Source: an uncultured Bacillota bacterium (GTDB lineage Bacteria; Bacillota_I; Bacilli_A; RFN20; CAG-826). From it: a DNA stretch of 64,000 bases. The notes beneath the pieces are model-generated. The model did no database searches. It was not told where the DNA came from and worked only from the letters and a program-made list of their open reading frames with translations. The position numbers and the translations under genes were made by a program. The stretch is from assembly GCA_949293555.1 (NCBI GenBank), contig CASFDV010000001.1, positions 138,590 to 202,589 of the forward strand. Reading direction: 5' to 3'. This document shows, one piece after another, positions 1 to 64,000 of the stretch. How positions within the stretch are numbered: position 1 is the first letter of the stretch; each line of letters opens with the position of its first letter.

Positions 1-1
1 C

Positions 2-589
2 ATCTTCCCCATCGACCTGATCGTCTATGGTTGCATCGCCGTGCTCATCGGCGCCTTCCTCTTCATCCAGCCCCTCCTCCCGGGGAGCGACTTCTCCTCA
101 TGGAAAAGGAAGGAAAGGGGCAAGTGGTTCTGGCCGCTCTTCTCCGGAAGCTTGCTTTACGCGCTTATCGCCTTGTACCTCCTCGGGGCGCTTCTCTCGG
201 GCGTCGACTTCGGGGACTGGTTCTCCGGTACCTTCGCCCTCATGTTCCCCAGCTACTTCATGATGGCCCTGACCTCCCTCCTCCTCCTCCCGATCGTCTA
301 TCGCGAGAACCTCCTATCCGCCCATCCTGAAAAGAAGAGGGCCATGCTCATGACGCTCGTGCCAGGGATCCTCGTCGGAATCGGGCTCATCTTCCTCATC
401 GCGACGAACCTCTACGAGCCCAATCTGTACGTCAAGGGCGGCAAGGCCTACTTCCCGATCGACTTCGAAGGTTCCCTGAACGTCGCGCCGGTCGTGCTCT
501 CCCTCTTTCCCCTCATAGGATTCCTCGCGATCCTCGTCCCGAACATCCGCTCTTCCTCGAAGAAAGAGGGAGAAGACGAGAAAGAATAG
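2..589 (+). CDS. Polytopic membrane protein, 5' end outside window
   Basis: This reading frame is open from the first bases of the window, so the true start lies upstream and only the C-terminal ~195 residues are seen. There are about five hydrophobic segments, separated by short charged loops (for example around SWKRKERGK), and a charged cytoplasmic-looking tail SSKKEGEDEKE. I do not recognise the family. The stop codon overlaps a palindrome resembling a CcpA cre site. The next gene, RNase J, has its own promoter, so this looks like the end of an upstream transcription unit. It is confidently protein-coding (sustained codon bias, hydrophobic pattern), but the function is unknown. Confidence 0.75.
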   Translation: MFPIDLIVYGCIAVLIGAFLFIQPLLPGSDFSSWKRKERGKWFWPLFSGSLLYALIALYLLGALLSGVDFGDWFSGTFALMFPSYFMMALTSLLLLPIVYRENLLSAHPEKKRAMLMTLVPGILVGIGLIFLIATNLYEPNLYVKGGKAYFPIDFEGSLNVAPVVLSLFPLIGFLAILVPNIRSSSKKEGEDEKE

Positions 590-602
590 GTAACCGCTTA
601 CC
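589..602. promoter_or_regulatory. cre-like palindrome upstream of RNase J promoter
   Basis: The sequence GGTAACCGCTTACC has matching GGTAA/TTACC arms around a central CG, close to the Gram-positive catabolite-response consensus TGTAANCGNTTACA. It lies 12 bp upstream of the rnjA -35 box. A second, better copy is at 12968-12981. Binding by CcpA or another LacI-family protein is inference. Confidence 0.35.
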
Positions 603-614
603 CGCGCCCCTTCC

Positions 615-643
615 TTGCTAGGCCTTTTCGGCTTTGCGATAAT
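615..643 (+). promoter_or_regulatory. Promoter of rnjA
   Basis: TTGCTA (615-620) and GATAAT (638-643) are separated by 17 bp. Predicted initiation near 650 gives a leader of about 48 nt that carries the GAAGGGAGG ribosome-binding site of rnjA. Confidence 0.6.
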
Positions 644-697
644 TCAGGCAACAAGTCCGAGAAGGATGCTCATTCGCTGAGAAGGGAGGCCTTAGGC

Positions 698-2368
698 ATG
701 GCCGCGACCGACAATTCCATCAATATATTCGCCTTGGGGGGCCTGGGCGAGGTAGGCAAGAACACCTACTGCTTCGAGTCCTCCCGCTCCATCATCCTCG
801 TCGATGCCGGGGTCCGCTTCCCGGAGGCGAACCTCCCGGGCGTGGACTACGTCATCCCCGACTACAGCTTCCTGAGGAACAACAGGGCCAAGTTCAAGGC
901 CCTCTTCATCACGCACGGGCACGAGGACCATATCGGCGGCATCCCCTTCCTCGCCAGGACCATCCATATCCCCGTCATCTACGCCCCGCGCCTGGCGGCC
1001 GCGCTCATCCGCCATAAGCTCGAGGAGCACCGCATCAAGGACAACATCGTCATCCGCGAGGTCAAGGACGGAGAGACGATCGACGTCGGAGGAGACTTCA
1101 AGGTGACCTTCTTCCAGGTCACCCATTCGATCCCGGATTCCTTCGGCCTTTGCATCAACACCTCCGAGGGAAGGATCATTGAGACCGGCGACTTCAAGGT
1201 CGACCTCACCCCGGTCGGGCCCAACTTCAACATCGCCGCCCTCTCCCGCTTCGGGACGGAAGGGGTCGACCTCCTCATGGCGGATTCCACGAACGCCGAG
1301 ATCGAAGGCTACACCCCTTCGGAGACCGCGGTCCGCTCGGGACTCCGCGAGGTGTTCGAGAAAGCCCCGGGGCGCATCATCGTCAGCACGTTCTCGAGCA
1401 ACATCAACCGCATCCAGCAGGTCGTCCAGGAAGCCGTCGATAACGGCAGGAAAATCTGCATCCTCGGCCGCTCGATGGAAAACGTCGTCGGCATCGCCCG
1501 CGAGTACGGGATCATCAAGATTCCCGATGAATCGATCATCGAGGACAAGGAGCTCAGGAACTACCGGGGGAACGAGATCTGCATCCTCTGCACCGGGAGC
1601 CAGGGAGAGGAAATGGCCGCCCTGTCCCGCATCGCCCGTGGCGAGCACAAGCACGTCCATATCCAGCCGATGGACACGGTCGTCTTCTCCTCCAACCCGA
1701 TCCCCGGGAACGGGGCTCTCGTCGACAGGCTCGTGAACTCCATCGTCAAGCAGGGGGCGGACGTCCGCCAGAACGGGCTTGCCTTCTCCCTTCACTCCAG
1801 CGGCCACCCGAGCAAGCAGGAGCTCCGTCTCATCCAGAGGCTCGCCAACCCCCGTTACTTCATGCCGGTCCACGGCGAATACCGGATGCTCCGCCTCCAC
1901 GGGGAGATCGCCGAGCAATGCGGCCTGCCCAAGGACAGGATCTTCCTTTGCGAGAACGGGGACATCCTCACCCTCCGCGACCACAAGGTCACCAGGGGCG
2001 GCCGCATCCCGGAGGAAGACGTCTATATCGACGGGAACGATCTCGAAGGTCTCTCGGGCGCCGTGATGAGAGAAAGGGGCGAACTGAAGAACGACGGCCT
2101 TGTGGCGATCATCGTCGGTCTCGGGAAGGACCGCTCCGTCATGGTCCCGCCCCTCGTCTACGCCCGGGGGTTCGCCCTCGGCCAGGACAGCCACGTCATG
2201 CGCCATGCCCAGATCCACGCCAGGGAGGCGCTTGACCGAATCATCAAGAAAAGGCCCTCGAACGAGGAGGTCAAGGCCGCCCTCCGCCAGGAGGTGGAGC
2301 GCTACATATACCGCAAGACCGCGAGGACCCCGATGGTCGTCCCGCTCCTGATGAACGAGGGCCGCTAG
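698..2368 (+). CDS. rnjA: Ribonuclease J (metallo-beta-lactamase/beta-CASP)
   Basis: RNase J, an endo- and 5'-to-3' exoribonuclease of mRNA decay and rRNA maturation in Bacillota. The 556 residues match the usual length. The metallo-beta-lactamase signature THGHEDHIGG (about residue 73) and the later ETGDFKVD and HSSGHPS motifs of the zinc site and beta-CASP domain are all present, followed by the C-terminal domain. The ATG is preceded by GAAGGGAGG. Maf starts directly at the next base after the stop, so the two are probably cotranscribed. Whether this is the J1 or J2 paralogue cannot be decided here; the symbol rnjA is used generically. Confidence 0.93.
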   Translation: MAATDNSINIFALGGLGEVGKNTYCFESSRSIILVDAGVRFPEANLPGVDYVIPDYSFLRNNRAKFKALFITHGHEDHIGGIPFLARTIHIPVIYAPRLAAALIRHKLEEHRIKDNIVIREVKDGETIDVGGDFKVTFFQVTHSIPDSFGLCINTSEGRIIETGDFKVDLTPVGPNFNIAALSRFGTEGVDLLMADSTNAEIEGYTPSETAVRSGLREVFEKAPGRIIVSTFSSNINRIQQVVQEAVDNGRKICILGRSMENVVGIAREYGIIKIPDESIIEDKELRNYRGNEICILCTGSQGEEMAALSRIARGEHKHVHIQPMDTVVFSSNPIPGNGALVDRLVNSIVKQGADVRQNGLAFSLHSSGHPSKQELRLIQRLANPRYFMPVHGEYRMLRLHGEIAEQCGLPKDRIFLCENGDILTLRDHKVTRGGRIPEEDVYIDGNDLEGLSGAVMRERGELKNDGLVAIIVGLGKDRSVMVPPLVYARGFALGQDSHVMRHAQIHAREALDRIIKKRPSNEEVKAALRQEVERYIYRKTARTPMVVPLLMNEGR

Positions 2369-2950
2369 ATGCTCATCCTCGCCAGCGGCTCGCCCCGGAG
2401 GAAGGAGCTCCTTTCCCTTCTGAAGGAAGATTTCGCGATCGTCGTCCCGATGGACGAAGAGAGGCTCTATCTAGGCGCAAGGCCGATCGAGACCCTCCCG
2501 CAGGAGGAAAGCAAGGTCAAGGCCTACCGCGTGTTCTCCTTGTACCCGAGGGACGAAGTCCTTGCCGCCGACACGGTCGTCGTCCACGAGGGGAAGGGGC
2601 TCGGGAAGCCAAAAGACAGGGAGGATGCCTGCCGGATGCTCCGTTCCCTAAGCGGGAAGCGCCATGTCGTGCTGACCGGATACACCTACCTCTCCCCCGC
2701 GAAAGAAATATCCAGGACGGTGCGCTCGGAAGTCTACTTCAAGGATTTATCCGATAAAGAGATTGAGTTTTACGTAGATAACGCGAAACCATTCGATAAG
2801 GCAGGCTCTTATGGCATCCAGGACGAGGGCACCCCTGTCCTAAGGGTCGCGGGGAGCTTCGCCAATGTGATGGGCCTTCCCGTGGAGGATATCGCCCTCC
2901 ATGTGTTCGGAAGGAAGATCGAGCCCTATTCCCCGAAAAGCGCGCGGTAG
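2369..2950 (+). CDS. maf: Maf-type nucleoside triphosphate pyrophosphatase
   Basis: A Maf/Ham1-fold house-cleaning enzyme that hydrolyses non-canonical or specific NTPs (dTTP, UTP or modified nucleotides) to the monophosphate. The N-terminal signature ASGSPRRKELL, the AADTVVV motif with the catalytic Asp, KPKDREDA and KAGSYGIQ are all present in 193 residues, a normal length. The ATG follows the rnjA stop with no gap, implying translational coupling. Its 3' end overlaps the convergent EIIB-like gene by 25 bp. Substrate preference (YhdE-like versus YceF-like) cannot be read from sequence alone. Confidence 0.9.
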   Translation: MLILASGSPRRKELLSLLKEDFAIVVPMDEERLYLGARPIETLPQEESKVKAYRVFSLYPRDEVLAADTVVVHEGKGLGKPKDREDACRMLRSLSGKRHVVLTGYTYLSPAKEISRTVRSEVYFKDLSDKEIEFYVDNAKPFDKAGSYGIQDEGTPVLRVAGSFANVMGLPVEDIALHVFGRKIEPYSPKSAR

Positions 2951-3285
2951 ACCTCGGGAGCCTTCTCGGGAAGCACGAGGACAAGCCTATCGCTCATGCG
3001 GATGAAGCCGGTCACCCCGGCTTCCCTCAGCCTCGCTTCCTCCACCTTCGCATCGTCCTTGAGGCGCAACGTGATCCTGCTTCCCGCGAGGGAATGGTCG
3101 ATGACGTTCTCCATCCCTCCGACCGCCCCGATGAGCGCCCCCGAGGCCACTTTGGCGGGAACGCCCTTCCCTTTCCTCGAGCGAAGGAGGAAATAGGCCA
3201 GGGCTCCTCCGCCGGCAAGGACGGCGATCCCAAGAAGCACGATCCACCAGAGGTTCGTGATGAGGAAATCATTCAGCGTTGGCAT
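2926..3285 (-). CDS. Membrane-anchored degenerate PTS EIIB-like protein
   Basis: A 119-residue protein with one N-terminal transmembrane helix (about residues 10-34) and a basic stretch RSRKGKG. The rest resembles the glucose-type PTS EIIB domain: GAVGGMENV, then SRITLRLKD at the place of CITRLRxxxKD, then LREAGVTGFIR. The phosphocysteine is replaced (Ala or Gly by alignment), so it should not carry phosphate. Similar Cys-less anchored EIIB-like proteins are annotated in mycoplasmas, with unknown function. The start is 6 nt behind a TATTAT box, so the mRNA is probably leaderless. Family assignment is moderately sure; the role is unknown. Confidence 0.7.
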   Translation of the reverse strand: MPTLNDFLITNLWWIVLLGIAVLAGGGALAYFLLRSRKGKGVPAKVASGALIGAVGGMENVIDHSLAGSRITLRLKDDAKVEEARLREAGVTGFIRMSDRLVLVLPEKAPEVYRALFGE

Positions 3286-3297
3286 GCGTCTATAATA
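3286..3297. promoter_or_regulatory. Overlapping divergent -10 boxes (EIIB-like and CYTH genes)
   Basis: TATAAT (3291-3296) reads rightwards for the CYTH gene, and TATTAT (3297-3292) reads leftwards on the other strand, ending 6 nt before the ATG of the EIIB-like gene. The two boxes share five base pairs, so two polymerases cannot occupy both at once. Confidence 0.55.
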
Positions 3298-3323
3298 TCA
3301 AACAGCCGCATAGGAGGATTCCC

Positions 3324-3905
3324 ATGTCCAACGCGATCGAAATCGAGGCCAAGGCCCTTCTCGACCAGGAGGGCTACAAGAAGCTGAGGAGGATCTACCA
3401 GCTCTACCCCAGCTACTGCCAGACCAACTATTACATCGACACGGAGGACGGCCTTCTCCGCAGGGAGGGCTTCGGACTCCGGATCCGCGAGAAGGGCGGC
3501 AACTACGAGATGACCCTCAAGGCCCCGCTTTCCCAGGGCTTCCTCGAGAAGAACTGCACATGGGACGCGGGGATGTTCCACGACTTCGAGGAAGGCGGCC
3601 CCTTCCCCGAGGGCGACATCAAGCGTTTCCTCACCATGTGCGACATCCCCGTGGACGCCCTCAGGATCCGCACCTCGCTCCGGACGACCCGCGTCGACGT
3701 CCCCTACCAGGGCGGGAAGCTCTCCATCGACGAGAACCACTATTCCGGGATCGTCGACTACGAGATCGAGCTTGAGTACTCGAACGAGAAGGACGCTGAG
3801 CGGCTCCTTCACGAGCTTCTTGAGACGACCGGGGTTGCCTACACGCCGGGAAACAAGACGAAGGTGACGCGCGCCTTGAACGCCTACGAGGCCTCGAAGA
3901 AGTAA
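3324..3905 (+). CDS. CYTH-domain protein (YjbK-like)
   Basis: A CYTH (CyaB-thiamine triphosphatase) protein, which folds as a beta tunnel and binds or hydrolyses triphosphorylated compounds with a divalent metal. The diagnostic N-terminal IEIEAKALL (ExExK) is present, followed by charged tunnel strands such as GFGLRIREK, MTLKAP and YEIELEYS. It has 193 residues, close to Bacillus YjbK. An upstream in-frame ATG at 3279 would include the promoter; the ATG at 3324 has TAGGAGG at proper spacing and is preferred. The substrate (inorganic triphosphate, ThTP or another) is not determined. A strong terminator follows. Confidence 0.85.
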   Translation: MSNAIEIEAKALLDQEGYKKLRRIYQLYPSYCQTNYYIDTEDGLLRREGFGLRIREKGGNYEMTLKAPLSQGFLEKNCTWDAGMFHDFEEGGPFPEGDIKRFLTMCDIPVDALRIRTSLRTTRVDVPYQGGKLSIDENHYSGIVDYEIELEYSNEKDAERLLHELLETTGVAYTPGNKTKVTRALNAYEASKK

Positions 3906-3916
3906 GGAAGGCACAG

Positions 3917-3952
3917 AAAAAGGCCGGGACGAGACGGGTCCCGGCCTTTTCC
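3917..3952. terminator. Bidirectional terminator between CYTH gene and spx
   Basis: The stem AAGGCCGGGAC/GTCCCGGCCTT has a 7-nt loop, with A-rich sequence on the left and TTTT on the right, so it works for both the rightward CYTH gene and the leftward spx gene. Confidence 0.85.
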
Positions 3953-3957
3953 AATGA

Positions 3958-4422
3958 CTAGGAAGACTTCTTGATCTCGTTCCGGATCGCTTCCAGGATC
4001 CGGTCCTTGCTTGGCGCACACCTCCCCCACTCGGGGCAGGAGTCGTCGCACCAAAGCTCCGCCATCCTCCTCGCCCGCGGGATGAAGGTGCGGATCTCCT
4101 CCGGGTCGTAGCCGACCTGCACCCTCCTGTCGTCGACGATGATCGGCCTCCTGAGGACGGAAGGATTCTCGAGAATGAAGGCGATGAGCTCGGAGACCTT
4201 CATGGAGTCGAAGTCGATGTGCTTCTCCATGACGATCTTGCTTCTCGGGGAAATGATGTCCTCGGTGCCGTTCTCGCACTTCGCGATGATCTCGCGGAGG
4301 TCTTCCTTCTTGAGGGCGCTTGAGAAAATATCGACGCCTTTGTAGGGAATGCCCTGCTCGTCGAACCATTTCCGCACCTTCCGGCAGGAAGAGCAGCTTG
4401 GCGAATAGTAAATCTTAATCAC
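3958..4422 (-). CDS. spx: Spx/ArsC-family protein with Cys-rich C-terminal extension
   Basis: A thioredoxin-fold Spx/ArsC protein. The N-terminal CSSC redox switch (in SPSCSSCRKV), the middle region and the LRRPI motif match Spx, which binds the RNA polymerase alpha C-terminal domain to control the thiol stress response. At 154 residues it is about 20 longer than Spx; the extra tail holds three cysteines (WCDDSCPEWGRC). The start is GTG at 4422, only 6 nt after TATAAT, so the mRNA appears leaderless. It could instead be a YffB/ArsC-like reductase; the RRP motif and CxxC favour Spx. Divergent from trpS. Confidence 0.75.
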   Translation of the reverse strand: MIKIYYSPSCSSCRKVRKWFDEQGIPYKGVDIFSSALKKEDLREIIAKCENGTEDIISPRSKIVMEKHIDFDSMKVSELIAFILENPSVLRRPIIVDDRRVQVGYDPEEIRTFIPRARRMAELWCDDSCPEWGRCAPSKDRILEAIRNEIKKSS

Positions 4423-4428
4423 GCGTAG

Positions 4429-4434
4429 ATTATA
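4429..4434 (-). promoter_or_regulatory. -10 box of spx, leaderless geometry
   Basis: TATAAT on the minus strand is followed by six bases and then the GTG start, so the transcript should begin at or next to the start codon. No Shine-Dalgarno site can fit. Confidence 0.6.
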
Positions 4435-4480
4435 GCGCCCTCCGAGGGAAGAGCGGGGCGCGCCCCCTAGGGGCGAAGAG

Positions 4481-4486
4481 TATAAT
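4481..4486 (+). promoter_or_regulatory. -10 box of trpS, near-leaderless
   Basis: TATAAT lies 9 nt before the trpS ATG. No recognisable -35 box is present. A perfect 12-bp palindrome GGGGCGCGCCCC at 4455-4466 occupies the area between the divergent spx and trpS promoters. Confidence 0.55.
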
Positions 4487-4495
4487 CCAGGCGTT

Positions 4496-5479
4496 ATGGA
4501 CCGTATTCTTTCCGGCATCAAGCCCACGGGCTCGCTGACCCTCGGGAACTACATCGGGGCGCTCCGGCACTTCCGCGACTTCCAGGACAAGGGCGAGGTG
4601 TTCATCTTCATCGCCGACCTACACGCGCTGACCCTTCCGATCGACCCCGCGACATTGAGGGAGAACTCCCGCGACATCGCCGCCTTCTACCTTGCCTCCG
4701 GGCTGGATCCCGAAAGGACCACAATCTTCCTCCAGAGCGCAGTGCCCCAGCACGCGGAACTGAACGCGATCCTCCAGAACTTCCTCTACATGGGCGAGCT
4801 CCGTAGGATGACCCAGTTCAAGGATAAGTCCCAGAAAATGAAGGACTCGGCGATCGGGCTCGGCCTTTTCGCCTATCCGAGCCTGATGGCCTCCGACATC
4901 GTTCTCTACGACGCGACGATCGTTCCCGTCGGGGAGGACCAGACGCAGCACGTCGAGCTCGCCAGGGATCTCGTAGGGCGCTTCAACTCCCGCTACGGGG
5001 AGATTCTCACGATACCCCGCGCGGAAGTCACCCGGGTCGGCAAGCGCATCATGTCGCTCAGCGACCCGACGAAGAAGATGTCCAAGTCCGATCCGAAGGG
5101 CGACATCTTCCTCAAGGACGACCCAGCGGCCATCCGGAAGAAAATCATGTCCGCCAAGACCGACTCCGGAAGCGAGGTCAGGTTCGACCCTGTCGAAAAG
5201 CCTGGGATCAGCAATCTGCTGACCATCTACTCCGCGCTTTCCGACATCACGGTCGAAGAGGCGGAGAAGCGTTTCGCGGGATACCGCTACGGAGATTTCA
5301 AGAAAGCGGTCGCCGACATCGTCCTCGAGACCCTGGTCCCTTTCCAGGAACGCTACCGGCAGATCCTTTCCTCCGGCGAATACCTCGAAGTCCTCCACAA
5401 AGGAGCGGCCAGGGCTACGCTTGAGGCCGAAAAGGTCCTTTCCCGCGTGCAGCATGCCGTCGGGCTCCTTGATGAATGA
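4496..5479 (+). CDS. trpS: Tryptophanyl-tRNA synthetase
   Basis: A class I aminoacyl-tRNA synthetase that charges tRNA-Trp in the cytoplasm. It has 327 residues, as usual for bacterial TrpS. The N-terminal GIKPTGSLTLGNYIGA holds the HIGH-equivalent; GEDQTQHVEL and the KMSKS loop (KKMSKSDPKG, about residue 196) are intact. The ATG follows TATAAT by 9 nt with no Shine-Dalgarno site, so translation probably starts on a leaderless or nearly leaderless mRNA. The stop overlaps the start of the following HAD gene by 8 bp (ATGAATGA), indicating coupling. Confidence 0.96.
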   Translation: MDRILSGIKPTGSLTLGNYIGALRHFRDFQDKGEVFIFIADLHALTLPIDPATLRENSRDIAAFYLASGLDPERTTIFLQSAVPQHAELNAILQNFLYMGELRRMTQFKDKSQKMKDSAIGLGLFAYPSLMASDIVLYDATIVPVGEDQTQHVELARDLVGRFNSRYGEILTIPRAEVTRVGKRIMSLSDPTKKMSKSDPKGDIFLKDDPAAIRKKIMSAKTDSGSEVRFDPVEKPGISNLLTIYSALSDITVEEAEKRFAGYRYGDFKKAVADIVLETLVPFQERYRQILSSGEYLEVLHKGAARATLEAEKVLSRVQHAVGLLDE

Positions 5480-6263
5480 GACGTGGCTCGTCCTCGACGT
5501 GGACGGCACGCTTCTCGACCCGAAAGGAATATTGGAAGAAAACCTCGCAAGATACCTGAGGGAGCTGAGGCAGAGGGTGGAAATCGTCCTCATGACAGGA
5601 CGGCCTCCCAGGAACCTCGCCCCGATCGTGGAGACGATCGGCCTTAGATCCCCGCACGTCGCCTATAACGGCCAGCTGATCCTGGACGCGAACGATCGCC
5701 CTCTCGTGGAAAAGCGTTTTCCCATGGCTTTGATGAAAGAACTCCTTTCCCGTCTGAGCGGCCGTGTTCCACTCATCCATTTGGAGGGGTCCGGCTGGGT
5801 TTACAGGGAAGGGTCGGACGCTCCCTTGGAACGCTACTTCCCGAAGGAGGGCATGAAGTCCCCCGATAAGGGAGGATCGCTCCCTGGGGAAGATCCATGG
5901 GTATTCCTCTTTGCCACGAGTGATACTTCTATTCCTGCAGAAATCGCATCTTTTCTTGAATATTCATCAAATTTAATCCTCGGACTCCGTTCCTGGAACG
6001 GGCTGCCCTACCACGAGGTCTATCGGAAGGACGCGGACAAGGGAACCGCGCTTTGCGCTCTGATGGAGGCGCTGCCCCATAGGCCTTCCAGGATCATCGG
6101 GGTCGGCGACTCGACGAACGACGAGGCTTTCCTGCGCCTCGTTGACGAACCCTACCTCATGAGGAACGCCAGGAACGGGGAACTTAGGAAAAAGTTCCCC
6201 CTCACTCGGAGGGGGAACGACGAAGGCGGGCTTCTGGACCTTCTTTCGGAACTTTGCCTTTAG
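5472..6263 (+). CDS. Cof-type HAD phosphatase
   Basis: A haloacid dehalogenase of the Cof/YidA class, cytoplasmic phosphatases acting on sugar phosphates, nucleotides or flavins. Motif I LDVDGTLLD is at the N-terminus, motif II MTGRPPRN follows, and motif IV GVGDSTNDEAF is near the C-terminus. It has 263 residues. The ATG at 5472 is chosen because it starts just before motif I and overlaps the trpS stop. The TAG stop overlaps the TAA stop of the convergent phosphosugar mutase gene. The substrate is unknown. Confidence 0.85.
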   Translation: MNETWLVLDVDGTLLDPKGILEENLARYLRELRQRVEIVLMTGRPPRNLAPIVETIGLRSPHVAYNGQLILDANDRPLVEKRFPMALMKELLSRLSGRVPLIHLEGSGWVYREGSDAPLERYFPKEGMKSPDKGGSLPGEDPWVFLFATSDTSIPAEIASFLEYSSNLILGLRSWNGLPYHEVYRKDADKGTALCALMEALPHRPSRIIGVGDSTNDEAFLRLVDEPYLMRNARNGELRKKFPLTRRGNDEGGLLDLLSELCL

Positions 6264-7972
6264 GCCTTGACCCCGAGGATGCCCTTGATGGAGGAGACGA
6301 GGGCCTTCGCCTCTTCGTCCAGTCCTTCTTCCTTCGTCCCGGCGGCTTCGACGTAGAACTTGCACTTCGGCTCGGTCCCCGAGGGACGGACGGCGATCCA
6401 GGAAGTGTCCTCGAGGAGGAGGCGGACGACGTCGCTCCTGTCCATGCCAGTGGGCTTCTTCTCGCCAGTAGCCAGGTCTAGGATCTCTCCCTTGAGGTAG
6501 TCCTCGACGCGGACGACCTTCCTCCCGAGGACCTCGGAGGGCGCGTTCTCGTGCAGCTTTTCCATGATGGCCTTCATCGCGGAGGCGCCTTCCGAACCCT
6601 CGAAGTAGACGCTTTCGGTCGTGGAGGAGACGAAACCCACGCGTTTCTCCAGCTCGCGGTAGGCGATGTCAAGTGGCGTGCCCGCGCGGTAGTGGTAGAG
6701 CGCCATCTCGACGTAGAGGAGAATCGCCTGAAGGCCGTCCTTGTCGCGGACGAAGGGCTTCACGAGGCAGCCGTAGCTTTCCTCGTAGCCGAAGAGGAAA
6801 GTCGGCCCGCCCAGCCTCTCGTAATGATGGATCCTGTCGCCGATGTACTTGAAGCCGGTGAGGAAGCTCTCAACGCTGACCCCGTGGCTTTCGGCGACCT
6901 TCCTCGCAAGCGAGGAGGATACAATCGTGTCGTAGACGACCCCGTCCTTGGGGAGCGCCCCCTTCTCCTCGTAGCCCCTCAGGATGTAGTCGAGAAGGAG
7001 CGCGGCGGACTGGTTCCCCGTGAAGCGCTGGTAGGTGCCGTCGGAGGCGAGGTAGGCGACCCCGCAGCGGTCCCCGTCTGGATCGGTCATCACGATGAGC
7101 GGGGCCTTATGTTCCTTAGCGAGCTTCAAAGGCTCGACATAGGCTTCCTCTAGCTCAGGGTTCGGGCTCAAGGTCGCGCCGAAGTCCGGGTCATGGACGC
7201 ACTGGGCCACGACAGGAAGGATCTCGTAGCCGAGGTCCTGGAAGACGCGCATCGCGTTCTCGTAAGAGGCCCCGTGCTGGGGGGTGTAGACGACGGGGAA
7301 GCCTTTCTTGTCGAGTTCCGGGTGGATCTGAATGGCTTCGACAAGGGCGACGTACTTGTCGTCCATCTCGGGGCCGAAGGTGACCGTCTTCCCGGCATGG
7401 GCGTCCTTCTTCACGTCGCAGGCGAGCTCGTCGGGAAGTTCGGAGATGATCTCCAGAAGGCGCTTGATCTTCCGCGGGACGAGCTGGCATCCCGTCTCGT
7501 CGTAGACCTTATAGCCGTTGTACTGGCGGGGATTATGCGAGGCGGTGATCATGATGCCGCCGACGCAGCCTTGCTCGCGGACCGCGTAAGAAAGCTCAGG
7601 GGTAGGGCGGAGCCCATCGAAGATGAAGGCGTTGATGCCCATGTCATTGAGGATCGAGGCGCTTTCCAGCGTGAACTCCCGCGATAGATGACGGTTGTCA
7701 TGACTGATCGCCACTCCCCTCTCCCTTGCGTCAGGGAACTTCTCGAGGAGGTAAAGCGCAAAGGCCACCGTGGCCTTCCGCACGGTGTGCTCATTCATGC
7801 GGTTGGTGCCTGGCCCGAGGACGCCCCTCATGCCGGCGGTTCCGAACTCGATGTCCTGGAAGAAGGCGTCGTCCCTCTCCTTGGCATCCATCGCCCGGAG
7901 CACGTCCTTGTCCTTCGCGCTCACCTTGTCGGATGCGAGCCAGCGCTCGTAGTTCTTCTGGACCTTGTCCAT
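6260..7972 (-). CDS. pgcA: Phosphoglucomutase/phosphomannomutase
   Basis: An alpha-D-phosphohexomutase interconverting hexose 1- and 6-phosphates, feeding glycolipid, teichoic acid or polysaccharide synthesis. The phosphoserine loop ITASHNPRQYNGYK, the metal loop DPDGDRCGVA, the sugar loop GYEESYGC and the C-terminal phosphate loop VRPSGTEPK are all present in 570 residues, the length of the PgcA type. The ATG at 7972 has GGAGG upstream and is preferred over an earlier in-frame start. It lies 39 nt downstream of the RluD-like gene on the same strand and may share its transcript. Confidence 0.9.
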   Translation of the reverse strand: MDKVQKNYERWLASDKVSAKDKDVLRAMDAKERDDAFFQDIEFGTAGMRGVLGPGTNRMNEHTVRKATVAFALYLLEKFPDARERGVAISHDNRHLSREFTLESASILNDMGINAFIFDGLRPTPELSYAVREQGCVGGIMITASHNPRQYNGYKVYDETGCQLVPRKIKRLLEIISELPDELACDVKKDAHAGKTVTFGPEMDDKYVALVEAIQIHPELDKKGFPVVYTPQHGASYENAMRVFQDLGYEILPVVAQCVHDPDFGATLSPNPELEEAYVEPLKLAKEHKAPLIVMTDPDGDRCGVAYLASDGTYQRFTGNQSAALLLDYILRGYEEKGALPKDGVVYDTIVSSSLARKVAESHGVSVESFLTGFKYIGDRIHHYERLGGPTFLFGYEESYGCLVKPFVRDKDGLQAILLYVEMALYHYRAGTPLDIAYRELEKRVGFVSSTTESVYFEGSEGASAMKAIMEKLHENAPSEVLGRKVVRVEDYLKGEILDLATGEKKPTGMDRSDVVRLLLEDTSWIAVRPSGTEPKCKFYVEAAGTKEEGLDEEAKALVSSIKGILGVKA

Positions 7973-8011
7973 AGCACCTCCTGTCCCCTTTCCGGGTCCT
8001 TTGCCCATATC

Positions 8012-8995
8012 TTACTTCAGGCGGCCACCCTCTCGAAGGGCGGAAAGAAGCCTTTCTTCCTTAATGGAAACCTTAGAAAGGAACGTCTTGCCCCTGAGAG
8101 GGGCGAGCACGCCATCGACGTTCCCGAAGGACAGGGAACGCGCCCGCAGGAACTGATGCTCCCACCCATAGCGCTCCTTGAACTCCTTGTTAAGCGCGAA
8201 ATCCCCGTACTTCGCGTCTCCTACGATCGGATTTCCAATGTAGGCCATATGCACGCGGATTTGATGTGTGCGTCCTGTGATAATCCTGCATTCTACGAGC
8301 GAAACTTCGGAAAATGGCTCGATTACCCGATAAATGGTCTTCGCGCTCTTCGCACCCTCGGAAAGGGAGGCAACCTTCACGAAACCATGCTTCTCATCCT
8401 TAAGAAGAGGAACCTCCACCGTCCCTTCCCTAGGAGAAGGAGTTCCTTTCACTAGCGCGAGATATACCTTCTCCACCTCTTCCTTCTCCTGGAACAAGGC
8501 GGTCAGCGCCTTGAGCCCGCGATCGGTCTTCCCGAAACAAACGAGTCCTCCGGTGTTCCTGTCGAGGCGATGGGCAGGGGAAGGGGTGAAGCCCTCCTCG
8601 CCCTTATATGAGCCCTCATGCATCAGGTGCGCGAGGACGGCCCTTGCGAGCGTGTTCGCGCTGCCCTTGCTATCCCCCATGACAAGAAGCCCGCTCGGCT
8701 TGTCCACGATCAGGAGGTCGTCGTCCTCATAGACGATCGGATAGGGAAGCTCACGCGGCAGGACGGCGTCCCTCTTCCTTTTGAAGTCCGCAAGCTGCTC
8801 CTCGGTCACGTAGAGCCTGACCTTGTCCCCCGACGACAGGACATAGTCCTCCTTCTCCCAATGGCCGTTCACCTTCACGTCCTTCTTGCGGAACAGCCTG
8901 TATATGAAAGACAGGGGGGCCTCGCGAAGGTATGCCTTCACGAACTTCAGGAGACGCTGCCCTTCGGAGGAAGGGCGGACCTCGACTTCCAGCAT
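8012..8995 (-). CDS. RluA-family pseudouridine synthase (RluD/RluC-like)
   Basis: Converts specific uridines in 23S rRNA to pseudouridine. An N-terminal S4-like RNA-binding domain (about residues 12-75) precedes the RluA catalytic domain, with catalytic Asp in HRLDRNTGGLV and the later GRTHQIRVH motif. It has 327 residues. The ATG at 8995 follows TATACT by 6 nt, so the message is probably leaderless; the longer in-frame extension would run through the promoter. The basic RKKDVKVNG segment in the S4 domain favours the RluC/RluD type over tRNA enzymes. Target uridines cannot be assigned. Confidence 0.88.
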   Translation of the reverse strand: MLEVEVRPSSEGQRLLKFVKAYLREAPLSFIYRLFRKKDVKVNGHWEKEDYVLSSGDKVRLYVTEEQLADFKRKRDAVLPRELPYPIVYEDDDLLIVDKPSGLLVMGDSKGSANTLARAVLAHLMHEGSYKGEEGFTPSPAHRLDRNTGGLVCFGKTDRGLKALTALFQEKEEVEKVYLALVKGTPSPREGTVEVPLLKDEKHGFVKVASLSEGAKSAKTIYRVIEPFSEVSLVECRIITGRTHQIRVHMAYIGNPIVGDAKYGDFALNKEFKERYGWEHQFLRARSLSFGNVDGVLAPLRGKTFLSKVSIKEERLLSALREGGRLK

Positions 8996-9001
8996 GGGGA
9001 A

Positions 9002-9007
9002 AGTATA
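9002..9007 (-). promoter_or_regulatory. -10 box of RluD-like gene, leaderless geometry
   Basis: TATACT on the minus strand stands 6 nt before the ATG at 8995. It is back to back with the tRNA-Ser promoter (9019-9047). Confidence 0.55.
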
Positions 9008-9018
9008 GACGTTCGCGG

Positions 9019-9047
9019 TTGAAGAGAGCACGGGCGCGCCCTATAAT
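9019..9047 (+). promoter_or_regulatory. Promoter of tRNA-Ser
   Basis: TTGAAG (9019-9024) and TATAAT (9042-9047) are separated by exactly 17 bp. The palindrome GGGCGCGCCC (9032-9041) abuts the -10 box. The tRNA begins 14 bp after the -10 box. Confidence 0.8.
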
Positions 9048-9060
9048 CCGCGTGCCCCAC

Positions 9061-9151
9061 GGAGGAATACCCAAGAGGCCGAAGGGGCGGGCTTGGAAAG
9101 CTCGTAGGCTCTTAACCGGGCGCAAGGGTTCGAATCCCTTTTCCTCCGCCA
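9061..9151 (+). tRNA. tRNA-Ser(GGA)
   Basis: The acceptor stem GGAGGAA/TTCCTCC, the anticodon loop TTGGAAA (anticodon GGA), a long variable arm typical of serine tRNAs, the T-stem AAGGG/CCCTT with TTCGAAT, and an encoded CCA all fold correctly. It is transcribed from its own promoter and ends at a terminator. Confidence 0.95.
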
Positions 9152-9159
9152 GGACGATT

Positions 9160-9184
9160 GCCCAGCCGGAAGGCTGGGTTTTCT
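9160..9184 (+). terminator. Terminator after tRNA-Ser
   Basis: Stem CCCAGCC/GGCTGGG with a GGAA tetraloop, followed by TTTTCT. Confidence 0.8.
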
Positions 9185-9198
9185 CTACCTTTACATAT

Positions 9199-9226
9199 GG
9201 AAAAGGCAGGGACGAGCCCTGCCTGA
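9199..9226 (-). terminator. Terminator of the 10537-9242 gene group
   Basis: On the minus strand GGCAGGG/CCCTGCC form a stem with a CTCGT loop followed by TTTTCC, just after the stop of the 122-residue membrane protein gene. Confidence 0.75.
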
Positions 9227-9241
9227 GCGGCTTTCGGAACC

Positions 9242-9610
9242 CTATTCCGCGTTAGGGGAAGGAACCTTTTCCGCGTCTGGGGCGGCCTCTCCCTCCTCCT
9301 CAAGGATGCGCTTCCTCTGCTCGCGGCGGATGACGCGCTCCTTCTCGCGGTCAGCCTTGCTGGCGAAGTAGGAGAGGAAGATCGCGGCGATGAGCGCGGC
9401 CGCGATCACGAGGATCGCCCCGGCCCACGTGAAGGAAAGGCGGAAGATTCCCTCGAAGTAGCTCTCGCTACCGGAGAGGAAGTTCTCGGAAGCCTTGACC
9501 GGGAGATAGTCGGCGACGATGCCGAGGATCGCGAGGACGATGCCGGTCAGCCCGACGATCGAGCTGAGGACGATCCAGACGATCTCCCACTTTGAGACGG
9601 TCTTCTTCAT
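9242..9610 (-). CDS. Small two-helix membrane protein, unknown
   Basis: A 122-residue protein with two predicted transmembrane helices (about residues 10-35 and 55-82) and a highly charged C-terminal tail (KADREKERVIRREQRKR, then acidic). I do not recognise a family. The start has AAGGGGC upstream and lies 9 nt after the stop of the previous gene, and a terminator follows, so it is the last gene of an operon with the 305-residue protein and probably the HAD phosphatase. Confidence 0.65.
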   Translation of the reverse strand: MKKTVSKWEIVWIVLSSIVGLTGIVLAILGIVADYLPVKASENFLSGSESYFEGIFRLSFTWAGAILVIAAALIAAIFLSYFASKADREKERVIRREQRKRILEEEGEAAPDAEKVPSPNAE

Positions 9611-9619
9611 AAATGCCCC

Positions 9620-10537
9620 TTACGCTTTCGGAAGGCCGGTCGCGGGGTCGATCTCGCTGGGCTCCTCGCCCTCGGTCTCGACAGGCTCCGCGGCAGGCTT
9701 CCCCGCGGCCTCCCGCTGGCGCCTCGCCTCCTCGACGTACTCCTTCCAGACGGGCTGGAAGGCCGCCCCGAAGGCGTCCTGGCTCTCGCGAAGCAGGGCG
9801 TTCAGGGAGTCGGTGAGCTGCTGCATGACGGTCCGCCAGTTGGACCCGGCGGGCATGTCGCGCTTCCCGGTCATGTAGTCCAGGACGCGGAAGACGTGGT
9901 CCTCGACGTCCTTGTAGCGGACGTCGGTCACGCGCCCCATGTCGCGGATGGTGCGGAGAGAGCGGGCGACGTGCCCGATGTCGGCGCTGATGAAGTTGGC
10001 GGAAGGGTTCGGCTGCCCCTTGGCCTCGTTCATGGCGGCGTTGTAGTCGTTGAAGAGGGCCATGAGGCGATCGGAAAGGGTGAGGAGGGCGACGGAACGG
10101 TAGAAGCGTTCCTCGGCCTTGTCGAGGGCGACGCCTTCGGAGACGTCGATGTTCTTCGCGCGGCAGTCGCGGATGAGGCTCTGGACCATCATCTCGACGT
10201 TCTCGTGGACGGGGATGACGGCCTCGAAGATGGCGATCGCCTGGGCGACATCGACGCGAAGCCCGTCATCGGCGGCGCGCACGATCGTGGAATCCTCCCC
10301 ATAGATCTCGTCGATGAGCTTCTGGATCATCTCCTTCAGCTTCTCCCCGGCCTCGCCGGAGTTCTCGATGGTGTTGTGGAGGACGGTCCTGGCGTTGAAC
10401 TCGTTGAGGATGATCTTCTTCTTGTTCTCGTAGGCCTGGACGCTATGGGAGTCGCGCTTCAGCGCGTACTCGAGCGTGTCGCGGACGGCGCTCTTGAAGT
10501 TGACGAGGTTGACGATTGCTGCGGTCTGAGGATTCAT
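9620..10537 (-). CDS. Alpha-helical protein of unknown function
   Basis: A 305-residue soluble-looking protein, rich in predicted helices and with few glycine turns, ending in an acidic Pro/Glu-rich tail. No signal peptide or membrane segment is seen. Its ATG overlaps the stop of the upstream HAD gene (ATGA), so translation is probably coupled. I do not recognise the family and assign no function. The neighbouring membrane protein could be its partner, but that rests only on position. Confidence 0.65.
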   Translation of the reverse strand: MNPQTAAIVNLVNFKSAVRDTLEYALKRDSHSVQAYENKKKIILNEFNARTVLHNTIENSGEAGEKLKEMIQKLIDEIYGEDSTIVRAADDGLRVDVAQAIAIFEAVIPVHENVEMMVQSLIRDCRAKNIDVSEGVALDKAEERFYRSVALLTLSDRLMALFNDYNAAMNEAKGQPNPSANFISADIGHVARSLRTIRDMGRVTDVRYKDVEDHVFRVLDYMTGKRDMPAGSNWRTVMQQLTDSLNALLRESQDAFGAAFQPVWKEYVEEARRQREAAGKPAAEPVETEGEEPSEIDPATGLPKA

Positions 10538-11430
10538 TCGGGATTCCCTTCTTTTTCTCCGGCTTGGTGGCCTGGGCCTTGCTCCGCCGGCGGGTAGACA
10601 TAGGCCTCGAGGTCAGATACGCGCGCGATGATGTGCCGGGCGTGCTTCTTCACAGGCTCGCGCGCGTGCGCCATGCAGAAGCTTTGTTCTTTATACGCTT
10701 CGAACATCGAGATGTCATTCCCGGAATCGCCCACGACGATAAGGCATTCGGGCGGAAGGCCGATGTGATCGAGGTAGAGGGCGATGCCCTCGCGCTTGCT
10801 CGCGCCCTTGGCGGTGATCTCGATCGCCTGGTCGCTCCAGCTGAACTCAAAGTCAGGATAGCGCTCCCGGAGGATCTTGTTCACCTCCTTGGCGACCTCG
10901 GCGGCCTTTCCGAAGGCGCCGAAGATGAACATCGCCTTGTAGACGTCCCCGGTGTCGATCTCCTCGTCAAATACCTCGTCGCTCCAGACGACGGGCTCGC
11001 GATAGGTGCCGTTCGTGTACGTATAGACGTTGTAGATGGCGCGGTTGAAGGCGCTCACGGAGCTGCGCGGGATGACCATGTTCCGGTGCTTGCAGAAAAG
11101 CATCGGGATCTTCACCGGGAACTCCTTCCGGACCTCCTCGTACATCCTCCGGAAGGCCGCGGGAGGGAGGGTGAGGTCCTGGAGGAGGCGGCCCCCCGCT
11201 ACGACGAAGGCGCCGTTGCAGCCGACGCAGTCGAGCTCTTTCCCGAGCTTCCTCCCGAGCTTCTCCGCGTATAGCCTCGTCCGCCCGGTGACAAGGAGGA
11301 AATGCCCGCCGTCCCCCAGGAAGCGTTCGACGAAGCGCTCGTTCTCGCGCGGAATCATGGCGAGACGTTTCTTCGGGTAGAAGAGCGTCCCGTCCAAATC
11401 GCAGGCAATGACGCGTCGGCTCTGGTCCAT
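10534..11430 (-). CDS. HAD-superfamily phosphatase (Cof-like)
   Basis: A 298-residue HAD hydrolase. Motif I CDLDGTLFYPKK is at the N-terminus, motif II LLVTGRTRLY follows, a large alpha/beta cap fills the middle, and motif IV VVGDSGNDISMF is near residue 225. This pattern is the Cof/sucrose-phosphate-phosphatase class; the substrate is unknown. The ATG stands 6 nt behind TAGAAT, itself inside the last codons of the upstream zeta-like gene, so it may have a leaderless transcript as well as read-through. The C-terminus is Pro/Gly-rich and probably disordered. Confidence 0.8.
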   Translation of the reverse strand: MDQSRRVIACDLDGTLFYPKKRLAMIPRENERFVERFLGDGGHFLLVTGRTRLYAEKLGRKLGKELDCVGCNGAFVVAGGRLLQDLTLPPAAFRRMYEEVRKEFPVKIPMLFCKHRNMVIPRSSVSAFNRAIYNVYTYTNGTYREPVVWSDEVFDEEIDTGDVYKAMFIFGAFGKAAEVAKEVNKILRERYPDFEFSWSDQAIEITAKGASKREGIALYLDHIGLPPECLIVVGDSGNDISMFEAYKEQSFCMAHAREPVKKHARHIIARVSDLEAYVYPPAEQGPGHQAGEKEGNPE

Positions 11431-11434
11431 CGCC

Positions 11435-11968
11435 TCATTCTACCAAATCAAGAGAAAAGGGAAGGGGGCCTAGCCCTTCCGCCTCCCTCTTGAGCGAGAC
11501 GATCGCTTCCAGCATGTCCTCTTCCTTTGTCTCCCCTGGCTCGAGGACCGCGCGGATGCGGGTCGTCTTGAAGTTGGTGACGAGGAAGACCAGGGAAAGG
11601 CAAGGGAGGGCGAGGGCGAGGCCCTTGTACGTATGGCGGTAGCTTTCCTCGATGGCATCTGGATCGAATGGCTTTTTCTCCACGACGGAACGGCCATGCC
11701 CCCGAAGGAGTGCGAGCGAGGATCCCGCGAAGAGGTAATACATCGTGATCCGATAGCCAAGGCCTTTGGCCTTCCGGAGAAGCTCCCTCGTCCTATCGTC
11801 CCTCTCATCCAGTTCGATGATCGAAGAAAAGGAGGAACGCGAGGCTATCCCTTCCCCAAGCTTCCGGAAAGGGAGGTCCAGCAGGAAGGACCGCCGATAG
11901 GCACGGGCGAAGCTCTTGCGTCCAGAGCACTCCCCTCCGGCGACGAGGATGATGCGGGGCGCGCTCAT
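11435..11968 (-). CDS. Zeta-toxin-like P-loop protein (candidate toxin)
   Basis: A 177-residue protein resembling the zeta/COG4185 kinase family: an N-terminal IILVAGG strand, then ECSGRKSFAR where AGxxGxGKSTFAR is usual, LLRKAKGLGYRITMYYL, and ESYRHTYKGL aligning with the RRYxRS region. The Walker A lysine is shifted or replaced (GRKS), so nucleotide binding may be altered or lost. The ATG overlaps the stop of the small upstream gene (ATGA), the classical antitoxin-toxin arrangement. Other readings are an orphan kinase or a decayed toxin. Family is moderately sure; toxicity is inference. Confidence 0.6.
   Translation of the reverse strand: MSAPRIILVAGGECSGRKSFARAYRRSFLLDLPFRKLGEGIASRSSFSSIIELDERDDRTRELLRKAKGLGYRITMYYLFAGSSLALLRGHGRSVVEKKPFDPDAIEESYRHTYKGLALALPCLSLVFLVTNFKTTRIRAVLEPGETKEEDMLEAIVSLKREAEGLGPLPFSLDLVE
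11437..11442 (-). promoter_or_regulatory. -10 box of HAD gene, leaderless geometry
   Basis: TAGAAT on the minus strand stands 6 nt before the ATG at 11430 and overlaps the stop codon of the zeta-like gene. Confidence 0.4.
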
Positions 11969-12249
11969 ATGCCCTTCCTTTCCACTTTCTCGCGATGGCC
12001 GTTCCGGTACTCGCGGACGATGGAGTTCCCCTCGGCGAAGGCTACGGACGTCCCGGCATCGAAGCATTCCCTCCTTGCCCTCTGGAACATCTCGTCCCGT
12101 TCCTCCCCGGCCATCCCTAGCAAATGGCTGCGAAACTTGGGGGAATCCTCCCCGCCAAGGTATTCCGTCCTTAGCCTTCCTCCCTCCCTCCAGACGAGGT
12201 AATAGTAGTCGTGGCCGTTGATGACCTTCCGCGACAATGTCTTCCCCAT
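11965..12249 (-). CDS. Small protein, candidate antitoxin of the zeta-like gene
   Basis: A 94-residue protein. The N-terminal half reads like DYYYLVWREGGRLRTEYLG and the C-terminal part contains GNSIVREYRNGHREKVE, a pattern reminiscent of antitoxins next to COG4185-type toxins. It precedes the zeta-like gene with an ATGA overlap. Its promoter is leaderless (TATAAT, 6 nt, ATG) and overlaps a 9-9-9 palindrome, as expected for autoregulation. I do not recognise a DNA-binding motif with confidence. Antitoxin status is inferred from size, order, overlap and operator. Confidence 0.55.
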   Translation of the reverse strand: MGKTLSRKVINGHDYYYLVWREGGRLRTEYLGGEDSPKFRSHLLGMAGEERDEMFQRARRECFDAGTSVAFAEGNSIVREYRNGHREKVERKGI

Positions 12250-12255
12250 AGAGGC

Positions 12256-12285
12256 ATTATAACAACATTTCTCGTTTGTTGTTAT
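12256..12285 (-). promoter_or_regulatory. Promoter and palindromic operator of the candidate toxin-antitoxin pair
   Basis: The arms ATAACAACA (12259-12267) and TGTTGTTAT (12277-12285) are perfect inverted repeats separated by 9 bp. The left arm overlaps the minus-strand TATAAT (12261-12256), which is 6 nt before the start at 12249. Bound protein would block initiation. Confidence 0.6.
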
Positions 12286-12296
12286 TCGATGAATAC

Positions 12297-12320
12297 AGGA
12301 AAAGGCACCTTCCGGTGCCT
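12297..12320 (-). terminator. Terminator of hpf
   Basis: On the minus strand AGGCACC/GGTGCCT with a GGAA loop is followed by TTTTCC, 17 bp after the hpf stop. Confidence 0.8.
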
Positions 12321-12336
12321 CTCCAAAGCCTAGTCT

Positions 12337-12891
12337 CTAGGCAAGCCTGTTCTGAACCTGGATGACGCCGTAGCCGCCGTCGAGCCGCTTGTAGGCGATC
12401 GAGATCTGCTCGTCGTCGGAGTCGAGGTAGACGAAGAAGGTATGGCCGAGCGCGTCCATGCGGGTGATGGCGTCGTCGAGCGTCATCGGCTCGAGGTAGA
12501 TGCTCTTGGTGCGGACGACTTCCTCCGCATCCTCGCTTTCCGCCTCTTCCTCGATGCTCTGGAGGGCGAGGAGCTTGCCGAGGCCGATCGCCCCGTTATG
12601 CCCCCTCTCCATCCTGGTCTTGAGACGTCTCATCTGGTCCTCGAGCTTGTCGACGGCGAGGTCGACGGCGGCGTAGAGGTCGTTGTTCCTCACTTCCGTC
12701 CGGAAGTCCATCTCCTTGGTGAAGATGGTGATCTCGACCTTCGCACCGACCTTGTAGGACTGGACGACCGCGCGGCAAAGGACGTCGTCCTTGATCACGA
12801 AGTATTTTTCCATCCTGCCCAGCTTGTCCTGGATGTAGGCCGAAATGGAATCGGTCACCTCGATGTTCTTGCCGATGATCGTGTACTTCAT
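12337..12891 (-). CDS. hpf: Long-form ribosome hibernation promoting factor
   Basis: Dimerises 70S ribosomes into inactive 100S particles during starvation. The N-terminal HPF/RaiA domain (about residues 1-100, starting MKYTIIGKNIEVTD) binds the decoding centre. The C-terminal S30AE domain (about residues 125-184, with PMTLDDAITRMDALGH) mediates dimerisation. The 184 residues are typical of the long form in Bacillota. The start has GGGGAG upstream and a leader of about 40 nt. A near-perfect cre palindrome at 12968-12981 lies just upstream of the promoter, suggesting carbon-catabolite control. Confidence 0.93.
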   Translation of the reverse strand: MKYTIIGKNIEVTDSISAYIQDKLGRMEKYFVIKDDVLCRAVVQSYKVGAKVEITIFTKEMDFRTEVRNNDLYAAVDLAVDKLEDQMRRLKTRMERGHNGAIGLGKLLALQSIEEEAESEDAEEVVRTKSIYLEPMTLDDAITRMDALGHTFFVYLDSDDEQISIAYKRLDGGYGVIQVQNRLA

Positions 12892-12931
12892 GCGTGTTCT
12901 CCCCGGGGGAAATCCCCCTTTCTGTGCCTAT

Positions 12932-12937
12932 ATTTTA
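12932..12937 (-). promoter_or_regulatory. -10 box of hpf
   Basis: TAAAAT on the minus strand, about 40 nt before the hpf start. The -35 region is weak, which fits a regulated promoter. Confidence 0.4.
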
Positions 12938-12967
12938 GGGCAAGTCGGCAGGAATGGAAGGGCATGG

Positions 12968-12981
12968 GGTAAGCGCTTACA
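12968..12981. promoter_or_regulatory. cre-like operator upstream of hpf
   Basis: GGTAAGCGCTTACA matches the catabolite-response consensus TGTAAGCGCTTACA at 13 of 14 positions and contains the 12-bp perfect palindrome GTAAGCGCTTAC. It sits between the metK stop and the hpf promoter. Confidence 0.55.
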
Positions 12982-12995
12982 ATTCCTTGCCTCAA

Positions 12996-14174
12996 TTAAG
13001 CCTTCCGAAAGAAATCCTTAAGGGCCTCCGCCTTGTCCAGCCGTTCCCACGGAAGGTCGAGGTCCGGCCTCCCGAAGGCGCCGTAGACGCTCGTCGGGCG
13101 ATAGTGCACTCCCTTTCTGAGTCCGAGGGAGTCGATGATCATCCCTGGCCTGCAATCGAAGAAGCGGGAGATGGCGGCAAGGATCTTCTCGTCGGAAACG
13201 TGCGCTGTCCCGAATGTCGAGATGCCGATCCCCATGGGCTCGCTCATGCCGATCGCATAGCTGAGCTGCACCTCGAGCCGCTCGGCGGCGCCTGCCGCGA
13301 CGAGGTTCTTGGCAATGTAGCGCGCGTAGTAGGAGGCGCTCCGGTCGACCTTGCTCGGATCCTTCCCAGAGAAGGCGCCCCCGCCGTGCCGGGAGGCACC
13401 TCCGTAGGTATCGACGATGAGCTTCCTGCCGGTAAGGCCGGTGTCCCCGGCAGGCCCGCCCGTGACAAAGCGGCCCGTAGGGTTCACAAACCACTGGAAA
13501 TCGCCTTCTTCGCCGAAGGAGGCGAGGACCGGGACCATGATCTTCTCATGGACGAAGGCCCGGAACTCGTCGATGTCGGCCTCAGGGTCGTGCTGGCACG
13601 ACATGAGAACCTTGCCGACCCTGGGATGGGCGGGATCCTGGTAGTCGACGGTCACCTGGCTTTTCATGTCGGGACGGGCATGAGGGAAAAGCCCCTCCTT
13701 CCGCATCTCGCTCGCCCGCCTCACGAGCTTCTGGGCGATGGAATGGGGAAGGGGCATGTAGCCTTCCGTCTCGTTCGTCGCGTAGCCGAACATGATGCCC
13801 TGGTCCCCGGCGCCCATGTCCTCGGGACGGGCGCGCTCGACCCCGAGGGCGATGTCGGGCGACTGTTCCTTGACCCGGACGTCGATCTTGCAGCTGTCGC
13901 AGCCGATCCCGAGCTCCGGCGAGACATACCCGATCCCCCGAAGGACGTCCCTGGCGACTTGCTCGTAGTCTACATGGACGCCCCGGCCGCTCATCTCGCC
14001 GCCGATAAGGATGTATTCCGTGGTCGCGAACACCTCGTAGGCGACGTGCGCCTCCTTGTCCTGGCGGAGCGCCTCGTCCAGAAGGGCGTCGGCGATCTGG
14101 TCGCAGACCTTGTCCGGATGCCCCTCGCCCACGGCCTCGCTCGTGAGCGTGTTATAGCGAATCGTTCTTTCCAT
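12996..14174 (-). CDS. metK: S-adenosylmethionine synthetase
   Basis: Makes S-adenosylmethionine from methionine and ATP. Present are the substrate loop TSEAVGEGHPDKVCDQI, the GAGDQGIMFGY hexapeptide region, the GGAFSGKDPSKVDRS P-loop-like motif and the C-terminal FGRPD segment. It has 392 residues, a normal length. The ATG at 14174 has GAAGGAGG; earlier in-frame starts fall in the structured leader and are rejected. A 160-nt leader with a four-way-junction fold lies between TATACT (14340-14335) and the start, suggesting feedback control by SAM. Confidence 0.96.
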   Translation of the reverse strand: MERTIRYNTLTSEAVGEGHPDKVCDQIADALLDEALRQDKEAHVAYEVFATTEYILIGGEMSGRGVHVDYEQVARDVLRGIGYVSPELGIGCDSCKIDVRVKEQSPDIALGVERARPEDMGAGDQGIMFGYATNETEGYMPLPHSIAQKLVRRASEMRKEGLFPHARPDMKSQVTVDYQDPAHPRVGKVLMSCQHDPEADIDEFRAFVHEKIMVPVLASFGEEGDFQWFVNPTGRFVTGGPAGDTGLTGRKLIVDTYGGASRHGGGAFSGKDPSKVDRSASYYARYIAKNLVAAGAAERLEVQLSYAIGMSEPMGIGISTFGTAHVSDEKILAAISRFFDCRPGMIIDSLGLRKGVHYRPTSVYGAFGRPDLDLPWERLDKAEALKDFFRKA

Positions 14175-14225
14175 GCTTCCTCCTTCGGGCAAAGACGCCG
14201 CCCCGGCGGAGGGAACATTCCCTCG

Positions 14226-14318
14226 GGCATCGTTCCGGCGGGGGCCGGCTGGGCGGAGCACTTACCTCCTGGAGGAGTTGCTAGGCGGCCATTCGCCCGG
14301 GACCGCCTTCTGGATGCC
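14226..14318 (-). promoter_or_regulatory. Candidate divergent SAM-I-clan riboswitch before metK
   Basis: Read on the minus strand, P1 is GGCATC (14318-14313) with GATGCC (14231-14226). P2 is GGCGGTC (14307-14301) with GGCCGCC (14290-14284). Then comes TAGCAA, P3 CTCC (14277-14274) with GGAG (14269-14266), and P4 CCGGC (14248-14244) with GCCGG (14239-14235). The P2 loop GGGCG (14298-14294) can pair with CGCCC (14255-14251) after P3. This is the SAM-I layout, including the GCAAC junction and a pseudoknot to J3/4, but primary sequence differs from the known class. Ligand is inferred from the metK context. Confidence 0.55.
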
Positions 14319-14334
14319 TTTCTTCGTAAGCGGG

Positions 14335-14340
14335 AGTATA
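14335..14340 (-). promoter_or_regulatory. -10 box of metK
   Basis: TATACT on the minus strand, about 16 nt before the first paired base of the leader fold. Confidence 0.5.
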
Positions 14341-14395
14341 GCGGGATAGCCTTCCGGAAGGAACAAGAAAAGCGATCCCTTGCGGGACCGCTTCC

Positions 14396-14668
14396 TCACT
14401 CGCCGAGGATTTCCTTCCGGATCGCCTGGCTCAGCTGGTCGGGGCAGCTCGTTGCCTTCGTCCTCGAGCCGCGACATTCCACTCCGGAGAGAAGGTCCGC
14501 GACCTCGCGTACGTCCCTTCCCTTGAGAAGCCTCCCGATCCCGCGGAGATTCCCCTGGCAGCCGCCCTCGACCTCGAAGGAGAGGATCTTCCCCTCCTCG
14601 TCGATCGCCATGCGCATCTTCCTTGAGCAGACGTCCTTGGGCTGGAACTCGTAGGTTCCGGCTTTCAC
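14396..14668 (-). CDS. TSCPD-domain protein (TIGR03905-like)
   Basis: A 90-residue protein with the TSCPD domain found alone in many Bacillota and at the C-terminus of some ribonucleotide reductases. The defining features are CSRKM near the N-terminus, the GGCQGNLRGI loop, VECRGSRTKATSCPDQL and four conserved cysteines suited to metal binding. The start is GTG overlapping the TGA of pduL (GTGA), so translation is coupled. The cellular role of the stand-alone family is not established. Confidence 0.85.
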   Translation of the reverse strand: MKAGTYEFQPKDVCSRKMRMAIDEEGKILSFEVEGGCQGNLRGIGRLLKGRDVREVADLLSGVECRGSRTKATSCPDQLSQAIRKEILGE

Positions 14669-15279
14669 CGGACGATCTCCCCGTAGATCTCCCCGACGGC
14701 GTTGCTGGCGTTGCTCTCGTCCGTGTCGATGTGCATGGCCAAGGCGAACTTCGCGCTCACGCGCACCACGACGTCGTCGAAGATCGTCTTCCTTCCCTCG
14801 CCGGGGACGAGCACCTTGACGATGTCCCCGTTCTTCACGCCGAACTCCTCGGCGTCCTCCGGGGTCATGTGGATGTGGCGCTTGGCGATGATGAGCCCTT
14901 CCTTGAGGTCGAGCCTTCTCCCGTTGAGGGGATTGACGATCGCGATCGGGGCGCTCCCTGCCGTATCCCCGCTCTCGCGGACGGGCGCCTTCGCGCCAAG
15001 CGTCCTCGCGTCGGTCGCGCTCACCTCGATCTGATCGCCCTTCCTCACGGGGCCGAGGATCGAGACGCCGGCGATCTTCCTCTCCTTCCCGGTCTTGGGA
15101 TTGACGGGGCCGACGAGGTCGAGCCTGGTGCTGGTGACGTACTGGCCGGGCTGGCTGAGCGCCTTCCTCTCCTCCAGGACGAAATGCTCGCCTTCCTCCA
15201 TCCCCATCAGGTAGTCGAGCGACTCCTGCGTAAGGTGGATGTGGCGGGCGCTGGTCTCGACAAGAATCATCTTGGACAT
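14665..15279 (-). CDS. pduL: Phosphate propanoyltransferase
   Basis: A PduL-type phosphotransacylase exchanging CoA and phosphate on acetyl or propionyl groups. The paired barrel motifs SARHIHL (N-terminal) and KRHIHMTPEDAEEFG (middle) supply the zinc-binding histidines, and MHIDTDESNA is near the C-terminus. At 204 residues it lacks an obvious microcompartment-targeting N-terminal peptide, and no shell genes are nearby, so a general acetate role is likelier than propanediol use. A TATAAT at 15319-15314 is probably its promoter. Only a weak ribosome-binding site is visible. Confidence 0.9.
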   Translation of the reverse strand: MSKMILVETSARHIHLTQESLDYLMGMEEGEHFVLEERKALSQPGQYVTSTRLDLVGPVNPKTGKERKIAGVSILGPVRKGDQIEVSATDARTLGAKAPVRESGDTAGSAPIAIVNPLNGRRLDLKEGLIIAKRHIHMTPEDAEEFGVKNGDIVKVLVPGEGRKTIFDDVVVRVSAKFALAMHIDTDESNASNAVGEIYGEIVR

Positions 15280-15313
15280 ATCTAAGCCTATGACATTCCT
15301 TTCCTAAAGGAGG

Positions 15314-15319
15314 ATTATA
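15314..15319 (-). promoter_or_regulatory. -10 box of pduL
   Basis: TATAAT on the minus strand gives a leader of about 28 nt to pduL. Confidence 0.45.
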
Positions 15320-15368
15320 CGACCGCCAGGCCGAAAGCGCCCCGGAAGAGACGAGAAAGGAGGGCCTT

Positions 15369-16865
15369 ATGGACGAAAAGGAACGCAAGGACGGGATTCC
15401 CTATCTGCCGGAGGCAGGGGAGGAAGGGGTCTACCTGAGGTCCATATCCTCCGAGGATCTTGCTGAGGCGATACGGAAGAAGGACAAGGGCAAGCTGGAG
15501 CAGGTCCTGGAGCAGGTGAGCGAGGTCGACGTCGGCGCCGCCCTTTCCGAGCTCGACCCTTCCTTGATCATCCAGCTGTTCCGCCTTCTGCCGAACGAGA
15601 CGGCCGCCCCGCTTTTCGACGACCTCGATCCCGACGCCCAGGAAAGCCTCCTGAAGGCGATGACCGGCAAGGAGATCTCGTCCCTTCTCGAGGAGCAGTC
15701 CGCCGACGACGTGGCCGACGCCATCGACGGGGTCCCCGCCAACCTAGTCAAGAAGGTGCTCGACAGCGCCTCCCCCGACATGCGAAGGGACGTGAACCGC
15801 CTCCTTGGCTATAAGGAAGAGACCGCCGGCGCCATCATGACGACGGAATACCTCGAGTTCCGCGACCAGGAGACGGTCAAGGAGGCGATCCGCGTGATTC
15901 GCGAGCGCGGGAAGGACGCCGAGACCGTCTACACCCTCTTCCTCCGCGACCAGAAGAGGAAGTTCGTGGGAACCGTCGACCTCGACGACCTCATCTTCGC
16001 CAATCCCGAGGACAGCCTTCTTTCCATCATGAACGGCGACGCGCCCTGCTGCGGGGTGGACACCGACCAAGAGGACGTGGCCAACCTGTTCCGTCGCTAC
16101 AAGCTGAACGCGATGGCGGTGGTGAACGGCGACGGCTGCCTCGTCGGGATCGTGACGGGAGATGACGCCGTCGACGTCATGACCGAGGAGACGAGCGAGG
16201 ACATCGAGCACATGAACCAGGTCGGCCACCTCGAGGACAGCTACCTAGAGACCCACCCGTTCAAGATGGCGAGGAAATGCGTCCCCTGGATCATCGTGCT
16301 CATCATCCTCGGGACCTTCAGCTCCATGGTCCTTTCGAGCTTCCAGGCCTCGATCGCCGTCCTGCCCGTCCTCGCGGCGTTCGTGCCCGTCGTGACGGAC
16401 ACCGGCGGAAACGCGGGCGGCCAGACCATCGCCCTCATGATCCGCGGGCTCGCCCTCAAGGAATTCCGGCCCCGGGACTACCTCAAGCTTCTGTGGCAGG
16501 AACTGAGGAGCGCCCTGCTCATCGGGCTTGCCGTCTCCCTCTTCGGGTTCCTTTGGTTCACCTTCGAGCAGTACATGGGCATCGTCGCCCTGGACGCCGA
16601 GGAAAGCGCCAGCGTATGGAACGGGCTATGCTGGACGTGGGAGTTCGCCGAGAACGCCTTCCGCGTTTCCGGGGTGCTGGCGCTGACCCTCTTCGCGGTG
16701 ATCGTCCTGAGCAAGCTTATCGCGGTCACCCTGACGATGCTCCCGGCCGCCCTGAAGAAAGACCCCGCCATCGTGGGGCAGCCGCTACTGACCACGATCG
16801 TCGACATCATCGGCCTTCTCGTCTACTTCGGCGTAGCGGAGGCCTTGATCCTCGCCTTCCTCTGA
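15369..16865 (+). CDS. mgtE: Magnesium transporter MgtE
   Basis: A dimeric Mg2+ channel/transporter of the inner membrane. The 498 residues hold an N-terminal MgtE helical domain (about 35-160), two CBS domains (about 165-285, with ETAGAIMTTEYLEF at the junction) that sense cytoplasmic Mg2+, and five transmembrane helices (about 305-498), with VVTDTGGNAGGQ lining the pore. The ATG has AAGGAGGG. It is divergent from pduL across a 90-bp gap. No Mg2+-sensing leader RNA is visible, so gating by the CBS domains is the likely control. Confidence 0.94.
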   Translation: MDEKERKDGIPYLPEAGEEGVYLRSISSEDLAEAIRKKDKGKLEQVLEQVSEVDVGAALSELDPSLIIQLFRLLPNETAAPLFDDLDPDAQESLLKAMTGKEISSLLEEQSADDVADAIDGVPANLVKKVLDSASPDMRRDVNRLLGYKEETAGAIMTTEYLEFRDQETVKEAIRVIRERGKDAETVYTLFLRDQKRKFVGTVDLDDLIFANPEDSLLSIMNGDAPCCGVDTDQEDVANLFRRYKLNAMAVVNGDGCLVGIVTGDDAVDVMTEETSEDIEHMNQVGHLEDSYLETHPFKMARKCVPWIIVLIILGTFSSMVLSSFQASIAVLPVLAAFVPVVTDTGGNAGGQTIALMIRGLALKEFRPRDYLKLLWQELRSALLIGLAVSLFGFLWFTFEQYMGIVALDAEESASVWNGLCWTWEFAENAFRVSGVLALTLFAVIVLSKLIAVTLTMLPAALKKDPAIVGQPLLTTIVDIIGLLVYFGVAEALILAFL

Positions 16866-16978
16866 TATGCCCGCAAAAGGCCGTTGAAAATTAAATTAAT
16901 GGCATTCAACCGCCTTCCCCCGACGCGCTACGGACGAAAAACTCAAAGTCGAATTCGCCATATCAGCCCAAAAAGAGT

Positions 16979-17007
16979 TTGCAAGCGAGTGGCTAGGGTC
17001 CTATAGT
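16979..17007 (+). promoter_or_regulatory. Promoter of tRNA-Leu(GAG)
   Basis: TTGCAA (16979-16984) and TATAGT (17002-17007) are separated by 17 bp. The tRNA begins 11 bp after the -10 box. Confidence 0.75.
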
Positions 17008-17017
17008 AGCGCTCGCC

Positions 17018-17102
17018 GCGGGAATGGCGGAATTGGTAGACGCGTACGTTTGAGGGGCGTATGGAGCAATCCATGCCAGTTCGATTCTGGTTTCCCGCAC
17101 CA
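17018..17102 (+). tRNA. tRNA-Leu(GAG)
   Basis: The acceptor stem GCGGGAA/TTCCCGC, anticodon stem TACGT/GCGTA (one G-T pair) with loop TTGAGGG (anticodon GAG), a class II variable arm and an encoded CCA are present. Confidence 0.94.
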
Positions 17103-17110
17103 GGCAACAA

Positions 17111-17140
17111 GAGGCTCCGGAGCAATCCGGAGCCTTTTTC
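17111..17140 (+). terminator. Terminator after tRNA-Leu(GAG)
   Basis: Stem GGCTCCGG/CCGGAGCC followed by TTTTT. It reaches the stop codon of the convergent regulator gene. Confidence 0.85.
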
Positions 17141-17534
17141 AACGCTTGTCCAGGAAGCGCTCCATGTGGGTCTTGATCGCCTGGAAGCTTTCCTCGGAAA
17201 GGTCGTGCTCGATGAGGCAGGCGTCCCTTCTCGCGTTCTCCTCGTCCACTCCTAAGGAAAGAAGGGCCTTCTCGAGGACCTGGTGGCGCTCGTAGACGCG
17301 CCCGGCGATTGCCATCCCCTGCTCCGTCAGGTAGATGAGCCCGTGCTCGTCGAGACGGATGAGGCCCTTGTCCTCCATCTTCCTGACCGCGACGGAGACG
17401 CTGGCCTTTGAATAGGAGAAGCTCCGGGCGAGATCGACGGAGCGGACGCCTTCCTTCCCCTGCCCTAGCATGAGGATCCTCTCGACGTAGTCTTCCTGCG
17501 ACTCGTGGAAGCTCGTGATTCCTCTTTCGTTCAT
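17139..17534 (-). CDS. DtxR/MntR-family metal-dependent repressor
   Basis: A metal-sensing repressor of 131 residues: an N-terminal winged helix (about 10-70, with SKASVSVAVRKMEDKG as recognition region) and a dimerisation/metal domain; no SH3 domain, as in MntR. Metal ligands by alignment: Asp15 and Glu18 (EDYVE, MntR-like), His84, Glu109 and His110, but Cys106 where MntR has Glu and DtxR has Cys. It therefore mixes manganese-type and iron-type ligands. It faces the feo operon across 117 bp with two palindromes, so iron uptake is the likely target. MntR versus IdeR identity is open. Confidence 0.85.
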   Translation of the reverse strand: MNERGITSFHESQEDYVERILMLGQGKEGVRSVDLARSFSYSKASVSVAVRKMEDKGLIRLDEHGLIYLTEQGMAIAGRVYERHQVLEKALLSLGVDEENARRDACLIEHDLSEESFQAIKTHMERFLDKR

Positions 17535-17564
17535 ACCTTGATTTTAATGGTCTTCCCAACTTCT

Positions 17565-17582
17565 AGTTAGTTCCAACTAACT
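17565..17582. promoter_or_regulatory. DtxR-type operator 1
   Basis: AGTTAGTT-CC-AACTAACT is a perfect 8-2-8 palindrome ending 6 bp before the feo -35 box, and lies 31 bp upstream of the regulator start on the other strand. It resembles the TTAGGTTAG/CTAACCTAA boxes of DtxR-family proteins. Confidence 0.65.
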
Positions 17583-17588
17583 TTTGTG

Positions 17589-17617
17589 TTGACGGGACTT
17601 AGGAGGAGCACTATATT
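17589..17617 (+). promoter_or_regulatory. Promoter of the feo operon
   Basis: TTGACG (17589-17594) and TATATT (17612-17617) with 17-bp spacing. Predicted initiation near 17624 is next to operator 2. Confidence 0.75.
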
Positions 17618-17624
17618 CCGCATG

Positions 17625-17640
17625 GTTAGTCATAACTAAC
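17625..17640. promoter_or_regulatory. DtxR-type operator 2
   Basis: GTTAGT-CATA-ACTAAC is a palindrome with the same half-site as operator 1. It covers the predicted transcription start of feoA, a position suited to repression. Confidence 0.6.
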
Positions 17641-17651
17641 TTGGAGGAAAC

Positions 17652-17870
17652 ATGCCAATCCTAGTAGCGCCGGAACAAACGCCGCTCAAAGTCGCGCGGC
17701 TCTCGATGGACGAGAAAAGCAAGAAGCGGCTCGCCTCTCTCGGCCTCGTGGTCGATAGCGAGCTTTCAGTCATTTCAAGCGGGAAGGAAGGGATCGTCCT
17801 TCTTCTCAAAGGGACGAGGCTCGCGCTCGACCGGGACATCGCCTCCCGCATCTTCGTAAGGGTCCTATAA
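17652..17870 (+). CDS. feoA: FeoA-domain protein 1
   Basis: A 72-residue SH3-like FeoA protein, a small cytoplasmic partner of the ferrous iron transporter FeoB. The core pattern RLASLGLVVDSELSVIS, followed by a short GIVLLLKGTRLALDRDIA strand-turn-strand, is typical. It is the first gene after the promoter and two operators, with TTGGAGG at good spacing. It is 12 nt upstream of a second feoA. Two FeoA proteins with one FeoB is a known arrangement in Bacillota. Confidence 0.85.
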   Translation: MPILVAPEQTPLKVARLSMDEKSKKRLASLGLVVDSELSVISSGKEGIVLLLKGTRLALDRDIASRIFVRVL

Positions 17871-17882
17871 GGAGGAAGGAAC

Positions 17883-18137
17883 ATGGACCAGCAAAGACTC
17901 AGTTCGCTACGCCCCGGGGAATCCTGCCGAGTCCTTCTCGTGGAAGGGAAGGACAGACAGATCCGCCGAAGGCTCTTCGACATGGGGGTAACCCCCGGAG
18001 CCGAAATCTACGTCCGGAAGACGGCACCCCTCGGGGACCCCGTCGAAATCACAATCCGAAACTACGAGCTCACCTTAAGAAAGAACGAGGCGGAGGCCGT
18101 CCTCGTGGAGGTAACGTCCCATGGAAGCGAAAAATAG
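17883..18137 (+). CDS. feoA: FeoA-domain protein 2
   Basis: An 84-residue second FeoA. The pattern LRPGESCRVLLVEG, RRRLFDMGVTPGAEIYV, then PLGDPVEITIRNYELTLRK is closer to canonical FeoA than the first copy. It has AAGGAGG upstream. The reading frame overlaps the start of feoB by 17 bp, implying coupled translation and a stoichiometric complex at the membrane. Confidence 0.88.
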   Translation: MDQQRLSSLRPGESCRVLLVEGKDRQIRRRLFDMGVTPGAEIYVRKTAPLGDPVEITIRNYELTLRKNEAEAVLVEVTSHGSEK

Positions 18138-20421
18138 GAAGATAGCCCTCGCAGGCAACCCCAACTCCGGGAAGACGACCCTTTTCAACAACCTGACAGG
18201 CTCCACCGCGCATGTCGGCAACTGGCCTGGGGTCACCGTCGAGAAGCGTTCGGGAACCTACAAGAACAGGAAGACCGGCGAGAGGATCGAGATAATCGAC
18301 CTCCCGGGCATCTACTCCCTGAGTCCCTACACCTCGGAAGAGGTCATCTCCAGGAACTACATCCTCGAGGAGGCTCCCGACTGCCTCATCAACGTCGTCG
18401 ATGCGACGAACCTCGAAAGAAACCTTTACCTGACCACCCAGCTTCTCGAGATGAACGTCCCCGTCGTCATCGCCCTCAACATGAGCGACCTCGTCCGAAA
18501 GCAAGGGGACGCGATCGATGCGAAGGCCCTCCAGGAAAAGATTGGAATCCCTGTCGTAGAGATCAGCGCCCTCCGCGGGGAAAACCTCGCCCACCTCATG
18601 GAAGTCGTGGCCTCCGAATGCAAAAAACCTCGCAAAGGCACCTCCGTTCTTAAGGAATCGAAGATCGACAAGCTGATTGCGAGCCTTGAGATCACCCTCC
18701 GCGAGAAAGGGGTCGAGCACTCCCTCTTCCATGCGATCAAGCTCGTCGAAGGGGATGAGATCGAATGCGAGATGCATAAGGACCTACTCCCCATGGTCGA
18801 GGAGTTCCGCGAGACCTTCCGCGACCCCACCTTCGGGGATGACTTCGAAGCCTATGTCGCGGATTGCCGCTACAAGGCTATCGCAAGGGACTTCAGCCCT
18901 GCCTACCGGAGAAAGGAGGGCAGTAAGGAGGGCGCCAAGAAGCTCTCCCTGAGCGACCGCATCGACAAGGTGCTCACCAACCGCTGGGCGGGAATCCCTA
19001 TCTTCATCGCCATCCTTTTCGTCCTCTTCCACCTCATCTTCGGGACCGACCTCCTCTACCTCGGCGCGATGGGCGCCTTCGGAGCGGAAGGGCTCGCCGA
19101 CCCCCTGGCCGGCACAATCTGGGAAGGCCTCTTCGTCGACTTCGGCATCAACTCCCCCGGAGTCATCCTCCATAACTTCGTCGACATCATCCTCAACAAC
19201 CTGATACTCGGGAACATCAGCGAGGCGATGTCCGCCGCGCAGGTCGACCCGTGGGCGCAGAGCCTCATATGCGACGGGATCCTCGGAGGCATATTCGCCG
19301 TCCTTGGCTTCCTCCCCGAAATCCTCTGCCTCTTCCTTGCCTTCTCCATCCTCGAGGACACCGGCTACATGGCCCGCGTCGCCTTCATCCTCGACCGCAT
19401 CTTCCGGAGGTTCGGCATCACAGGGCGCGCCTTCATGCCCATGATCATGGGCTTCGGCTGCTCCGTGCCGGCGATGATCAACACGAGAACCCTCGCCACC
19501 GAACGCGAGAAAACCGCGACAATCCGAGTCATTCCCTTCTTCTCCTGCGGCGCCAAGCTCCCGATCCTAACTGGATGCGCGGGGGCGATCGCCCAGTCCT
19601 TCGGCTTCCCCTACGTCGACCTCATCACCGTCTCAATGTACATCATTGGGGTGGTCGCAGCGATCCTCATGCTCCTCCTCATGCGCCACACGACCATGAG
19701 AGGGGAGGCCGCCCCCTTCATCATGGAGCTCCCCGCCTACCATCTCCCTCAGTTCAAGTCGCTGATGATCCATCTCTGGGACAAGACGAAGCACTACGTG
19801 AAGAAGGCCTTCACCATCATCTTCGCCTCGACCGTGCTCATCTGGTTCCTCCAGAGTTTCTCCTGGAACTGGACCTACATCGGAGTAGAGGAGACCGGAA
19901 GTTCCATTCTTGCCTCGCTGGGCCAGCTCATCCAGCCCCTATTCACCCCTCTTGGCTTCGGCTCGCAGATCGGGTCCCTCGGATGGGTGTTCGCCGTCGG
20001 GGCCATCACAGGCCTCATCGCCAAGGAGAACGTTCTCGGAACGTTCGCGGTCCTTGCCGCGATGCTCCTTGGGGGCGCCGCCGATGACTACGGCGAGGTC
20101 GAGTCGGTCGTCGCGATGGTGCAGTCCACCGAGATCCTCTGGCCCGGAATCATCGCCTACATCACTTTCAACATGCTGACGATCCCCTGTTTCGCGGCCT
20201 GCGCGACCGCCAAGGCGGAGCTCCCCAAGGGCAAATTCCGCTGGACGATCCTCTTCTGGCTCGCCAGCAGTTACCTTATCTCCTCGATGGTCTACCTCGT
20301 CCTGTCCTGGTGGTGGACTCTCTTCATCTTCCTCTTCCTCATCGCGCTCCTCGTCCTGGGCATCTGGTACATGAACCAGATCAGGGACGGTAAGAGGAGC
20401 CTTCCTTGGAGGCGGGCCTGA
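18121..20421 (+). CDS. feoB: Ferrous iron transporter FeoB
   Basis: The main ferrous iron permease. The N-terminal G-protein domain carries G1 (GNPNSGKTT, residues 12-20), G3 (DLPGIYSL, from 60) and NMSD as G4, followed by a helical GDI-like domain. The membrane part holds two gate regions, including GFGCSVPAM with the conserved Cys and PFFSCGAKLPI. The 766 residues are a normal length. The ATG overlaps feoA by 17 bp, and the stop TGA overlaps the next ATG (TGATG). Repression by the divergent DtxR-type regulator is inferred from the operators. Confidence 0.96.
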   Translation: MEAKNRKIALAGNPNSGKTTLFNNLTGSTAHVGNWPGVTVEKRSGTYKNRKTGERIEIIDLPGIYSLSPYTSEEVISRNYILEEAPDCLINVVDATNLERNLYLTTQLLEMNVPVVIALNMSDLVRKQGDAIDAKALQEKIGIPVVEISALRGENLAHLMEVVASECKKPRKGTSVLKESKIDKLIASLEITLREKGVEHSLFHAIKLVEGDEIECEMHKDLLPMVEEFRETFRDPTFGDDFEAYVADCRYKAIARDFSPAYRRKEGSKEGAKKLSLSDRIDKVLTNRWAGIPIFIAILFVLFHLIFGTDLLYLGAMGAFGAEGLADPLAGTIWEGLFVDFGINSPGVILHNFVDIILNNLILGNISEAMSAAQVDPWAQSLICDGILGGIFAVLGFLPEILCLFLAFSILEDTGYMARVAFILDRIFRRFGITGRAFMPMIMGFGCSVPAMINTRTLATEREKTATIRVIPFFSCGAKLPILTGCAGAIAQSFGFPYVDLITVSMYIIGVVAAILMLLLMRHTTMRGEAAPFIMELPAYHLPQFKSLMIHLWDKTKHYVKKAFTIIFASTVLIWFLQSFSWNWTYIGVEETGSSILASLGQLIQPLFTPLGFGSQIGSLGWVFAVGAITGLIAKENVLGTFAVLAAMLLGGAADDYGEVESVVAMVQSTEILWPGIIAYITFNMLTIPCFAACATAKAELPKGKFRWTILFWLASSYLISSMVYLVLSWWWTLFIFLFLIALLVLGIWYMNQIRDGKRSLPWRRA

Positions 20422-20615
20422 TGGGCATGGCGATCGGCATCGTCCTCGGCCTTGCAGTCGGGCTCTACCTCCTCTTCCTCCTCGGGAACTACCTGAGGAA
20501 GAAAGCCAAGGGGCTTCCCACTGGGGAATGCTCCTCATGCCATGGGAGAAAGGAGAGGCTCGTCGAGCAATACCGGCGCAAATATGGGGCGAAAAAGGCG
20601 GAATCACACGATTAA
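20421..20615 (+). CDS. FeoB-associated Cys-rich membrane protein
   Basis: A 64-residue protein with one N-terminal transmembrane helix and a cytoplasmic CSSCHGRK motif, matching the small Cys-rich proteins that follow feoB in many Bacillota. The ATG at 20421 shares its A with the feoB TGA, with GGAGG 9 nt upstream; a TTG at 20406 is an alternative. The CxxC may bind iron or assist FeoB, but its role is not established. It ends the operon before a terminator. Confidence 0.8.
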   Translation: MGMAIGIVLGLAVGLYLLFLLGNYLRKKAKGLPTGECSSCHGRKERLVEQYRRKYGAKKAESHD

Positions 20616-20633
20616 GTCCAGATTTGCCTAAGT

Positions 20634-20664
20634 GAAGGGAGGGTCCTGAGGCCCTCCCCTTTCC
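20634..20664 (+). terminator. Terminator of the feo operon
   Basis: GGGAGGG and its complement CCCTCCC form a stem with a short loop, followed by CTTTCCTT. Confidence 0.7.
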
Positions 20665-20675
20665 TTCAGTTTTGC

Positions 20676-20681
20676 TACACT
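20676..20681 (+). promoter_or_regulatory. Extended -10 promoter of ABC-F gene, near-leaderless
   Basis: TGC-TACACT forms an extended -10 element, with 8 nt between the hexamer and the ATG at 20690. No Shine-Dalgarno site fits. Confidence 0.55.
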
Positions 20682-20689
20682 AGCGCGGT

Positions 20690-22222
20690 ATGGCGCTCAT
20701 CGAAGGAATCGACATCGAGTTCAACTACGGGGACAAGGAGCTCTACCGGAAGGCCTCCTTCAAGGTAAATCCCGGCGAGCATGCGGTGCTCGTTGGCGCG
20801 AACGGCACCGGCAAGACGACGCTACTCCGCCTCATCATGGGGGACCTTGCCCCGGACAAGGGGAGAATCGTCTGGGAAAAGAACGTCTCCTGGAGCTATC
20901 TCGACCAGCAGCTGAAGATCCCGCCGGGCATGACGGTCCTCGACTATCTCTACGGGGTCTACGCCCCTCTTTACGAGAAGGAGAAGAGGATGGAGGAGCT
21001 CTACCAGGAAGCCGCCCTCTCCCCTGACTTCGAGGCGATCCTCAACAAGGCGGAGCACATCCGGGAAGAACTGGACGCGGCGAACTTCTACGCCCTTCAG
21101 GAGGAGGTCGGGAAGCTTGTCGACGGGCTCCATATCGCCAAGGACATGCTTGGAAAGGACATCTCGATCCTCTCCGGCGGGCAGAAGGAGAAGGCGATGC
21201 TCGCGAGGATGCTGCTCGAGAAGAGGGAAGTCCTTCTTTTGGACGAGCCCACGAACTTCCTCGACGCCAGCCAGGTCGAATGGCTGGCAGGCTACCTTCA
21301 GGAATACAAGGGCGCCTTCATCGCCATCAGCCACGACGAAGGCTTCCTGGCGAAGGTCGCCGACGTCGTCCTCCTGCTCGAGAACCAGAAGATCGCCCGC
21401 TACAAGGGAACGTACGAGCATTTCCTAGAGGCCCATGAGCTGGATAAGGAGCAGTACGAGAAAAACTACAAGGCCCAGCAGCGATATATCAAGAAGGAAG
21501 AAGCCTTCATCGCCGCCCATATCGTCCGCGCCACGAGCGCCCGCGCCGCGAAATCCCATCGGGCAAGGCTCGCCCACCTCGACAGGATGGAGGAGCCGGG
21601 CAAGGACGCGCCGGCGGTCCGCTTCCGCTTCCCCTTCACCCATGACGTCGGGGAAAAGCCCCTCATCGTCGAGGACCTTGAATTCGGCTACGGAGGAGTC
21701 CCCCTCCTTCCGCCTGTGAGCTTCATCCTCAAAAAAGGAGAGAAGATCGCCGTCATCGGGAAAAACGGAGTAGGCAAGACGACGTTTCTTAAAACGATCC
21801 TGGGCGCGCTCCGCCCTATCCGCGGCGAGTACCATTGGCTGGACGGGACGATCGTCTCTTCCTACGAGCAGGAGGACGGCCTTCCGGAGAGCATGTCCCC
21901 CTTCGAGTACCTCCGTTCCCTCCATCCTGAGAAGACGAACACAGAGCTAAGGACGATCCTTGGTTCCGTCGGAGTCCGGAGCGAGCTCGCGATGCGCCCC
22001 TTCAAGGAACTTTCCGGAGGAGAGAAGACGAAGGCCCGCTTTGCGGCGATGACCCTCGAGGAGAGCAATTTCCTAGTCCTGGACGAGCCTACGAACCATC
22101 TGGACAAAAAGGCCAAGGACGCCTTGTTCGAGGCGATAGAGGATTACCCGGGGGCCTTGATCCTCGTCTCCCACGAGCGGGATTTCTACGACGGCCTCGT
22201 CGACTACGAGCTCGACTTCTAG
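20690..22222 (+). CDS. ABC-F family ATPase
   Basis: A soluble protein with two ABC domains in one chain and no membrane part, the class that acts on the ribosome (translation rescue, regulation or antibiotic protection). Walker A GANGTGKTT (about residue 37) and GKNGVGKTT (about 357), signatures ILSGGQKEK and ELSGGEKTK, and Walker B LLLDEPTNFLD and LVLDEPTNHLD are complete. The linker between the domains is rich in Lys/Arg/Glu helices. The 510 residues resemble housekeeping YkpA/YbiT types more than resistance types, but this is not certain. The start is near-leaderless. Confidence 0.9.
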   Translation: MALIEGIDIEFNYGDKELYRKASFKVNPGEHAVLVGANGTGKTTLLRLIMGDLAPDKGRIVWEKNVSWSYLDQQLKIPPGMTVLDYLYGVYAPLYEKEKRMEELYQEAALSPDFEAILNKAEHIREELDAANFYALQEEVGKLVDGLHIAKDMLGKDISILSGGQKEKAMLARMLLEKREVLLLDEPTNFLDASQVEWLAGYLQEYKGAFIAISHDEGFLAKVADVVLLLENQKIARYKGTYEHFLEAHELDKEQYEKNYKAQQRYIKKEEAFIAAHIVRATSARAAKSHRARLAHLDRMEEPGKDAPAVRFRFPFTHDVGEKPLIVEDLEFGYGGVPLLPPVSFILKKGEKIAVIGKNGVGKTTFLKTILGALRPIRGEYHWLDGTIVSSYEQEDGLPESMSPFEYLRSLHPEKTNTELRTILGSVGVRSELAMRPFKELSGGEKTKARFAAMTLEESNFLVLDEPTNHLDKKAKDALFEAIEDYPGALILVSHERDFYDGLVDYELDF

Positions 22223-22750
22223 CTAGGAAAGCCTTTCCCTCTTGCGGAAGCCCGCGAGGAGGGTGAAGGGACGGAAGGGGATGGACTTCCTCCAGTACTC
22301 GTAGCCGTTCTGGTCGCCGTTATAAAGCGCGACGACCCTCCGATGGGAGGCATCGAGGTCGCCGAAGGTATCGGAGTAGGCGAGGTAGTCCTCGTCCTTC
22401 AGGACCGCAGGGAAGCCGCGGCTCAGCCGCTTCAGTTCCTTTTCATATCCGGAGAGGAGCTCATAGGCAGAAAGCGACTCATGCTCGCTTTTGAGTTCCG
22501 TCCGGAGGGAGGCGATCTGGGCGCCGGCGTTCGTCATCTTCTCGTCCCAGCGGCAACCCTCCCGCTCGAGGAGCTCCTTCCAGGAAAGAAGGACGTCCCG
22601 CATCTCGCTATAGACGACGCTCATGGCGACCAGCCTCTTCTCCAGGCGCGCCCGGAAGGTGAAAAGACAGGCGAAGCATACGCAAAGCATCACGACATAG
22701 ACGAACGCCAGGCAGAGGAGACAAAGAAGGAAGATCGTGAGGCCGTCCAT
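22223..22750 (-). CDS. LemA-like membrane-anchored protein
   Basis: A 175-residue protein with one N-terminal transmembrane helix rich in Cys/Leu/Val (about residues 3-30) followed by a long helical region. The C-terminal pattern VVALYNGDQ, then SIPFRPFTLLAGFRKRE, is like the YN...FP...AxxxGF motif of LemA proteins, so it is a probable divergent LemA. The ATG at 22750 is 9 nt after TATAGT; an in-frame extension would cross the promoter. Its stop abuts the ABC-F stop. Function is unknown. Confidence 0.6.
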   Translation of the reverse strand: MDGLTIFLLCLLCLAFVYVVMLCVCFACLFTFRARLEKRLVAMSVVYSEMRDVLLSWKELLEREGCRWDEKMTNAGAQIASLRTELKSEHESLSAYELLSGYEKELKRLSRGFPAVLKDEDYLAYSDTFGDLDASHRRVVALYNGDQNGYEYWRKSIPFRPFTLLAGFRKRERLS

Positions 22751-22759
22751 ACCGATGGC

Positions 22760-22765
22760 ACTATA
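22760..22765 (-). promoter_or_regulatory. -10 box of LemA-like gene, near-leaderless
   Basis: TATAGT on the minus strand stands 9 nt before the ATG at 22750. Confidence 0.45.
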
Positions 22766-22938
22766 GACGAGTTCGCCCCGACTTCCATGCCCAAGAGCCA
22801 TTTTCTTGAGGCGAAATGGATATTGCCTTGAAAGCCCCTCCTAAGGAAAGAAATCGGAAACTCCGCAGTTCCTCTCCTAAATGGGGAAAAACCAAGGAAG
22901 GCAGGAGTTTCTGCAATGCGCGAACGTATTTCCTTCCT

Positions 22939-22944
22939 TATAAT
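22939..22944 (+). promoter_or_regulatory. -10 box of HAD gene, leaderless geometry
   Basis: TATAAT followed by six bases and the ATG at 22951. Confidence 0.6.
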
Positions 22945-22950
22945 CGGACC

Positions 22951-23775
22951 ATGAAGAAACCGATTGTCGCGCTGCTCTACGACTTCGACAGCACCCTTGC
23001 CCGAAGCGACATGCAGAACTTCGGGTTCATACCTGCCCTCGGGATGACCCCGGCGGAGTTCTGGAAAGAGACGACCGACTTCTCCCAGAAGCACGGGATC
23101 GAACGCACCCTTTCCTACCTCTTCATGATGAAGAGGAAATGCGAGGAGAAAGGCATCCCCATGACCCGCGAATGGCTGGGCGAGATGGGCAAGGAGGTGG
23201 AGTTCTTCCCTGGCGTGCTCACATGGTTCGACCGCATCAACGCCTTCGGCACGGAAAACGGGATCAAGGTGGAGCACTACCTCGTTTCCTCCGGGAACGC
23301 GGAGATCGTCGCCGGCACGAAGATCGCCTGCCAGTTCAAGGAGATCTACGCCTGCGAGTTCCTCTTCGACACCAGGACGGGGCTCCCCCTCTGGCCGAAG
23401 CAGGTCGTCAACTTCACCCAGAAGACGCAGTACTTCTTCCGCATCTCCAAGGGCGTCTATGACGCCAACGACGACGTCGGGGTGAACGAAAAGACGCTCG
23501 AGAGAAGGATTCCCTATTCAAACATCATCTATATCGGCGACGGGATGACGGATATACCGGCGATGATCCTCGCCAAGAACAACGGGGGAAAGTCGATCGC
23601 CGTCTACCCGCAGGGACGGGAGGACAAGGTCGCCTCCCTTGTCCACGACGGAAGGGTGAACTACGCCTTCCTCGCGGACTACACGAAAGGAAGCCGGATG
23701 GAGAAGGCGGTCCAGCTCATCATCCAGGGCGTCGCGATCGCCGAACGGCTTGGGACAGGCGAAGGCCGCATATAG
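22951..23775 (+). CDS. HAD-family hydrolase (phosphoserine-phosphatase-like)
   Basis: A 274-residue HAD phosphatase. Motif I is LLYDFDSTLARSD (nucleophile and acid Asp pair), motif II VSSGNAEIV, and motif IV YIGDGMTDIPAM. A helical cap follows motif I, as in phosphoserine phosphatase-like enzymes. The natural substrate is not deducible. The ATG at 22951 is 6 nt after TATAAT, so the mRNA is probably leaderless; the in-frame extension upstream is rejected because it contains the promoter. ispD starts 17 bp after the stop with its own promoter. Confidence 0.8.
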   Translation: MKKPIVALLYDFDSTLARSDMQNFGFIPALGMTPAEFWKETTDFSQKHGIERTLSYLFMMKRKCEEKGIPMTREWLGEMGKEVEFFPGVLTWFDRINAFGTENGIKVEHYLVSSGNAEIVAGTKIACQFKEIYACEFLFDTRTGLPLWPKQVVNFTQKTQYFFRISKGVYDANDDVGVNEKTLERRIPYSNIIYIGDGMTDIPAMILAKNNGGKSIAVYPQGREDKVASLVHDGRVNYAFLADYTKGSRMEKAVQLIIQGVAIAERLGTGEGRI

Positions 23776-23778
23776 GTC

Positions 23779-23784
23779 TATAAT
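23779..23784 (+). promoter_or_regulatory. -10 box of ispD, leaderless geometry
   Basis: TATAAT followed by seven bases and the ATG at 23792. It spans the 16-bp gap after the HAD gene. Confidence 0.6.
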
Positions 23785-23791
23785 CCCGTCG

Positions 23792-24451
23792 ATGGAAGAG
23801 CGGGTGACTTTCGCCCTCCTCATGGGCGGGGGAGGCCGTCGTTTCGGCGGGAAGAAGCAGTTCGCCCCTTTCAAGGGGGAGCCTCTATATTTCCATTCGC
23901 TCAAGGCCGCCATCCGCTGGGGAAAGTGCGCTTCCTTCCTTCTCGTCGTCCCTCCGGAAGACAAGGGGCGGGTAAAAGAGGAAACTTCCTCCATCCCCGT
24001 CCCCCTCGCAATTCTGGACGGGGGCCCCGTCCGCGCGGAAAGCGCCTGGCGCGCCGTCCAGGAGGCCTACCGGGAAGATCCGGACGGCATGGTCCTCCTC
24101 CATGACGCGGCAAGGCCCTTGGAAGACTTGTCCGTCCTCGACTCCCTTCTGGAGGAAGCAAGGAAGGAGGGAGGGGCCGTCCCCGTCCTCCCCCTGGAGG
24201 AAAGCGCCCTCCTCATCGGGGAGGAAGGAGAAGACCCCATAGACTACCTCGACCGCGGGAAGGTCCGCCTCGTGCAGACCCCCCAGTGCTTCCGGACGCA
24301 TCTTCTCTTCGAGGCGGAACGCGAGGCCGGGCAAGCGCGATGCCGCTTCACGGACGAGGGCTCCCTGTTCCTCAAGTCCCAAGGGCGCCTGGGGATATGC
24401 GAGGGAAGCCCCCTCCATCGCAAGATCACGCGGAAGGAGGACATCCGATGA
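23792..24451 (+). CDS. ispD: 2-C-methyl-D-erythritol 4-phosphate cytidylyltransferase
   Basis: Transfers CMP from CTP to MEP in the non-mevalonate isoprenoid pathway. The N-terminal LLMGGGGRRFGGKKQF is the nucleotide-binding loop, LLHDAARPL is the metal-binding motif, and LVQTPQCFR is the QTPQ signature. At 219 residues it is slightly short. A related cytidylyltransferase such as TarI is a possible alternative, but the sequence fits IspD best. The start appears leaderless. The stop overlaps the next ATG (ATGA). Confidence 0.85.
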   Translation: MEERVTFALLMGGGGRRFGGKKQFAPFKGEPLYFHSLKAAIRWGKCASFLLVVPPEDKGRVKEETSSIPVPLAILDGGPVRAESAWRAVQEAYREDPDGMVLLHDAARPLEDLSVLDSLLEEARKEGGAVPVLPLEESALLIGEEGEDPIDYLDRGKVRLVQTPQCFRTHLLFEAEREAGQARCRFTDEGSLFLKSQGRLGICEGSPLHRKITRKEDIR

Positions 24452-24798
24452 GCTTCTCGGAAATCAAGGTCGGCGACATCCTCGTCGGCACGGCGATCAA
24501 GAAGAAAGAGACCTACGCGCTCCTTCTTTTCGAGGACGGCGTCACCGGTCTTCTCCACCGGAAGGAGATGCCAAGGCATGAGCGACGCCCTTTCCACGAC
24601 TTCATCCAGATCGGAGCCCTATATAAGGCGAAGGTCATCGAGAAGGACGAGGAGAGGGGAGGGCTCCGCGTCTCCATGCGGGCGCTGACCCCGGAAGAAC
24701 GGAGGACGCCCCTCCCGCGCTCCCTGCCGAAGGAGGCAGACGTCTCCTTCCAAGGGCTCGAGAACGCTCTTCGCCGTTGGTGCGGAGAAGACCGATAA
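24448..24798 (+). CDS. S1-domain RNA-binding protein (YugI/GSP13-like)
   Basis: A 116-residue protein with one N-terminal S1 domain (about residues 5-75: VGDILVGTAIKK, FEDGVTGLLHRKEM, GALYKAKVIEKDEE), followed by a short basic/helical tail. It resembles Bacillus YugI/CvfD, small ribosome-associated S1 proteins. The ATG overlaps the ispD stop, so it is translationally coupled. Pgi follows 40 bp downstream with its own promoter. RNA binding is well founded; the physiological role is inferred. Confidence 0.8.
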   Translation: MSFSEIKVGDILVGTAIKKKETYALLLFEDGVTGLLHRKEMPRHERRPFHDFIQIGALYKAKVIEKDEERGGLRVSMRALTPEERRTPLPRSLPKEADVSFQGLENALRRWCGEDR

Positions 24799-24800
24799 GG

Positions 24801-24806
24801 GATAAT
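24801..24806 (+). promoter_or_regulatory. -10 box of pgi
   Basis: GATAAT, with TTGGTG 18 bp upstream (24777-24782). The leader of about 26 nt carries GAGGAGG. Confidence 0.5.
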
Positions 24807-24838
24807 CTTTCAAGGGAATGATTTGAGGAGGCCCGCGC

Positions 24839-26125
24839 ATGATGATCCGCACGAACGTCGCGCATATGGGGGAGGCGATCGACTTCGCCTCCTACAAGGA
24901 GGAGGTCGAGAGGATCGACCGCTCCATCAAGGAAAGGACCGGGAAAGGATCCGATTTCCTCGGCTGGGTCGACCAGGCGGAGGAATATCTCAAAAGCGAG
25001 GAACTCCCGCGCCTCATAAGGACCGGCGAGCGCCTCCGGGAGAACTACGACGTCCTCGTCGTCTGCGGGATCGGCGGCTCCTATCTCGGGGCCCGCGCGG
25101 CGATCGAGGCGCTGGCAGGAACCTTCCCGAAGAAGGGGATCGACGTCCTCTGGCTGGGGGAAACCTTCGATCCCGCCTACATCAGCCGGGCCCTCGCCTA
25201 CCTCAAGGACAAGAAGTTCTGCGTGAACGTCATCTCCAAGTCGGGCACCACCACGGAGACCGCGCTTTCCTTCCGCCTCCTTCGGAACCTCCTCGAGGAA
25301 CGGGACGGGAAGGAGGCGGCCAGGAAGGCGATCGTCGCGACCACCGACGGGAAGAAAGGCGCTCTCCTCACCCTAAGCAGGCAGGAAGGCTACGAGACCT
25401 TCGTCCTTCCCGGGGACATCGGCGGGCGCTATTCCGTCCAGACCGCCGTCGGGCTTCTCCCGATGGCGGTCATGGGGATCGACGTGATGGCCCTTCTCAA
25501 CGGAAGCAAGGACGCCGCGAAGGAATATCGCGAGCCTGACGTCACGAAGAACGAGGCGTACAAGTACGCCGTCTGCCGCCATCATCTCTACGAGAAGGGC
25601 AAGAAGGTGGAACTCTTCTGCACCTACCTCCCCACCCTCGTCCAGCTCACCGAGTGGTGGAAGCAGCTCTTCGGCGAAAGCGAGGGCAAGGAAGGGAAGT
25701 CCCTCTTCCCCGCTTCCGCCTGCTTCTCCACCGACCTCCACTCCCTCGGCCAGTTCATCCAGCAAGGTTCCCAGATCTTCTTCGAGACCATCCTCCATCT
25801 CGAAAGGCCGGAGGAAGACCTCCCGATCCCCGGGGACAAAGATGACCTCGACGGGCTGAACTACCTTGCGGGCAAGCCCCTCTCCTTCGTCCAGGAGCGC
25901 GCCTTCCAAGGCGTCCTCGAGGCGCATTCGGAAGAGGCGGGCATCCCCAACATCGTCCTCGAGATGGAAAGGATGGACGCCTATTCGCTCGGCTACCTCT
26001 TCTACTTCTTCGAGAAGGCCTGCGCGATGAGCGCCTACCTGAACGGGGTCAATCCGTTCGACCAGCCCGGGGTCGAGGTGTACAAGAGGAACATGTTCCG
26101 CCTCCTCGGGAAGCCGGGGTTCTAG
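24839..26125 (+). CDS. pgi: Glucose-6-phosphate isomerase
   Basis: Interconverts glucose 6-phosphate and fructose 6-phosphate in glycolysis. The SIS-fold motifs VVCGIGGSYLGARAA, VISKSGTTTETAL, the conserved catalytic Glu region in HSLGQFIQQGSQIFFET and the C-terminal NGVNPFDQPGVEVYK are all present. The 428 residues match the short bacterial type. Two tandem ATG codons occur at 24839 and 24842; either may be used, behind a GAGGAGG site. A strong terminator follows. Confidence 0.96.
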   Translation: MMIRTNVAHMGEAIDFASYKEEVERIDRSIKERTGKGSDFLGWVDQAEEYLKSEELPRLIRTGERLRENYDVLVVCGIGGSYLGARAAIEALAGTFPKKGIDVLWLGETFDPAYISRALAYLKDKKFCVNVISKSGTTTETALSFRLLRNLLEERDGKEAARKAIVATTDGKKGALLTLSRQEGYETFVLPGDIGGRYSVQTAVGLLPMAVMGIDVMALLNGSKDAAKEYREPDVTKNEAYKYAVCRHHLYEKGKKVELFCTYLPTLVQLTEWWKQLFGESEGKEGKSLFPASACFSTDLHSLGQFIQQGSQIFFETILHLERPEEDLPIPGDKDDLDGLNYLAGKPLSFVQERAFQGVLEAHSEEAGIPNIVLEMERMDAYSLGYLFYFFEKACAMSAYLNGVNPFDQPGVEVYKRNMFRLLGKPGF

Positions 26126-26126
26126 G

Positions 26127-26153
26127 AAGCGGGCCGCCCGGCCCGCTTTCCAT
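26127..26153 (+). terminator. Terminator of pgi
   Basis: Stem GCGGGCC/GGCCCGC with a GCCC loop, followed by TTTCC. Confidence 0.75.
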
Positions 26154-26166
26154 ATGGAAATCCGCG

Positions 26167-26195
26167 TTGACCCTTCCTTGGTCCGGTGCTATATT
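26167..26195 (+). promoter_or_regulatory. Promoter of the Val-Tyr-Gln-Lys tRNA operon
   Basis: TTGACC (26167-26172), a 17-bp spacer ending in the extended TGC, then TATATT (26190-26195). This is one of the strongest promoters in the window. Confidence 0.8.
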
Positions 26196-26226
26196 CACGC
26201 CGCACGTCTGGCGGGGCACTCTCGAC

Positions 26227-26301
26227 GGATGCTTAGCTCAGCGGGAGAGCATCGCCCTTACAAGGCGGGGGTCGTGGGTTCGAAACCCACAGCATCCACC
26301 A
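26227..26301 (+). tRNA. tRNA-Val(TAC)
   Basis: Acceptor GGATGCT/AGCATCC, anticodon loop CTTACAA (anticodon TAC), T-loop TTCGAAA and encoded CCA. Confidence 0.95.
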
Positions 26302-26327
26302 CCTAGCGGACGACGTGCGGCACAAGT

Positions 26328-26411
26328 GGGCGAATAGCGAAGTGGCCAAACGCGGCTGACTGTAAATCAGCTCCTTCGGGTTCGGTGGTTCAAATCCATC
26401 TTCGCCCACCA
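26328..26411 (+). tRNA. tRNA-Tyr(GTA)
   Basis: Acceptor GGGCGAA/TTCGCCC, D-stem GCG/CGC, anticodon stem GCTGA/TCAGC with loop CTGTAAA (anticodon GTA), a class II variable arm, T-stem GGTGG/CCATC and encoded CCA. Confidence 0.94.
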
Positions 26412-26417
26412 CCCCCT

Positions 26418-26492
26418 TGGGGTGTAGCCAAGAGGTAAGGCAAGGGACTTTGACTCCCTGATGCGCTGGTCCGATTCCAGCCACCCCAGCCA
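26418..26492 (+). tRNA. tRNA-Gln(TTG)
   Basis: Acceptor TGGGGTG/CACCCCA, anticodon stem AGGGA/TCCCT with loop CTTTGAC (anticodon TTG), T-stem GCTGG/CCAGC and encoded CCA. Confidence 0.94.
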
Positions 26493-26494
26493 AT

Positions 26495-26569
26495 CCTCCG
26501 TTAGCTCAGCGGTAGAGCACTTGACTTTTAATCAAGGGGTCGACGGTTCGAAACCGTCACGGGGGACCA
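26495..26569 (+). tRNA. tRNA-Lys(TTT)
   Basis: Acceptor CCTCCGT/ACGGGGG (one T-G pair), anticodon stem CTTGA/TCAAG with loop CTTTTAA (anticodon TTT), T-stem GACGG/CCGTC and encoded CCA. Confidence 0.94.
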
Positions 26570-26579
26570 TCTTGAATCG

Positions 26580-26606
26580 AAGCCGGCCACGAGGCCGGCG
26601 TTTTCT
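26580..26606 (+). terminator. Terminator of the tRNA operon
   Basis: Stem GCCGGCC/GGCCGGC with an ACGA loop, followed by GTTTTCTTT. Confidence 0.85.
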
Positions 26607-26630
26607 TTCGCCAGGAAGGGCGGGGCGCGC

Positions 26631-26636
26631 TATCAT
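26631..26636 (+). promoter_or_regulatory. -10 box of tRNA-Leu(TAA)
   Basis: TATCAT directly preceded by GGGGCGCGC. The tRNA begins 11 bp later. The -35 region is weak. Confidence 0.5.
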
Positions 26637-26646
26637 TCCCCCGCTC

Positions 26647-26729
26647 GCCCGGGTGGCGGAACAGGTAGACGCAGGGGACTTAAAATCCCCCGGGCGACCA
26701 TGCCGGTTCGAGCCCGGCCCCGGGCACCA
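26647..26729 (+). tRNA. tRNA-Leu(TAA)
   Basis: Acceptor GCCCGGG/CCCGGGC, anticodon stem GGGGA/TCCCC with loop CTTAAAA (anticodon TAA), class II variable arm and encoded CCA. Confidence 0.94.
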
Positions 26730-26737
26730 GGGACCAG

Positions 26738-26766
26738 GAGGGCCGTTGCCGCGGCCCTTTTATTTC
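26738..26766 (+). terminator. Terminator after tRNA-Leu(TAA)
   Basis: Stem GGGCC/GGCCC followed by TTTTATTT. Its T-tract overlaps the stop of the convergent mutT gene. Confidence 0.75.
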
Positions 26767-27158
26767 GCCCTCCCCCCAAGGGCGGCAGCGATCAGAGGCA
26801 ACACCTTCCTGTCCGCGGGAAGGAAGTCGACTTCGCCAAGCTCCTCGACAGCCAGGAAGCGGTGGTCCTCAGCCTCCCGGTAGGCGGGCTTCCCGAGCGG
26901 GCGGGCAAGGAAGCAGTCCATCGAAAGGTGAAAGGAGGGATAGTCGTGCTCGACCCTCCCGAGCATCGCCTCAATCTCGATCACGATGCCGAGCTCCTCG
27001 TCGATCTCCCTTTTGACAGCAGCCTCGGGAGTCTCCCCTGGCTCGACCTTCCCGCCCGGGAACTCCCAGCCTCCCTTGAATTCCCCGTAGCCCCGTTCCA
27101 CGGCGAGCACCTTGTCCCCCAGACGCAGGACCGCGCAGACGACATGAATCGTTTTCAT
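26760..27158 (-). CDS. mutT: MutT/NUDIX hydrolase (8-oxo-dGTP diphosphatase type)
   Basis: A NUDIX enzyme of 132 residues. The NUDIX box runs from GGKVEPGETPEAA through REIDEELGI with every consensus Gly, Glu and Arg present. The start MKTIHVVCAVL and the central EFKGGWEFPGGK match MutT-like sanitising enzymes that hydrolyse oxidised dGTP. The ATG at 27158 follows TATAAT by 7 nt, so the transcript is probably leaderless, and the longer frame is rejected. The exact substrate is inferred from similarity to MutT. Confidence 0.88.
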   Translation of the reverse strand: MKTIHVVCAVLRLGDKVLAVERGYGEFKGGWEFPGGKVEPGETPEAAVKREIDEELGIVIEIEAMLGRVEHDYPSFHLSMDCFLARPLGKPAYREAEDHRFLAVEELGEVDFLPADRKVLPLIAAALGGRAK

Positions 27159-27165
27159 CGCGGGA

Positions 27166-27171
27166 ATTATA
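27166..27171 (-). promoter_or_regulatory. -10 box of mutT, leaderless geometry
   Basis: TATAAT on the minus strand is followed by seven bases and the ATG at 27158. Confidence 0.6.
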
Positions 27172-27431
27172 GGGATCCAAAAGGGGTGAAGGGATCGCGG
27201 GTGAGTGATACAAAATACATTTTCATGAAAGTGCATGTATGTTTTTCGTTATTTTCACATGAAAGTTTTAGGAAAACATTGAAACTTCCGGGTTTCATCG
27301 AAGTCCGCTTATCTCTTGCCGCTTCGAGTTTGTTAAACGACATTATTGAAAAATAGCGATGTATCCCCTTTCAGCGAAAGCATTCTGAAAGAGAAAGGGA
27401 ACTAATCCAGACATGCTGGAAAAATCCCGTC
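27172..27431. promoter_or_regulatory. AT-rich intergenic region with repeated TTTCA/TGAAA inverted repeats
   Basis: About 260 bp, clearly richer in A+T than its surroundings. It contains the palindromes TTTCATGAAA (27221-27230), TTTCACATGAAA (27253-27264), TGAAAC-N6-GTTTCA (27280-27297) and CTTTC-N3-GAAAG (27368-27380). The shared half-site suggests several binding sites for one regulator upstream of the gene at 27432. No RNA gene or coding frame is recognised here. Confidence 0.5.
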
Positions 27432-28193
27432 ATGAAAACTTCATACACAGAGCTTGGCGGGCTTCTCCGCCGTCTCATGCTCGAGTACCCAAGCCGCCGG
27501 AACCATGCGATCGACAGGAACGGCGACGCCTTCCCGGGCGAGATGGAAAGCGCCCTCCCGCCCGCGTTCAAGGGAGTCCTGGGAGACCGGTTCACCGCAA
27601 GGCTCTATCTCGGGAGGACCACATTCCTCTCATCGCCCCTTCTCTTGGCCAAGGACAAGAACCTCTTCCCCTTGCCTGGGCACGGCCTTGCCCTCGCCGC
27701 CTCGTTCGCGCCGGAGAAGGACCGCATCCACCTCTCCTTCATCCAGGAAGGATGCATGATTGCCAGGCGCATCGGCAAGGCGTGCGGAACCCTCTTCATG
27801 GAAATCGCCTCCGAATCCATAAGGAGAATCCTCCGGGAAGAGACCGGGGAGCGGATTCCCGGCGTCCGCGGCGAAGGCGACTATCTCGGGGAGCAGGCGG
27901 CCATCTCCCCGGTCGTCGCGATCCGCTACAGCTATCTCTCCCTTCAGGACGACCTCCTCGCCCTGGGCTCCAGGATCCTCTTCCGGGCCTACCGCGCCTT
28001 CCTTGCGGCGATCGGAGGCGATTACGATGGCTTCCTCATCTCCCTAGGGGAGGAAATCATGAGGAGCGAGGCGGAAATCCTCCGCCCCCTGCAAGAAGCC
28101 TTCCGGAAGACAGGCGTCGCGGAGGCGCTGAAGGGAAGTCGATGCAAGAAGGGAGAGATCGAAGGGCCGGCCCCTTGCCCCTTGTTCATCTAA
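27432..28193 (+). CDS. Protein of unknown function
   Basis: A 253-residue protein without signal peptide or clear membrane helix, probably alpha/beta with helices at both ends, and with cysteines near the C-terminus (RCKKGE, PCPLFI). I do not recognise the family. The start is in doubt: no good ribosome-binding site is present, but AAAAAT lies 6 nt before the ATG, so a weak leaderless promoter is possible. It stands alone between mutT and GH31, behind an AT-rich region with repeated inverted repeats, suggesting special regulation. Codon use is like the neighbours, so recent transfer is not indicated. Confidence 0.65.
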   Translation: MKTSYTELGGLLRRLMLEYPSRRNHAIDRNGDAFPGEMESALPPAFKGVLGDRFTARLYLGRTTFLSSPLLLAKDKNLFPLPGHGLALAASFAPEKDRIHLSFIQEGCMIARRIGKACGTLFMEIASESIRRILREETGERIPGVRGEGDYLGEQAAISPVVAIRYSYLSLQDDLLALGSRILFRAYRAFLAAIGGDYDGFLISLGEEIMRSEAEILRPLQEAFRKTGVAEALKGSRCKKGEIEGPAPCPLFI

Positions 28194-28199
28194 CCCATC

Positions 28200-30176
28200 T
28201 TATTCCTCGGCCAGCTCGTAGACAGGGATGGAGGAAAGGGGCGCGTCCGCCTCGATCCTGCGTCCGCCTTCGTATACCGACCCGTCCCTGATGTCCTTCC
28301 AGCGCCCGGAGGGAAGGTACACCTCCCTCTTCCTCGCCCCGGCCCCGAGGATCGGCGCGACCAGGAACTTCCTGCCGAAGAGGTACTCGTCCTCCCTTTC
28401 CCAGCATTCAGGATCCTCCGGGTAATGGAGGAACAAGGGCCTCATCAACGGGATTCCGGTCCTTTCGCTTTCTTCGAAAAGGGTGGAAACATAGGGCCTG
28501 ATCTTTTCCCTCAAGAAGATGAGGTTTTTCAAAATCCCATATGTTTCCTCGCCGAAACTCCAGATTTCGTTGGGGAGCCCTGTCCTGCAGAAACCGCCTC
28601 CCCACTCTCTTTCGTCCAAGGGAGGGATGGAAGAGGGCTGGCGGTCCCCGTGAAGGCGAAGCACCGGCGAGAACACGGCCCACTCGAACCAACGGACCAG
28701 CAGCTCCCGCCACAAGGGATCCTCCGGATAGCCTGAGAAACCACCTATGTCGGCGGTCCACCAAGGAATCCCGGCGATCCCCATCGAAAGTCCTCCGGCA
28801 AGCTGGTCCCTCATGGAGGCGAACGTCCCCGCCGTATCTCCGCTCCAGACAAGGCCTCCATACTTCTGGCTCCCCAGCCACGCCGAACGGATGAGGGACA
28901 CCGGCTTATCCAGCCCATTGCGCCTTGACCCTTCGTAGAAGGCTTTGAGGTAGCCGACAGGATAGATGTTCCCGCATTCCAGCCATGAGCCAAGGCTCCC
29001 GCGATAGATGTCGAAGTCGTAGCAAGTGAACTCCGGCTCCGCCTGGTCAAGCCAGAACAGTCGGATCCCTTTGTCCCAATAGCCTTCCTTGGCCCTCGAG
29101 AAGACGAAATCCTGAGTCCGTTCGCTGGTGAAGTCCGCGATCATGCAGTCGCCCTGGTAGTCATAGGCCTGGGATCCTCGGTCGAGCGAGATGAGCATCC
29201 CTTGTTCCGCCATGAGGGCGAAGTTCTCGCTCTTCTTGTCGACCGTCGGCCAGATCGACACCATGGCACGCGTTCCGAGGGAGTCCAGTTCCTCCGCCAT
29301 TCCCTCAGGATCCGGCCAGTAGGCAGAATCGAACTTCCATTCCCCCTGCCGGGGCCAATGGAAGAAGTCTATGACGATGCAGGAAAGAGGGATGTTCCTT
29401 CGATGGTATTCCCTGGCGACCTCAAGCACTTCCTCTTCCGTGCGGTAGCGGAGCTTGCTCTGCCAGAAGCCTGTCAGGTCGTCAGGGAAGGCGGAGGGCT
29501 TCCCGGCGATGTCCATGAAGTTCCGATGGATTTCGAGCGGGGTGTCGCCCACGGTGACCCAATAGTCCAGCTTCCTCGTCCCTTCCATCCTCCAGGTAGT
29601 CCCGTTCTTCGCGAACGTAACCTCCCCGATTCCAGGATTGTTCCAGAGGAACCCATAGCCGAGGCTCGAAAGATAGAAGGGGACGCTGATCTGGGAATTC
29701 CTCTGCGCAAGCTCCAAGGTCGCTCCTTTCAGGTTTAGGAAGTCCGCCTGCGGCTGTCCCATGCCGTAGATGCGCTCTCCCTTCCTTGCCTCGAACCTCG
29801 CGACAAGGCGGAAGAGCCCTCCCCTTTCCCCCTTCCATTCCCGAGCGAGCTTCCTTAGGGCATACGCCCTAGGCTGATCGAAGTCGAAGGACCGATACAT
29901 CTCCTCGAGAACGACCTTCTCTCCCTTGTAAAAGCGAATCTGACCGAGCTCCGTGATGCTTGCCCGGATCCGCCCGTTCTCAATCCAGCGCCGGCCTTCC
30001 TCATCCTTCCAGATATGAGCAGTGGATGGAGATATTCCTTCGAAAAGCCAATCGTTTTCCAAATATTGGCTTCCATTCGTAGCCTCAATCCGGATGCCGT
30101 CCTTCCCGTACGCGCTGAGGACGACCCTTTCGCTCCCGCGCTCATAGACGAGCCTGCTTCCTTCTTCGCGAATCAT
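28200..30176 (-). CDS. Glycoside hydrolase family 31 (alpha-glucosidase/alpha-xylosidase)
   Basis: A GH31 retaining alpha-glycosidase of 658 residues with no signal peptide, so cytoplasmic. It has an N-terminal beta-sandwich (about 1-210), a (beta/alpha)8 barrel with the nucleophile Asp in RLFWLDQAEPE (about residue 375) and the acid/base Asp in VWSGDTAGTF (about 443), the PWWTADIGGF strand, RLHGDRQPS, and C-terminal beta-domains. The WLDxxEPE pattern is shared with alpha-xylosidase and related subfamilies; substrate is not fixed. Its ATG overlaps the stop of the upstream nuclease gene (ATGA), an odd partner. Confidence 0.9.
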   Translation of the reverse strand: MIREEGSRLVYERGSERVVLSAYGKDGIRIEATNGSQYLENDWLFEGISPSTAHIWKDEEGRRWIENGRIRASITELGQIRFYKGEKVVLEEMYRSFDFDQPRAYALRKLAREWKGERGGLFRLVARFEARKGERIYGMGQPQADFLNLKGATLELAQRNSQISVPFYLSSLGYGFLWNNPGIGEVTFAKNGTTWRMEGTRKLDYWVTVGDTPLEIHRNFMDIAGKPSAFPDDLTGFWQSKLRYRTEEEVLEVAREYHRRNIPLSCIVIDFFHWPRQGEWKFDSAYWPDPEGMAEELDSLGTRAMVSIWPTVDKKSENFALMAEQGMLISLDRGSQAYDYQGDCMIADFTSERTQDFVFSRAKEGYWDKGIRLFWLDQAEPEFTCYDFDIYRGSLGSWLECGNIYPVGYLKAFYEGSRRNGLDKPVSLIRSAWLGSQKYGGLVWSGDTAGTFASMRDQLAGGLSMGIAGIPWWTADIGGFSGYPEDPLWRELLVRWFEWAVFSPVLRLHGDRQPSSIPPLDEREWGGGFCRTGLPNEIWSFGEETYGILKNLIFLREKIRPYVSTLFEESERTGIPLMRPLFLHYPEDPECWEREDEYLFGRKFLVAPILGAGARKREVYLPSGRWKDIRDGSVYEGGRRIEADAPLSSIPVYELAEE

Positions 30177-31603
30177 GCTTCTCCCTCCCTGTAGAGCGTC
30201 TCGGCAAGTTCCGGCAGATCCACGAACGGATTCCGGTTCCCTTGGTATTCATAGATCCTTCCGTTCCTCCGCATCTCGAACTCGTCGACCGGATCTTCTT
30301 CGTTCCAGCGGAGAAGGGAGTCGAGGTTCCCCATCTCGTATCCGACGAGCGAAGCCCCTCCGACAAGGGAAAGCTCCGGGTAGCGGAGCGCCATGTAGAA
30401 GAGAATTCTGGCCGCATCTCCCCTGTGGTCGCCTACATAACGATGCGCCGGGCTTCCGTCGGAATCAACGTTCGGGTACCACATCCCTGTGATGCCCTGC
30501 TCGTCATAAGCGTCGTTCCCATGCCTATTGTTCATCACCGCGCAGGAGACCCGGAGGTTATGGAGGTCGCTGCCTTTTCCCTTGGAGGAAGAGGTGACGT
30601 CAGTCCCCATCCTCGACTGGGGCCAGACGTGCTCTTTGTTCCAGCTTCCCGTCGCGGTTCCTGCAATAAGGTCACCGTCCCAAATGCCATACATGTAGCC
30701 GTCCTCTTCCACGCTTTCGTCCACGTAAGGAAGGATGGACGTCGCCTCCCCATAGGAATGGCTCTCCATATCCGAAACGAGCGAACGCAACGAGGAGCGA
30801 ATCTCTTCCTTTGGCGCGCCAAAGTCGATTCCCGAATAGTATTTCTCGCTTTCGGCAGGGACGAACGAGGTCGGCGGAACCCCTCCTTCCCCGGGGACGA
30901 TGGGGTCCAGCTCCCGTTCGTCCTCCCTCAGGTCCAGCTCCGTTCCTGAAGGGGCCTCGACGGAAAAGGCGAGAGAATGCATGTACATTGCCTTGTCCAC
31001 ATGGCTTTGGAGGGTGAAGGAGAGGCCGTTTGTTGGAACATCGAGGCCGTCCTCGCCATATCCGCGGAAGGTCGTGCCTGAGAAGGAAGAGGAAAAGTCA
31101 TAGCCGCCCGCGGACATAAGAAGGCCGGCGTTTCCGCCGCTAGCAGTCCTCAGCACAATCTCCCATGAGATAAGTGTAACCTCGCAAGGGAAGGCCGCGG
31201 AAAAGGTCCAGGGATCCTTCTGGGGGTTGTTCCCGCTTCCGATATGGGCCCCGTCGTCAAAGGAAATGTACGAAAGAGGGCCGTAGTCCCAAGCAAGCCC
31301 GTTGATGTCCTTCGTCATGCCTCCCTCTTTGGAAAAGTCCCCGCTTATGAACTCGTGGTAGTAGTAGTCGACCACGGTCTCCTCCGCCTCGTCTTGGGAA
31401 GAGGAGCTGGAGGAAGAATTACTGGAGGAGGAATCACTGGAGGAGGAACTCGACGAAGAAGCGCTGGATAAGGAATCCGATGGGAGGGGAACAGAGGATT
31501 CCGTCGTTGAACCAGATGGAGAGGAAACGCTGGAAGGGGAATCGCCGATTCCGCAAGAAACGAGAAGGAATGGCAGGAAGACAAGGAGAACGCCTTTCCT
31601 CAT
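30173..31603 (-). CDS. Secreted endonuclease I lipoprotein
   Basis: A 476-residue surface nuclease. The lipoprotein signal peptide ends in LLVSC (Cys about residue 17), followed by a serine-rich, low-complexity linker (about 20-75), a beta-sandwich-like domain, then an endonuclease I (EndA/NucM, beta-beta-alpha-metal) domain with WNKEHVWPQSRM, SDLHNLR and NNRHGN. It degrades external nucleic acids, probably to supply nucleotides. The ATG at 31603 has GGTGGAGG; the earlier in-frame start is rejected. It is coupled to the GH31 gene by ATGA overlap. Confidence 0.9.
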   Translation of the reverse strand: MRKGVLLVFLPFLLVSCGIGDSPSSVSSPSGSTTESSVPLPSDSLSSASSSSSSSSDSSSSNSSSSSSSQDEAEETVVDYYYHEFISGDFSKEGGMTKDINGLAWDYGPLSYISFDDGAHIGSGNNPQKDPWTFSAAFPCEVTLISWEIVLRTASGGNAGLLMSAGGYDFSSSFSGTTFRGYGEDGLDVPTNGLSFTLQSHVDKAMYMHSLAFSVEAPSGTELDLREDERELDPIVPGEGGVPPTSFVPAESEKYYSGIDFGAPKEEIRSSLRSLVSDMESHSYGEATSILPYVDESVEEDGYMYGIWDGDLIAGTATGSWNKEHVWPQSRMGTDVTSSSKGKGSDLHNLRVSCAVMNNRHGNDAYDEQGITGMWYPNVDSDGSPAHRYVGDHRGDAARILFYMALRYPELSLVGGASLVGYEMGNLDSLLRWNEEDPVDEFEMRRNGRIYEYQGNRNPFVDLPELAETLYREGEA

Positions 31604-31687
31604 GAACGAACCTCCACCGCCGAGAACGCAACCGACAATATAGTTTGCCAACTGCTTATTATTCTATACATCAGGAAACACCGGCTT

Positions 31688-34600
31688 ATGGCACTTAAGT
31701 TATTCGGCCCTAGGTACAGGAACGACAACGAGATATTTCTCGCGATCGAAGGAAGGGCGAACTCGCTCCGCGCCTTGCTCAAAGAGCATAGGTTCATCGC
31801 GCTCCACGAATATGTCCCCCTCGTGGAGGCGACGAGGAAGGAACGCGAGGAAATCCGGACGATGGAGAGGAACGGAGTCTTCCTCGCCTGGTGCAAGAAC
31901 ACAAGGAGCGATCCGGACCTGCTTCAGGAAAACGTCGGCCTTCTCGAACGGGCGAAGGAAGAAGTGGGACGCCATAACGAGGACTTCGTGAGAGTTTCCT
32001 TGGCCGAGGAAAAAGACTACTTGGACCAGGTGCTCCGGGCAGACGATCCGAACATCCTCTTGGACGAGGACCAAAGGAAGGCGGTCCTGAGGGAGGAGGA
32101 CCAGACGCTCGTCATCGCGGGGGCAGGCGCCGGCAAGACGACGATGCTCGAGGCCAAGTGTCGCTATCTCATCGACAAAAGGGGCGTTGACCCGAGCCGC
32201 ATCCTCGTCCTTTCGTTCACGAGGAAGGCGACGGAGGAGCTGCGGGCCCGCTTCAGGAAGATGGGGATCCAGTCCAAGATCACCACGTTCCACTCCCTCG
32301 GCATAAACCTCATCCACTCGGCGGACAAACGCCCGATGAAAGTGGTCACAAGGGGATACTTGACCGACTCCATCATGAAGTTCATGCGGGACGACCTCCA
32401 TGACGAGTCCTTGATCAGCAAGGTCGCCATCTTCTTCGCCTCCTACCTGGACGTCCCCTTCGATCCCGGGAAGGAGAGGGAGCACTACGAGAAAATGCTC
32501 GCCGAAGGCGGTCAGATCACGATGAAGTCTTCCCTTGAGCGATATTTGGAAAAATACTCGAGTTCTCTGGAGAAAAAGAGAATAACCATGCAGGCCGAGC
32601 GAGTCCGTTCCCGCCAGGAATGCGCAATCGCGAACTTTCTATTCATCAATGGGGTCGACTACGAATACGAGACAGTCTACCCGTTTCGCTTCATCGGCTC
32701 GAACAAGCCGTATTGCCCCGACTTCCGGATCGAGCAGGATGGGAAGGAATTCTGGCTCGAGCACTTCGGAATATGCGAGGACGGGACGAGCGACATATTT
32801 ACGCCGGAGGAGCTCGAGGCCTATCAGCGAAACGTGATCGACAAGATCCGCCTTCACCGCCAGCACGGGACCAGGCTCATCCACACATGGAGCTCCTACA
32901 AGGACGGACGAAGCCTCATCAGCCACCTGAAGGAAGAACTTCAAAAGGCAGGCATACGCCTCGAGCCGAGGAATGCCGTGGAAATCTACCGCCAGATCGC
33001 CTCGACCGCCGAGGACCGCTACTTCATCCGCCTGGCTGTGCTTCTCGCCGACTTCATCCTCCACTTCAAGAGAAACGGATGGCCGATGGAAAGGTACGGG
33101 GATCTGAAGGCGAGCGCCAGGCAGAACAAAGACGAACGGACCCTCCTGTTCCTTGACATCGCCCAGCAGTGCCACTTCGCCTACGAATCACGCCTTCGCC
33201 AAGAAGGGGCGATCGACTTCGAGGACATGATCAACCTCGCCACGGAAAGGCTCCGGACGATGGAAAGAAACGGGGAGGACATCCCCTATGACTGGGTCCT
33301 TGTGGACGAATACCAGGACATCTCGCTCCAGCGCTTCAACCTGATCGAGGGGCTCCGGAAGGTGAGCCACGCGAAGTTCCTCGCGGTCGGGGACGACTGG
33401 CAGTCGATCTTCCGCTTCGCAGGGAGCAACCTTTCCTTGTTCGTGGATTTCAAGAAGAGGGTGGGGGAAGGCGACGTAATCTACCTGAGGAACACCCACA
33501 GGAACTCCCAGGAACTCATCGACATCGCCGGCGACTTCGTCATGAGGAACCCGGTCCAGTACCAGAAGAGCCTCGTCTCGAAGAAACGAGTCGTCGACCC
33601 TGTCATCCTTCTTTCCTACGACGACAGCTATTCGAAGGAAGAAACCCCGTACCACCGCCTCGGCCTTGCCGTGGAACGGGCCCTTACGGAAATCCACGAA
33701 AGAAGAGGGGACGCCGGGAAGACGCTCTTGATCGGGCGCTACAACTTCGACGGGGCGAAGCTCGGGCGGCTGAGCGACCTTTTCTCCTTCCAGGACGGCA
33801 AGATCACCTCGGTCCGCTACCCGGACATGGAGATCGACTTCATGACCGCCCACGCGAGCAAGGGGCTCGGCTACGACGACGTGATCCTGATCAACGGGAA
33901 GGACGACACGCTCGGCTTCCCTTCGAAGATCGAGGACGACCCGCTCATCAAGCTCGTCCAGAAGGAGACTCCCGAGATCGAGTACGGCGAGGAGCGGCGC
34001 CTCTTCTACGTGGCCCTCACCAGGACGAAGAACCGGGTATACATCGTCGTGCCCACCCACCATCCTTCCGCCTTCGTCCTGGAACTGAAGGAGCACTGCA
34101 CGAACATCGTCCTCAAGGGCGAGCGCCTCTCTCCCGAGGGAGCGCCGACCCTCGCGCTCAAGTGCCCGAGATGCGGCTTCCCCCTCCAAAGAAGAAGGCC
34201 GAGGAAAGGGATGGAAGGGACGAGGCTCCGCTCGATCTACGTCTGTTCCAACGACCCGGAGGCGTGCGGCTTCGTCACGAACGACCCCATGGGCGGCCTG
34301 CTCGAGATCCAGAAGTGCCCGGCCTGCGAGTCCGGCTATCTTCTCGTCAAGAAGTCCCGGACGAGCGATCAGCGCGTCCTCGGCTGCTCGAACCACAAGG
34401 ACGACAGGACAGGCTGCAACTTCATGATCATCGACCCGAGGCTCGACACCCTCGAGAAGATATCCCGGGACAAGCGCACCTATGAAGGCACGGACCTCCC
34501 TCTTGAAAGCCTTACGCTCCTCGGGCTCCCGGTCAGGAAGCTCATCGGGCTCCTTCGCTATACGGCAAGAACGATGGGGAAGGCCGGCGCCCAGGCGACA

Positions 34601-34927
34601 CTCAAGGAAACCGCAGGATTCCTGAAAGGGCATGCGCGGGCTTCCTGGAAGAGGAACGGCCTTACGAGAAGCAAGGCGTACGGATACCTTCGGGACGAAA
34701 ATCTCGAGGACATCCAGCGCGTCCTCCAGATGGCGGTCAACAGCGGCTTCCTCGCCCAAAAGGAAGGCCTTGGGAAGGAAAAGCGCCTTGTCATGGGAGC
34801 GACCGAGCCTACGGAAAAGGAATGCCGCCGATATTTCTCGCGCTTCCTCGTCCGGGACAGGGACTACTGGAAGAGGAGGGAGCGACCTTCTATTCCTCGT
34901 CCTCGCCCTTCTTCACAGGACGAATGA
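31688..34927 (+). CDS. UvrD/Rep-family helicase with nuclease-like insert and zinc ribbons
   Basis: A 1079-residue superfamily 1A DNA helicase. Walker A GAGAGKTT is near residue 145 and Walker B VLVDEYQD near 538, with GDDWQSIFRFAGS, TAHASKGLGYDDVI and RRLFYVALTRTK as later motifs. An insert in domain 1 (about 305-365) has an E...PDF...WLEHFG pattern of PD-(D/E)xK nucleases. The C-terminus carries topoisomerase-type zinc ribbons (KCPRCGF, about 825; KCPACES, about 875) and a likely RQC/HRDC-like helical domain (about 945-1040). A DNA repair or defence role is plausible. It overlaps the convergent CorC gene by 38 bp. Confidence 0.85.
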   Translation: MALKLFGPRYRNDNEIFLAIEGRANSLRALLKEHRFIALHEYVPLVEATRKEREEIRTMERNGVFLAWCKNTRSDPDLLQENVGLLERAKEEVGRHNEDFVRVSLAEEKDYLDQVLRADDPNILLDEDQRKAVLREEDQTLVIAGAGAGKTTMLEAKCRYLIDKRGVDPSRILVLSFTRKATEELRARFRKMGIQSKITTFHSLGINLIHSADKRPMKVVTRGYLTDSIMKFMRDDLHDESLISKVAIFFASYLDVPFDPGKEREHYEKMLAEGGQITMKSSLERYLEKYSSSLEKKRITMQAERVRSRQECAIANFLFINGVDYEYETVYPFRFIGSNKPYCPDFRIEQDGKEFWLEHFGICEDGTSDIFTPEELEAYQRNVIDKIRLHRQHGTRLIHTWSSYKDGRSLISHLKEELQKAGIRLEPRNAVEIYRQIASTAEDRYFIRLAVLLADFILHFKRNGWPMERYGDLKASARQNKDERTLLFLDIAQQCHFAYESRLRQEGAIDFEDMINLATERLRTMERNGEDIPYDWVLVDEYQDISLQRFNLIEGLRKVSHAKFLAVGDDWQSIFRFAGSNLSLFVDFKKRVGEGDVIYLRNTHRNSQELIDIAGDFVMRNPVQYQKSLVSKKRVVDPVILLSYDDSYSKEETPYHRLGLAVERALTEIHERRGDAGKTLLIGRYNFDGAKLGRLSDLFSFQDGKITSVRYPDMEIDFMTAHASKGLGYDDVILINGKDDTLGFPSKIEDDPLIKLVQKETPEIEYGEERRLFYVALTRTKNRVYIVVPTHHPSAFVLELKEHCTNIVLKGERLSPEGAPTLALKCPRCGFPLQRRRPRKGMEGTRLRSIYVCSNDPEACGFVTNDPMGGLLEIQKCPACESGYLLVKKSRTSDQRVLGCSNHKDDRTGCNFMIIDPRLDTLEKISRDKRTYEGTDLPLESLTLLGLPVRKLIGLLRYTARTMGKAGAQATLKETAGFLKGHARASWKRNGLTRSKAYGYLRDENLEDIQRVLQMAVNSGFLAQKEGLGKEKRLVMGATEPTEKECRRYFSRFLVRDRDYWKRRERPSIPRPRPSSQDE

Positions 34928-36197
34928 GGACGCGCCGGATGGCCTTCCTCGCCCCAAGGGCGACGATGCGGAACTGGTAGCCTTCGTAAGTGACTTCCGC
35001 CCCGATGCGGACGTTCTTCAGCGTCAGGAGCTCGATGAGGAAGCCGCCGAGGGTGTCCGACTCGGATCCGCTTTCCTCGATGTCGAGGCCGAGGGCCTCG
35101 AAGAGCTCCTCGAGGGTAAGCGCCCCGTCCGCGACGAAATCCCCGTTCTCCTGTTCCACGAGAGGCTCCTCCGCGTGGTCGGTCTCGTCCCAGATCTCCC
35201 CGACGACCTCCTCGACGATGTCCTCTTTCGTGAGCACGCCCTCGAATCCTCCGTACTCATCGAGGATCGCGGCAAGCTCGCCCTCGCCCTTGCGGAAGGA
35301 GTCGTAGATGACGCTCGCCTCCTCGCTCCGGGGGAAGAAGAGGAGAGGGCGGATGATCGAGGAAATGTCCTCGGAATTCCCTTCCAGATGAAGCCGGACC
35401 ACGTCCTTCAGTGCGAGGTATCCGAGCAAATCGTCGATCGTCTTCCCGTAGACGGGGATCCTCGTATGGGCGAAGGCGGACTCGTCCGCGAGGATGGCGG
35501 AGGCCTTCGTCCCGGAGGGGACCGCGTACACCTTGACCCTCGGGGTCATGATCTCGTACGCCTTCGCGGTGGCGAAGTCGAACGTCCCGCGCAGGAACTC
35601 GGCCTCCTCCTCCCGGAGGGTGCCCTTCTCCTCGCTTTCCTCGATCATCGCCTCGAGCCCTTCCTCGGAAGGCTTCGACTCGGGCAAAAGCTTCAGGAAC
35701 GGCCAGGAGACGAGGTTCCCGAGCCCCCCGACGAGATAGGTGATGGGGAAGGTCAGGAAGTAGCAGGCGGTGAGAGGGTAGCTATAGGCCTTCGCGAGCT
35801 GCAGGTTCCGGAGCTTCCCCATGCTCTTGGCGATGATCTCGCCGAAGATGATCTTCAATACGAGGAAGGACATCGAGAAGATGAGGCCGTAGTTCTCCAA
35901 AACGTCCGGGTCGGTGATGGAGAAGCAATAGCCGGCGACCGCGATCCCAAGGAGGGTGGAGACGCTGTCGAGGCCGGCGTTGATCGCGTCGTTCCAAAGC
36001 AGGATCGTCGAGATCGTCCTGTCGTAGCCCTTGGCAAGGGCAAGGGCGCGCCTTCCAATCTTGTCCGGGCGGGAGCCGACCTCGCGCTCGATCTTCCCGA
36101 GGGAAAGGGAGCCGTAGGCCATGTCCGCGCTCGAGAAGAAGAGCGACCCGCATAGCAGGAAGAAGAGAGCGATGGCGTAGCCGACGATGAGTTCCAT
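34890..36197 (-). CDS. CNNM/CorC-type transporter-associated protein 1
   Basis: A 435-residue membrane protein: an N-terminal CNNM domain with about four hydrophobic segments (residues 1-165), a CBS pair (about 205-335, with EIMTPRVKVYAV and DEYGGFEGVLTKEDI) and a C-terminal CorC_HlyC domain (about 350-430). The family exports Mg2+ or other divalent ions. The ATG at 36197 shares bases with the stop of the upstream paralogue (TGATG); a GTG one codon earlier is possible. The 3' end overlaps the helicase gene. The ion is not defined. Confidence 0.88.
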   Translation of the reverse strand: MELIVGYAIALFFLLCGSLFFSSADMAYGSLSLGKIEREVGSRPDKIGRRALALAKGYDRTISTILLWNDAINAGLDSVSTLLGIAVAGYCFSITDPDVLENYGLIFSMSFLVLKIIFGEIIAKSMGKLRNLQLAKAYSYPLTACYFLTFPITYLVGGLGNLVSWPFLKLLPESKPSEEGLEAMIEESEEKGTLREEEAEFLRGTFDFATAKAYEIMTPRVKVYAVPSGTKASAILADESAFAHTRIPVYGKTIDDLLGYLALKDVVRLHLEGNSEDISSIIRPLLFFPRSEEASVIYDSFRKGEGELAAILDEYGGFEGVLTKEDIVEEVVGEIWDETDHAEEPLVEQENGDFVADGALTLEELFEALGLDIEESGSESDTLGGFLIELLTLKNVRIGAEVTYEGYQFRIVALGARKAIRRVLIRPVKKGEDEE

Positions 36198-37303
36198 CAC
36201 TCGCCCCTCCCGGCCGGGATGAGCTCGTCGAGCACATCGTCCAGCGTGATGATGCCCTTCAGGGCGCCTTGCTCGTCCTTCACGAGGGCGAGATGGATCT
36301 TCTCCTCCGTGAGGACGTTGAACGCGGTGAGCAAATCGTCCCCGTCCTTCACCTCTACGACGTCGAGGAGGACGCTCCGGGGATCGAGGTGCTCGTCCTG
36401 GAAATACTCGCGGAAGAACACCTTGGTGGAAAGGATGCCGAGGCAGTTCCCCCTCTCCCCGAAGACAGGGAGCCTCGTGTAGGGCAGGGAAAGGAGGGTG
36501 TGCGGCAGGGTCTTGGGCGACATGTCCTCCTCATGGAGAAGGACGGCCTTCTCCACCGGGGTCATCACGTCCCCCGCCTTCTTGTGGGAAAGGGCGAGAG
36601 CCTGGCGGAGCATGCCCACTTCCTCGGGCTCGAGAAGCTCCTCTTCTTCCTTCGTGAGCTCGTTTTCGAGAACCGCCTCGTCCGCCTTCTCGAGGATGTC
36701 TTCCTTGGAAAGGAGGTTCTCCTCCCCGATGTGGAAGATCTTGTGCACGAGGCGGAGCAGCTGGCGGAACACCCATGAGATCGGGTAAAGGATGACGTAG
36801 ACGATGAAGTCGGGCCAGGCCAGGAACCTCGCCATCCTGTTCGGGAGGGACTTGGAAAGGATCTTCGGGACCGTGTCGCTCACGACGTATACGAGGAAGG
36901 CCATGACGACAGTGGACAAGATCGCCTCCACCGCGTCCCCGAGCCCATAGGCCTGGCAAATGTTGTAGAAGATGATCGCCGAGATAGAGGACATCAGGGT
37001 CTGGACGATGTTGTTGGCGACCAGGACGGAGACGAGCGTCCCTTCGAACTTCTCCGCGAGGTAGGTCACGATCCAGGCGGTCCTGCTCCCCTTCTCCGAC
37101 TCCGCCTTGAAGGCGAAGCGATCGCAGTTGCTGAAAGCGTTCTCGCTCGCCGAAAAGATCGCGCTCACGAGAAGGAGCACGGCGATAAGGACCCATGCCC
37201 CCCACATGGGCATGCCAAGGACACGGACGGAATCCAAGGTCTGTTCCGGTAGAGCGTCTAGGACGGGGAGTAGCAATCGACAAGGACCAGCAGGATCTGA
37301 CAT
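36197..37303 (-). CDS. CNNM/CorC-type protein 2
   Basis: A 368-residue CNNM protein lacking the C-terminal CorC_HlyC domain: hydrophobic CNNM region (about 35-185, with SAIFSASENAF) followed by CBS repeats (AGDVMTPVEKAVLL; GIITLDDVLDELI). It probably forms a heteromer with the downstream paralogue. The ATG at 37303 is selected because TTGCGC-17 bp-TATCTT ends 9 nt before it; an in-frame TTG 18 bp upstream would overlap the promoter. Role in divalent cation export is known for the family, not shown here. Confidence 0.82.
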   Translation of the reverse strand: MSDPAGPCRLLLPVLDALPEQTLDSVRVLGMPMWGAWVLIAVLLLVSAIFSASENAFSNCDRFAFKAESEKGSRTAWIVTYLAEKFEGTLVSVLVANNIVQTLMSSISAIIFYNICQAYGLGDAVEAILSTVVMAFLVYVVSDTVPKILSKSLPNRMARFLAWPDFIVYVILYPISWVFRQLLRLVHKIFHIGEENLLSKEDILEKADEAVLENELTKEEEELLEPEEVGMLRQALALSHKKAGDVMTPVEKAVLLHEEDMSPKTLPHTLLSLPYTRLPVFGERGNCLGILSTKVFFREYFQDEHLDPRSVLLDVVEVKDGDDLLTAFNVLTEEKIHLALVKDEQGALKGIITLDDVLDELIPAGRGE

Positions 37304-37312
37304 ATCGGCAAG

Positions 37313-37341
37313 AAGATACAAAAAAGCAAGGAGAGGCGCAA
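37313..37341 (-). promoter_or_regulatory. Promoter of the CNNM pair, near-leaderless
   Basis: On the minus strand TTGCGC (37341-37336), a 17-bp spacer and TATCTT (37318-37313), then 9 nt to the ATG. Confidence 0.5.
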
Positions 37342-37360
37342 GTATCGCCTAGCGGATATG

Positions 37361-37384
37361 GAAAAGCCCCCGGAAGGGGGGCTA
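37361..37384 (-). terminator. Terminator of the 38476-37454 gene pair
   Basis: Stem AGCCCCC/GGGGGCT followed on the minus strand by TTTTCC. Confidence 0.8.
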
Positions 37385-37453
37385 ATCAAGGAACTATGGA
37401 GTTTTAGAAGGAAATCGGAACTTTAACCTCGGAATAGAAGAAATATTGACTTT

Positions 37454-37966
37454 CTAGGAAACCAGGAAGCGTTCCCGGAAAGTATCGAAGTCCTCCGTCC
37501 TCCCGTCGGCGACCCGCAGGAGCTCCTCCATCTCGGTGTCGGACCAGAGGGAGACGCGGACCACCGTGTCGAAGGCGATCTGCTTCCAGTCCTCCCCCTC
37601 GAAGAAGGGGAGGCATTCGATGCGGACGATCCTTTCATCCAGGTCGAGGAGGTAGCGCCCGCAGGGATCGGAGACGCTGTTGGCGAACCCGATGGCTTCC
37701 ATCAGGAGCGCCCGGTCCACGGGCTTCACGGCTATCGCCGAGTAGACGTTCGCCCACGTAAGCTCGCCTTGCTTCGCCTCGCCTTCCGGGAGCTCGACGA
37801 AAACCTCGAAGGAGGATTTGCCGGGCACCTTGGAGACATAGGGCACCTTGATGCGGCCGCCCTCTTCCTCGAACTTCAGGTTATGCTCCCGGAGCCCCGC
37901 CCGGACGGCGGCCTTCCTGGCGTCGCTCTTCGACGCGAAGGAATCGAAATTCATCTTCCCGAACAT
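37454..37966 (-). CDS. Unknown protein, possible YbjN-like fold
   Basis: A 170-residue soluble protein with alternating strand and helix pattern, starting MFGKMNFDSF. It has GGAGG before the ATG, formed by the last codons of the upstream gene, so translation is coupled. No catalytic motif is visible. Together with the upstream gene it resembles the YbjN/type III-secretion-chaperone-like proteins found in pairs in many bacteria, but the similarity is only in size, order and pattern. Function unknown. Confidence 0.6.
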   Translation of the reverse strand: MFGKMNFDSFASKSDARKAAVRAGLREHNLKFEEEGGRIKVPYVSKVPGKSSFEVFVELPEGEAKQGELTWANVYSAIAVKPVDRALLMEAIGFANSVSDPCGRYLLDLDERIVRIECLPFFEGEDWKQIAFDTVVRVSLWSDTEMEELLRVADGRTEDFDTFRERFLVS

Positions 37967-37969
37967 ACG

Positions 37970-38476
37970 CTAGCCTCCGAATGCATCGTCGCGGAATTCC
38001 TCGAGGTTCTTGTAGCCCCCCGAGAGGGCCTTCCTCAAGTACGGGAAGTAGTCGAACCCGGCGGTCGCGCTCATGTCGACATAGGCGCGCATCAGGTCGT
38101 CGGAGATCTCGCCGCCCCTGTAGTAGAAGCTGATGTCGAAGATCAGCATGTCCCCCTCGTCCTCGTCCTCCTCGACCCTGACCGAGCCCATGACGAGGGA
38201 AAGGTTCACGAGGTTCAGCGCCTCGAGGAAAAGGGGGAGGTCGTTCTGCTCTCCAAGGGGGAGGTCCTTGACGGTGAAATGGAGGCGAATGAAGTCCTGG
38301 GTATCGCTCCGGTGGGAAGTCTCCCCCGAAAGGATGATGTCGACGACCTTCCCGCCCCCGCTCTTCATGGGGATGCAGATGCCTTCCTGCTGCTGGCGGA
38401 ACTCGAATCCGCAGCGCCCAGCGCATTTGGCGAAGGCCGCGATGCCTTCGTTCTTCAGTTCCTGGAACTTGCTCAC
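37970..38476 (-). CDS. Unknown protein, possible YbjN-like fold
   Basis: A 168-residue soluble protein with the GTG start preceded by AAGGAGG. The middle part (EALNLVNLSLVMGSVRVEE, then DMLIFDISFYY) is reminiscent of the YbjN domain, in which an LN...L..G........G...... pattern joins helices and strands. It is followed 3 nt later by a gene of nearly the same size, and the pair ends at a terminator. I consider YbjN-like the best guess, at moderate confidence. Confidence 0.6.
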   Translation of the reverse strand: MSKFQELKNEGIAAFAKCAGRCGFEFRQQQEGICIPMKSGGGKVVDIILSGETSHRSDTQDFIRLHFTVKDLPLGEQNDLPLFLEALNLVNLSLVMGSVRVEEDEDEGDMLIFDISFYYRGGEISDDLMRAYVDMSATAGFDYFPYLRKALSGGYKNLEEFRDDAFGG

Positions 38477-38532
38477 TGCCGCTCCTCCTTTTTCAAGGAA
38501 ATTAAACCACCGCAGGGAAATCGCACCAAGCG

Positions 38533-39450
38533 TCAGGGAAGGACAAGTTCCTTCCCCTCGAGGGCCAAGGAACGGAAGGAGAAGCGCTCCTCCTCCCCCT
38601 CCTCCCTCCGGATGGCGTACACCCCGTCGTCCAGATCCATCAGGGACTGGTAGAGGGTCACCTCGTCCCGTCCCTCCTCGTCCTTCACCACGCCTCTGGG
38701 GAAGCTGACGGAATCAAGGATCTTCCAGAAGGCCCTCTCGTCCTTCCCCTCAAGGAAGCGGTTCAAGTAGGCGGCCTTCTGGAAACGGGAAGGGGCCGTC
38801 CAGTCGCCCGGAAGGCCATAGGTCCCCCCTCCCACCCCGAGGGCGGGCAGACCGAGCCCCATCCGGTCCTCCATGCCAAGGGGGCCGATCCCCCTGAGGC
38901 GGCGGAGCATCTCCAGCTGCACGGGGAAGGAAGGGCTGTTCGTCAGCACTCCGACGGGGTTCTCGTATATGTGGAGCCCGTCCATGTCGCTTTCGATCAC
39001 GTAGGAGCGCTCCTTGTCCGCAAGGATGTGGTGGAGGGGCGCCAGAGGAAGCTTCTCGGAGAAAGGCTCGTTCACGAGGGAGCACTCCTTTAGGAAGGAG
39101 ACCGCCTCATCCGCATCGGAAAACTTCCCAAGGACATAGGTGAAAAGCTCATAAGGGGCAAGCGCCTTCTTTCCCTCCGAGGCCTTCTGGGGATAGAAGG
39201 CGAGCCCGGGGTAGTTCAGCCCCGCCAGGGCGAGCCCCTTCTCGTTCATCGCGTCGAAATACAGGGGATAGCCTCCCATGGGAAGGGCCGCCCCGAGGAT
39301 TGCCAGATGATGCTCCAGAACCCCCAGGTGATGAGAAAGGAGGGGATGATTCCTTGGAGAAAGGACTACCACTTCCCCGAACCTCGTCGAGACATCGAGG
39401 TTCCTGCCGAAAAGGACATGGTCGCCTTTCCTATGGACTGCCGTGCACAT
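38533..39450 (-). CDS. Choloylglycine hydrolase-family enzyme (bile salt hydrolase/penicillin V acylase)
   Basis: An N-terminal nucleophile (Ntn) hydrolase of 305 residues. It begins MCTAVHRKGD, so removal of Met exposes the catalytic Cys; Arg16 and Asp19 in FGRNLD, an Asn in LAGLNYPG and LTNSPSFPVQ complete the active-site pattern of bile salt hydrolases and penicillin V acylases. It cleaves amide bonds of conjugated bile acids or related amides. The start is firm: TATAAT lies 6 nt upstream, so the message is probably leaderless, and an earlier start would bury the Cys. No signal peptide. Confidence 0.88.
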   Translation of the reverse strand: MCTAVHRKGDHVLFGRNLDVSTRFGEVVVLSPRNHPLLSHHLGVLEHHLAILGAALPMGGYPLYFDAMNEKGLALAGLNYPGLAFYPQKASEGKKALAPYELFTYVLGKFSDADEAVSFLKECSLVNEPFSEKLPLAPLHHILADKERSYVIESDMDGLHIYENPVGVLTNSPSFPVQLEMLRRLRGIGPLGMEDRMGLGLPALGVGGGTYGLPGDWTAPSRFQKAAYLNRFLEGKDERAFWKILDSVSFPRGVVKDEEGRDEVTLYQSLMDLDDGVYAIRREEGEEERFSFRSLALEGKELVLP

Positions 39451-39456
39451 GCCTAG

Positions 39457-39462
39457 ATTATA
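39457..39462 (-). promoter_or_regulatory. -10 box of choloylglycine hydrolase gene, leaderless geometry
   Basis: TATAAT on the minus strand followed by six bases and the ATG at 39450. Confidence 0.6.
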
Positions 39463-39559
39463 AGGCAAAGGGAGGCCTCTCGTTTCTCTTCCTAAAATAC
39501 GCCCGGTGCATGGAGAAGATAGTTTTCGAATAACCCTGCAATTCGCATGGATAATGAAA

Positions 39560-39586
39560 GAAAAGGCCCCTTTCGGAGCCTTTTGA
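39560..39586. terminator. Terminator of the rpl-rpo operon
   Basis: Read on the minus strand, GGCTCC/GGGGCC with a GAAA loop is followed by TTTTCTTTC, just after the rpoC stop. The other strand also has TTTT after the stem. Confidence 0.85.
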
Positions 39587-39599
39587 GAAGAATTCCGGA

Positions 39600-43583
<3,984 letters not shown>

Positions 43584-43597
43584 ACGCTCTCCCTTCA

Positions 43598-47349
<3,752 letters not shown>

Positions 47350-47353
<4 letters not shown>

Positions 47354-47961
47354 TGCTGCTCCTTCGTTCTGGTTGCTTCGATCACCCAGTAGCCCTTCTC
47401 GCGGGCGATCCTTTCCGCCTTCCCGAAGAGTCCCTCGAGATGGCGGAGGGCGCTCGGGGCGCCCTGTTCCTTGCGGATCACGACGAGAAGCCTTCCTCCG
47501 GGAAGAAGATGCGCCAGGGCCCCTTGGTAGATGGCCTGGCAGGTCTTCTTCCCCGCGCGGATCGGCGGGTTCGTCAGGATGGTGTCGAAGTGGTCGGAGA
47601 TGGCGGAGAACGCGTCGCTTTCGACGAACGTCGCCTGCGAGGAGACGCCGATCCTCTCGGCGTTCCTCTTCGCGAGGGCGAGGGCCCGCGGGTTCACGTC
47701 GGAGAGCGTGACGCGCCGCGACGGGTCCAGGGCGGCAAGGAGCAGTCCGATCGCTCCCGCGCCGCACCCGACGTCGAGGATGCTCTTCCCCAGGGGCAGG
47801 GGGGCGGCGGTCTCTAGAAGAAGCCGCGTGCCCTTGTCGAGCCCATGCTTGGAGAACACCCCGTTGTCGCCCAGGAAGGGCCATTCCCTCCCGAAGAGAG
47901 TGAAACCCGCGTCGATCTCTCGATGCGGGAGGCTCTCGTCGTTCACGAAGTAATGGCTCAT
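47350..47961 (-). CDS. RsmC-like class I SAM methyltransferase
   Basis: A 203-residue methyltransferase with the SAM motif ILDVGCGAGAIGLLLA and the N6-adenine/guanine-type NPPIRAG motif (NPP), as in 16S rRNA guanine-N2 methyltransferase RsmC; the Bacillus equivalent (YbxB) occupies the same place between rplL and rpoB. The start MSHYFVNDE is typical for the family. A G-rich ribosome site and a 12-bp hairpin lie upstream. The target base is inferred from family. The stop overlaps the rpoB start. Confidence 0.88.
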
Positions 47962-47985
47962 CGGGAGGAACCCCCCTAAGGCGGC

Positions 47986-48024
47986 AAAATCCCTGTCCCG
48001 GGAGGACGGTATCCCGGGGCAGGG
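47986..48024 (-). terminator. Hairpin between rplL and rsmC, probable partial terminator
   Basis: A 12-bp stem (CCCTGCCCCGGG/CCCGGGACAGGG on the minus strand, one wobble pair) is followed by ATTTTG. The short T-run suggests attenuation that lowers polymerase expression relative to L7/L12. Confidence 0.6.
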
Positions 48025-48046
48025 CGGTCGATGAAAGGTTGCGAGA

Positions 48047-48433
48047 CTACTTGATCTCGACTTCGGCGCCCGTGTCGGCGAGCGTCTTCTTGTGGGCCTC
48101 GGCCTCGACCGGAGAGAGCTTCTCCTTGATCGCGACCGGCGCGCCGTCGACGAGCTTCTTGGCATCCATGAGGCCAAGGCCGGTGATGGCCTGGACGGCC
48201 TTGATGACGGCGACCTTGCTGCCGGTGCCGATGCCCTTGAGGATGAGGCTGACCTCGGTCGGCCCCTTCTGGGCGGGGCCCTCCTCCTCGGCCGGGGCCG
48301 CGGCGGCGGCCACGGGGGCGGCGGCGGTGACGCCGAACTTCTCGCAGACGGCGTCCACGAGCGCCTTGAGCTCGAGGGCGGTCATCTGGGAGAGGGTGTC
48401 GAGAATCTGTTCGTTGGTAAGCTTTTCAGCCAT
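48047..48433 (-). CDS. rplL: 50S ribosomal protein L7/L12
   Basis: The stalk protein, 128 residues: an N-terminal dimerisation helix (EQILDTLSQMTALELKALVD), an Ala-rich hinge (about 38-52) and a globular C-terminal domain (EVSLILKGIGTGSKVAVIK ... GLGLMDAKKLVDGAP) that recruits translation factors. It is 18 nt downstream of rplJ. A hairpin follows, before rsmC. Confidence 0.97.
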   Translation of the reverse strand: MAEKLTNEQILDTLSQMTALELKALVDAVCEKFGVTAAAPVAAAAAPAEEEGPAQKGPTEVSLILKGIGTGSKVAVIKAVQAITGLGLMDAKKLVDGAPVAIKEKLSPVEAEAHKKTLADTGAEVEIK

Positions 48434-48451
48434 GGGAATCTTCCTCCTTCA

Positions 48452-48946
48452 TTAGGCGGCCTCGCCCGGCTGGGCGATGGCATCGACGGCGCGGGCGAAG
48501 CCGGCCATCGGTTCGTTGAGAACCATGCAGAACATGGAGAGCAGCGCTTCCTTCGTGGGAAGCTTGGCGACGGCCTTCAGCCCGTCCCCGTCCAGCGGCT
48601 GGCCCTCGACGATCCCGCCCTTGAGGACGAGATGCTCGTGGTAGCGGCTGAACTTATAGAGGACGCTCGCGCCCGCGGGCGCGTCCTTGGCGAAGACGAA
48701 GGCGTTGGGGCCCTCGAGGATGTCCCCGAGGGAGCTGGCCTTCTCCTCCCCGAGAGCGCGGCGCACCATCGTGTTCTTGTACACCTTGATGCGGGCGTCC
48801 TTCTCGGCGAGCTTCTTCCTGAGCTCGGAGAGCTCGGCCACGGTGAGGCCGTGGTAGCTGACGATGGCGAAGCCGGCGTTCTCGTCGAGGCCCTTGCGGA
48901 TTTCCTCGACGGCGACCTTCTTCGCCTCGAGCGCTTCTTGGTTCAT
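48452..48946 (-). CDS. rplJ: 50S ribosomal protein L10
   Basis: Anchors L7/L12 dimers to 23S rRNA. The 164 residues start MNQEALEAKK and contain the YHGLTVAELSELR and KVYKNTMVRRAL motifs. A structured leader upstream (L10 leader) contains the conserved TGCCGAGG element, so autoregulation by the L10-L7/L12 complex is expected. The start has GGAGGAAAGGAG. Confidence 0.97.
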   Translation of the reverse strand: MNQEALEAKKVAVEEIRKGLDENAGFAIVSYHGLTVAELSELRKKLAEKDARIKVYKNTMVRRALGEEKASSLGDILEGPNAFVFAKDAPAGASVLYKFSRYHEHLVLKGGIVEGQPLDGDGLKAVAKLPTKEALLSMFCMVLNEPMAGFARAVDAIAQPGEAA

Positions 48947-48974
48947 GCTCCTTTCCTCCTTTCCTTGTTGTGCC

Positions 48975-49100
48975 TTGCGGCTATGTTCGCGACGCTGGGA
49001 AGCCGGACGGAGCCACGTGTTGGATCCCTCGGCAAGGTTGCTTCTTTTGAGGCGCTTTCGCCCCTTGCTTTCTCAGGCACCCGGCGGTTCGCTCTAGTGG
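48975..49100 (-). promoter_or_regulatory. Ribosomal protein L10 leader
   Basis: The 163-nt gap between rplA and rplJ is structured on the minus strand and carries CTTGCCGAGG (49036-49027), the kink-turn-proximal signature of the Bacillota L10 leader bound by the L10-L7/L12 complex. Outer boundaries are approximate. Confidence 0.75.
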
Positions 49101-49109
49101 TTCTCCCGA

Positions 49110-49799
49110 TCAGTTCCGGGAGGGGAAGGTGACCTTGAGCCCGGGGCCCATGGTCGTGTGGATGACGACGTTCTGGATGAAGGAGCCCTTCACGCTGGAG
49201 GGACGGGAGCGGCTGATCGCCTCCGCCACGGCGTTGAGGTTGTCGAGGATGTCCTGGTCGCTGAACCCGCAGCGGGCGACGGAGATGTTGAGGTTCCCGT
49301 TCCGGTCGACCCGGTAGGCGATCTTGCCCTTCTTGATCTCGTCGACGGCCTTGGCGATCTCCATCGTCACGGTGCCGGTCCTCGGGTTCGGCATGAGGCC
49401 CTTCGGGCCGAGGAGGCGGCCCATCTTCCCGAGCTCGCCCATCATGTCGGGGGTGGCGACGATGACATCGAAGTCGAACCAGTTCTCGCGCTGGATCTTC
49501 TCGAGCATCTCCTTGCCGCCCACGTAGTCGGCGCCGGCCTTCCTGGCCTCTTCCTCCTTCGTGCCGGTCACGACGAGGACCTTCTTGGTCTTGCCGTTCC
49601 CGTGGGGAAGGACGAGGGTGCCGCGCACGAGCTGGTCGGCGAGGGTCGGGTTGACGTTCAGCCGGAAGCTGATGTCGATGGTGCTGTCGAACTTGGTGAC
49701 GCTCGTCTTCTTGAGGAGGGGGATCGCCTCCTCGAAGGTGTAGACGCGGCCCGGCTCGATGAGCTTCAGGGCCTCGCGATACTTCTTTCCGCGCTTCAT
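49110..49799 (-). CDS. rplA: 50S ribosomal protein L1
   Basis: Forms the mobile L1 stalk at the E site and represses its own operon. The 229 residues begin MKRGKKYREA and contain VLPHGNGKTKKVLVV, MGRLLGPKGLMPNPRTGTVT and the C-terminal FIQNVVIHTTMGPGLKV. It starts one base after the rplK stop, so it is translationally coupled. Confidence 0.97.
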   Translation of the reverse strand: MKRGKKYREALKLIEPGRVYTFEEAIPLLKKTSVTKFDSTIDISFRLNVNPTLADQLVRGTLVLPHGNGKTKKVLVVTGTKEEEARKAGADYVGGKEMLEKIQRENWFDFDVIVATPDMMGELGKMGRLLGPKGLMPNPRTGTVTMEIAKAVDEIKKGKIAYRVDRNGNLNISVARCGFSDQDILDNLNAVAEAISRSRPSSVKGSFIQNVVIHTTMGPGLKVTFPSRN

Positions 49800-49800
49800 C

Positions 49801-50211
49801 CTAGCGATCCACGGCGATGCCCATCTGGCGCGCCGAGCCCTCCACGATTCTCTTCGCGGCCTCGATGTCCGCGCAGTTGAGGTCCGGAAGCTTGTAGGCG
49901 GCGATCTCCTCGAGCTGCTTCTCGGTGATGTGCCCGACGATCTGCTTGGGATTGCCGGAGCCTTTCTTGATGCCGGCGGCGCGGAGCAGTCTCTCCGCGA
50001 CCGGGCTGGTCTTGATGACGAAGTCGAACGACTTGTCCTCGTAGGCGGTGATGATGACGGGCACCGTCTCCCCCTTGCGGTCGGCCGTCTTCGCGTTGAA
50101 GTCCGTGCAGAACTTGTTCATCACGACGCCGGCGCTGGCGAGCTTCGGTCCGGGACGGGCCTCCCCTCCGGGGAGCTCGAGCCGCAGGACCTTGGTGATC
50201 TTTTTGGCCAT
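49801..50211 (-). CDS. rplK: 50S ribosomal protein L11 with a shortened N-terminal loop
   Basis: Binds the GTPase-associated 23S rRNA region. It is 136 residues, a little short. The N-terminal segment reads GGEARPGPKLASAGVVMNKF where nearly all L11 proteins have the form [20 protein letters not shown]; about four residues including the double proline of the PPVG turn are missing, and GQ is replaced by AS. The nucleotide sequence is clean, with no frameshift. This loop contacts thiopeptide antibiotics. The C-terminal rRNA-binding domain (AAGIKKGSGNP) is normal. AAGGAGG precedes the ATG. Confidence 0.95.
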   Translation of the reverse strand: MAKKITKVLRLELPGGEARPGPKLASAGVVMNKFCTDFNAKTADRKGETVPVIITAYEDKSFDFVIKTSPVAERLLRAAGIKKGSGNPKQIVGHITEKQLEEIAAYKLPDLNCADIEAAKRIVEGSARQMGIAVDR

Positions 50212-50238
50212 GTGGTTCCTCCTTGTGGAATGTATGGC

Positions 50239-50275
50239 GGTGGTTGTCGGGGCATATCGCCTTGCCCCATCCACC
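50239..50275 (-). promoter_or_regulatory. Leader hairpin before rplK, possible L1-binding site
   Basis: On the minus strand, the helices GGTGG/CCACC and GGGGC/GCCCC are separated by an asymmetric internal loop (AT opposite GACAA). L1 represses the rplK-rplA unit in many bacteria through such two-helix sites. The match to the L1 site is only in shape. Confidence 0.4.
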
Positions 50276-50298
50276 GGGTGCACTCACGTGCGAGCGGG

Positions 50299-50327
50299 AT
50301 TATGCGCACGCGGGAAGCGGGAAGCAA
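50299..50327 (-). promoter_or_regulatory. Promoter of the rplK operon
   Basis: On the minus strand TTGCTT (50327-50322), 17-bp spacer, CATAAT (50304-50299). The leader is about 80 nt. Confidence 0.6.
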
Positions 50328-50400
50328 GGAAAAGTTGGTCAAAGTCCCCATCCTCGTTCCTGTGGGGAAAAGGCTGGTTTTCGCGTCAAGCCCATGAACC

Positions 50401-51924
50401 TCAGAAAGCGGGCCGGTATCCAATCGAGACGACGGCAAGGGGATTAGAGGGAAGCAAGGCGTCCATGGTGGCGGAGTGGACCGAAAGGCTCGCCGCGGAA
50501 AGAAGGAAGCCGAGGAGGGGGTCGGGAATGAGGAAAGGGACCACGAGCGAGGCGAGATAAAGGACGACGAACCCCCCGCGGAGGAGGAAGAGCCGCTCGT
50601 TCCAGGCGAGGACTGCCTGGCCCAAGGCATAGCCAAGCCCGCAAAGCGAGGCCATCGCGATGCGAAGGGCCTGGTTTCCGCCGGGGTAGGAATTTTCGAA
50701 GAAGACAAAGTTGCAATATAGTGCGAACAACCCAAGGAAAATGGCAATGCTAGGGGATTTCGATCCCCCGGATTCGACCCTCACTTTTAGGTCGATGAAA
50801 TCAACCAACCAAATCAGCGCGAGGAACTCGAGGAAGAAAACGGCGAAGACAAAGGGCGTGGCGAGATCCCTCATCGGCTCCCATCCCTCCTCGACGGCAA
50901 GGGCGTAGAGGAATGCCACGAAGAGATAGGACATGGCGAAAAGCGCGAAGAGCGAGGCGAGCATCGTGGGCCGCAGGGGATTTCCTTTGCGGATGCCCGG
51001 GTAGAGGAGGGCAAGAGGCCACGAATGGAGGAAGAAAAGGCCGGCAAAGACATAAAGGAAGGCGATGAAATATGGCTCCGGGAGCGACATTTGGTAAAAC
51101 ACAATGGTTCCTGCTGCGCCAAAGACCAGGAACAAGGACCCGATCGCCCTGACGAGGAGGCGCCACGCCCATCCGCAGGGGTCCTTCTTTTCAAGGCGGA
51201 AAGGGACCCTGAACCGTTCGATAAGCCCATAGGCACGGATCAGGTCCAGGAAGAGGAATGACAAGGACAAGGGGATCCCGAAAGCAGGAAATAGGAAATA
51301 GCGAAAGCCTGCAGGCATTTTTGTAGAAAAACAGGAGAGGATTGCAGGGATAACCAGGATGAGCACGCAAAAGGAATAGCTGATGAGCCGCGCCCGGGAG
51401 AAAGCGGCCGACCTTTTGCGAGCAAAAAGGAGCAAAAGCCCGAGCAACGCGGCGGCAATGAGGACGAACGAGAAGGAAAGGGCGACACGGAGTATCCCTC
51501 CGGCAAGAGCGACCGTCAGGATCTCCGCCCCCTGCAGGGCAAGGAGAAGCGCGTCCATCCACCAAGGGGATGCTTGGTGCCTTTGCCCTTCCTCCTCGCT
51601 CCCGCCCTCCTTCCCCTTGACCAGGTAGACAAAGGCAAAGGCCCCGAAGGACAGGAAGGTCGCCATGAGCGCCATGCTGGATATCGCCGTGGACAAGATG
51701 TCAGCCCCGAAGAAAAAAGCCATCAGAAGAAGGCGGTTCAAGGAACACCCCTCGAAGTGGTTCGCGAGAAACCCCCAGCATGCTTGAAGCAAGAAGGTTG
51801 CGAAAAAGACCGCGACCATCGCGTAGATGGGCCAAGTCAAAGGGTGGTCGACGAAATTCGAGGCGAGGAGAGGAAAAAGAAAAGCGAAAAGAAGCAGGAG
51901 GACTTTAAGAAATCCGTTCGACAA
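50401..51924 (-). CDS. Polytopic membrane protein, unknown
   Basis: A 507-residue protein with about 13 predicted transmembrane helices and only short loops, the longest near residue 105 (GKEGGSEEEGQRHQ). No transporter motif is recognised. The start is taken as TTG at 51924 with GGAGGG 12 nt upstream; this is uncertain. It sits between the rplK promoter and the metal ATPase operon, on the same strand, with no clear promoter of its own. I cannot assign a function. Confidence 0.65.
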   Translation of the reverse strand: MSNGFLKVLLLLFAFLFPLLASNFVDHPLTWPIYAMVAVFFATFLLQACWGFLANHFEGCSLNRLLLMAFFFGADILSTAISSMALMATFLSFGAFAFVYLVKGKEGGSEEEGQRHQASPWWMDALLLALQGAEILTVALAGGILRVALSFSFVLIAAALLGLLLLFARKRSAAFSRARLISYSFCVLILVIPAILSCFSTKMPAGFRYFLFPAFGIPLSLSFLFLDLIRAYGLIERFRVPFRLEKKDPCGWAWRLLVRAIGSLFLVFGAAGTIVFYQMSLPEPYFIAFLYVFAGLFFLHSWPLALLYPGIRKGNPLRPTMLASLFALFAMSYLFVAFLYALAVEEGWEPMRDLATPFVFAVFFLEFLALIWLVDFIDLKVRVESGGSKSPSIAIFLGLFALYCNFVFFENSYPGGNQALRIAMASLCGLGYALGQAVLAWNERLFLLRGGFVVLYLASLVVPFLIPDPLLGFLLSAASLSVHSATMDALLPSNPLAVVSIGYRPAF

Positions 51925-52048
51925 CGCTGTCCCAAGCCCTCCATCGCGCTTTCGAATCTTTTCATGCGGTCCATGCCCTCATGGTCATCGAACAAGGAGC
52001 CAAGTCAAGGAATATCTCGAGACGAGAGGGCAGGCTAGGGTTTAGTTA

Positions 52049-52081
52049 AGAAAATCCCGCCCCTAGGAAGGAAGCGGGATT
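52049..52081 (-). terminator. Terminator of the metal ATPase operon
   Basis: AATCCCGC/GCGGGATT stem followed on the minus strand by TTTCTTAAC. Confidence 0.75.
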
Positions 52082-52103
52082 GCATCGGAAGGCAAGAAGA
52101 GGC

Positions 52104-54239
52104 CTAGCCCCTCTTCCCCGACGTTCCAAAGGAAAGGGGGATCAAGGAAAGCCCAGCGGTCAGGATGGTCAATCCCGTGTCCCCGAACACCGCCGCCCAG
52201 AGAGGAAAGCCTGTCCCGAGGGCAAGGGAGGCGCACATGATGGCAAGCTTAAGGAGAAGCGTCAGGGCAAGGAGGAAGTAGGCCATCCCCCGCGTCTTCC
52301 GAGAGATCCGAAGGGCCGAGGCAAGGGAAGATGGATCGTCTTCCATGAGAAGGACGTCGGCGGATTCCATGGCAAGCCCGGACCCGAGACCTCCCATGGC
52401 GATGCCGCAGTCGGCGAGTGCGAGGGAGGCCGCGTCGTTGATCCCGTCCCCCAGGTATCCGAGGGTTTTCCCTTTGGGAAGGGATAGCTTCGCCTCGCGG
52501 AGGGCCTCCGCCTTTTCCTCGGGAAGGAGTCCGCCCATGACCTTCCCGATCCCGAGGTCATGCCCGGCCTTCTCGGCCATCTCGGGACGATCCCCCGTGA
52601 GAAGGAGGCTTCCGATGTTCCGGGAAGAAAGCTCCTTGAAGAGCGGCTTGCTCCCGGCCTTATAGGCGTCCTGGAGGACCACGCATCCCCTGTATTGCCC
52701 GTCGACCGCAAGGTGGACGTTCGTCCCGGAGGAAATGTTCTCTGCGGAAATCACCTTCTTTTCGAGGAAAGAGGCTGTTCCTGCGTAGATATCCTTGCCG
52801 TCCATGGCCAGATGGATGCCATTTCCAGGAATTTCCTCGTAGTTCCGGATTCTTTCAACGGAATTCGCGGGAAGGTACTCATGGAATGCCTTCGCGATCG
52901 GGTGCGAGGAACGGGACTCGGCGATCGCAATCGTCCCCAGGAGCTCCTCCTCCGATATCCCGAGGGGCCTCGCTTCCGCGATGGAGAAGCGCCCCTCGGT
53001 GAGGGTCCCCGTCTTGTCCGTGGCAAGAAGCCCAAGCGAAGCGAGCGCGTCCACGTACTCCGTGCCTTTAAGGAGGACGCCGCCCTTCCCCATAGCCCCC
53101 ACTCCGGAGAAGTAGCAAAGGGGCACCGCGAGGACGATCGCGCAGGGGCAGGAGATGACGAGGAGGGAGAGGGCGACCTGCCCCCAGCGGGCCCACACCA
53201 TCGGGTCCCCCGCCCCAAGGGCGAGGGAGGGAACCACCGCGATCAGGATGGCGATCGCCATGACTAGGGGCGTGTACCACCTCGAGAAGCGGTCCACGAG
53301 CTTCTCGGTCCTCCCCTTCTCGCGCGTCGCCCCCTCGACAAGCTCAAGGATTCGGGCGCTCGTGGAGTCCCGGTAGTCCTTCCTCGCCTCGACCTCAAGA
53401 GTTCCAGTCTTCAGGATCGCCGAGCTGACGACCTCGTCCCCCTCCTTCGCAAGGCGGGGGGCGAACTCCCCGGTGAGGCTCGAGAGGTCGATCTCTCCCT
53501 CGCCCTTGAGGACGATCCCGTCCGCGGGGATGCTGTCGCCGAGCTTAACGAGGAAGCGGTCGCCCGAGCGAACCTCCTCCAAGGGGATGTCCCTCGTGCC
53601 GCTTTCCGTGATGAGATGGGCTACCGCCTTCCTCATGCCGAGGGCCTTGAGGACCGCGTCATGGGACTTCCTCGTGGCAAGGTCGCCGAGGATCTCCCCC
53701 ACCTGGTAGAGGATGACGACGAGGACCGCGTCGAAGGCGGGATCGTAGTCCCCCGAGAGGAGGGGCAGGAGGAAGGCCCCGAGGGAGGCGGTGGACATAA
53801 GGAGGGCTTCCCCGAATATGTCCTTGCCGCGGAGGATGCCCCGGATGGCCTTGTAGAGAAGGTCCGCCCCGGAGATGAGCCAGGCTCCCGCCATCATGGC
53901 CATGAAGGGCCAGGCCCCGTAGTTCTCCGCAGGGAGAAGGAAGAGGCCCAGGAGGGCGATGAGGAGCGAGAGGAGAGCCCTTGCTCCCGCGACAAGGAGC
54001 GGCATGTACTTTTCCCACGGCCTCGCCTTCTCCTCCATCTCATGGAGGCGGCAATCCGGCTCGGCCTCCCTCATGAAGGACTCCGCCTCCTCGCGGGTGA
54101 GCCCGGAGGAAATGAGGAGGGTGCCGCCAAGATAGTCGAGTCTCGCCTCCTCCACCCCGGGCGCGGAACGAAGGGCCTCCTCCGCCTTGAGGGCGCACTC
54201 CGCGCAGTCGAGCCCGCTCACGCGGTACGTCTTCTTCAT
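52104..54239 (-). CDS. P1B-type metal-exporting ATPase (Zn/Cd/Pb-type)
   Basis: A heavy-metal pump of the inner membrane, 711 residues. N-terminal HMA domain with GLDCAECA; membrane metal site SCPCA (about 363) typical of Zn/Cd/Pb pumps; phosphorylation site DKTGT (about 407), the HP motif in SSHPIAKAF, and GDGIND (about 598). The SPC motif plus an HMA with CxxC favours ZntA/CadA over copper pumps (CPC). The start overlaps the arsR stop (ATGA), so expression follows the regulator. Confidence 0.93.
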   Translation of the reverse strand: MKKTYRVSGLDCAECALKAEEALRSAPGVEEARLDYLGGTLLISSGLTREEAESFMREAEPDCRLHEMEEKARPWEKYMPLLVAGARALLSLLIALLGLFLLPAENYGAWPFMAMMAGAWLISGADLLYKAIRGILRGKDIFGEALLMSTASLGAFLLPLLSGDYDPAFDAVLVVILYQVGEILGDLATRKSHDAVLKALGMRKAVAHLITESGTRDIPLEEVRSGDRFLVKLGDSIPADGIVLKGEGEIDLSSLTGEFAPRLAKEGDEVVSSAILKTGTLEVEARKDYRDSTSARILELVEGATREKGRTEKLVDRFSRWYTPLVMAIAILIAVVPSLALGAGDPMVWARWGQVALSLLVISCPCAIVLAVPLCYFSGVGAMGKGGVLLKGTEYVDALASLGLLATDKTGTLTEGRFSIAEARPLGISEEELLGTIAIAESRSSHPIAKAFHEYLPANSVERIRNYEEIPGNGIHLAMDGKDIYAGTASFLEKKVISAENISSGTNVHLAVDGQYRGCVVLQDAYKAGSKPLFKELSSRNIGSLLLTGDRPEMAEKAGHDLGIGKVMGGLLPEEKAEALREAKLSLPKGKTLGYLGDGINDAASLALADCGIAMGGLGSGLAMESADVLLMEDDPSSLASALRISRKTRGMAYFLLALTLLLKLAIMCASLALGTGFPLWAAVFGDTGLTILTAGLSLIPLSFGTSGKRG

Positions 54240-54538
54240 AGGCCCTCCTCCAGGACGTGCTCGTGGACGATGGAAAGAAGGGCGGTCACATGCTGGTCTG
54301 CCAGGAGGTAGTAGACGTTCCTGCCCTCGCGCCTCGTCGTCACCAGGCGCGCCTTCTTCAGCACCATCAGCTGGTGGGACACGAGGGACTGGCTCGCCCC
54401 GACCTCGCGGACGATCTCGGATACGTTCTTCTCCTCCCCCGAGATCGCATACAGGATCTTGAGCCTCGTGGAGTCGCTGGCGATGTTCAGGAGGTGCTCC
54501 ATCCGGTCGATGATCTTGTCTTCAGGCACTCTAGACAT
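54236..54538 (-). CDS. ArsR/SmtB-family metal-sensing repressor
   Basis: A 100-residue winged-helix repressor. The DNA-binding region ISEVREVG-like helix (SEIVREVGASQSLVSHQL) and REGRNVYY wing are typical; the C-terminal DQHVTALLSIVHEH carries Asp/His residues as in the alpha-5 zinc site of SmtB/CzrA. It controls its own operon with the downstream metal ATPase through palindromes at its promoter. AAGGAG precedes the ATG. Zinc-type sensing is inferred from the alpha-5 ligands. Confidence 0.9.
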   Translation of the reverse strand: MSRVPEDKIIDRMEHLLNIASDSTRLKILYAISGEEKNVSEIVREVGASQSLVSHQLMVLKKARLVTTRREGRNVYYLLADQHVTALLSIVHEHVLEEGL

Positions 54539-54565
54539 ATGAATTCTCCTTCATGCTTCGCCCAT

Positions 54566-54611
54566 ATCATATGAGCGTATGTTCATGTGTCAAGCATGAA
54601 TATATATTCAT
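54566..54611 (-). promoter_or_regulatory. Promoter and two operators of the arsR-ATPase operon
   Basis: On the minus strand TTGACA (54593-54588), 16-bp spacer, TATGAT (54571-54566). A perfect 16-bp palindrome ATGAATATATATTCAT (54596-54611) adjoins the -35 box, and an imperfect one, ATGAGCGTATGTTCAT (54571-54586), fills the spacer. TGAA-N-TTCA sites are usual for ArsR/SmtB regulators. Confidence 0.75.
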
Positions 54612-54623
54612 AAGACACGCGAT

Positions 54624-54650
54624 GAAAAAAAAGCGGCCCGGAGGCCGCCT
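54624..54650 (-). terminator. Terminator of rpmG-secE-nusG
   Basis: Stem GCGGCC/GGCCGC followed on the minus strand by eight T. Confidence 0.88.
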
Positions 54651-54665
54651 GGGGTTCGCTTCCCT

Positions 54666-55220
54666 CTAGAGGATGTCGATCTCGGAGAAGTCGAGGTCGA
54701 CGGGAGTGACGCGCCCGAAGAAGAGCGTCTCGACGCGCACGATCCCGTTCTCGCGGTCGAGCTTCGTGATGGTGCCCTCGGTTCCCTCGAGGGCGCCCCC
54801 GATGATCTTGACCCGGAGCCCGACCTGGTAGCGGTCGTACATGCTCGCGTCGACGATGCCCATCCTCTTGAGGACGGGCTCGATCTGCTCCCTGGGGACG
54901 GGGGTGGGCTTCTGCCCGCCGCCGGAGGAGCCGGCGATGCCGGTGACCCCGGGGGTGTTCCGGACGATGAACCAGCTCTCGTCGGTCATGACCATCTCGA
55001 TGAAGAGATAGCCGGGGTAAAGGTTCACCTTCTTGGTCTTCCCGGTCGGGATCCCGTCCTTGAGGACAGGGACCTCCTGCTCGCAGATGAGGATCCTCTG
55101 GATGAGGTCCTCCATCTTCATGGAGACGCGCCTCTTCTCGAGGTTCTCCTTCGTCTTCGCCTCGTGCTGGGCGTAGGTGGTGACGACGTACCACTGCTTG
55201 TCGGCTAGCTGCTCAGGCAT
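54666..55220 (-). CDS. nusG: Transcription antitermination factor NusG
   Basis: Binds RNA polymerase and couples it to Rho or ribosomes. The N-terminal NGN domain starts with KQWYVVTTYAQHE and contains LYPGYLFIEM and FIVRNTPGVTGI; the C-terminal KOW domain is GLRVKIIGGALEGTEG. It has 184 residues. It starts one base after the secE stop. Unlike the usual arrangement, rplK does not follow; a metal-efflux operon and an unknown membrane protein lie in between. Confidence 0.96.
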   Translation of the reverse strand: MPEQLADKQWYVVTTYAQHEAKTKENLEKRRVSMKMEDLIQRILICEQEVPVLKDGIPTGKTKKVNLYPGYLFIEMVMTDESWFIVRNTPGVTGIAGSSGGGQKPTPVPREQIEPVLKRMGIVDASMYDRYQVGLRVKIIGGALEGTEGTITKLDRENGIVRVETLFFGRVTPVDLDFSEIDIL

Positions 55221-55221
55221 C

Positions 55222-55419
55222 CTACATTCCTCCGAACGCGTCCTTCAGCTGCTGGATGATCGATCCGGCGGCGAGGTCCTCGAGGGCAAGGCAGATGGCG
55301 ACGAAAAGGGCGACGCAGACGACGACGAGGATCGTCGCCCAGAGCTTCTCCCTGCTCGGCCAGCGGATGCGGCGCGCCTCGCGCGCCACCTCCTTCATGT
55401 ACTTGATGGGTGGGGTCAT
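55222..55419 (-). CDS. secE: Preprotein translocase subunit SecE
   Basis: A 65-residue single-helix SecE of the SecYEG channel. The amphipathic segment KYMKEVAREARRIRWPSREK is the conserved cytoplasmic helix and is followed by one transmembrane segment. It lies between rpmG and nusG in the order usual for Bacillota. Confidence 0.93.
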   Translation of the reverse strand: MTPPIKYMKEVAREARRIRWPSREKLWATILVVVCVALFVAICLALEDLAAGSIIQQLKDAFGGM

Positions 55420-55446
55420 ACGGACGAACTATACTCCTTCCCTTTC

Positions 55447-55593
55447 CTATTTGCTCTCCTTATGGAGAGTGTGGCGGTTGCACTTAGGGCAGAACTTCCG
55501 GATCTCGAGGCGGGACTCGCTGTCCTTCCTCCTCGTCACCTGGTAGTTCCGGGAGAGGCACTCCTCGCAAATCAAAAACCTCTTCTCTCGCAT
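55447..55593 (-). CDS. rpmG: 50S ribosomal protein L33
   Basis: A 48-residue L33 read from the minus strand, start ATG at 55593 with GGGGAGG upstream. It keeps two CxxC pairs (CEEC and CPKC), so it is the zinc-binding form. The C-terminal [10 protein letters not shown] is typical. It heads the rpmG-secE-nusG operon behind its own promoter. Confidence 0.92.
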
Positions 55594-55617
55594 CCTTTTC
55601 CTCCCCTAGGCGAGCGG

Positions 55618-55646
55618 ATTATCCACGATAGGGTTCCCCTAGGCAA
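55618..55646 (-). promoter_or_regulatory. Promoter of rpmG-secE-nusG
   Basis: TTGCCT (55646-55641), 17-bp spacer, GATAAT (55623-55618) on the minus strand, about 25 nt before the L33 start. It lies directly behind the lipoprotein gene. Confidence 0.65.
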
Positions 55647-55653
55647 GGCTTTC

Positions 55654-56751
55654 CTACAAGACAGGCTCGTAGACCGCGTAAAGGTCGAGGTCGTCCATCA
55701 CCGGGGTGAGGGAGGTGAAGTGTCCGGTGCTGGGGCCGATCTCCTCCTCGGTGTACCAGCCGAGGAACTCATGGCCGTCGAGGACGCATTCCGGGATCTC
55801 GCCCGGGAAATAGCTCCCGTGCACCACCTCGAAGGAGGTGGGGCGGGCGGGATCGACGAACGTCCCCTCCCCCGGATGGAAGGTGACCACGTGGCGCCGT
55901 CCCTCTATATCCCCCGCGGAAGTGCCCTCGAGCACCATCTGGAGCACCCATCCGGCCTCGGTCTTCAGGTAGATCGCGCCGCTGGAGGTGTTGAGGTGGA
56001 AGTCCCCGACCCTGCCGGAGGAGGGAAGGGGGTCGCCGTTGGAGACGTGCCACTCCGTCGCGTGGGGCACGGGGAAGGTGAGGCGCTGGCTGAAGCCGGA
56101 GTCGAAGGTGATGAGGAGGACGTAGTTCTCCCCGTCCTCGTCGACGCCGAGCTCGATGTTCTGGATGCCCTCGCCGCGGATGCTTTCCATCGAGAGGGAG
56201 ACGCGCTGCTCGCTGCCGTCAGACATCGCGAACACGAGGACGAGGTTCCCCTCCTCCATGAGGGAGGTCACGCTTTCGATCCCGACGCCGGACTCCCCCT
56301 TGGGAATCCCGAAGCTCGTCGTCGGCATGTCCGGGTCGGTGTAGAAGATCTCGACCGTGGTGAGCCCCGTCTCGGGGTCCCTGGCCACGTCCACGTGGTC
56401 GATCCCGACCCCGTCCTTCCCCTGGACGATGGGGACGTCGATCGTCACCGGGAGGCGCGAGGGATCGTCATAGGTGATGGTCACCCGGAGGAGGTTGCTC
56501 TCCGCGTTCAGGGCGGTCTCGATGTTGGCGATCCCGACCCCGTCCTCGCCCTTGGGGAGGGTGATCGAAAGGGGCGGGACGTTCTTGTCGTCGAAGGTCA
56601 CCTCGAGGACGGTCTCCCCGTTCTCGTTCACGGAGGTCCCCATGCTCTGGATGAGATAGCCCTCGCTTCCGAGGTTCAGGAAGCCGCAGGAGCTGAGGGG
56701 CAAGGCCCCGAGGAGGGCGAGGAGCGCCCCCAGCACGATGTTCTTCTTCAT
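55654..56751 (-). CDS. Repeat-containing surface lipoprotein
   Basis: A 365-residue lipoprotein: signal peptide ending LPLSSC (Cys about 22), five tandem units of about 40 residues each opened by a Gly-rich GxxGVGI-type turn (GEDGVGIANI, GKDGVGIDHV, GESGVGIESV, GEGIQNI, and a first, weaker one at GSEGYLIQSM), then a GDFHLNTSSGAIYLKTEAGW motif seen in tail-fibre-like proteins, and a C-terminal InlB/Flg_new-type repeat (VTFHPGEGTF to LYAVYEP). Built for extracellular binding. Its ATG overlaps the stop of the beta-helix gene. Ligand unknown. Confidence 0.8.
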   Translation of the reverse strand: MKKNIVLGALLALLGALPLSSCGFLNLGSEGYLIQSMGTSVNENGETVLEVTFDDKNVPPLSITLPKGEDGVGIANIETALNAESNLLRVTITYDDPSRLPVTIDVPIVQGKDGVGIDHVDVARDPETGLTTVEIFYTDPDMPTTSFGIPKGESGVGIESVTSLMEEGNLVLVFAMSDGSEQRVSLSMESIRGEGIQNIELGVDEDGENYVLLITFDSGFSQRLTFPVPHATEWHVSNGDPLPSSGRVGDFHLNTSSGAIYLKTEAGWVLQMVLEGTSAGDIEGRRHVVTFHPGEGTFVDPARPTSFEVVHGSYFPGEIPECVLDGHEFLGWYTEEEIGPSTGHFTSLTPVMDDLDLYAVYEPVL

Positions 56752-59198
56752 AACTTACCTCCGCGATTCATGATGAGGGAGACGTCGGGCGACTTCCCGA
56801 AGGTCTCGGGGACGCCCTCGTAGGTTCCGCTCGTGAGGAAGCGGAAGGGATGGAAGCCCGCGGCCATGGGCACGCAGCGGGCGATGACGGGGGCGAGTAG
56901 GTCCCCGATGTCGCTCCCGGCGGGGGCGAGGCCCTCCCCGGTGATGGAGCTCCTGGCGAAGTCGATCGAGATCTCTTCCCCGATCCCGTCGTCCTCATGG
57001 ACGAGGAGCGAGTCGTTCCTCCCGCCCCCGTAGTAGCCGGCGACAGGGCAGAGGTAGATGTCCTCCTCGCCTTCCTCCCCGCCTTCGGACGGCACATGAT
57101 AGCTGTAGCCGAGCCGCTCGGCCTCCGCCAGGAGGAGCGCCTTGATCGGGAAGTAGCTGTCGATGGGGATGCGGGGGACGGTCTCGCCGCTCGCGGTGCC
57201 CAGGATCAGCCCGAGGAAGTCCCCGATCCTTTCCTCGATGAGGCAGCTCGCGTCGATCGTCTCCACGTCCTTCCAGTCGTAGAAGCGGCAGTCCCCCTTG
57301 AGGGCGACCTCGCTCGCGCGGGAGGTCCCGCCCACCTGGTCGGGGACGATCGAGGGGAAGGGGATATCGAACTCCGTGAAGATGGAGAACACGTCCTGGA
57401 TGAGGGAGGGGAGGCCGTTATAGAGGAAGGGGCCGTTGAAGAGGGAGTCGAAGGCGATCGGGAAGAGGCCGGACCTCCCGAAGAGGGTGTCCTCCACGAC
57501 GATCCTGGCGGGCTCGAGCCCGGGATTCCCGTCGAGCGCCTCCTGGATGAGCATCGCCGGCTCCAAGGTCCCTTCGGGATCATCCCCCTCCTGGAGCCCG
57601 AGGGCCTCGTTGAAGAGGCGGTCGGCCGCCCCGTAGGAGCGGTCCATGAGGCCGGAGATCGCCCCGCTGTAGTAGTCGCCCTTGTGCTGGTAGGTGACCC
57701 TCTTCTCCGGATCGGTCGGGGCGAACTCGTCGGAACCGACCTTCATGAGGAACTCGCGGGAGTTCTCCATCAGGCAGTTCCTCACGAGGAGCCCGTCCGC
57801 GTCCATCGCCCTGAGGCACGTCCTCCCGTAGCGGAGGAAGGAGTTCTGGATGGTGATGTCCTCGCCCTTGAGGTCGACGACGCTGCCGGCGTAGCTGAGG
57901 TCATATAGGTTCGCGAGATTGTCCGTGTTCTGGAGGCGGACGTCGTCGATGAGGATCCCGTCCCCTTCCACGTAGAAGCCGGAGTTGTCCTGGCCGAACG
58001 CCTTGATGATGGGCGTGTCGATGAGGCCGATCGAGACGAGGGTTAGGGGCCCTTGGAAGAGGTCCTCCTCCCCCGGCTCGATGAGGCCGGAATAGTCGTC
58101 GTACTTCCCATGGTTCGGGTAGCAGAGCTCCTGCATCGAGATGGCGAAGCCGTTCCCGAAGAAGTCGTCCCGGACATGGACGGCGGCGATGACCTCGAGC
58201 CTCTTCCGGAGGATCTCGGGGTCGTTCCCTTCCTCCTCCTCCACGTACTGGCGGATATATCGGTCGTTGTAGGTCGTGGGGAAGCGGTAGACGTCCTCGG
58301 CGAAGGAAAGCATCTCCTGCCTGGCGAAGTCATAGCGGCCGAAGAGGCGCGTGTTCTCCGCGAGGAGCTCCTCCACGTAGCGCCCGTTCTCCTGGCGGTA
58401 GGTGTTCTTGAGGGAAAGGAGGTTCCGCTGGAGGCAGACGGGGTCCCCGTCCTCGCTCTTGTTGGTCGCCAACATCAAATCGTCGTAGTCGTAGACGTTG
58501 ACCGCGTCCTCCTCGACAAGGAAGCGGTACTCCTCCTCGACGAAGGGCATTTCCTTGAGGCGGAAGCGGACGTAGCTCTCCCCCGCCCCGTGGATTTCGA
58601 TGATTCCGTCTTGGAACTGCAGGTTTTCGCTAAGGTAGACGAGCTGGGCGCTGTCGCCCATGATGGTGCTGAGGGCCTCGGTCTCGAGCTCGATCCTCGC
58701 ATAGGTCTTACGCCCTTCCTCGTCGAAGTCGTACTCCCCGTAGCGGCGTAGCTCCCCGACCATCTGCCCCGAGGAAGGGGCGGAGGCGTCGTTGATGAGG
58801 ATCGCCCCGTCCTCGTAGATGAGGGCGCGGAGCGAGCGCGAGACGGTGTTCTTCTCGTTCCGGCAGGTGAGGCGGACGTTCCCCTCCTCAAGGGCCTGGA
58901 GGTAGAAGGAATCCCCGGCATGGGAGATCGCCGCGCATTCCGTCTCCTCCCCTTCAAGAGAAGAGACCTCCCAGACGAGGTCGTTCCCCTCGCCTAGCTC
59001 CACGGCGGGGTCGTAGATGGGCTCCGCCTCGAGGAGGTAGCCTTCCTCCCTCACCTGGAAGCCTTCGTTCTCGCGGTAGTCCCAGCGGATGCCGGAAATG
59101 TCCACGGGAACGGTGTTCTCGAGGATGATGATCGCCCCGAAGGCGAGGATGGCCACCGCGAAGGGGGCGACGAGGAGCACGCCGAGCGTCTTCTTCAT
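56748..59198 (-). CDS. Large membrane-anchored protein with beta-helix-like centre
   Basis: An 816-residue protein with one N-terminal membrane helix (about 6-28) and no lipobox, so the body is extracellular. After an acidic N-terminal half there is a region (about 415-490) with short strands such as GILIDDVRLQNTDNL, VDLKGEDITIQNSFLRYG and DGLLVRNCLMENS that look like rungs of a right-handed beta-helix. No catalytic motif is evident. It is flanked by ABC transporter and lipoprotein genes with ATGA overlaps at both ends. I do not recognise a named family. Confidence 0.7.
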   Translation of the reverse strand: MKKTLGVLLVAPFAVAILAFGAIIILENTVPVDISGIRWDYRENEGFQVREEGYLLEAEPIYDPAVELGEGNDLVWEVSSLEGEETECAAISHAGDSFYLQALEEGNVRLTCRNEKNTVSRSLRALIYEDGAILINDASAPSSGQMVGELRRYGEYDFDEEGRKTYARIELETEALSTIMGDSAQLVYLSENLQFQDGIIEIHGAGESYVRFRLKEMPFVEEEYRFLVEEDAVNVYDYDDLMLATNKSEDGDPVCLQRNLLSLKNTYRQENGRYVEELLAENTRLFGRYDFARQEMLSFAEDVYRFPTTYNDRYIRQYVEEEEGNDPEILRKRLEVIAAVHVRDDFFGNGFAISMQELCYPNHGKYDDYSGLIEPGEEDLFQGPLTLVSIGLIDTPIIKAFGQDNSGFYVEGDGILIDDVRLQNTDNLANLYDLSYAGSVVDLKGEDITIQNSFLRYGRTCLRAMDADGLLVRNCLMENSREFLMKVGSDEFAPTDPEKRVTYQHKGDYYSGAISGLMDRSYGAADRLFNEALGLQEGDDPEGTLEPAMLIQEALDGNPGLEPARIVVEDTLFGRSGLFPIAFDSLFNGPFLYNGLPSLIQDVFSIFTEFDIPFPSIVPDQVGGTSRASEVALKGDCRFYDWKDVETIDASCLIEERIGDFLGLILGTASGETVPRIPIDSYFPIKALLLAEAERLGYSYHVPSEGGEEGEEDIYLCPVAGYYGGGRNDSLLVHEDDGIGEEISIDFARSSITGEGLAPAGSDIGDLLAPVIARCVPMAAGFHPFRFLTSGTYEGVPETFGKSPDVSLIMNRGGKL

Positions 59199-60796
59199 AC
59201 GTAGTCCACCCTCATGCGCAGGAACAAGGAGGGGAGCCTCCAGCGAAGGAGCAGGAGGAGCGCCCCCATGAGGAAGAGGGGGATGAGGAACTCGACGAGG
59301 TAGAGGAGGGGGACCGCCACCCCGAGGAACGTCATGAGGAAGTGCAGGAGTGCGAGGAGGACGGGGAGGAGGATGCTATAGAGGGCGAGGAGCGAGACCC
59401 CTCCCCTGCCTCCTTCCCCGAGGCGCCGGAAGTCGTCGAGGGCGCCCAGCAGGTTCAGCGAGACGATGAAGAGCGAGCCCGTCCCGAGGATCGAGAAGAA
59501 AACGTGCACGGGAAGGAGGGAGAAGCCGAGGAGGACGAGGGAAGTCACGAGGAGCGAGACCAGGGACACCGAGGTGGAGACCAGGAGCTTCGCGAGGAGC
59601 TGCTCTCCCGGCGGCACGGGGATTTCCTTCATGAGAATGCGCCCGCTTCCTTCGCGGGAGACCCCGTCCGCGCTCGCCCCGGAGATCAAGGACGCGAAAA
59701 GGAGCACGAGGAAGATGAGCACGCCGTTGATGAGCTCCGGGAAATAGGCGAGGAACATCCCCATCCCGTCCTGGAGGATCCCCGAAAGGCTCTCGATGAC
59801 GACGAAAGCGAGGAAGGGCTGCATGATGAGAAGCGAGGTATAGCTGAAGAGATAGGAGCTGTCGCGGAAGAGAAGGACCCATTCCTTCTTCAGGAGCGAG
59901 AGCATCCTGCTCCTGGGAAGGCGGGCCGGGCGCGCTCCCCGCGCCCCTTTCTCCTTCCGTCCCTTCTCGAGCCTCCCCATCAGGAAGGAGAGGATGTAGA
60001 AGCCGAGGACGAGAAGCAGGAGGGAGGCCCCGAGGAAGAGGCTCACCTGGCCGGCGGCGTTCCCGTCCCCCGTAAGAAGGGCGAGGTAGCTCCCCGCGGG
60101 GAAAAGGTAGGGGGAAGCCCCGTTGAGGGACTGGAGGAAAGGCTCGCTGAAGTAGCTGTCGAGCTCCGATCCCGCGAGAAGGTCGAGGAAGAGGTTCAGC
60201 ACTTCGCGATAGACGAAGCAGAGGCCGACCACGAGGACCGAGGCAAGGGCGAACTGGAGGACCTTGTGTCTCCTCATCACCTCCATCAGAAGACCATATG
60301 GGCCAAGGAGCATCGTCAGGAGGCCGAGGCTCGAGAAAGAGGCCAGGGCCGGGTAAAGGGCCGAGAAGACGTAGTAGATGGCCGTCTGGCCCCTGGCGAT
60401 CCCGTAGGCGACGAGGGCCGGGAAGCTGAGAAGGAAGAGCGAGACCACCAATTTCGTGTAAAAGAAGGCGGCTTTCGCAAGGATTCTCTCATCCCTTGAG
60501 ATAGGAAGGGGCGAAAGGATGAGCCGGTCCTCGGGCCGCTCGAGCGCCCGGTAGGAGGCGGGGAGCGAGGCCAAGGAGGAGGCGAGGGTCGCAAGGAACA
60601 GGTAGAGGACCAGGAAGTCGTAGGTCCCGTAGTCGCTGAAGGAACGGAGCTTCGCGTCAAGGCCCCAGAAGAGGTAGCCGACGAGCAGCATGAAAAGCCC
60701 GGCGGCCAGGAGCTTCAGGGCCAGGGAAAACGCCAGGCGCCAGCCGCGCTGGGTCCAGCCGGAACGGATCTCCTCGAGGAGGAGGGAGAGGGTCAT
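59195..60796 (-). CDS. ABC-2-type exporter membrane subunit
   Basis: A 533-residue permease with about 11-12 predicted transmembrane helices in two halves joined by a basic linker (about 270-290: GRLEKGRKEKGARGARPA). This is a large ABC-2-like membrane domain. It is translationally coupled to the upstream ATPase and the downstream beta-helix gene by ATGA overlaps. It may export or assemble the surface proteins encoded next, or another substrate; the sequence does not tell. Confidence 0.8.
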   Translation of the reverse strand: MTLSLLLEEIRSGWTQRGWRLAFSLALKLLAAGLFMLLVGYLFWGLDAKLRSFSDYGTYDFLVLYLFLATLASSLASLPASYRALERPEDRLILSPLPISRDERILAKAAFFYTKLVVSLFLLSFPALVAYGIARGQTAIYYVFSALYPALASFSSLGLLTMLLGPYGLLMEVMRRHKVLQFALASVLVVGLCFVYREVLNLFLDLLAGSELDSYFSEPFLQSLNGASPYLFPAGSYLALLTGDGNAAGQVSLFLGASLLLLVLGFYILSFLMGRLEKGRKEKGARGARPARLPRSRMLSLLKKEWVLLFRDSSYLFSYTSLLIMQPFLAFVVIESLSGILQDGMGMFLAYFPELINGVLIFLVLLFASLISGASADGVSREGSGRILMKEIPVPPGEQLLAKLLVSTSVSLVSLLVTSLVLLGFSLLPVHVFFSILGTGSLFIVSLNLLGALDDFRRLGEGGRGGVSLLALYSILLPVLLALLHFLMTFLGVAVPLLYLVEFLIPLFLMGALLLLLRWRLPSLFLRMRVDYV

Positions 60797-61611
60797 AGGT
60801 CCCCCCTTCCCTGGATATGGAGGAAGATCCGGCGGAGCTCCTTCCTCTTGAAGGGCTCGAGGGCGAAGTCGATGAGGGAGGCGATCCTCCCCTCCTTCAG
60901 GATGGCGACCCTGTCGCAGGCCTCAGCGACGAGCTCGATGTTATGGGAAGTGAGGAAGATCGTCTTCCCGGACTTCACGTACTGCCGCATCATCGCCATG
61001 AGGGTCTCGTAGGCCATGATGTCGAGGCCGACCGTCGGCTCGTCCATGACCCAGAGGAGCGGGTTATGGATGAGGGAGCTCATGAGGCGGAGCTTCTGCT
61101 TCATGCCGTGGGAATAGCCGCCCACGGGGCGGGCGAGCTCTTCCTCGGTGAGGTCGAACTTGGTCTTGAGGAAGGCGAAGTTCCTCTCGAACCCTTCCAC
61201 GTCCATGTCGTAGCTGGAGGCGATGAACTCGATGAACTCGTTCCCGGTCATCAGGTCGTAGACGAGGGGCTCGCTCGGGACGTAGCCGAGCTGGCCCTTG
61301 ATCTCGAGGGGGTATTCCTTCTCGTCGAGCCCGAACACCTTGATGGAGCCGGCATCGTATTCCTTTAGCCCGACGAGGCAGTCAATGAAGGTGGACTTGC
61401 CGGCGCCGTTCTTCCCGAGGAAGCCGAAGCACTCCCCCCTCCTGACGGAGAAGGAAAGCCCCTTCAGCACCTCGTGGTCCCCGTAGGACTTATGGACGTC
61501 CTCGACGAGGACGGCTTCCTTCGGGAGCTCGTTCTTCAGCACAAGCTCGTCGAAATCGATGCGGGGAGCCGCGATTTTCTTGGTTTTCTTGAATCTATCC
61601 AGGAATCCCAT
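60793..61611 (-). CDS. ABC transporter ATP-binding subunit
   Basis: A 272-residue ATPase of the ABC-2 exporter type: Walker A GKNGAGKST (about 68), signature GGYSHGMKQKL, Walker B WVMDEPTVGLD, and H-loop LTSHNIE. An extra N-terminal stretch of about 30 residues (MGFLDRFKKTKK onwards) precedes the ABC core. GGGAGA lies upstream of the ATG, 3 nt after the previous stop. It pairs with the permease that follows. Confidence 0.92.
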   Translation of the reverse strand: MGFLDRFKKTKKIAAPRIDFDELVLKNELPKEAVLVEDVHKSYGDHEVLKGLSFSVRRGECFGFLGKNGAGKSTFIDCLVGLKEYDAGSIKVFGLDEKEYPLEIKGQLGYVPSEPLVYDLMTGNEFIEFIASSYDMDVEGFERNFAFLKTKFDLTEEELARPVGGYSHGMKQKLRLMSSLIHNPLLWVMDEPTVGLDIMAYETLMAMMRQYVKSGKTIFLTSHNIELVAEACDRVAILKEGRIASLIDFALEPFKRKELRRIFLHIQGRGDL

Positions 61612-61614
61612 GCT

Positions 61615-62892
61615 CTATCTCCCCCAGAAGGAAAGGATGAGGATGTCCCCGCCCGTGCCGATCGAGGCGGGAATCCGCGCGAAGCGGGAGGCGCAGTGCG
61701 GGCACTCCCTCTCCTCCCCGGGCCTCGTCCCGGGAATCCGCCCCCCGCAGACGGGGCAGTTCCTGAGCGAGCCCTTGTAAGGGATGAAGGTGGCGAGGCT
61801 TGCCAGGAAGCTCCTGCACTGCCCTTCCATCTCTTCCTCGGGAAGGAGGAGGAAGGCGTTCCCTTCCCCAAGGGACCCGCTCGTCATCAGGCGGTAGGAA
61901 TCGTCCCTATCCGTCCCATCGAGGAGGATCTTCCTCGTGGCCTCGTGCCCCTTGTAGGAGCAGAAGAAGCGAAGCTCCTCCCCGGAAAGCGACACTTCGA
62001 CCTTCACTCCCCTCCTGGTGAAGGAGAAGGGCACGAGGCCAAGCTTCCCGTCCTTGAGGTAGAGCGAGACGTCGGCCTTCATCCTCATCTTCCCCTTGAG
62101 GACCCTTTCCATGGCGAGGATGAAGCGGACGTCCCTTTCCACGGGACTCATCTTCGAGGCGTCCCTCCGGTTCAGGAGGTAGCGGTAAACCTTCTTGTAG
62201 AGCGGATGATGCAGAAGGACGTTCGTCGGAAGGAGCGTCTCCGGCTGCCGTTCGCCCCGGAGGGAACGGTAGAAGCGGCTCCCGCGGATCCCGTCGATCC
62301 GGCGGAGGAGCTTCCTGGAGGCTTCCTCCTTCTTCGCGGATTCCCCGCGTTCCTTGAGGGCGCGCCCCACCCTTGCGGAGTGCTCGTCCATGTCGATGAG
62401 GAAGGATTTCTCGCCGAAGACGGCCTTTTCGCGGAGATAAAGGGACTCGATGGACTCAGGTCCCCTCGTGCTTTCCTGCACGGAGGAGAGGACCTCGGAG
62501 CGAAGTAGGCGGATCGCCCGGATGGTCAGGAGGTTCTCGTAGAGCCTCATGTCATCCTCGTAGCGGATCGCGTGGACGTACTCCGGGAGCATGCCCGCGC
62601 CAGGCTTCCTCCTCCAGAGGGAAGGATCCCTCATGGTCCTGAGGAAGCTCTCGGGCGGGAGGGCGCCGGATAGCTCGCTTCTCACGAGCGCGTCCTCCTC
62701 CTTGGCGCGGTAGAGGGGCTTCCTCGCAATGCCCTCGAGGGCGTCCAGGAGCAACGACCATTCCCTCTCCTCCCGGGACGAGGAAAGGCGCTCCTCCTTC
62801 CTGACGCCCAGGAGGCGGTTCCGGAGGACCCTCGCCCCGAGCGTTTCCCCCTCCAGGAGAGGGGAGGACGTCTTCTTCGAAGGAAGCGCCAT
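61615..62892 (-). CDS. DUF2357/McrC-like protein with C-terminal zinc ribbon
   Basis: A 425-residue protein. The central region (HAIRYEDDMRLYENLLTIR, then LLPTNVLLHHPLYKKVYRYL) resembles the DUF2357 part of McrC-like partners of McrB ATPases, which regulate the AAA ring. The C-terminus carries a CPVCGG...CPHC zinc ribbon (about 385-405) in place of the usual PD-(D/E)xK nuclease; no nuclease motif is seen. It follows the McrB-like ATPase by 6 nt. Family assignment is by pattern and by partner, so moderate. Confidence 0.6.
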   Translation of the reverse strand: MALPSKKTSSPLLEGETLGARVLRNRLLGVRKEERLSSSREEREWSLLLDALEGIARKPLYRAKEEDALVRSELSGALPPESFLRTMRDPSLWRRKPGAGMLPEYVHAIRYEDDMRLYENLLTIRAIRLLRSEVLSSVQESTRGPESIESLYLREKAVFGEKSFLIDMDEHSARVGRALKERGESAKKEEASRKLLRRIDGIRGSRFYRSLRGERQPETLLPTNVLLHHPLYKKVYRYLLNRRDASKMSPVERDVRFILAMERVLKGKMRMKADVSLYLKDGKLGLVPFSFTRRGVKVEVSLSGEELRFFCSYKGHEATRKILLDGTDRDDSYRLMTSGSLGEGNAFLLLPEEEMEGQCRSFLASLATFIPYKGSLRNCPVCGGRIPGTRPGEERECPHCASRFARIPASIGTGGDILILSFWGR

Positions 62893-62898
62893 CTTCCC

Positions 62899-63999
62899 TT
62901 AGTTGAATCTCCTCAGGTAGTGGGCGATGAGGGCGCGGGACTCCGGGAAGCTGTTCTTCCCGTACTCGGAGGCGATGAGCTTCTCAAGCCCGCGGAGGCC
63001 TTCCCCGACGTACTCCTCGAAGCGGCCCTCGAGCTTGGCGAGCACCTTGCGGGCGAACATGAAGTCGATCGCCTCCTCCTTCGTTCCGCCGGCGGATACG
63101 TAGGTGGGGACGAAGAGCTCGATCTGGTTCATGATGCGGTTCCCGAAGGCGAGCTCGAACTTCTCGTAGCAGTAGGAGGCGAGGCGCTGGATCCTCTTCC
63201 TGTCCTGGCTGTCGAGGAGGTCCTCCTCCTTCTTCCAGGCGTTCTCGAAGAGGGACAGGAGCCCCTGGTAGGAAAGGGAGACCGGCGAGGATTCGCCCGC
63301 TTCCTCGAAGGGGACGTTCTGGTCGCTGAAGGAGATGACGATCGCGCGGTCGTACACCTTGTCGGTGATCGTGTAGGTGCTGTCGTCCTTGTTCGCGGTC
63401 CCGATGAACCAGGTGGTCGCGGGGATATGGAGCCTTCCCTCGTCCAGGTGCATCGGCGGCTCGAAGCCATAGGGAAGCTGCATGATGTCGAGCGTCCAGT
63501 CCTCCATCGGGTACTCCATGATGGAGAGGAAGTCGGCGAAGTAGTACTCGACGCGGGCGATGTTCATCTCGTCGAGGACCATGATGTTGACCGCCCTCTC
63601 GCGGAAGCTAGCCCGGTAGAGGCGCTTCAGGAAGGGGGTCTCGCTGTAGGAGCGGCTGAAGTCGTTATAGAAGCCGAGGAGCGAGGTCCTGTCCCGCCAG
63701 GTGGCCTGGACGGGGGCGAAGAAGCTCTTCTCCCCGATGAAGGAGCTGAAGTAGCGTGCGAGCGAGCTCTTGCCGGTGCCGGAAAGGCCCTCGAGGATGA
63801 TGAGGCGGGAGGCGCTGAGCCCGGCGAGGAAGGCGCGGATGGAGTGGATGTCGTAGTAGAGCTTCTCTTCCTTGGCGAGGTAGCGGCGGAACCTCTCCGC
63901 GAGCTCGCGGAGGGAAATCTTCCCGTCGTCCTGGTACTCCTTCCCTTCCTCGTTGAGCTCCTGCACCTCGATCTGGCTGAGGCCCGGGAACACCTGGGT
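62899..63999 (-). CDS. McrB-like AAA+ ATPase, 5' end outside window
   Basis: An AAA+ protein of the McrB/MoxR branch; the frame is open to the window edge, so the N-terminus is missing and 366 residues are seen. Walker A GLSGTGKSS, Walker B VLDEMNIARVEYYFADFL (the extended McrB form), and sensor-1 WFIGTANKDDSTYTITDKVYDRA-like segment are present. McrB proteins use GTP or ATP to drive a partner McrC nuclease; here the partner lacks a nuclease, and the same operon continues into an ABC exporter and surface proteins. The role is unknown. Confidence 0.8.
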   Translation of the reverse strand, partial: TQVFPGLSQIEVQELNEEGKEYQDDGKISLRELAERFRRYLAKEEKLYYDIHSIRAFLAGLSASRLIILEGLSGTGKSSLARYFSSFIGEKSFFAPVQATWRDRTSLLGFYNDFSRSYSETPFLKRLYRASFRERAVNIMVLDEMNIARVEYYFADFLSIMEYPMEDWTLDIMQLPYGFEPPMHLDEGRLHIPATTWFIGTANKDDSTYTITDKVYDRAIVISFSDQNVPFEEAGESSPVSLSYQGLLSLFENAWKKEEDLLDSQDRKRIQRLASYCYEKFELAFGNRIMNQIELFVPTYVSAGGTKEEAIDFMFARKVLAKLEGRFEEYVGEGLRGLEKLIASEYGKNSFPESRALIAHYLRRFN

Positions 64000-64000
64000 C

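Follow-up and report, generated by a model that had tools for sequence, protein, structure and literature searches.

A pair of overlapping genes lies between the genes for a ribosome hibernation factor (hpf/raiA) and a Cof-type HAD phosphatase in the 64,000-nt stretch of DNA from an uncultured Bacillota bacterium (GTDB RFN20/CAG-826) that was analysed here and is called the window in the following. We named the two genes and their products ANT, which is antitoxin-like, and TOX, which has the fold of zeta/PezT toxins. The interpretation towards which we lean with moderate confidence is that they form a toxin-antitoxin module derived from the zeta/COG4185 kind, which was inserted a single time between hpf and the HAD gene and was domesticated in a group of gut Bacilli, with ANT acting as an autorepressor and TOX as its non-catalytic or altered partner. 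The pair has been retained at a fixed site while the catalytic residues of TOX eroded, which suggests that a former toxin was recruited to another job.

Organization of the ANT-TOX locus

All genes of the locus are encoded on the minus strand in the order hpf, inverted repeat, ANT, TOX and HAD phosphatase (Table 1). With the ATG at 11968-11966 as its start codon, TOX spans 11435-11968 and encodes 177 amino acids. The preliminary description of this DNA, made from the sequence alone, had reported a 94-residue gene overlapping a zeta-like gene by ATGA, and the open reading frames bear this out. An overlap is present in all 26 ANT/TOX pairs, with a length of 4 to 23 nt. A terminator-like hairpin (ggcaccggaaggtgcc) with a T-rich tail was read by eye between hpf and ANT, and the HAD gene starts 4 nt beyond the TOX stop codon. 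The HAD gene has a -10-like hexamer of its own (TAGAAT), which ends 6 nt before its ATG (11431-11450, minus strand); in the window's species, the stop codon TAG of TOX forms the first bases of this hexamer.

Table 1. Features of the ANT-TOX locus (window positions)
Feature	Position	Strand	Basis
hpf/raiA ribosome hibernation factor, upstream neighbour	12337..12891	minus	Pfam PF02482, 4e-22
Operator-like inverted repeat ATAACAACA-N9-TGTTGTTAT, core AAC-N11-GTT	12259..12285	.	Repeat search, shuffles
-10 box TATAAT with extended TG, ending 6 nt before ANT ATG	12256..12261	minus	Window and relatives
ANT, antitoxin-like, 94 aa	11965..12249	minus	ORF; AlphaFold2 model; 26-member family alignment
ATGA, 4-nt overlap of TOX start and ANT stop	11965..11968	minus	ORFs
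TOX, predicted zeta/PezT fold, 177 aa, degenerate catalytic site	11435..11968	minus	AlphaFold2, VIA-align, Zeta_toxin profile, HHalign
Cof-type HAD phosphatase, downstream neighbour	10534..11430	minus	Pfam Hydrolase_3, 1e-35; TIGR00099, 7e-36 (under that model's cut-off)

This operon layout and the overlap in 26 of 26 pairs also speak for a second explanation, which we consider possible but doubtful: a type II toxin-antitoxin system that still works with changed chemistry. TOX would then be toxic via another substrate or via the arginine in its P-loop, ANT would neutralise it as well as act as repressor, and the pair would be retained because loss of ANT is costly.

TOX is predicted to be a member of the zeta/PezT superfamily

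The AlphaFold2 model of TOX (pLDDT 91.7, based on a 27-row alignment) was compared with known structures by VIA-align. It matches zeta 1gvn_D with a Z score of 14.0 (2.8 Å over 158 residues), followed by zeta 3q8x_B (13.7), PezT 2p5t_D (12.9) and gonococcal zeta1 (11.8). AvrRxo1 (10.9) and polynucleotide kinase (10.5) score lower, and adenylate kinases are found further down. On the sequence level, we compared the TOX family with seven comparators from among the short plasmid zeta proteins, which we take to be those labelled COG4185 and whose records are annotated "zeta toxin family protein". HHalign gives a probability of 99.4, with homology across residues 1-139. The Zeta_toxin profile (PF06414) matches 23 of 27 TOX family members in a scan with E values up to 1 (best 1.2e-8); for the window TOX it is the sole Pfam match (E 0.069; 13 bits versus a cut-off of 22.3). 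Neither the window TOX nor ANT passes a Pfam or NCBIfam cut-off alone, the window proteins have no match in NCBIfam and PADLOC and no credible match in PHROGs, and a PDB sequence profile search with TOX returned just P-loop stretches and chance KRas-like matches. By predicted fold and by descent, TOX, with a length of 163-180 amino acids across the family, is a member of the zeta/PezT superfamily. The profile and fold matches thus back a toxin-antitoxin-like operon of the zeta/COG4185-like two-gene kind that had been proposed initially.

The polynucleotide and adenylate kinases lower in the list could alternatively hint at a metabolic or nucleic-acid P-loop kinase that is not a toxin, has a metabolite of its own, is accompanied by a small co-regulator and lies nearest to zeta by chance. 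We regard this as improbable: the Z scores of zeta and PezT proteins exceed those of AvrRxo1 and the kinases by roughly 2 to 3.

Catalytic residues of TOX are eroded

The Walker A motif of the window TOX reads GGECSGRKS, in which the lysine is replaced by arginine and the following serine or threonine by lysine. This P-loop had already been called degenerate (GRKS), rightly so, yet the loss of catalytic residues throughout the family goes well beyond it. Among the 27 TOX proteins, the Walker A lysine position is occupied by lysine in 12 and by arginine in 15, the next residue is serine or threonine in 15, and a strict GK[ST] is left in six. The position of the FETTLS glutamate (I50 in the window protein) carries a glutamate in just four. 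Since all four genomes concerned (G002, G005, G018 and G035) also have GK[ST] or the lysine and S/T belonging to it, some members of the family may still be kinases. Loss of the glutamate and loss of GK[ST] are associated if kinship is ignored (Fisher p 0.0009); we nevertheless discarded coupled loss as a conclusion, as there are just three independent pairs and the sign test is not significant.

In all 27 TOX proteins, Walker A and F47 are 30 residues apart, versus 58 residues in the two comparators whose motif could be placed by script. The segment with the NAD motif is missing from all 27, and none of the columns between residues 18 and 46 is acidic across all members. The seven comparators, on the other hand, all show GK[ST], NAD or DPD, GGH and YDN/IDN motifs. 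Five residues of TOX are invariant: the P-loop glycines G11 and G16, R89, which is aligned with the RV arginine of the comparators, N132 and K134. These would also suit the non-toxin kinase introduced above, for which the poor conservation of the Walker A lysine and of the next S/T is again unfavourable.

We take D67 of zeta to correspond to the NAD/DPD motif of the comparators, E116 to their FETTLS glutamate and R158 to the position of R89 in TOX; D67, E116 and R171 were mapped onto the TOX family by profile alignment and partly by general zeta motifs, not from a solved structure. Each of the exchanges K46A, D67A, E116A, R158A and R171A abolishes zeta toxicity (PMC6356619). As judged from the alignment and these motifs, the window TOX appears to retain just the R158 equivalent of these five residues. 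It thus has the arginine at this position, while the Walker A motif GxxxxGK[ST], the catalytic acid and the metal-binding glutamate of an active zeta toxin are not present. The pair resembles an autoregulated toxin-antitoxin operon of zeta descent, but because these defining catalytic features are missing, TOX is better not classified among the active zeta toxins. For a working toxin-antitoxin system, the canonical P-loop in 6 of 27 proteins is a favourable sign, to be weighed against the acid-bearing segment that is gone from all 27 and the lysine-to-arginine exchange in 15.

ANT contains a widespread N-terminal module

The AlphaFold2 model of ANT (pLDDT 87.6, pTM 0.49) consists of a three-strand N-terminal sheet (residues 4-32), two helices (37-64) and C-terminal strands (69-90). 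A distinct N-terminal half of this protein had been pointed out before, and indeed residues 4-44 alone have relatives in unrelated proteins from many phyla. The motif KxIxGxxYYYL of this module also occurs in haloarchaeal proteins, short DUF6788-like proteins, AAA proteins and HipA-like kinases. A 432-aa HipA-like kinase with the YYYL-type N-terminal module of ANT is encoded in the same genome (L056 1447-2742, G000:C2 near 446,000), and proteins similar to it are found in several related genera. We considered ANT as a fragment of such a kinase and rejected this idea: HHalign gives 98.3 for residues 3-94 against HipA-like N-termini, but a probability of only 6.7 for residues 46-94 alone, that is, no support past the N-terminal module.

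In the fold search with VIA-align, ANT reaches a best Z score of 4.4, with arm-type integrase domains at 3.2-3.3; no match was found at a Foldseek E value below 0.3 or a Z score above 4.4, and the PDB sequence profile search gave none. Because these fold matches are weak, we infer DNA binding by the N-terminal module from the operator and the layout of the locus.

A conserved operator-like repeat overlaps the promoter of ANT

The perfect 9-9-9 inverted repeat noticed at the outset was confirmed, with a total length of 27 bp. It is unique in the window at up to three mismatches, none of 100 dinucleotide shuffles contained a match, and just one perfect copy exists in the 1.34-Mb assembly of this organism. 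As the TATAAT is located at 12261-12256, the repeat extends over the spacer and into the -10 box, of which it includes the first three bases. The initial statement that the -10 box is "covered" therefore holds for these three bases, together with the whole spacer and a poor -35-like ATAACA, but not for the rest of the box. A copy with two mismatches is found in the same genome (L222 1501-1527, G000:C4:43854-43880) between genes that, judging from their sequence, are dnaN- and dnaA-like. We rejected the idea of a second operator and hence a regulon, because the altered arm resembles a DnaA box and the similarity is probably a coincidence.

We then analysed the upstream regions of 20 representatives, some of them still close to each other, that remained after exclusion of six near-duplicates from the 26 loci. 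AAC-N11-GTT with matching flanks is present in 11 of these 20 regions, compared with 0.11 expected and a maximum of two in 300 shuffle sets, and inverted repeats with any other spacing from 3 to 23 are found in at most two. Across all 26 upstream regions, the motif is present in 17 and was not found in nine (G002, G011, G012, G016, G018, G021, G034, G035 and G036); the half-site TAACAA occurs in 21. In G005 and the clade of the window, the repeat overlaps the -10 box, but in the rumen clade it is located about 18 nt further upstream; exactly how repression works may therefore vary. An operator-like repeat at the promoter would be equally in place in a working toxin-antitoxin system.

Among 26 relatives, 19 have a -10-like hexamer whose end lies exactly 6 nt ahead of the ANT start codon. 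A Shine-Dalgarno-like 4-mer precedes TOX in 19 of 26 cases and ANT in one, with none before the window ANT, and the ANT transcript is probably leaderless. Of 43 window genes, five show a -10-like hexamer at an offset of 6 nt from the start, as opposed to four matches for the remaining offsets between 3 and 39 taken together. The starts concerned belong to minus-strand genes (3285, 11430, 12249, 17534 and 31651), and leaderless starts seem to be general in the window's genome.

The pair was probably inserted once and inherited vertically

A first search with the window proteins against 61 genomes (its own and 60 relatives) detected TOX in 27 and ANT in 28. In G007 and G045, the ANT matches are short and comprise the N-terminal module alone; in G013, the 27th TOX carrier, ANT is cut by the contig end and only a piece is left. 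Homologues lying apart from each other had been named as evidence against a module, but ANT adjoins TOX in all 26 genomes in which both are whole. Extending the search with a TOX profile to 279 genomes of the order recovered the 27 full-length proteins and, in G033 and G030, a C-terminal end at a contig edge before the HAD gene. All 29 genomes come from the window's genus, which was represented by 37 genomes in the search. Apart from these, the profile matched a canonical zeta protein (G046, L151) and seven short P-loop stretches with low scores. Short zeta-like proteins with DATN-like motifs elsewhere in the class were set aside as a different kinase family, judged by eye. Relatives with a name comprise uncultured Bacilli or Erysipelotrichaceae MAGs, of which several come from rumen or horse faeces.

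All 27 loci have the HAD gene downstream of the pair, and 25 have hpf on the upstream side; the other two (L018 and L025) lie at contig starts. In all seven pair-less loci in which hpf and the HAD gene are found together, the two genes are directly adjacent, both within the genus (G004, G007, G015, G022 and G027) and outside it (G092 and G099). Of the other three among the eight pair-less genus members, G024 ends past hpf, G029 has no HAD gene at this place, and hpf was not found in G026.

Mapped on a tree built from hpf, the HAD gene, the next gene and metK, presence of the pair requires two changes (8.3 in shuffles), only one of which is forced by supported branches. The tree of the pair shares 15 of 24 splits with the species tree (label shuffles at most two); its ten well supported splits are all found in the species tree, and supported conflicts do not occur. 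In the FastTree phylogeny, the 27 full carriers form one clade. IQ-TREE places the long-branched, pair-less G022 inside the carriers with weak support, so that one gain and one loss are also possible. Taken together, these data are best explained by one ancestral insertion separating hpf from the HAD gene and by vertical inheritance thereafter, with no more than a single clear loss (G022).

Type II toxin-antitoxin systems usually show a patchy, mobile distribution, which is not strictly defining. The pair, in contrast, occupies one site and follows a species-like tree. Near-complete retention at one immobile site would be unusual for an addiction module, and it counts against a working toxin-antitoxin system, as does the search with a relative of the window protein (L018) as query, which found no relative in phage records and distant zeta-type matches alone on plasmids. 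Viral contigs contained no TOX match and, for ANT, one match to the N-terminal module.

Both genes are under purifying selection

For 15 genome pairs, dN/dS was estimated by the Nei-Gojobori method where dS was unsaturated, resulting in values of 0.02-0.26 for TOX (10 estimable pairs) and 0.02-0.14 for ANT (13 estimable pairs). Of the genes examined, all 27 for TOX and all 26 for ANT have open reading frames. The preliminary description had also considered a decayed system, but neither gene is broken in any complete locus, and strong purifying selection acts on both. A decaying relic would account for the degenerate catalytic motifs; it is contradicted by dN/dS values far below 1 in every estimable comparison and disagrees with the open frames and the conserved promoter and operator-like repeat, which makes this explanation very improbable. 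Strong selection on both proteins agrees with a working toxin-antitoxin system as well.

In the comparison with G032, ANT has the highest dS of 47 window genes, and a separate estimate for TOX, which is absent from this comparison because its mechanically called ORF has a start further upstream, is also high (0.83). We discarded the idea of a diversifying replacement as other genes reach 0.85-1.06. ANT and TOX distances show a partial correlation of 0.54 (permutation p 0.0002); because the value for ANT and the neighbour gene g9620 is no weaker (0.58), this correlation is not specific, and we rejected specific coevolution of the two proteins. Two stretches of the window (17139-20421 and 39652-48455) show a dS of about 0.02-0.10 to G032, compared with a window median of 0.39, and are possibly recent recombination tracts.

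A model for the pair as a putatively domesticated module

Returning to the domesticated module that we favour, we propose the following scenario. In an ancestor of the gut Bacilli group, the module would have been inserted a single time at the site flanked by hpf and the HAD gene. ANT would bind AAC-N11-GTT through its N-terminal beta module, either as a dimer or in complex with TOX, and thereby block RNA polymerase at the -35/-10 region of its own leaderless promoter. TOX would bind ANT, and its P-loop, judging from the invariant glycines and R89, probably still places a phosphate or nucleotide. In most species, including that of the window, TOX would no longer phosphorylate UDP-sugars as zeta does and would serve as a co-repressor or nucleotide-responsive partner instead of a poison. 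The invariance of the P-loop glycines and R89, as an ATP-using enzyme would need it, argues against a non-catalytic TOX. Also unfavourable to this model are the four genomes that keep the glutamate, the nine upstream regions in which the repeat was not found, the weak fold matches of ANT and the unspecific correlation of ANT and TOX distances.

A more far-reaching proposal, which we put forward tentatively and consider unlikely, is that a zeta toxin was converted into a non-catalytic P-loop protein that cooperates with a small DNA-binding protein. The two would make up a new type of autoregulated switch, in which the antitoxin reads DNA with a three-strand beta domain resembling the arm type. 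As nearly all members of the group have kept the pair under strong selection, such a switch may control something besides itself or sense a nucleotide. The recruitment of chromosomal toxin-antitoxin modules for host functions is a matter of debate, with few clear natural examples. This pair can be traced over some 30 species with a graded catalytic loss, from GK[ST] plus glutamate to neither, in an operon that is still selected.

Comparison with known systems

Our literature search, which covered only a minority of subscription journals and preprints, found no paper on a fixed, vertically inherited and catalytically eroded zeta derivative with an ANT-like antitoxin. The "new subtype" suggested for the pair at first is a reasonable designation, except that the degenerate P-loop on its own does not capture the catalytic loss across the family.

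With epsilon-zeta and PezAT (PF06414; 1gvn, 3q8x, 2p5t), the pair has in common the zeta fold of TOX and a gene order with the small protein first. It differs from them in the size of TOX (163-180 amino acids), which is devoid of the NAD segment and eroded at the Walker A lysine and the FETTLS glutamate, and in its vertical inheritance at one site. ANT is also no three-helix epsilon: epsilon and PezA, the latter with an added HTH, are helical antitoxins blocking the ATP site, whereas the ANT model combines a beta module, two helices and beta strands. Going by this model, ANT may block TOX in a different way.

The COG4185-type short plasmid zeta proteins are homologous to TOX over residues 1-139 in the profile comparison, and the shorter ones are of like size; unlike TOX, all seven comparators keep the GK[ST], NAD or DPD, GGH and YDN/IDN motifs. 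An Enterococcus plasmid locus (L223 1504-2964) with an epsilon-like antitoxin and a zeta contains one continuous 486-aa frame that joins a COG4185-type domain to a canonical zeta; annotation in the record is limited to the second part, starting at 2101. The DUF6788-type module of HipA-like kinases and AAA proteins resembles ANT in the N-terminal module only.

Rv0366c-Rv0367c of M. tuberculosis likewise combines a zeta-like toxin lacking the UNAG-binding residues with a non-PezA antitoxin (PMC6362051). This precedent for a non-canonical zeta-like toxin is a further argument for a working toxin-antitoxin system. In contrast to ANT-TOX, however, Asp36 is reported to be conserved and expression of the toxin to have effects, and the N-terminus of the antitoxin is assigned to the ribbon-helix-helix type. 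Legionella GndRX belongs to the RES-Xre family, retains an NAD-depleting activity and consists of proteins unrelated to ANT and TOX; it nevertheless resembles our pair as a vertically inherited, toxin-antitoxin-like pair without detectable toxicity, which its authors call domesticated (PMC12457610).

Follow-up and report, generated by a model that had tools for sequence, protein, structure and literature searches.

The metK leader of an uncultured Bacillota bacterium very probably contains a SAM riboswitch that belongs to the SAM-I (S box) lineage and regulates this gene in cis, as judged from the sequence of the leader and its relatives. The element was found on the minus strand of the window, by which is meant the whole stretch of 64,000 nucleotides that was analysed, and is separated from metK by 52 nt. 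The first-pass annotation had described P1 to P4 in SAM-I order, GCAAC and a 5-bp pseudoknot, all of which were read on the minus strand at the positions given in Table 1, and the span assigned to the element, 14226-14318, runs exactly from P1 to P1'. The two downstream hairpins to which it had drawn attention, GAGGGA/TCCCTC and CGCCG/CGGCG, also exist in the sequence. Read 5' to 3' the leader is AGAAAGGCATCCAGAAGGCGGTCCCGGGCGAATGGCCGCCTAGCAACTCCTCCAGGAGGTAAGTGCTCCGCCCAGCCGGCCCCCGCCGGAACGATGCCCGAGG (14323-14221, minus strand). The gene upstream is closed by a terminator-like hairpin, so metK probably forms a transcription unit by itself; a sigma-70 scan gave no passing match, though TATACT is present at 14340-14335.

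Table 1. Features of the metK leader and its surroundings, in window coordinates
Feature	Position	Strand	Remarks
metK, S-adenosylmethionine synthetase, 392 aa	12996..14174	-	TIGR01034, 502.7 bits (cut-off 309.4)
Shine-Dalgarno GGAGG	14179..14183	-	can pair with CCUCC (14212-14208 region)
Hairpin CGCCG-GGG-CGGCG, then TCTTT	14196..14208 (arms 14208-14204 / 14200-14196)	-	candidate weak terminator; 40-nt prefix fold
Hairpin GAGGGA-AUGU-UCCCUC	14209..14224 (arms 14224-14219 / 14214-14209)	-	candidate anti-sequestor/antiterminator
P1 3' strand GATGCC	14226..14231	-	pairs with GGCATC
P4 hairpin CCGGC-CCCC-GCCGG	14235..14248 (arms 14248-14244 / 14239-14235)	-	covaries
Pseudoknot 3' strand CGCCC in J3/4	14251..14255	-	5 bp with GGGCG of P2 loop
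P3 CCTC/GAGG, then GTAAGTGCT	14257..14275 (P3 14275-14272 / 14268-14265)	-	P3 covaries
TAGCAACTC, lower P3 and AA of SAM-binding internal loop (14279, 14278)	14275..14283	-	invariant in relatives
GCAAC	14281-14277	-	
P2 3' strand CCGCC	14284..14288	-	covaries
P2 loop, without recognisable kink-turn arm	14289..14302	-	carries pseudoknot strand GGGCG (14298-14294)
P2 5' strand GGCGG	14303..14307	-	covaries
J1/2 CAGAA	14308..14312	-	G at 14310 invariant, 75/75 leaders
P1 5' strand GGCATC	14313..14318	-	SAM-I-type AUC at P1 top; covaries in relatives
Terminator-like hairpin of upstream gene	14368..14395	-	

The element is taken as real because of homology and covariation, not because of its folding energy. 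The energy of the window leader was not significantly different from chance (z -0.57 and -0.69) and its minimum-energy fold differs from the claimed fold, an unexceptional result of the kind that would be expected if the structure were a chance fold inside a GC-rich spacer. Homology was investigated with a covariance model, R1, seeded from eight well-aligned leaders with the window excluded, this seeding being chosen since AGC/P4 was misplaced when all leaders were aligned together with MAFFT. R1 matched the window element at 14323-14221 (minus strand) with 58.1 bits (E 8e-11 in 587 kb), and one copy was found in the window's genome with a second model, R2. In a model-fitted alignment of 74 leaders 94.4% of cells were paired, as against 66% in shuffles, pairing fell to 31-39% when partners were slid by one to three columns and the covariation score was 0.746 compared with 0.191. 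An anchor-based analysis of 75 distinct leaders, employing sequence anchors and no structural fitting, gave three P1 pairs outside AUC/GAU (72-75/75 paired, 3-5 pair types), six P2 pairs (64-74/75 paired, up to six types), two P3 pairs (68-74/75 paired) and four to five P4 pairs with up to five types. Complementarity between the P2 loop and J3/4 in the pseudoknot was 13.0 versus 8.65 +/- 0.24 for swapped partners. A caveat that must be applied to all of these comparisons is that the leaders are related by descent, so that p-values overstate independence. Covariation in homologous metK leaders had been named beforehand as a check on the fold, and strong covariation was seen in each of the four helices P1 to P4 and in the pseudoknot. 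Conservation and covariation across more than 70 distinct leaders leave a chance fold vanishingly improbable, and comparative sequence analysis confirms the window element as a real, strongly conserved four-way-junction RNA.

Wherever it could be scored, the element lies directly in front of metK. MetK was found in 138 of the 146 genomes of the window's family and the same motif lies 5' of metK in 29 of the 30 best loci (L001-L009 and L011-L030), the exception being L010. In that locus (genome G096, same genus) metK sits directly behind the upstream gene and the riboswitch leader is absent. A DNA pattern scan that took no account of genes, run on one genome per species, yielded at least 64 more loci carrying the full motif, and metK follows 37-106 nt downstream in 63 of these 64, the remaining locus ending with its contig; about half of the loci returned by the pattern were chance matches in which the remainder of the motif was missing. 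Wherever there was enough downstream sequence, metK lay 37-106 nt after the core (92/92 loci). Because TAGCAACTY and GTAAGTGCT are prescribed by the scan pattern, their invariance within the scan set is a matter of selection, but neither varies among the 29 leaders identified by way of MetK.

Attempts to place the element among the known SAM riboswitch families gave a result that depends on which leaders are examined. Rfam scans revealed no match of RF00162, the SAM-I model, to the window element at E <= 10, and no SAM-family match in the window and nine relatives. A separate new class was at first suggested by these missing matches and was dropped once sister leaders scored with RF00162. Six metK leaders from sister genera exceed the RF00162 gathering cut-off of 44.4 bits (51.2, 47.9, 46.6, 45.9, 45.5 and 44.5 bits), and the leader L004 from the window's own genus, in a genome whose MetK is 74-75% identical to that of the window, matches over the full model length with 37.1 bits (E 2.8e-7). 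The series is unbroken, and the window element stands at its divergent end. Elsewhere in the same order and class, further families also have RF00162-type SAM-I leaders, with an intact kink-turn in L180 and L186. In the covariance-model search proposed with the original reading, RF00162 misses the window element yet matches sister metK leaders. The description of the element as SAM-I-like and divergent stands, and the suggestion of a variant class holds as a lineage variant within SAM-I and fails as a separate class. On these sequence comparisons the window element belongs to SAM-I (S box) as a lineage variant, its membership being conferred by lineage and not by its own RF00162 score.

Features common to the variant and RF00162 are the order P1 to P4 with P4 inside the junction between J3/4 and the P1 3' strand, AUC/GAU at the top of P1, AGA in J1/2, GCAAC, GUGC, the 2-nt P3 bulge, the pseudoknot between P2 loop and J3/4, the association with metK and terminator platforms. 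In contrast to SAM-I, the P2 arm of the variant is only 22-31 nt long and is without a kink-turn arm: folding found no second P2 helix of >=3 bp in 61/75 P2 arms, and no GA/UGA kink-turn pattern was seen. The earlier remark that the kink-turn arm was different is borne out in the window, where P2 has no recognisable arm of this kind. The pseudoknot is longer than in SAM-I, usually 5-6 bp, and the pair that follows the binding pocket in P3 is U-A rather than C-G (ACUC...GUAAG versus ACCc...gAaGG). A proposal that ACUC/GUAAG represents a new P3 internal loop was rejected, as the RF00162 consensus has a 2-nt bulge there too. Whereas SAM-I has the AA of GGUGCUAA, J3/4 of the variant consists of GUGCUC, the pseudoknot strand and AGC, and its P4 loop is complementary to the terminator. 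The absence of GGTGCTAA, to which the first-pass annotation had pointed, comes down to U-A for C-G beside the P3 bulge together with a shortened J3/4 (GTAAGTGCTC).

Assignment to the SAM-I/IV or SAM-IV family in place of SAM-I was considered, given the P2 without an internal loop. The core is common to the SAM clan, SAM-IV included. P4 lies outside the junction in SAM-IV (RF00634) and inside it here, and whole-Rfam scans of the window and relatives gave no RF00634 match. For SAM-I/IV the segment GUGCUC, which we take to resemble that family, was counted in favour. SAM-I/IV RNAs also have a P2 from which the internal loop is absent (PMC2864571), as is the case here. However, RF01725, the SAM-I/IV model, exceeded its cut-off in 0/36 genomes and its weak matches were never at metK leaders, several of which match RF00162 instead. 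The SAM-binding core is common to both, but the 3' subdomain that defines RF01725 was not seen, P4 falls within the junction and there was no sign of a 3' helix paired with the P3 loop, making membership of either family quite improbable and leaving SAM-I as the preferred placement. One leader in another family of the class, L188 (95-196), has its best match to SAM-I/IV rather than SAM-I (28.9 bits, below cut-off), which suggests that the family border within the clan is blurred in this class.

In crystal structures of SAM-I the ligand is contacted by AUC/GAU, G11, A45/A46 and U57/G58. Positions equivalent to these, mapped through the RF00162 alignment, are present in the window and near-invariant in relatives, AUC/GAU at the top of P1 among them. 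The G at 14310 is taken to be the equivalent of G11, given the RF00162 consensus alignment of the relatives and established knowledge of SAM-I structure, and 14260 and 14259 in the segment after P3 correspond to U57/G58. The window keeps AUC/GAU, the J1/2 G, GCAAC and GUGCU, and since the core positions equivalent to SAM contacts are retained, the element probably has SAM as its ligand and probably represses metK. In two of the metK leaders, both from MAGs of horse faeces (L063 642-748 and L081 3200-3334), the top of P1 carries G-C (GUC/GAC) where A-U is invariant in the others, at a position that contacts SAM in SAM-I.

A SAM-I scaffold could also sense spermidine, SAH or methionine, and spermidine-sensing SAM-I variants do exist, one of them 5' of metK (PMC10853860). 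The scaffold is common to both and the position before metK can be, but those variants are altered in J1/2 and the P3 internal loop (PMC10853860), whereas here both are unaltered and keep the SAM-I letters. Furthermore metK is the only gene found downstream, and the probability left to another ligand is small. Conservation in front of a single gene would equally suit a leader bound by a protein, or one regulated by, for example, uncharged tRNA without any metabolite; homology to RF00162 members, the gradual passage to them and an intact core argue against this, and such a leader is very improbable. SAM remains the preferred ligand.

How binding would be converted into control of metK is less clear in the window than in its relatives. 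The CGCCG/CGGCG hairpin has no long T tract and is therefore a weak candidate terminator. GGCGUC (14199-14194), in the 3' arm of this hairpin, can pair with GAUGCC of P1; pairing is also possible between the P4 loop CCCC and CGGGG at 14205-14201, and between UUCCCUC and GAGGGA just 3' of P1. An alternative fold in which CCUCC pairs with the Shine-Dalgarno GGAGG is equal in computed energy (-22.5 versus -22.4 kcal/mol). With a poor T tract and two folds of equal energy, control of metK in the window may be either transcriptional or translational. L003 and L004, from the same genus, have the equivalent GGAGGG/CCCTCC and clear T-tract terminators, and in their computed platform folds the P1 3' strand can favour either state. 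That SAM lowers metK expression we infer from the biology, the computed folds allowing either direction.

Among the relatives a terminator follows the aptamer in 67/75 leaders. A classical antiterminator, formed by the P1 3' strand with the terminator 5' arm, is visible in leaders like L060 and L079 (AAGTTAGGAA/TTCCTAACTT), whereas in most other leaders this duplex is weak. In ~53 relatives the P4 apex and the 3' arm and loop of the terminator are complementary, and the two covary: CCCACC faces GGTGGG, CCCACA faces TGTGGG and CCCAGAA faces TTCTGGG, with CCCACG/CGTGGG, CCACCC/GGGTGG and TCCCCG/CGGGGA among the further pairs. Complementarity between P4 loop and terminator was 15.56 versus 12.50 +/- 0.20 when P4 loops were swapped among leaders, and when only bases past the C run on the side of the terminator loop were counted, contiguous pairs numbered 2.46 versus 1.67 +/- 0.09; these statistics are descriptive, being based on related sequences and a simple hairpin caller. 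Leaders without P4-loop pairing had stronger classical antiterminators (-11.9 versus -7.7 kcal/mol, p ~1e-5 on unique combinations), 12 leaders being counted in this group, one of which, L113, was misassigned through a mis-called terminator with the trend unchanged. Bases of the terminator stem are needed in 52 of the 53 clear P4-loop pairings, so that this pairing would compete with the terminator. For the same reason, and with 38 having loops of <=4 nt, a kissing interaction of the P4 loop with the loop of a terminator that has already formed is less likely. P4 is probably an antiterminator clamp, a role that looks new.

In the proposed mechanism SAM held in the P1/P3 pocket would stabilise P1, which would withdraw the P1 3' strand from alternative pairing downstream; the terminator would then form and metK would be turned down when SAM is plentiful. 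A weak terminator, pairing over the ribosome-binding site or both may take its place in the GC-rich genome of the window. When SAM is low, the P4 loop would capture the terminator 3' arm as part of an antiterminator in most relatives and possibly in the window. The balance tips slightly towards an undescribed SAM-I subtype without a P2 kink-turn in which, at low SAM, the P4 loop takes the 3' arm of the terminator and the P1 3' strand takes the 5' arm, which would make P4 itself a component of the switch.

The distribution of the variant is centred on a single family. R2 matched 204 of the 279 genomes of the order, nearly all in the window's family with the rest weaker, and 68 of the 395 genomes of the class, where the extra families score lower. 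Low-scoring R2 matches in other families of the class were rejected as examples of the variant, those that were read being RF00162-type SAM-I. The records that carry a name are MAGs from gut and rumen, with the labels Bacilli, Bacillales, Erysipelotrichaceae, Candidatus Alloenteromonas and Candidatus Onthovivens. In one genome R2 has a second match, a weak one (30 bits), away from metK at G012:C14:43619-43727. Genomes of the same family also contain RF00162 matches of 58-62 bits off metK (L164, L165, L166, L167 and L168, the last at 1501-1588), which keep a kink-turn P2 and a CAAGC/GCTTG pseudoknot and seemingly have no P4 between J3/4 and P1, i.e. a three-way junction. Downstream ORFs encode an N-formylglutamate amidohydrolase-like protein (L166) and otherwise proteins without a Pfam match.

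No description of a kink-turn-less metK subtype was found in the open-licence literature, and one may exist elsewhere. The window element is probably best regarded as ordinary in function and divergent in form, and the use of P4 in antitermination among these leaders is probably new. It indicates that an aptamer of the SAM-I kind can dispense with the kink-turn arm, long deemed structural, and yet persist before metK. Leaders of this kind span a large family of uncultured bacteria from gut and rumen, and intermediates remain in sister groups. The divergence accounts for the failure of standard annotation to recognise SAM control of metK in these genomes. Should the P4-loop clamp be real, a peripheral helix of the aptamer would directly join the terminator decision.

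Follow-up and report, generated by a model that had tools for sequence, protein, structure and literature searches.

A nine-gene operon at the edge of the window

At one end of the window, the whole 64,000-nucleotide stretch of DNA that was analysed, we identified part of a nine-gene operon that probably encodes one envelope machine, making or controlling a surface filament with SipW-matured subunits and a McrBC-type motor. In our best reading, a membrane-tethered, nuclease-less motor of this type serves SipW-dependent assembly of the filament. A broader and more tentative proposal is that a McrBC-type motor without DNA recognition or cutting could be the cytoplasmic engine of an undescribed secreted-filament system, which would comprise at least two architectures (one with ABC transporter, beta-helix protein and lipoprotein, the other linked to c-di-GMP), move as a block between lineages, and also occur in Mollicutes. 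Given that the latter are wall-less, sortase-style wall anchoring would be impossible there.

Six minus-strand open reading frames occupy positions 55654-64000, separated by gaps of 6, 3, -4, -4 and -4 bp, an arrangement first described in a sequence-only reading of the window and borne out by the open reading frame coordinates. From the window edge inward, these encode the C-terminal part of a McrB-like AAA protein (62899-64000; AAA_5-like match), which is cut by the edge; a DUF2357/McrC-like protein (61615-62892, 425 aa) with a C-terminal CPxCG...CxxC zinc ribbon; an ABC transporter ATPase (60793-61611, 272 aa; profile match, E 3e-22); an ABC-2-like permease (59195-60796, 533 aa) with a weak profile match and about 12 hydrophobic segments; a beta-helix protein (56748-59198, 816 aa); and a lipoprotein (55654-56751, 365 aa) with a lipobox and GxxGxGI-type repeats. 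The sequence-only reading had also proposed that the 5' end was truncated and that further members might exist. Extension into the neighbouring DNA (L001, where a position equals the window position minus 55410) revealed, on the same minus strand, the whole AAA gene (L001:7489-9291, 600 aa) and, outside the window, a SipW-type signal peptidase (L001:9302-10357, 351 aa; TIGR02228, 58.3 bits against a cut-off of 51.85) and two short secreted, fibre-subunit-like proteins (L001:10481-11278, 265 aa, and L001:11301-12110, about 269 aa). Because the peptidase and secreted subunits lie outside the window, the genes most telling for function had been missing from the earlier reading; the identities it had assigned to the remaining genes agree with the profile and structural matches reported here. 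For the beta-helix protein, these consist of PF13229 matches in 3 of 22 relatives. This protein possesses one N-terminal transmembrane segment, beyond which no further anchor was seen, and a weak Ig-like match at its N-terminus; searched against PDB sequences, its profile hit Ig domains of nanobodies and a polygalacturonase, in both cases weakly. The lipoprotein matched a Listeria-Bacteroides repeat slightly below cut-off.

The nine genes lie between sigH and the housekeeping loci rpmG-secE-nusG. Directly downstream on the minus strand, rpmG and secE (55222-55592) form the right border of the insert and are outside the machine; nusG (54666-55220) follows on the right flank. The site is empty, with rlmB-sigH-rpmG-secE-nusG contiguous, in 11 other members of the genus. 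Four of these genomes (G024, G123, G141 and G209) have a DUF2357 homologue at another location; its surroundings were read in three of them, and all three contain the whole block there. Together, the empty site in relatives and the intact block at other sites within the genus indicate that the block moves as a unit. Compared with a close relative, dN/dS ranged from 0.02 to 0.16 for the machinery genes, demonstrating purifying selection, and from 0.33 to 0.42 for the secreted subunits, the fastest-evolving genes of the operon. Exposed proteins often evolve fast.

A McrB-like ATPase with membrane helices and a McrC-like partner without conserved nuclease residues

The core of the AAA protein aligned with Escherichia coli McrB (hhalign 91.8%, E 7e-7, 170 columns), and neither the two Walker motifs (A and B) nor the sensor Asn vary among 25 relatives, such that the NTPase motifs are intact. 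A search of PDB sequences with the AAA profile gave no match. The protein in the window carries a shortened NxD motif (GTANKDDS) in place of the NxxD signature of canonical McrB (NTAD in E. coli); the shortened form, as NKDD, NRDD or NNDD, characterises almost every one of 124 AAA sequences. Residues 1-170 comprise four to six hydrophobic segments, followed by the AAA domain at about 245-600, and no DNA-binding domain was detected by an NCBIfam scan of the whole protein or a Pfam scan of the part in the window.

The Pfam DUF2357 query found no match in the window's genome, but as the controls were silent too, we turned to relatives and to structure to test family membership. PF09823 recognised 7 of 25 family members (best E 3e-13). 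An AlphaFold2 model (pLDDT 75.8) returned McrC chains from solved McrBC complexes as its four best PDB matches (6ut5_G, Z 9.5 over 137 residues; 6ut7_G, 8.8; 6hz4_M, 8.2; 6ut6_G, 8.1), with the next row at 5.5, and in this model the protein has the McrC fold. Hhalign of a single family profile against E. coli McrC was negative, and a PDB sequence search with the same profile returned zinc-ribbon chance matches only. The four Cys of the C-terminal zinc ribbon are invariant among relatives and, together with one Pro and one Tyr, are the only invariant C-terminal residues in the family; no PD-(D/E)xK nuclease residues are conserved in its alignment.

These features bear on a possible role in defence against phages or competitors, in which the surface proteins would sense attack and the inner McrBC-like pair would be the effector. 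Most McrBC relatives are type IV restriction systems, and all 25 AAA members tested match the PADLOC candidate PDC-M26A (best E 9e-43), through a match that spans part of the profile only. Conversely, the DUF2357 protein has no convincing match to any PADLOC model and lacks conserved nuclease residues, and no other nuclease was recognised in the operon.

A SipW-type peptidase and its putative substrates

The operon peptidase carries the catalytic Ser, His and Asp of the SipW type; these residues (Ser145, His200 and Asp219) are invariant in all 18 sequences compared. No other TIGR02228 match in the window's genome exceeds the cut-off. An aromatic-small-x-aromatic pattern was found at the end of the signal segment in 135 of 175 subunits (77%), compared with 79 of 669 (12%) other proteins with an N-terminal transmembrane segment encoded at these loci. 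In TasA, Trp occupies P2 and Phe occupies P2' of the cleavage site (PMC10269814); the secreted subunits thus carry a TasA-like cleavage-site pattern, as judged from their sequences.

The subunits could not be assigned to TasA itself. Among 29 members, Pfam and NCBIfam searches detected no TasA, CalY or other fibre family. A subunit model (pLDDT 84.5) displayed a beta-sandwich with helices, whose match to the TasA fibre (8aur_A; Z 4.1, rmsd 6.7, 145 aligned residues, 17% identity) ranked below matches to Ig domains. Pilus subunits were also among the model's matches, all at low Z, and Foldseek returned no significant match. A TasA identity is therefore not established, either by sequence or by fold.

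Conservation and possible transfer of the operon across genomes

A scan for the AAA family in one genome per species identified 372 relatives. In most of the best 80 of these 372, which were kept, the AAA gene lies in the order fibre-like protein(s)–SipW–AAA–DUF2357–ABC ATPase–permease–beta-helix–lipoprotein. The sequence-only reading had proposed a search of related genomes for its six-gene order; an order of the nine-gene type recurs in Bacilli and in genomes labelled Clostridia, at about 75 distinct loci. Phylogenetic reconstruction of RpoB placed nine Clostridia-labelled genomes apart from their Bacilli kin (support 100/99), whereas in the AAA tree Clostridia-labelled, Bacilli and Mollicutes proteins are intermixed, a discordance which suggests transfer from one lineage to another. 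All seven machinery genes have correlated distance matrices in the 63 loci that are complete (r 0.45-0.87, against about 0.2 for the best of 200 permutations), a correlation that partly reflects shared ancestry. Retention of the unit across deep lineages and at different sites within the genus, together with these correlated distances, supports the earlier suggestion that the genes form one machine. It is exceedingly improbable that two unrelated operons are adjacent by chance: beyond the usual clustering of bacterial genes nothing speaks for such an arrangement, and it is contradicted by an order that is kept, with translational overlaps, across so many loci and deep lineages, and by the block occurring whole at different sites.

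We also looked for relatives in which the ATPase pair and surface genes occur apart, the finding that the sequence-only reading had named as telling against a single system. From 127 distinct AAA–DUF2357 pairs, gathered regardless of their neighbours by profiles of the window's own type and so covering close relatives rather than all McrBC systems, 121 had a SipW-like peptidase within 9 kb, and recognised secreted subunits were found near 111. Three of the other six (L052, L133 and L168) are cut upstream by contig ends. The last three have no SipW-like peptidase within 9 kb: one lies among type IV pilin-like genes (L115; PF07963 in 4 of 4 tested), one adjoins an AbiEii-like ATPase gene (L166) and one adjoins a phosphoesterase (L169).

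A second architecture linked to c-di-GMP

A further 40 loci were read, picked solely by weak DUF2357 similarity. These might have been ordinary restriction systems, but most comprise a second SipW-linked operon encoding several secreted proteins, AAA, DUF2357, SipW-like peptidase, an EAL-domain phosphodiesterase and a nucleosidase-like protein, with a GGDEF-EAL protein in many loci. Here the AAA protein is about 505 aa long, with a membrane segment followed by an apparent coil (by reading), and the peptidase comes directly after a DUF2357 protein of 450-1170 aa. The AAA proteins of this architecture form one clade in the AAA tree. Both architectures have in common the subunits, AAA, DUF2357 and SipW-like peptidase; no ABC genes were present in the second-architecture loci that were read, so the ABC part is not core. 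It is known that c-di-GMP governs the biofilm matrix in many bacteria.

This comparison informs a reading of the operon as chiefly an ABC exporter for envelope remodelling or polymer export, with a regulatory McrBC-like pair and accessory SipW proteins. The ABC ATPase is indeed the most conserved gene of the window architecture (dN/dS 0.019, mean identity 56%), and the ABC genes follow directly after the pair, at gaps of 3 and -4 bp. Nevertheless, we regard this explanation as improbable, since the second architecture keeps the pair, peptidase and subunits without the ABC genes.

The second architecture likewise bears on defence, for which the patchy distribution of the block (34 of 346 class genomes) and its movement between sites, the rapid evolution of the exposed subunits, and the AbiEii-like neighbour of one related pair can all be cited. 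Against these stand the near-constant coupling of the pair to a processing peptidase and secreted subunits, and the c-di-GMP enzymes carried by the sister architecture. Moreover, the pair recurs with three kinds of secreted subunit, namely two sets of the SipW type and, in one case, proteins resembling type IV pilins; this recurrence, along with the c-di-GMP enzymes, favours appendage building, and we consider defence unlikely. Among the roles suggested by the sequence-only reading (a surface complex, a contact or defence system, or envelope remodelling), the surface complex is thereby favoured over defence.

A proposed model for motor-assisted filament assembly

Under the favoured model of a surface-filament machine, the operon's own SipW-type signal peptidase would trim the secreted subunits, and the McrB-like AAA ring, with its N-terminal helices in the membrane, would act at the cytoplasmic face, stimulated by its DUF2357/McrC-like partner. 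Relative to McrBC, the AAA protein would have exchanged its DNA-binding domain for membrane helices, and the partner its nuclease for a zinc ribbon. NTP hydrolysis may drive, gate or time the release of subunits and their assembly, in a manner comparable to pilus ATPases, and the ABC transporter, membrane-anchored beta-helix protein and lipoprotein might constitute an export, anchoring or capping part. We infer the formation of a filament, the motor role and the part played by each surface protein, as well as the 'ATPase-gated' nature of the complex put forward in the sequence-only reading. Against the model, the subunits resemble the TasA fibre only at low Z, every AAA member tested matches PDC-M26A, and TasA itself is not known to need a dedicated ATPase.

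If the model is correct, the McrBC family, read almost wholly as antiviral restriction, has a large surface-building branch, and defence catalogues (PADLOC PDC-M26) count appendage machinery as defence. SipW-processed filaments, for which no dedicated motor is known, would also gain a source of energy, and this in gut bacteria that are common and little studied, wall-less ones among them.

Comparison with known systems

The adjacent pair resembles the McrBC type IV restriction systems of E. coli K-12 and Thermococcus gammatolerans in its McrB AAA core and McrC DUF2357 fold. It differs in possessing NxD rather than NxxD, membrane helices in place of the DNA-binding domain, a zinc ribbon without conserved nuclease residues, and secretion genes as neighbours. 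With the tapA-sipW-tasA operon of Bacillus subtilis and sipW-tasA/calY of B. cereus it shares a SipW-type peptidase and short secreted proteins with an aromatic-flanked cleavage site, but by sequence the subunits of this operon fall into no known fibre family, and those operons, as described, contain no ATPase, DUF2357, ABC or beta-helix gene. PADLOC PDC-M26A, despite matching every AAA member tested, is a computational defence candidate only and does not recognise the DUF2357 partner.

The closest precedent is CoCoPALM, a McrBC-related group named in two sentences of a 2024 census, which ties these McrBC relatives to signal peptidases and pilus assembly (PMC11090510). On this account, the view of the sequence-only reading that McrB/McrC-like pairs are known from restriction-type defence rather than surface assembly no longer holds. 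As outlined in the relevant passages, CoCoPALM comprises an NxD-motif McrB GTPase with an FtsB-like transmembrane and coiled-coil domain, a DUF2357 partner, coiled coils usually on McrB and McrC homologues alike, and a signal-peptidase-family protein put forward as a factor in pilus assembly; the main-text passages on CoCoPALM make no mention of SipW, ABC genes or c-di-GMP enzymes (PMC11090510). Our literature searches found no follow-up on CoCoPALM, and nothing coupling SipW with McrB, or DUF2357 with McrB and membrane. Judged against those passages, the window architecture has a core in common with CoCoPALM, consisting of an NxD McrB-like AAA protein with a membrane-bearing N-terminus, a DUF2357 partner and a signal-peptidase-family protein. 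It differs in what reads as a multi-helix membrane region (4-6 hydrophobic segments), as opposed to an FtsB-like segment and coil, in a short DUF2357 protein with a zinc ribbon, and in the addition of an ABC transporter, beta-helix protein and lipoprotein. The second architecture, with a membrane segment and apparent coil on the AAA protein and the peptidase after DUF2357, fits the published outline closely. The loci described here turn the two-sentence CoCoPALM proposal into a concrete, testable parts list.

Variation around the operon and among related loci

Several type-1 operons, i.e. those sharing the architecture found in the window, were also found to encode an additional secreted protein of 838-988 aa between sipW and the AAA gene (L092:7002-9968, L095:7326-9980 and L099:7444-9960; positions within loci of other genomes), for which a search of the L092 copy returned no Pfam match. 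At L044 (= L129), a second, far more divergent pair of AAA (923 aa) and DUF2357 (524 aa) genes, at 106-2877, lies immediately upstream of a type-1 operon. Immediately past nusG, and ahead of rplK, the window encodes a P-type ATPase of the heavy-metal class, with E1-E2 ATPase and HMA domains, together with a small ArsR-like regulator (52104-54538), and the start of the same insertion likewise follows nusG in genome G111 (L092:20139-21798).

Outside the operon, the fibre-subunit and SipW families each find further weak matches in the window's own genome, G000 (contig C2:414583-414999 and C4:9733-9966), and several genomes encode a longer paralogue (about 900-1070 aa) of the beta-helix protein apart from the operon (G660, contig C4; G664, C15; G666, C7; G668, C1).

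In an Acholeplasmatales genome, five or more type IV pilin-like genes, encoding proteins of unusual length (145-1233 aa), accompany an AAA-DUF2357 pair that lies among them (L115:2932-19698), and SipW is absent from this locus. The second architecture combines the pair with a SipW-like peptidase and an EAL-domain phosphodiesterase; its nucleosidase-like protein (L230:10549-11286 and equivalents) has an additional, weak match to NF033570 (E 0.002), the model for Fib, the cytoskeletal fibril protein of Spiroplasma.
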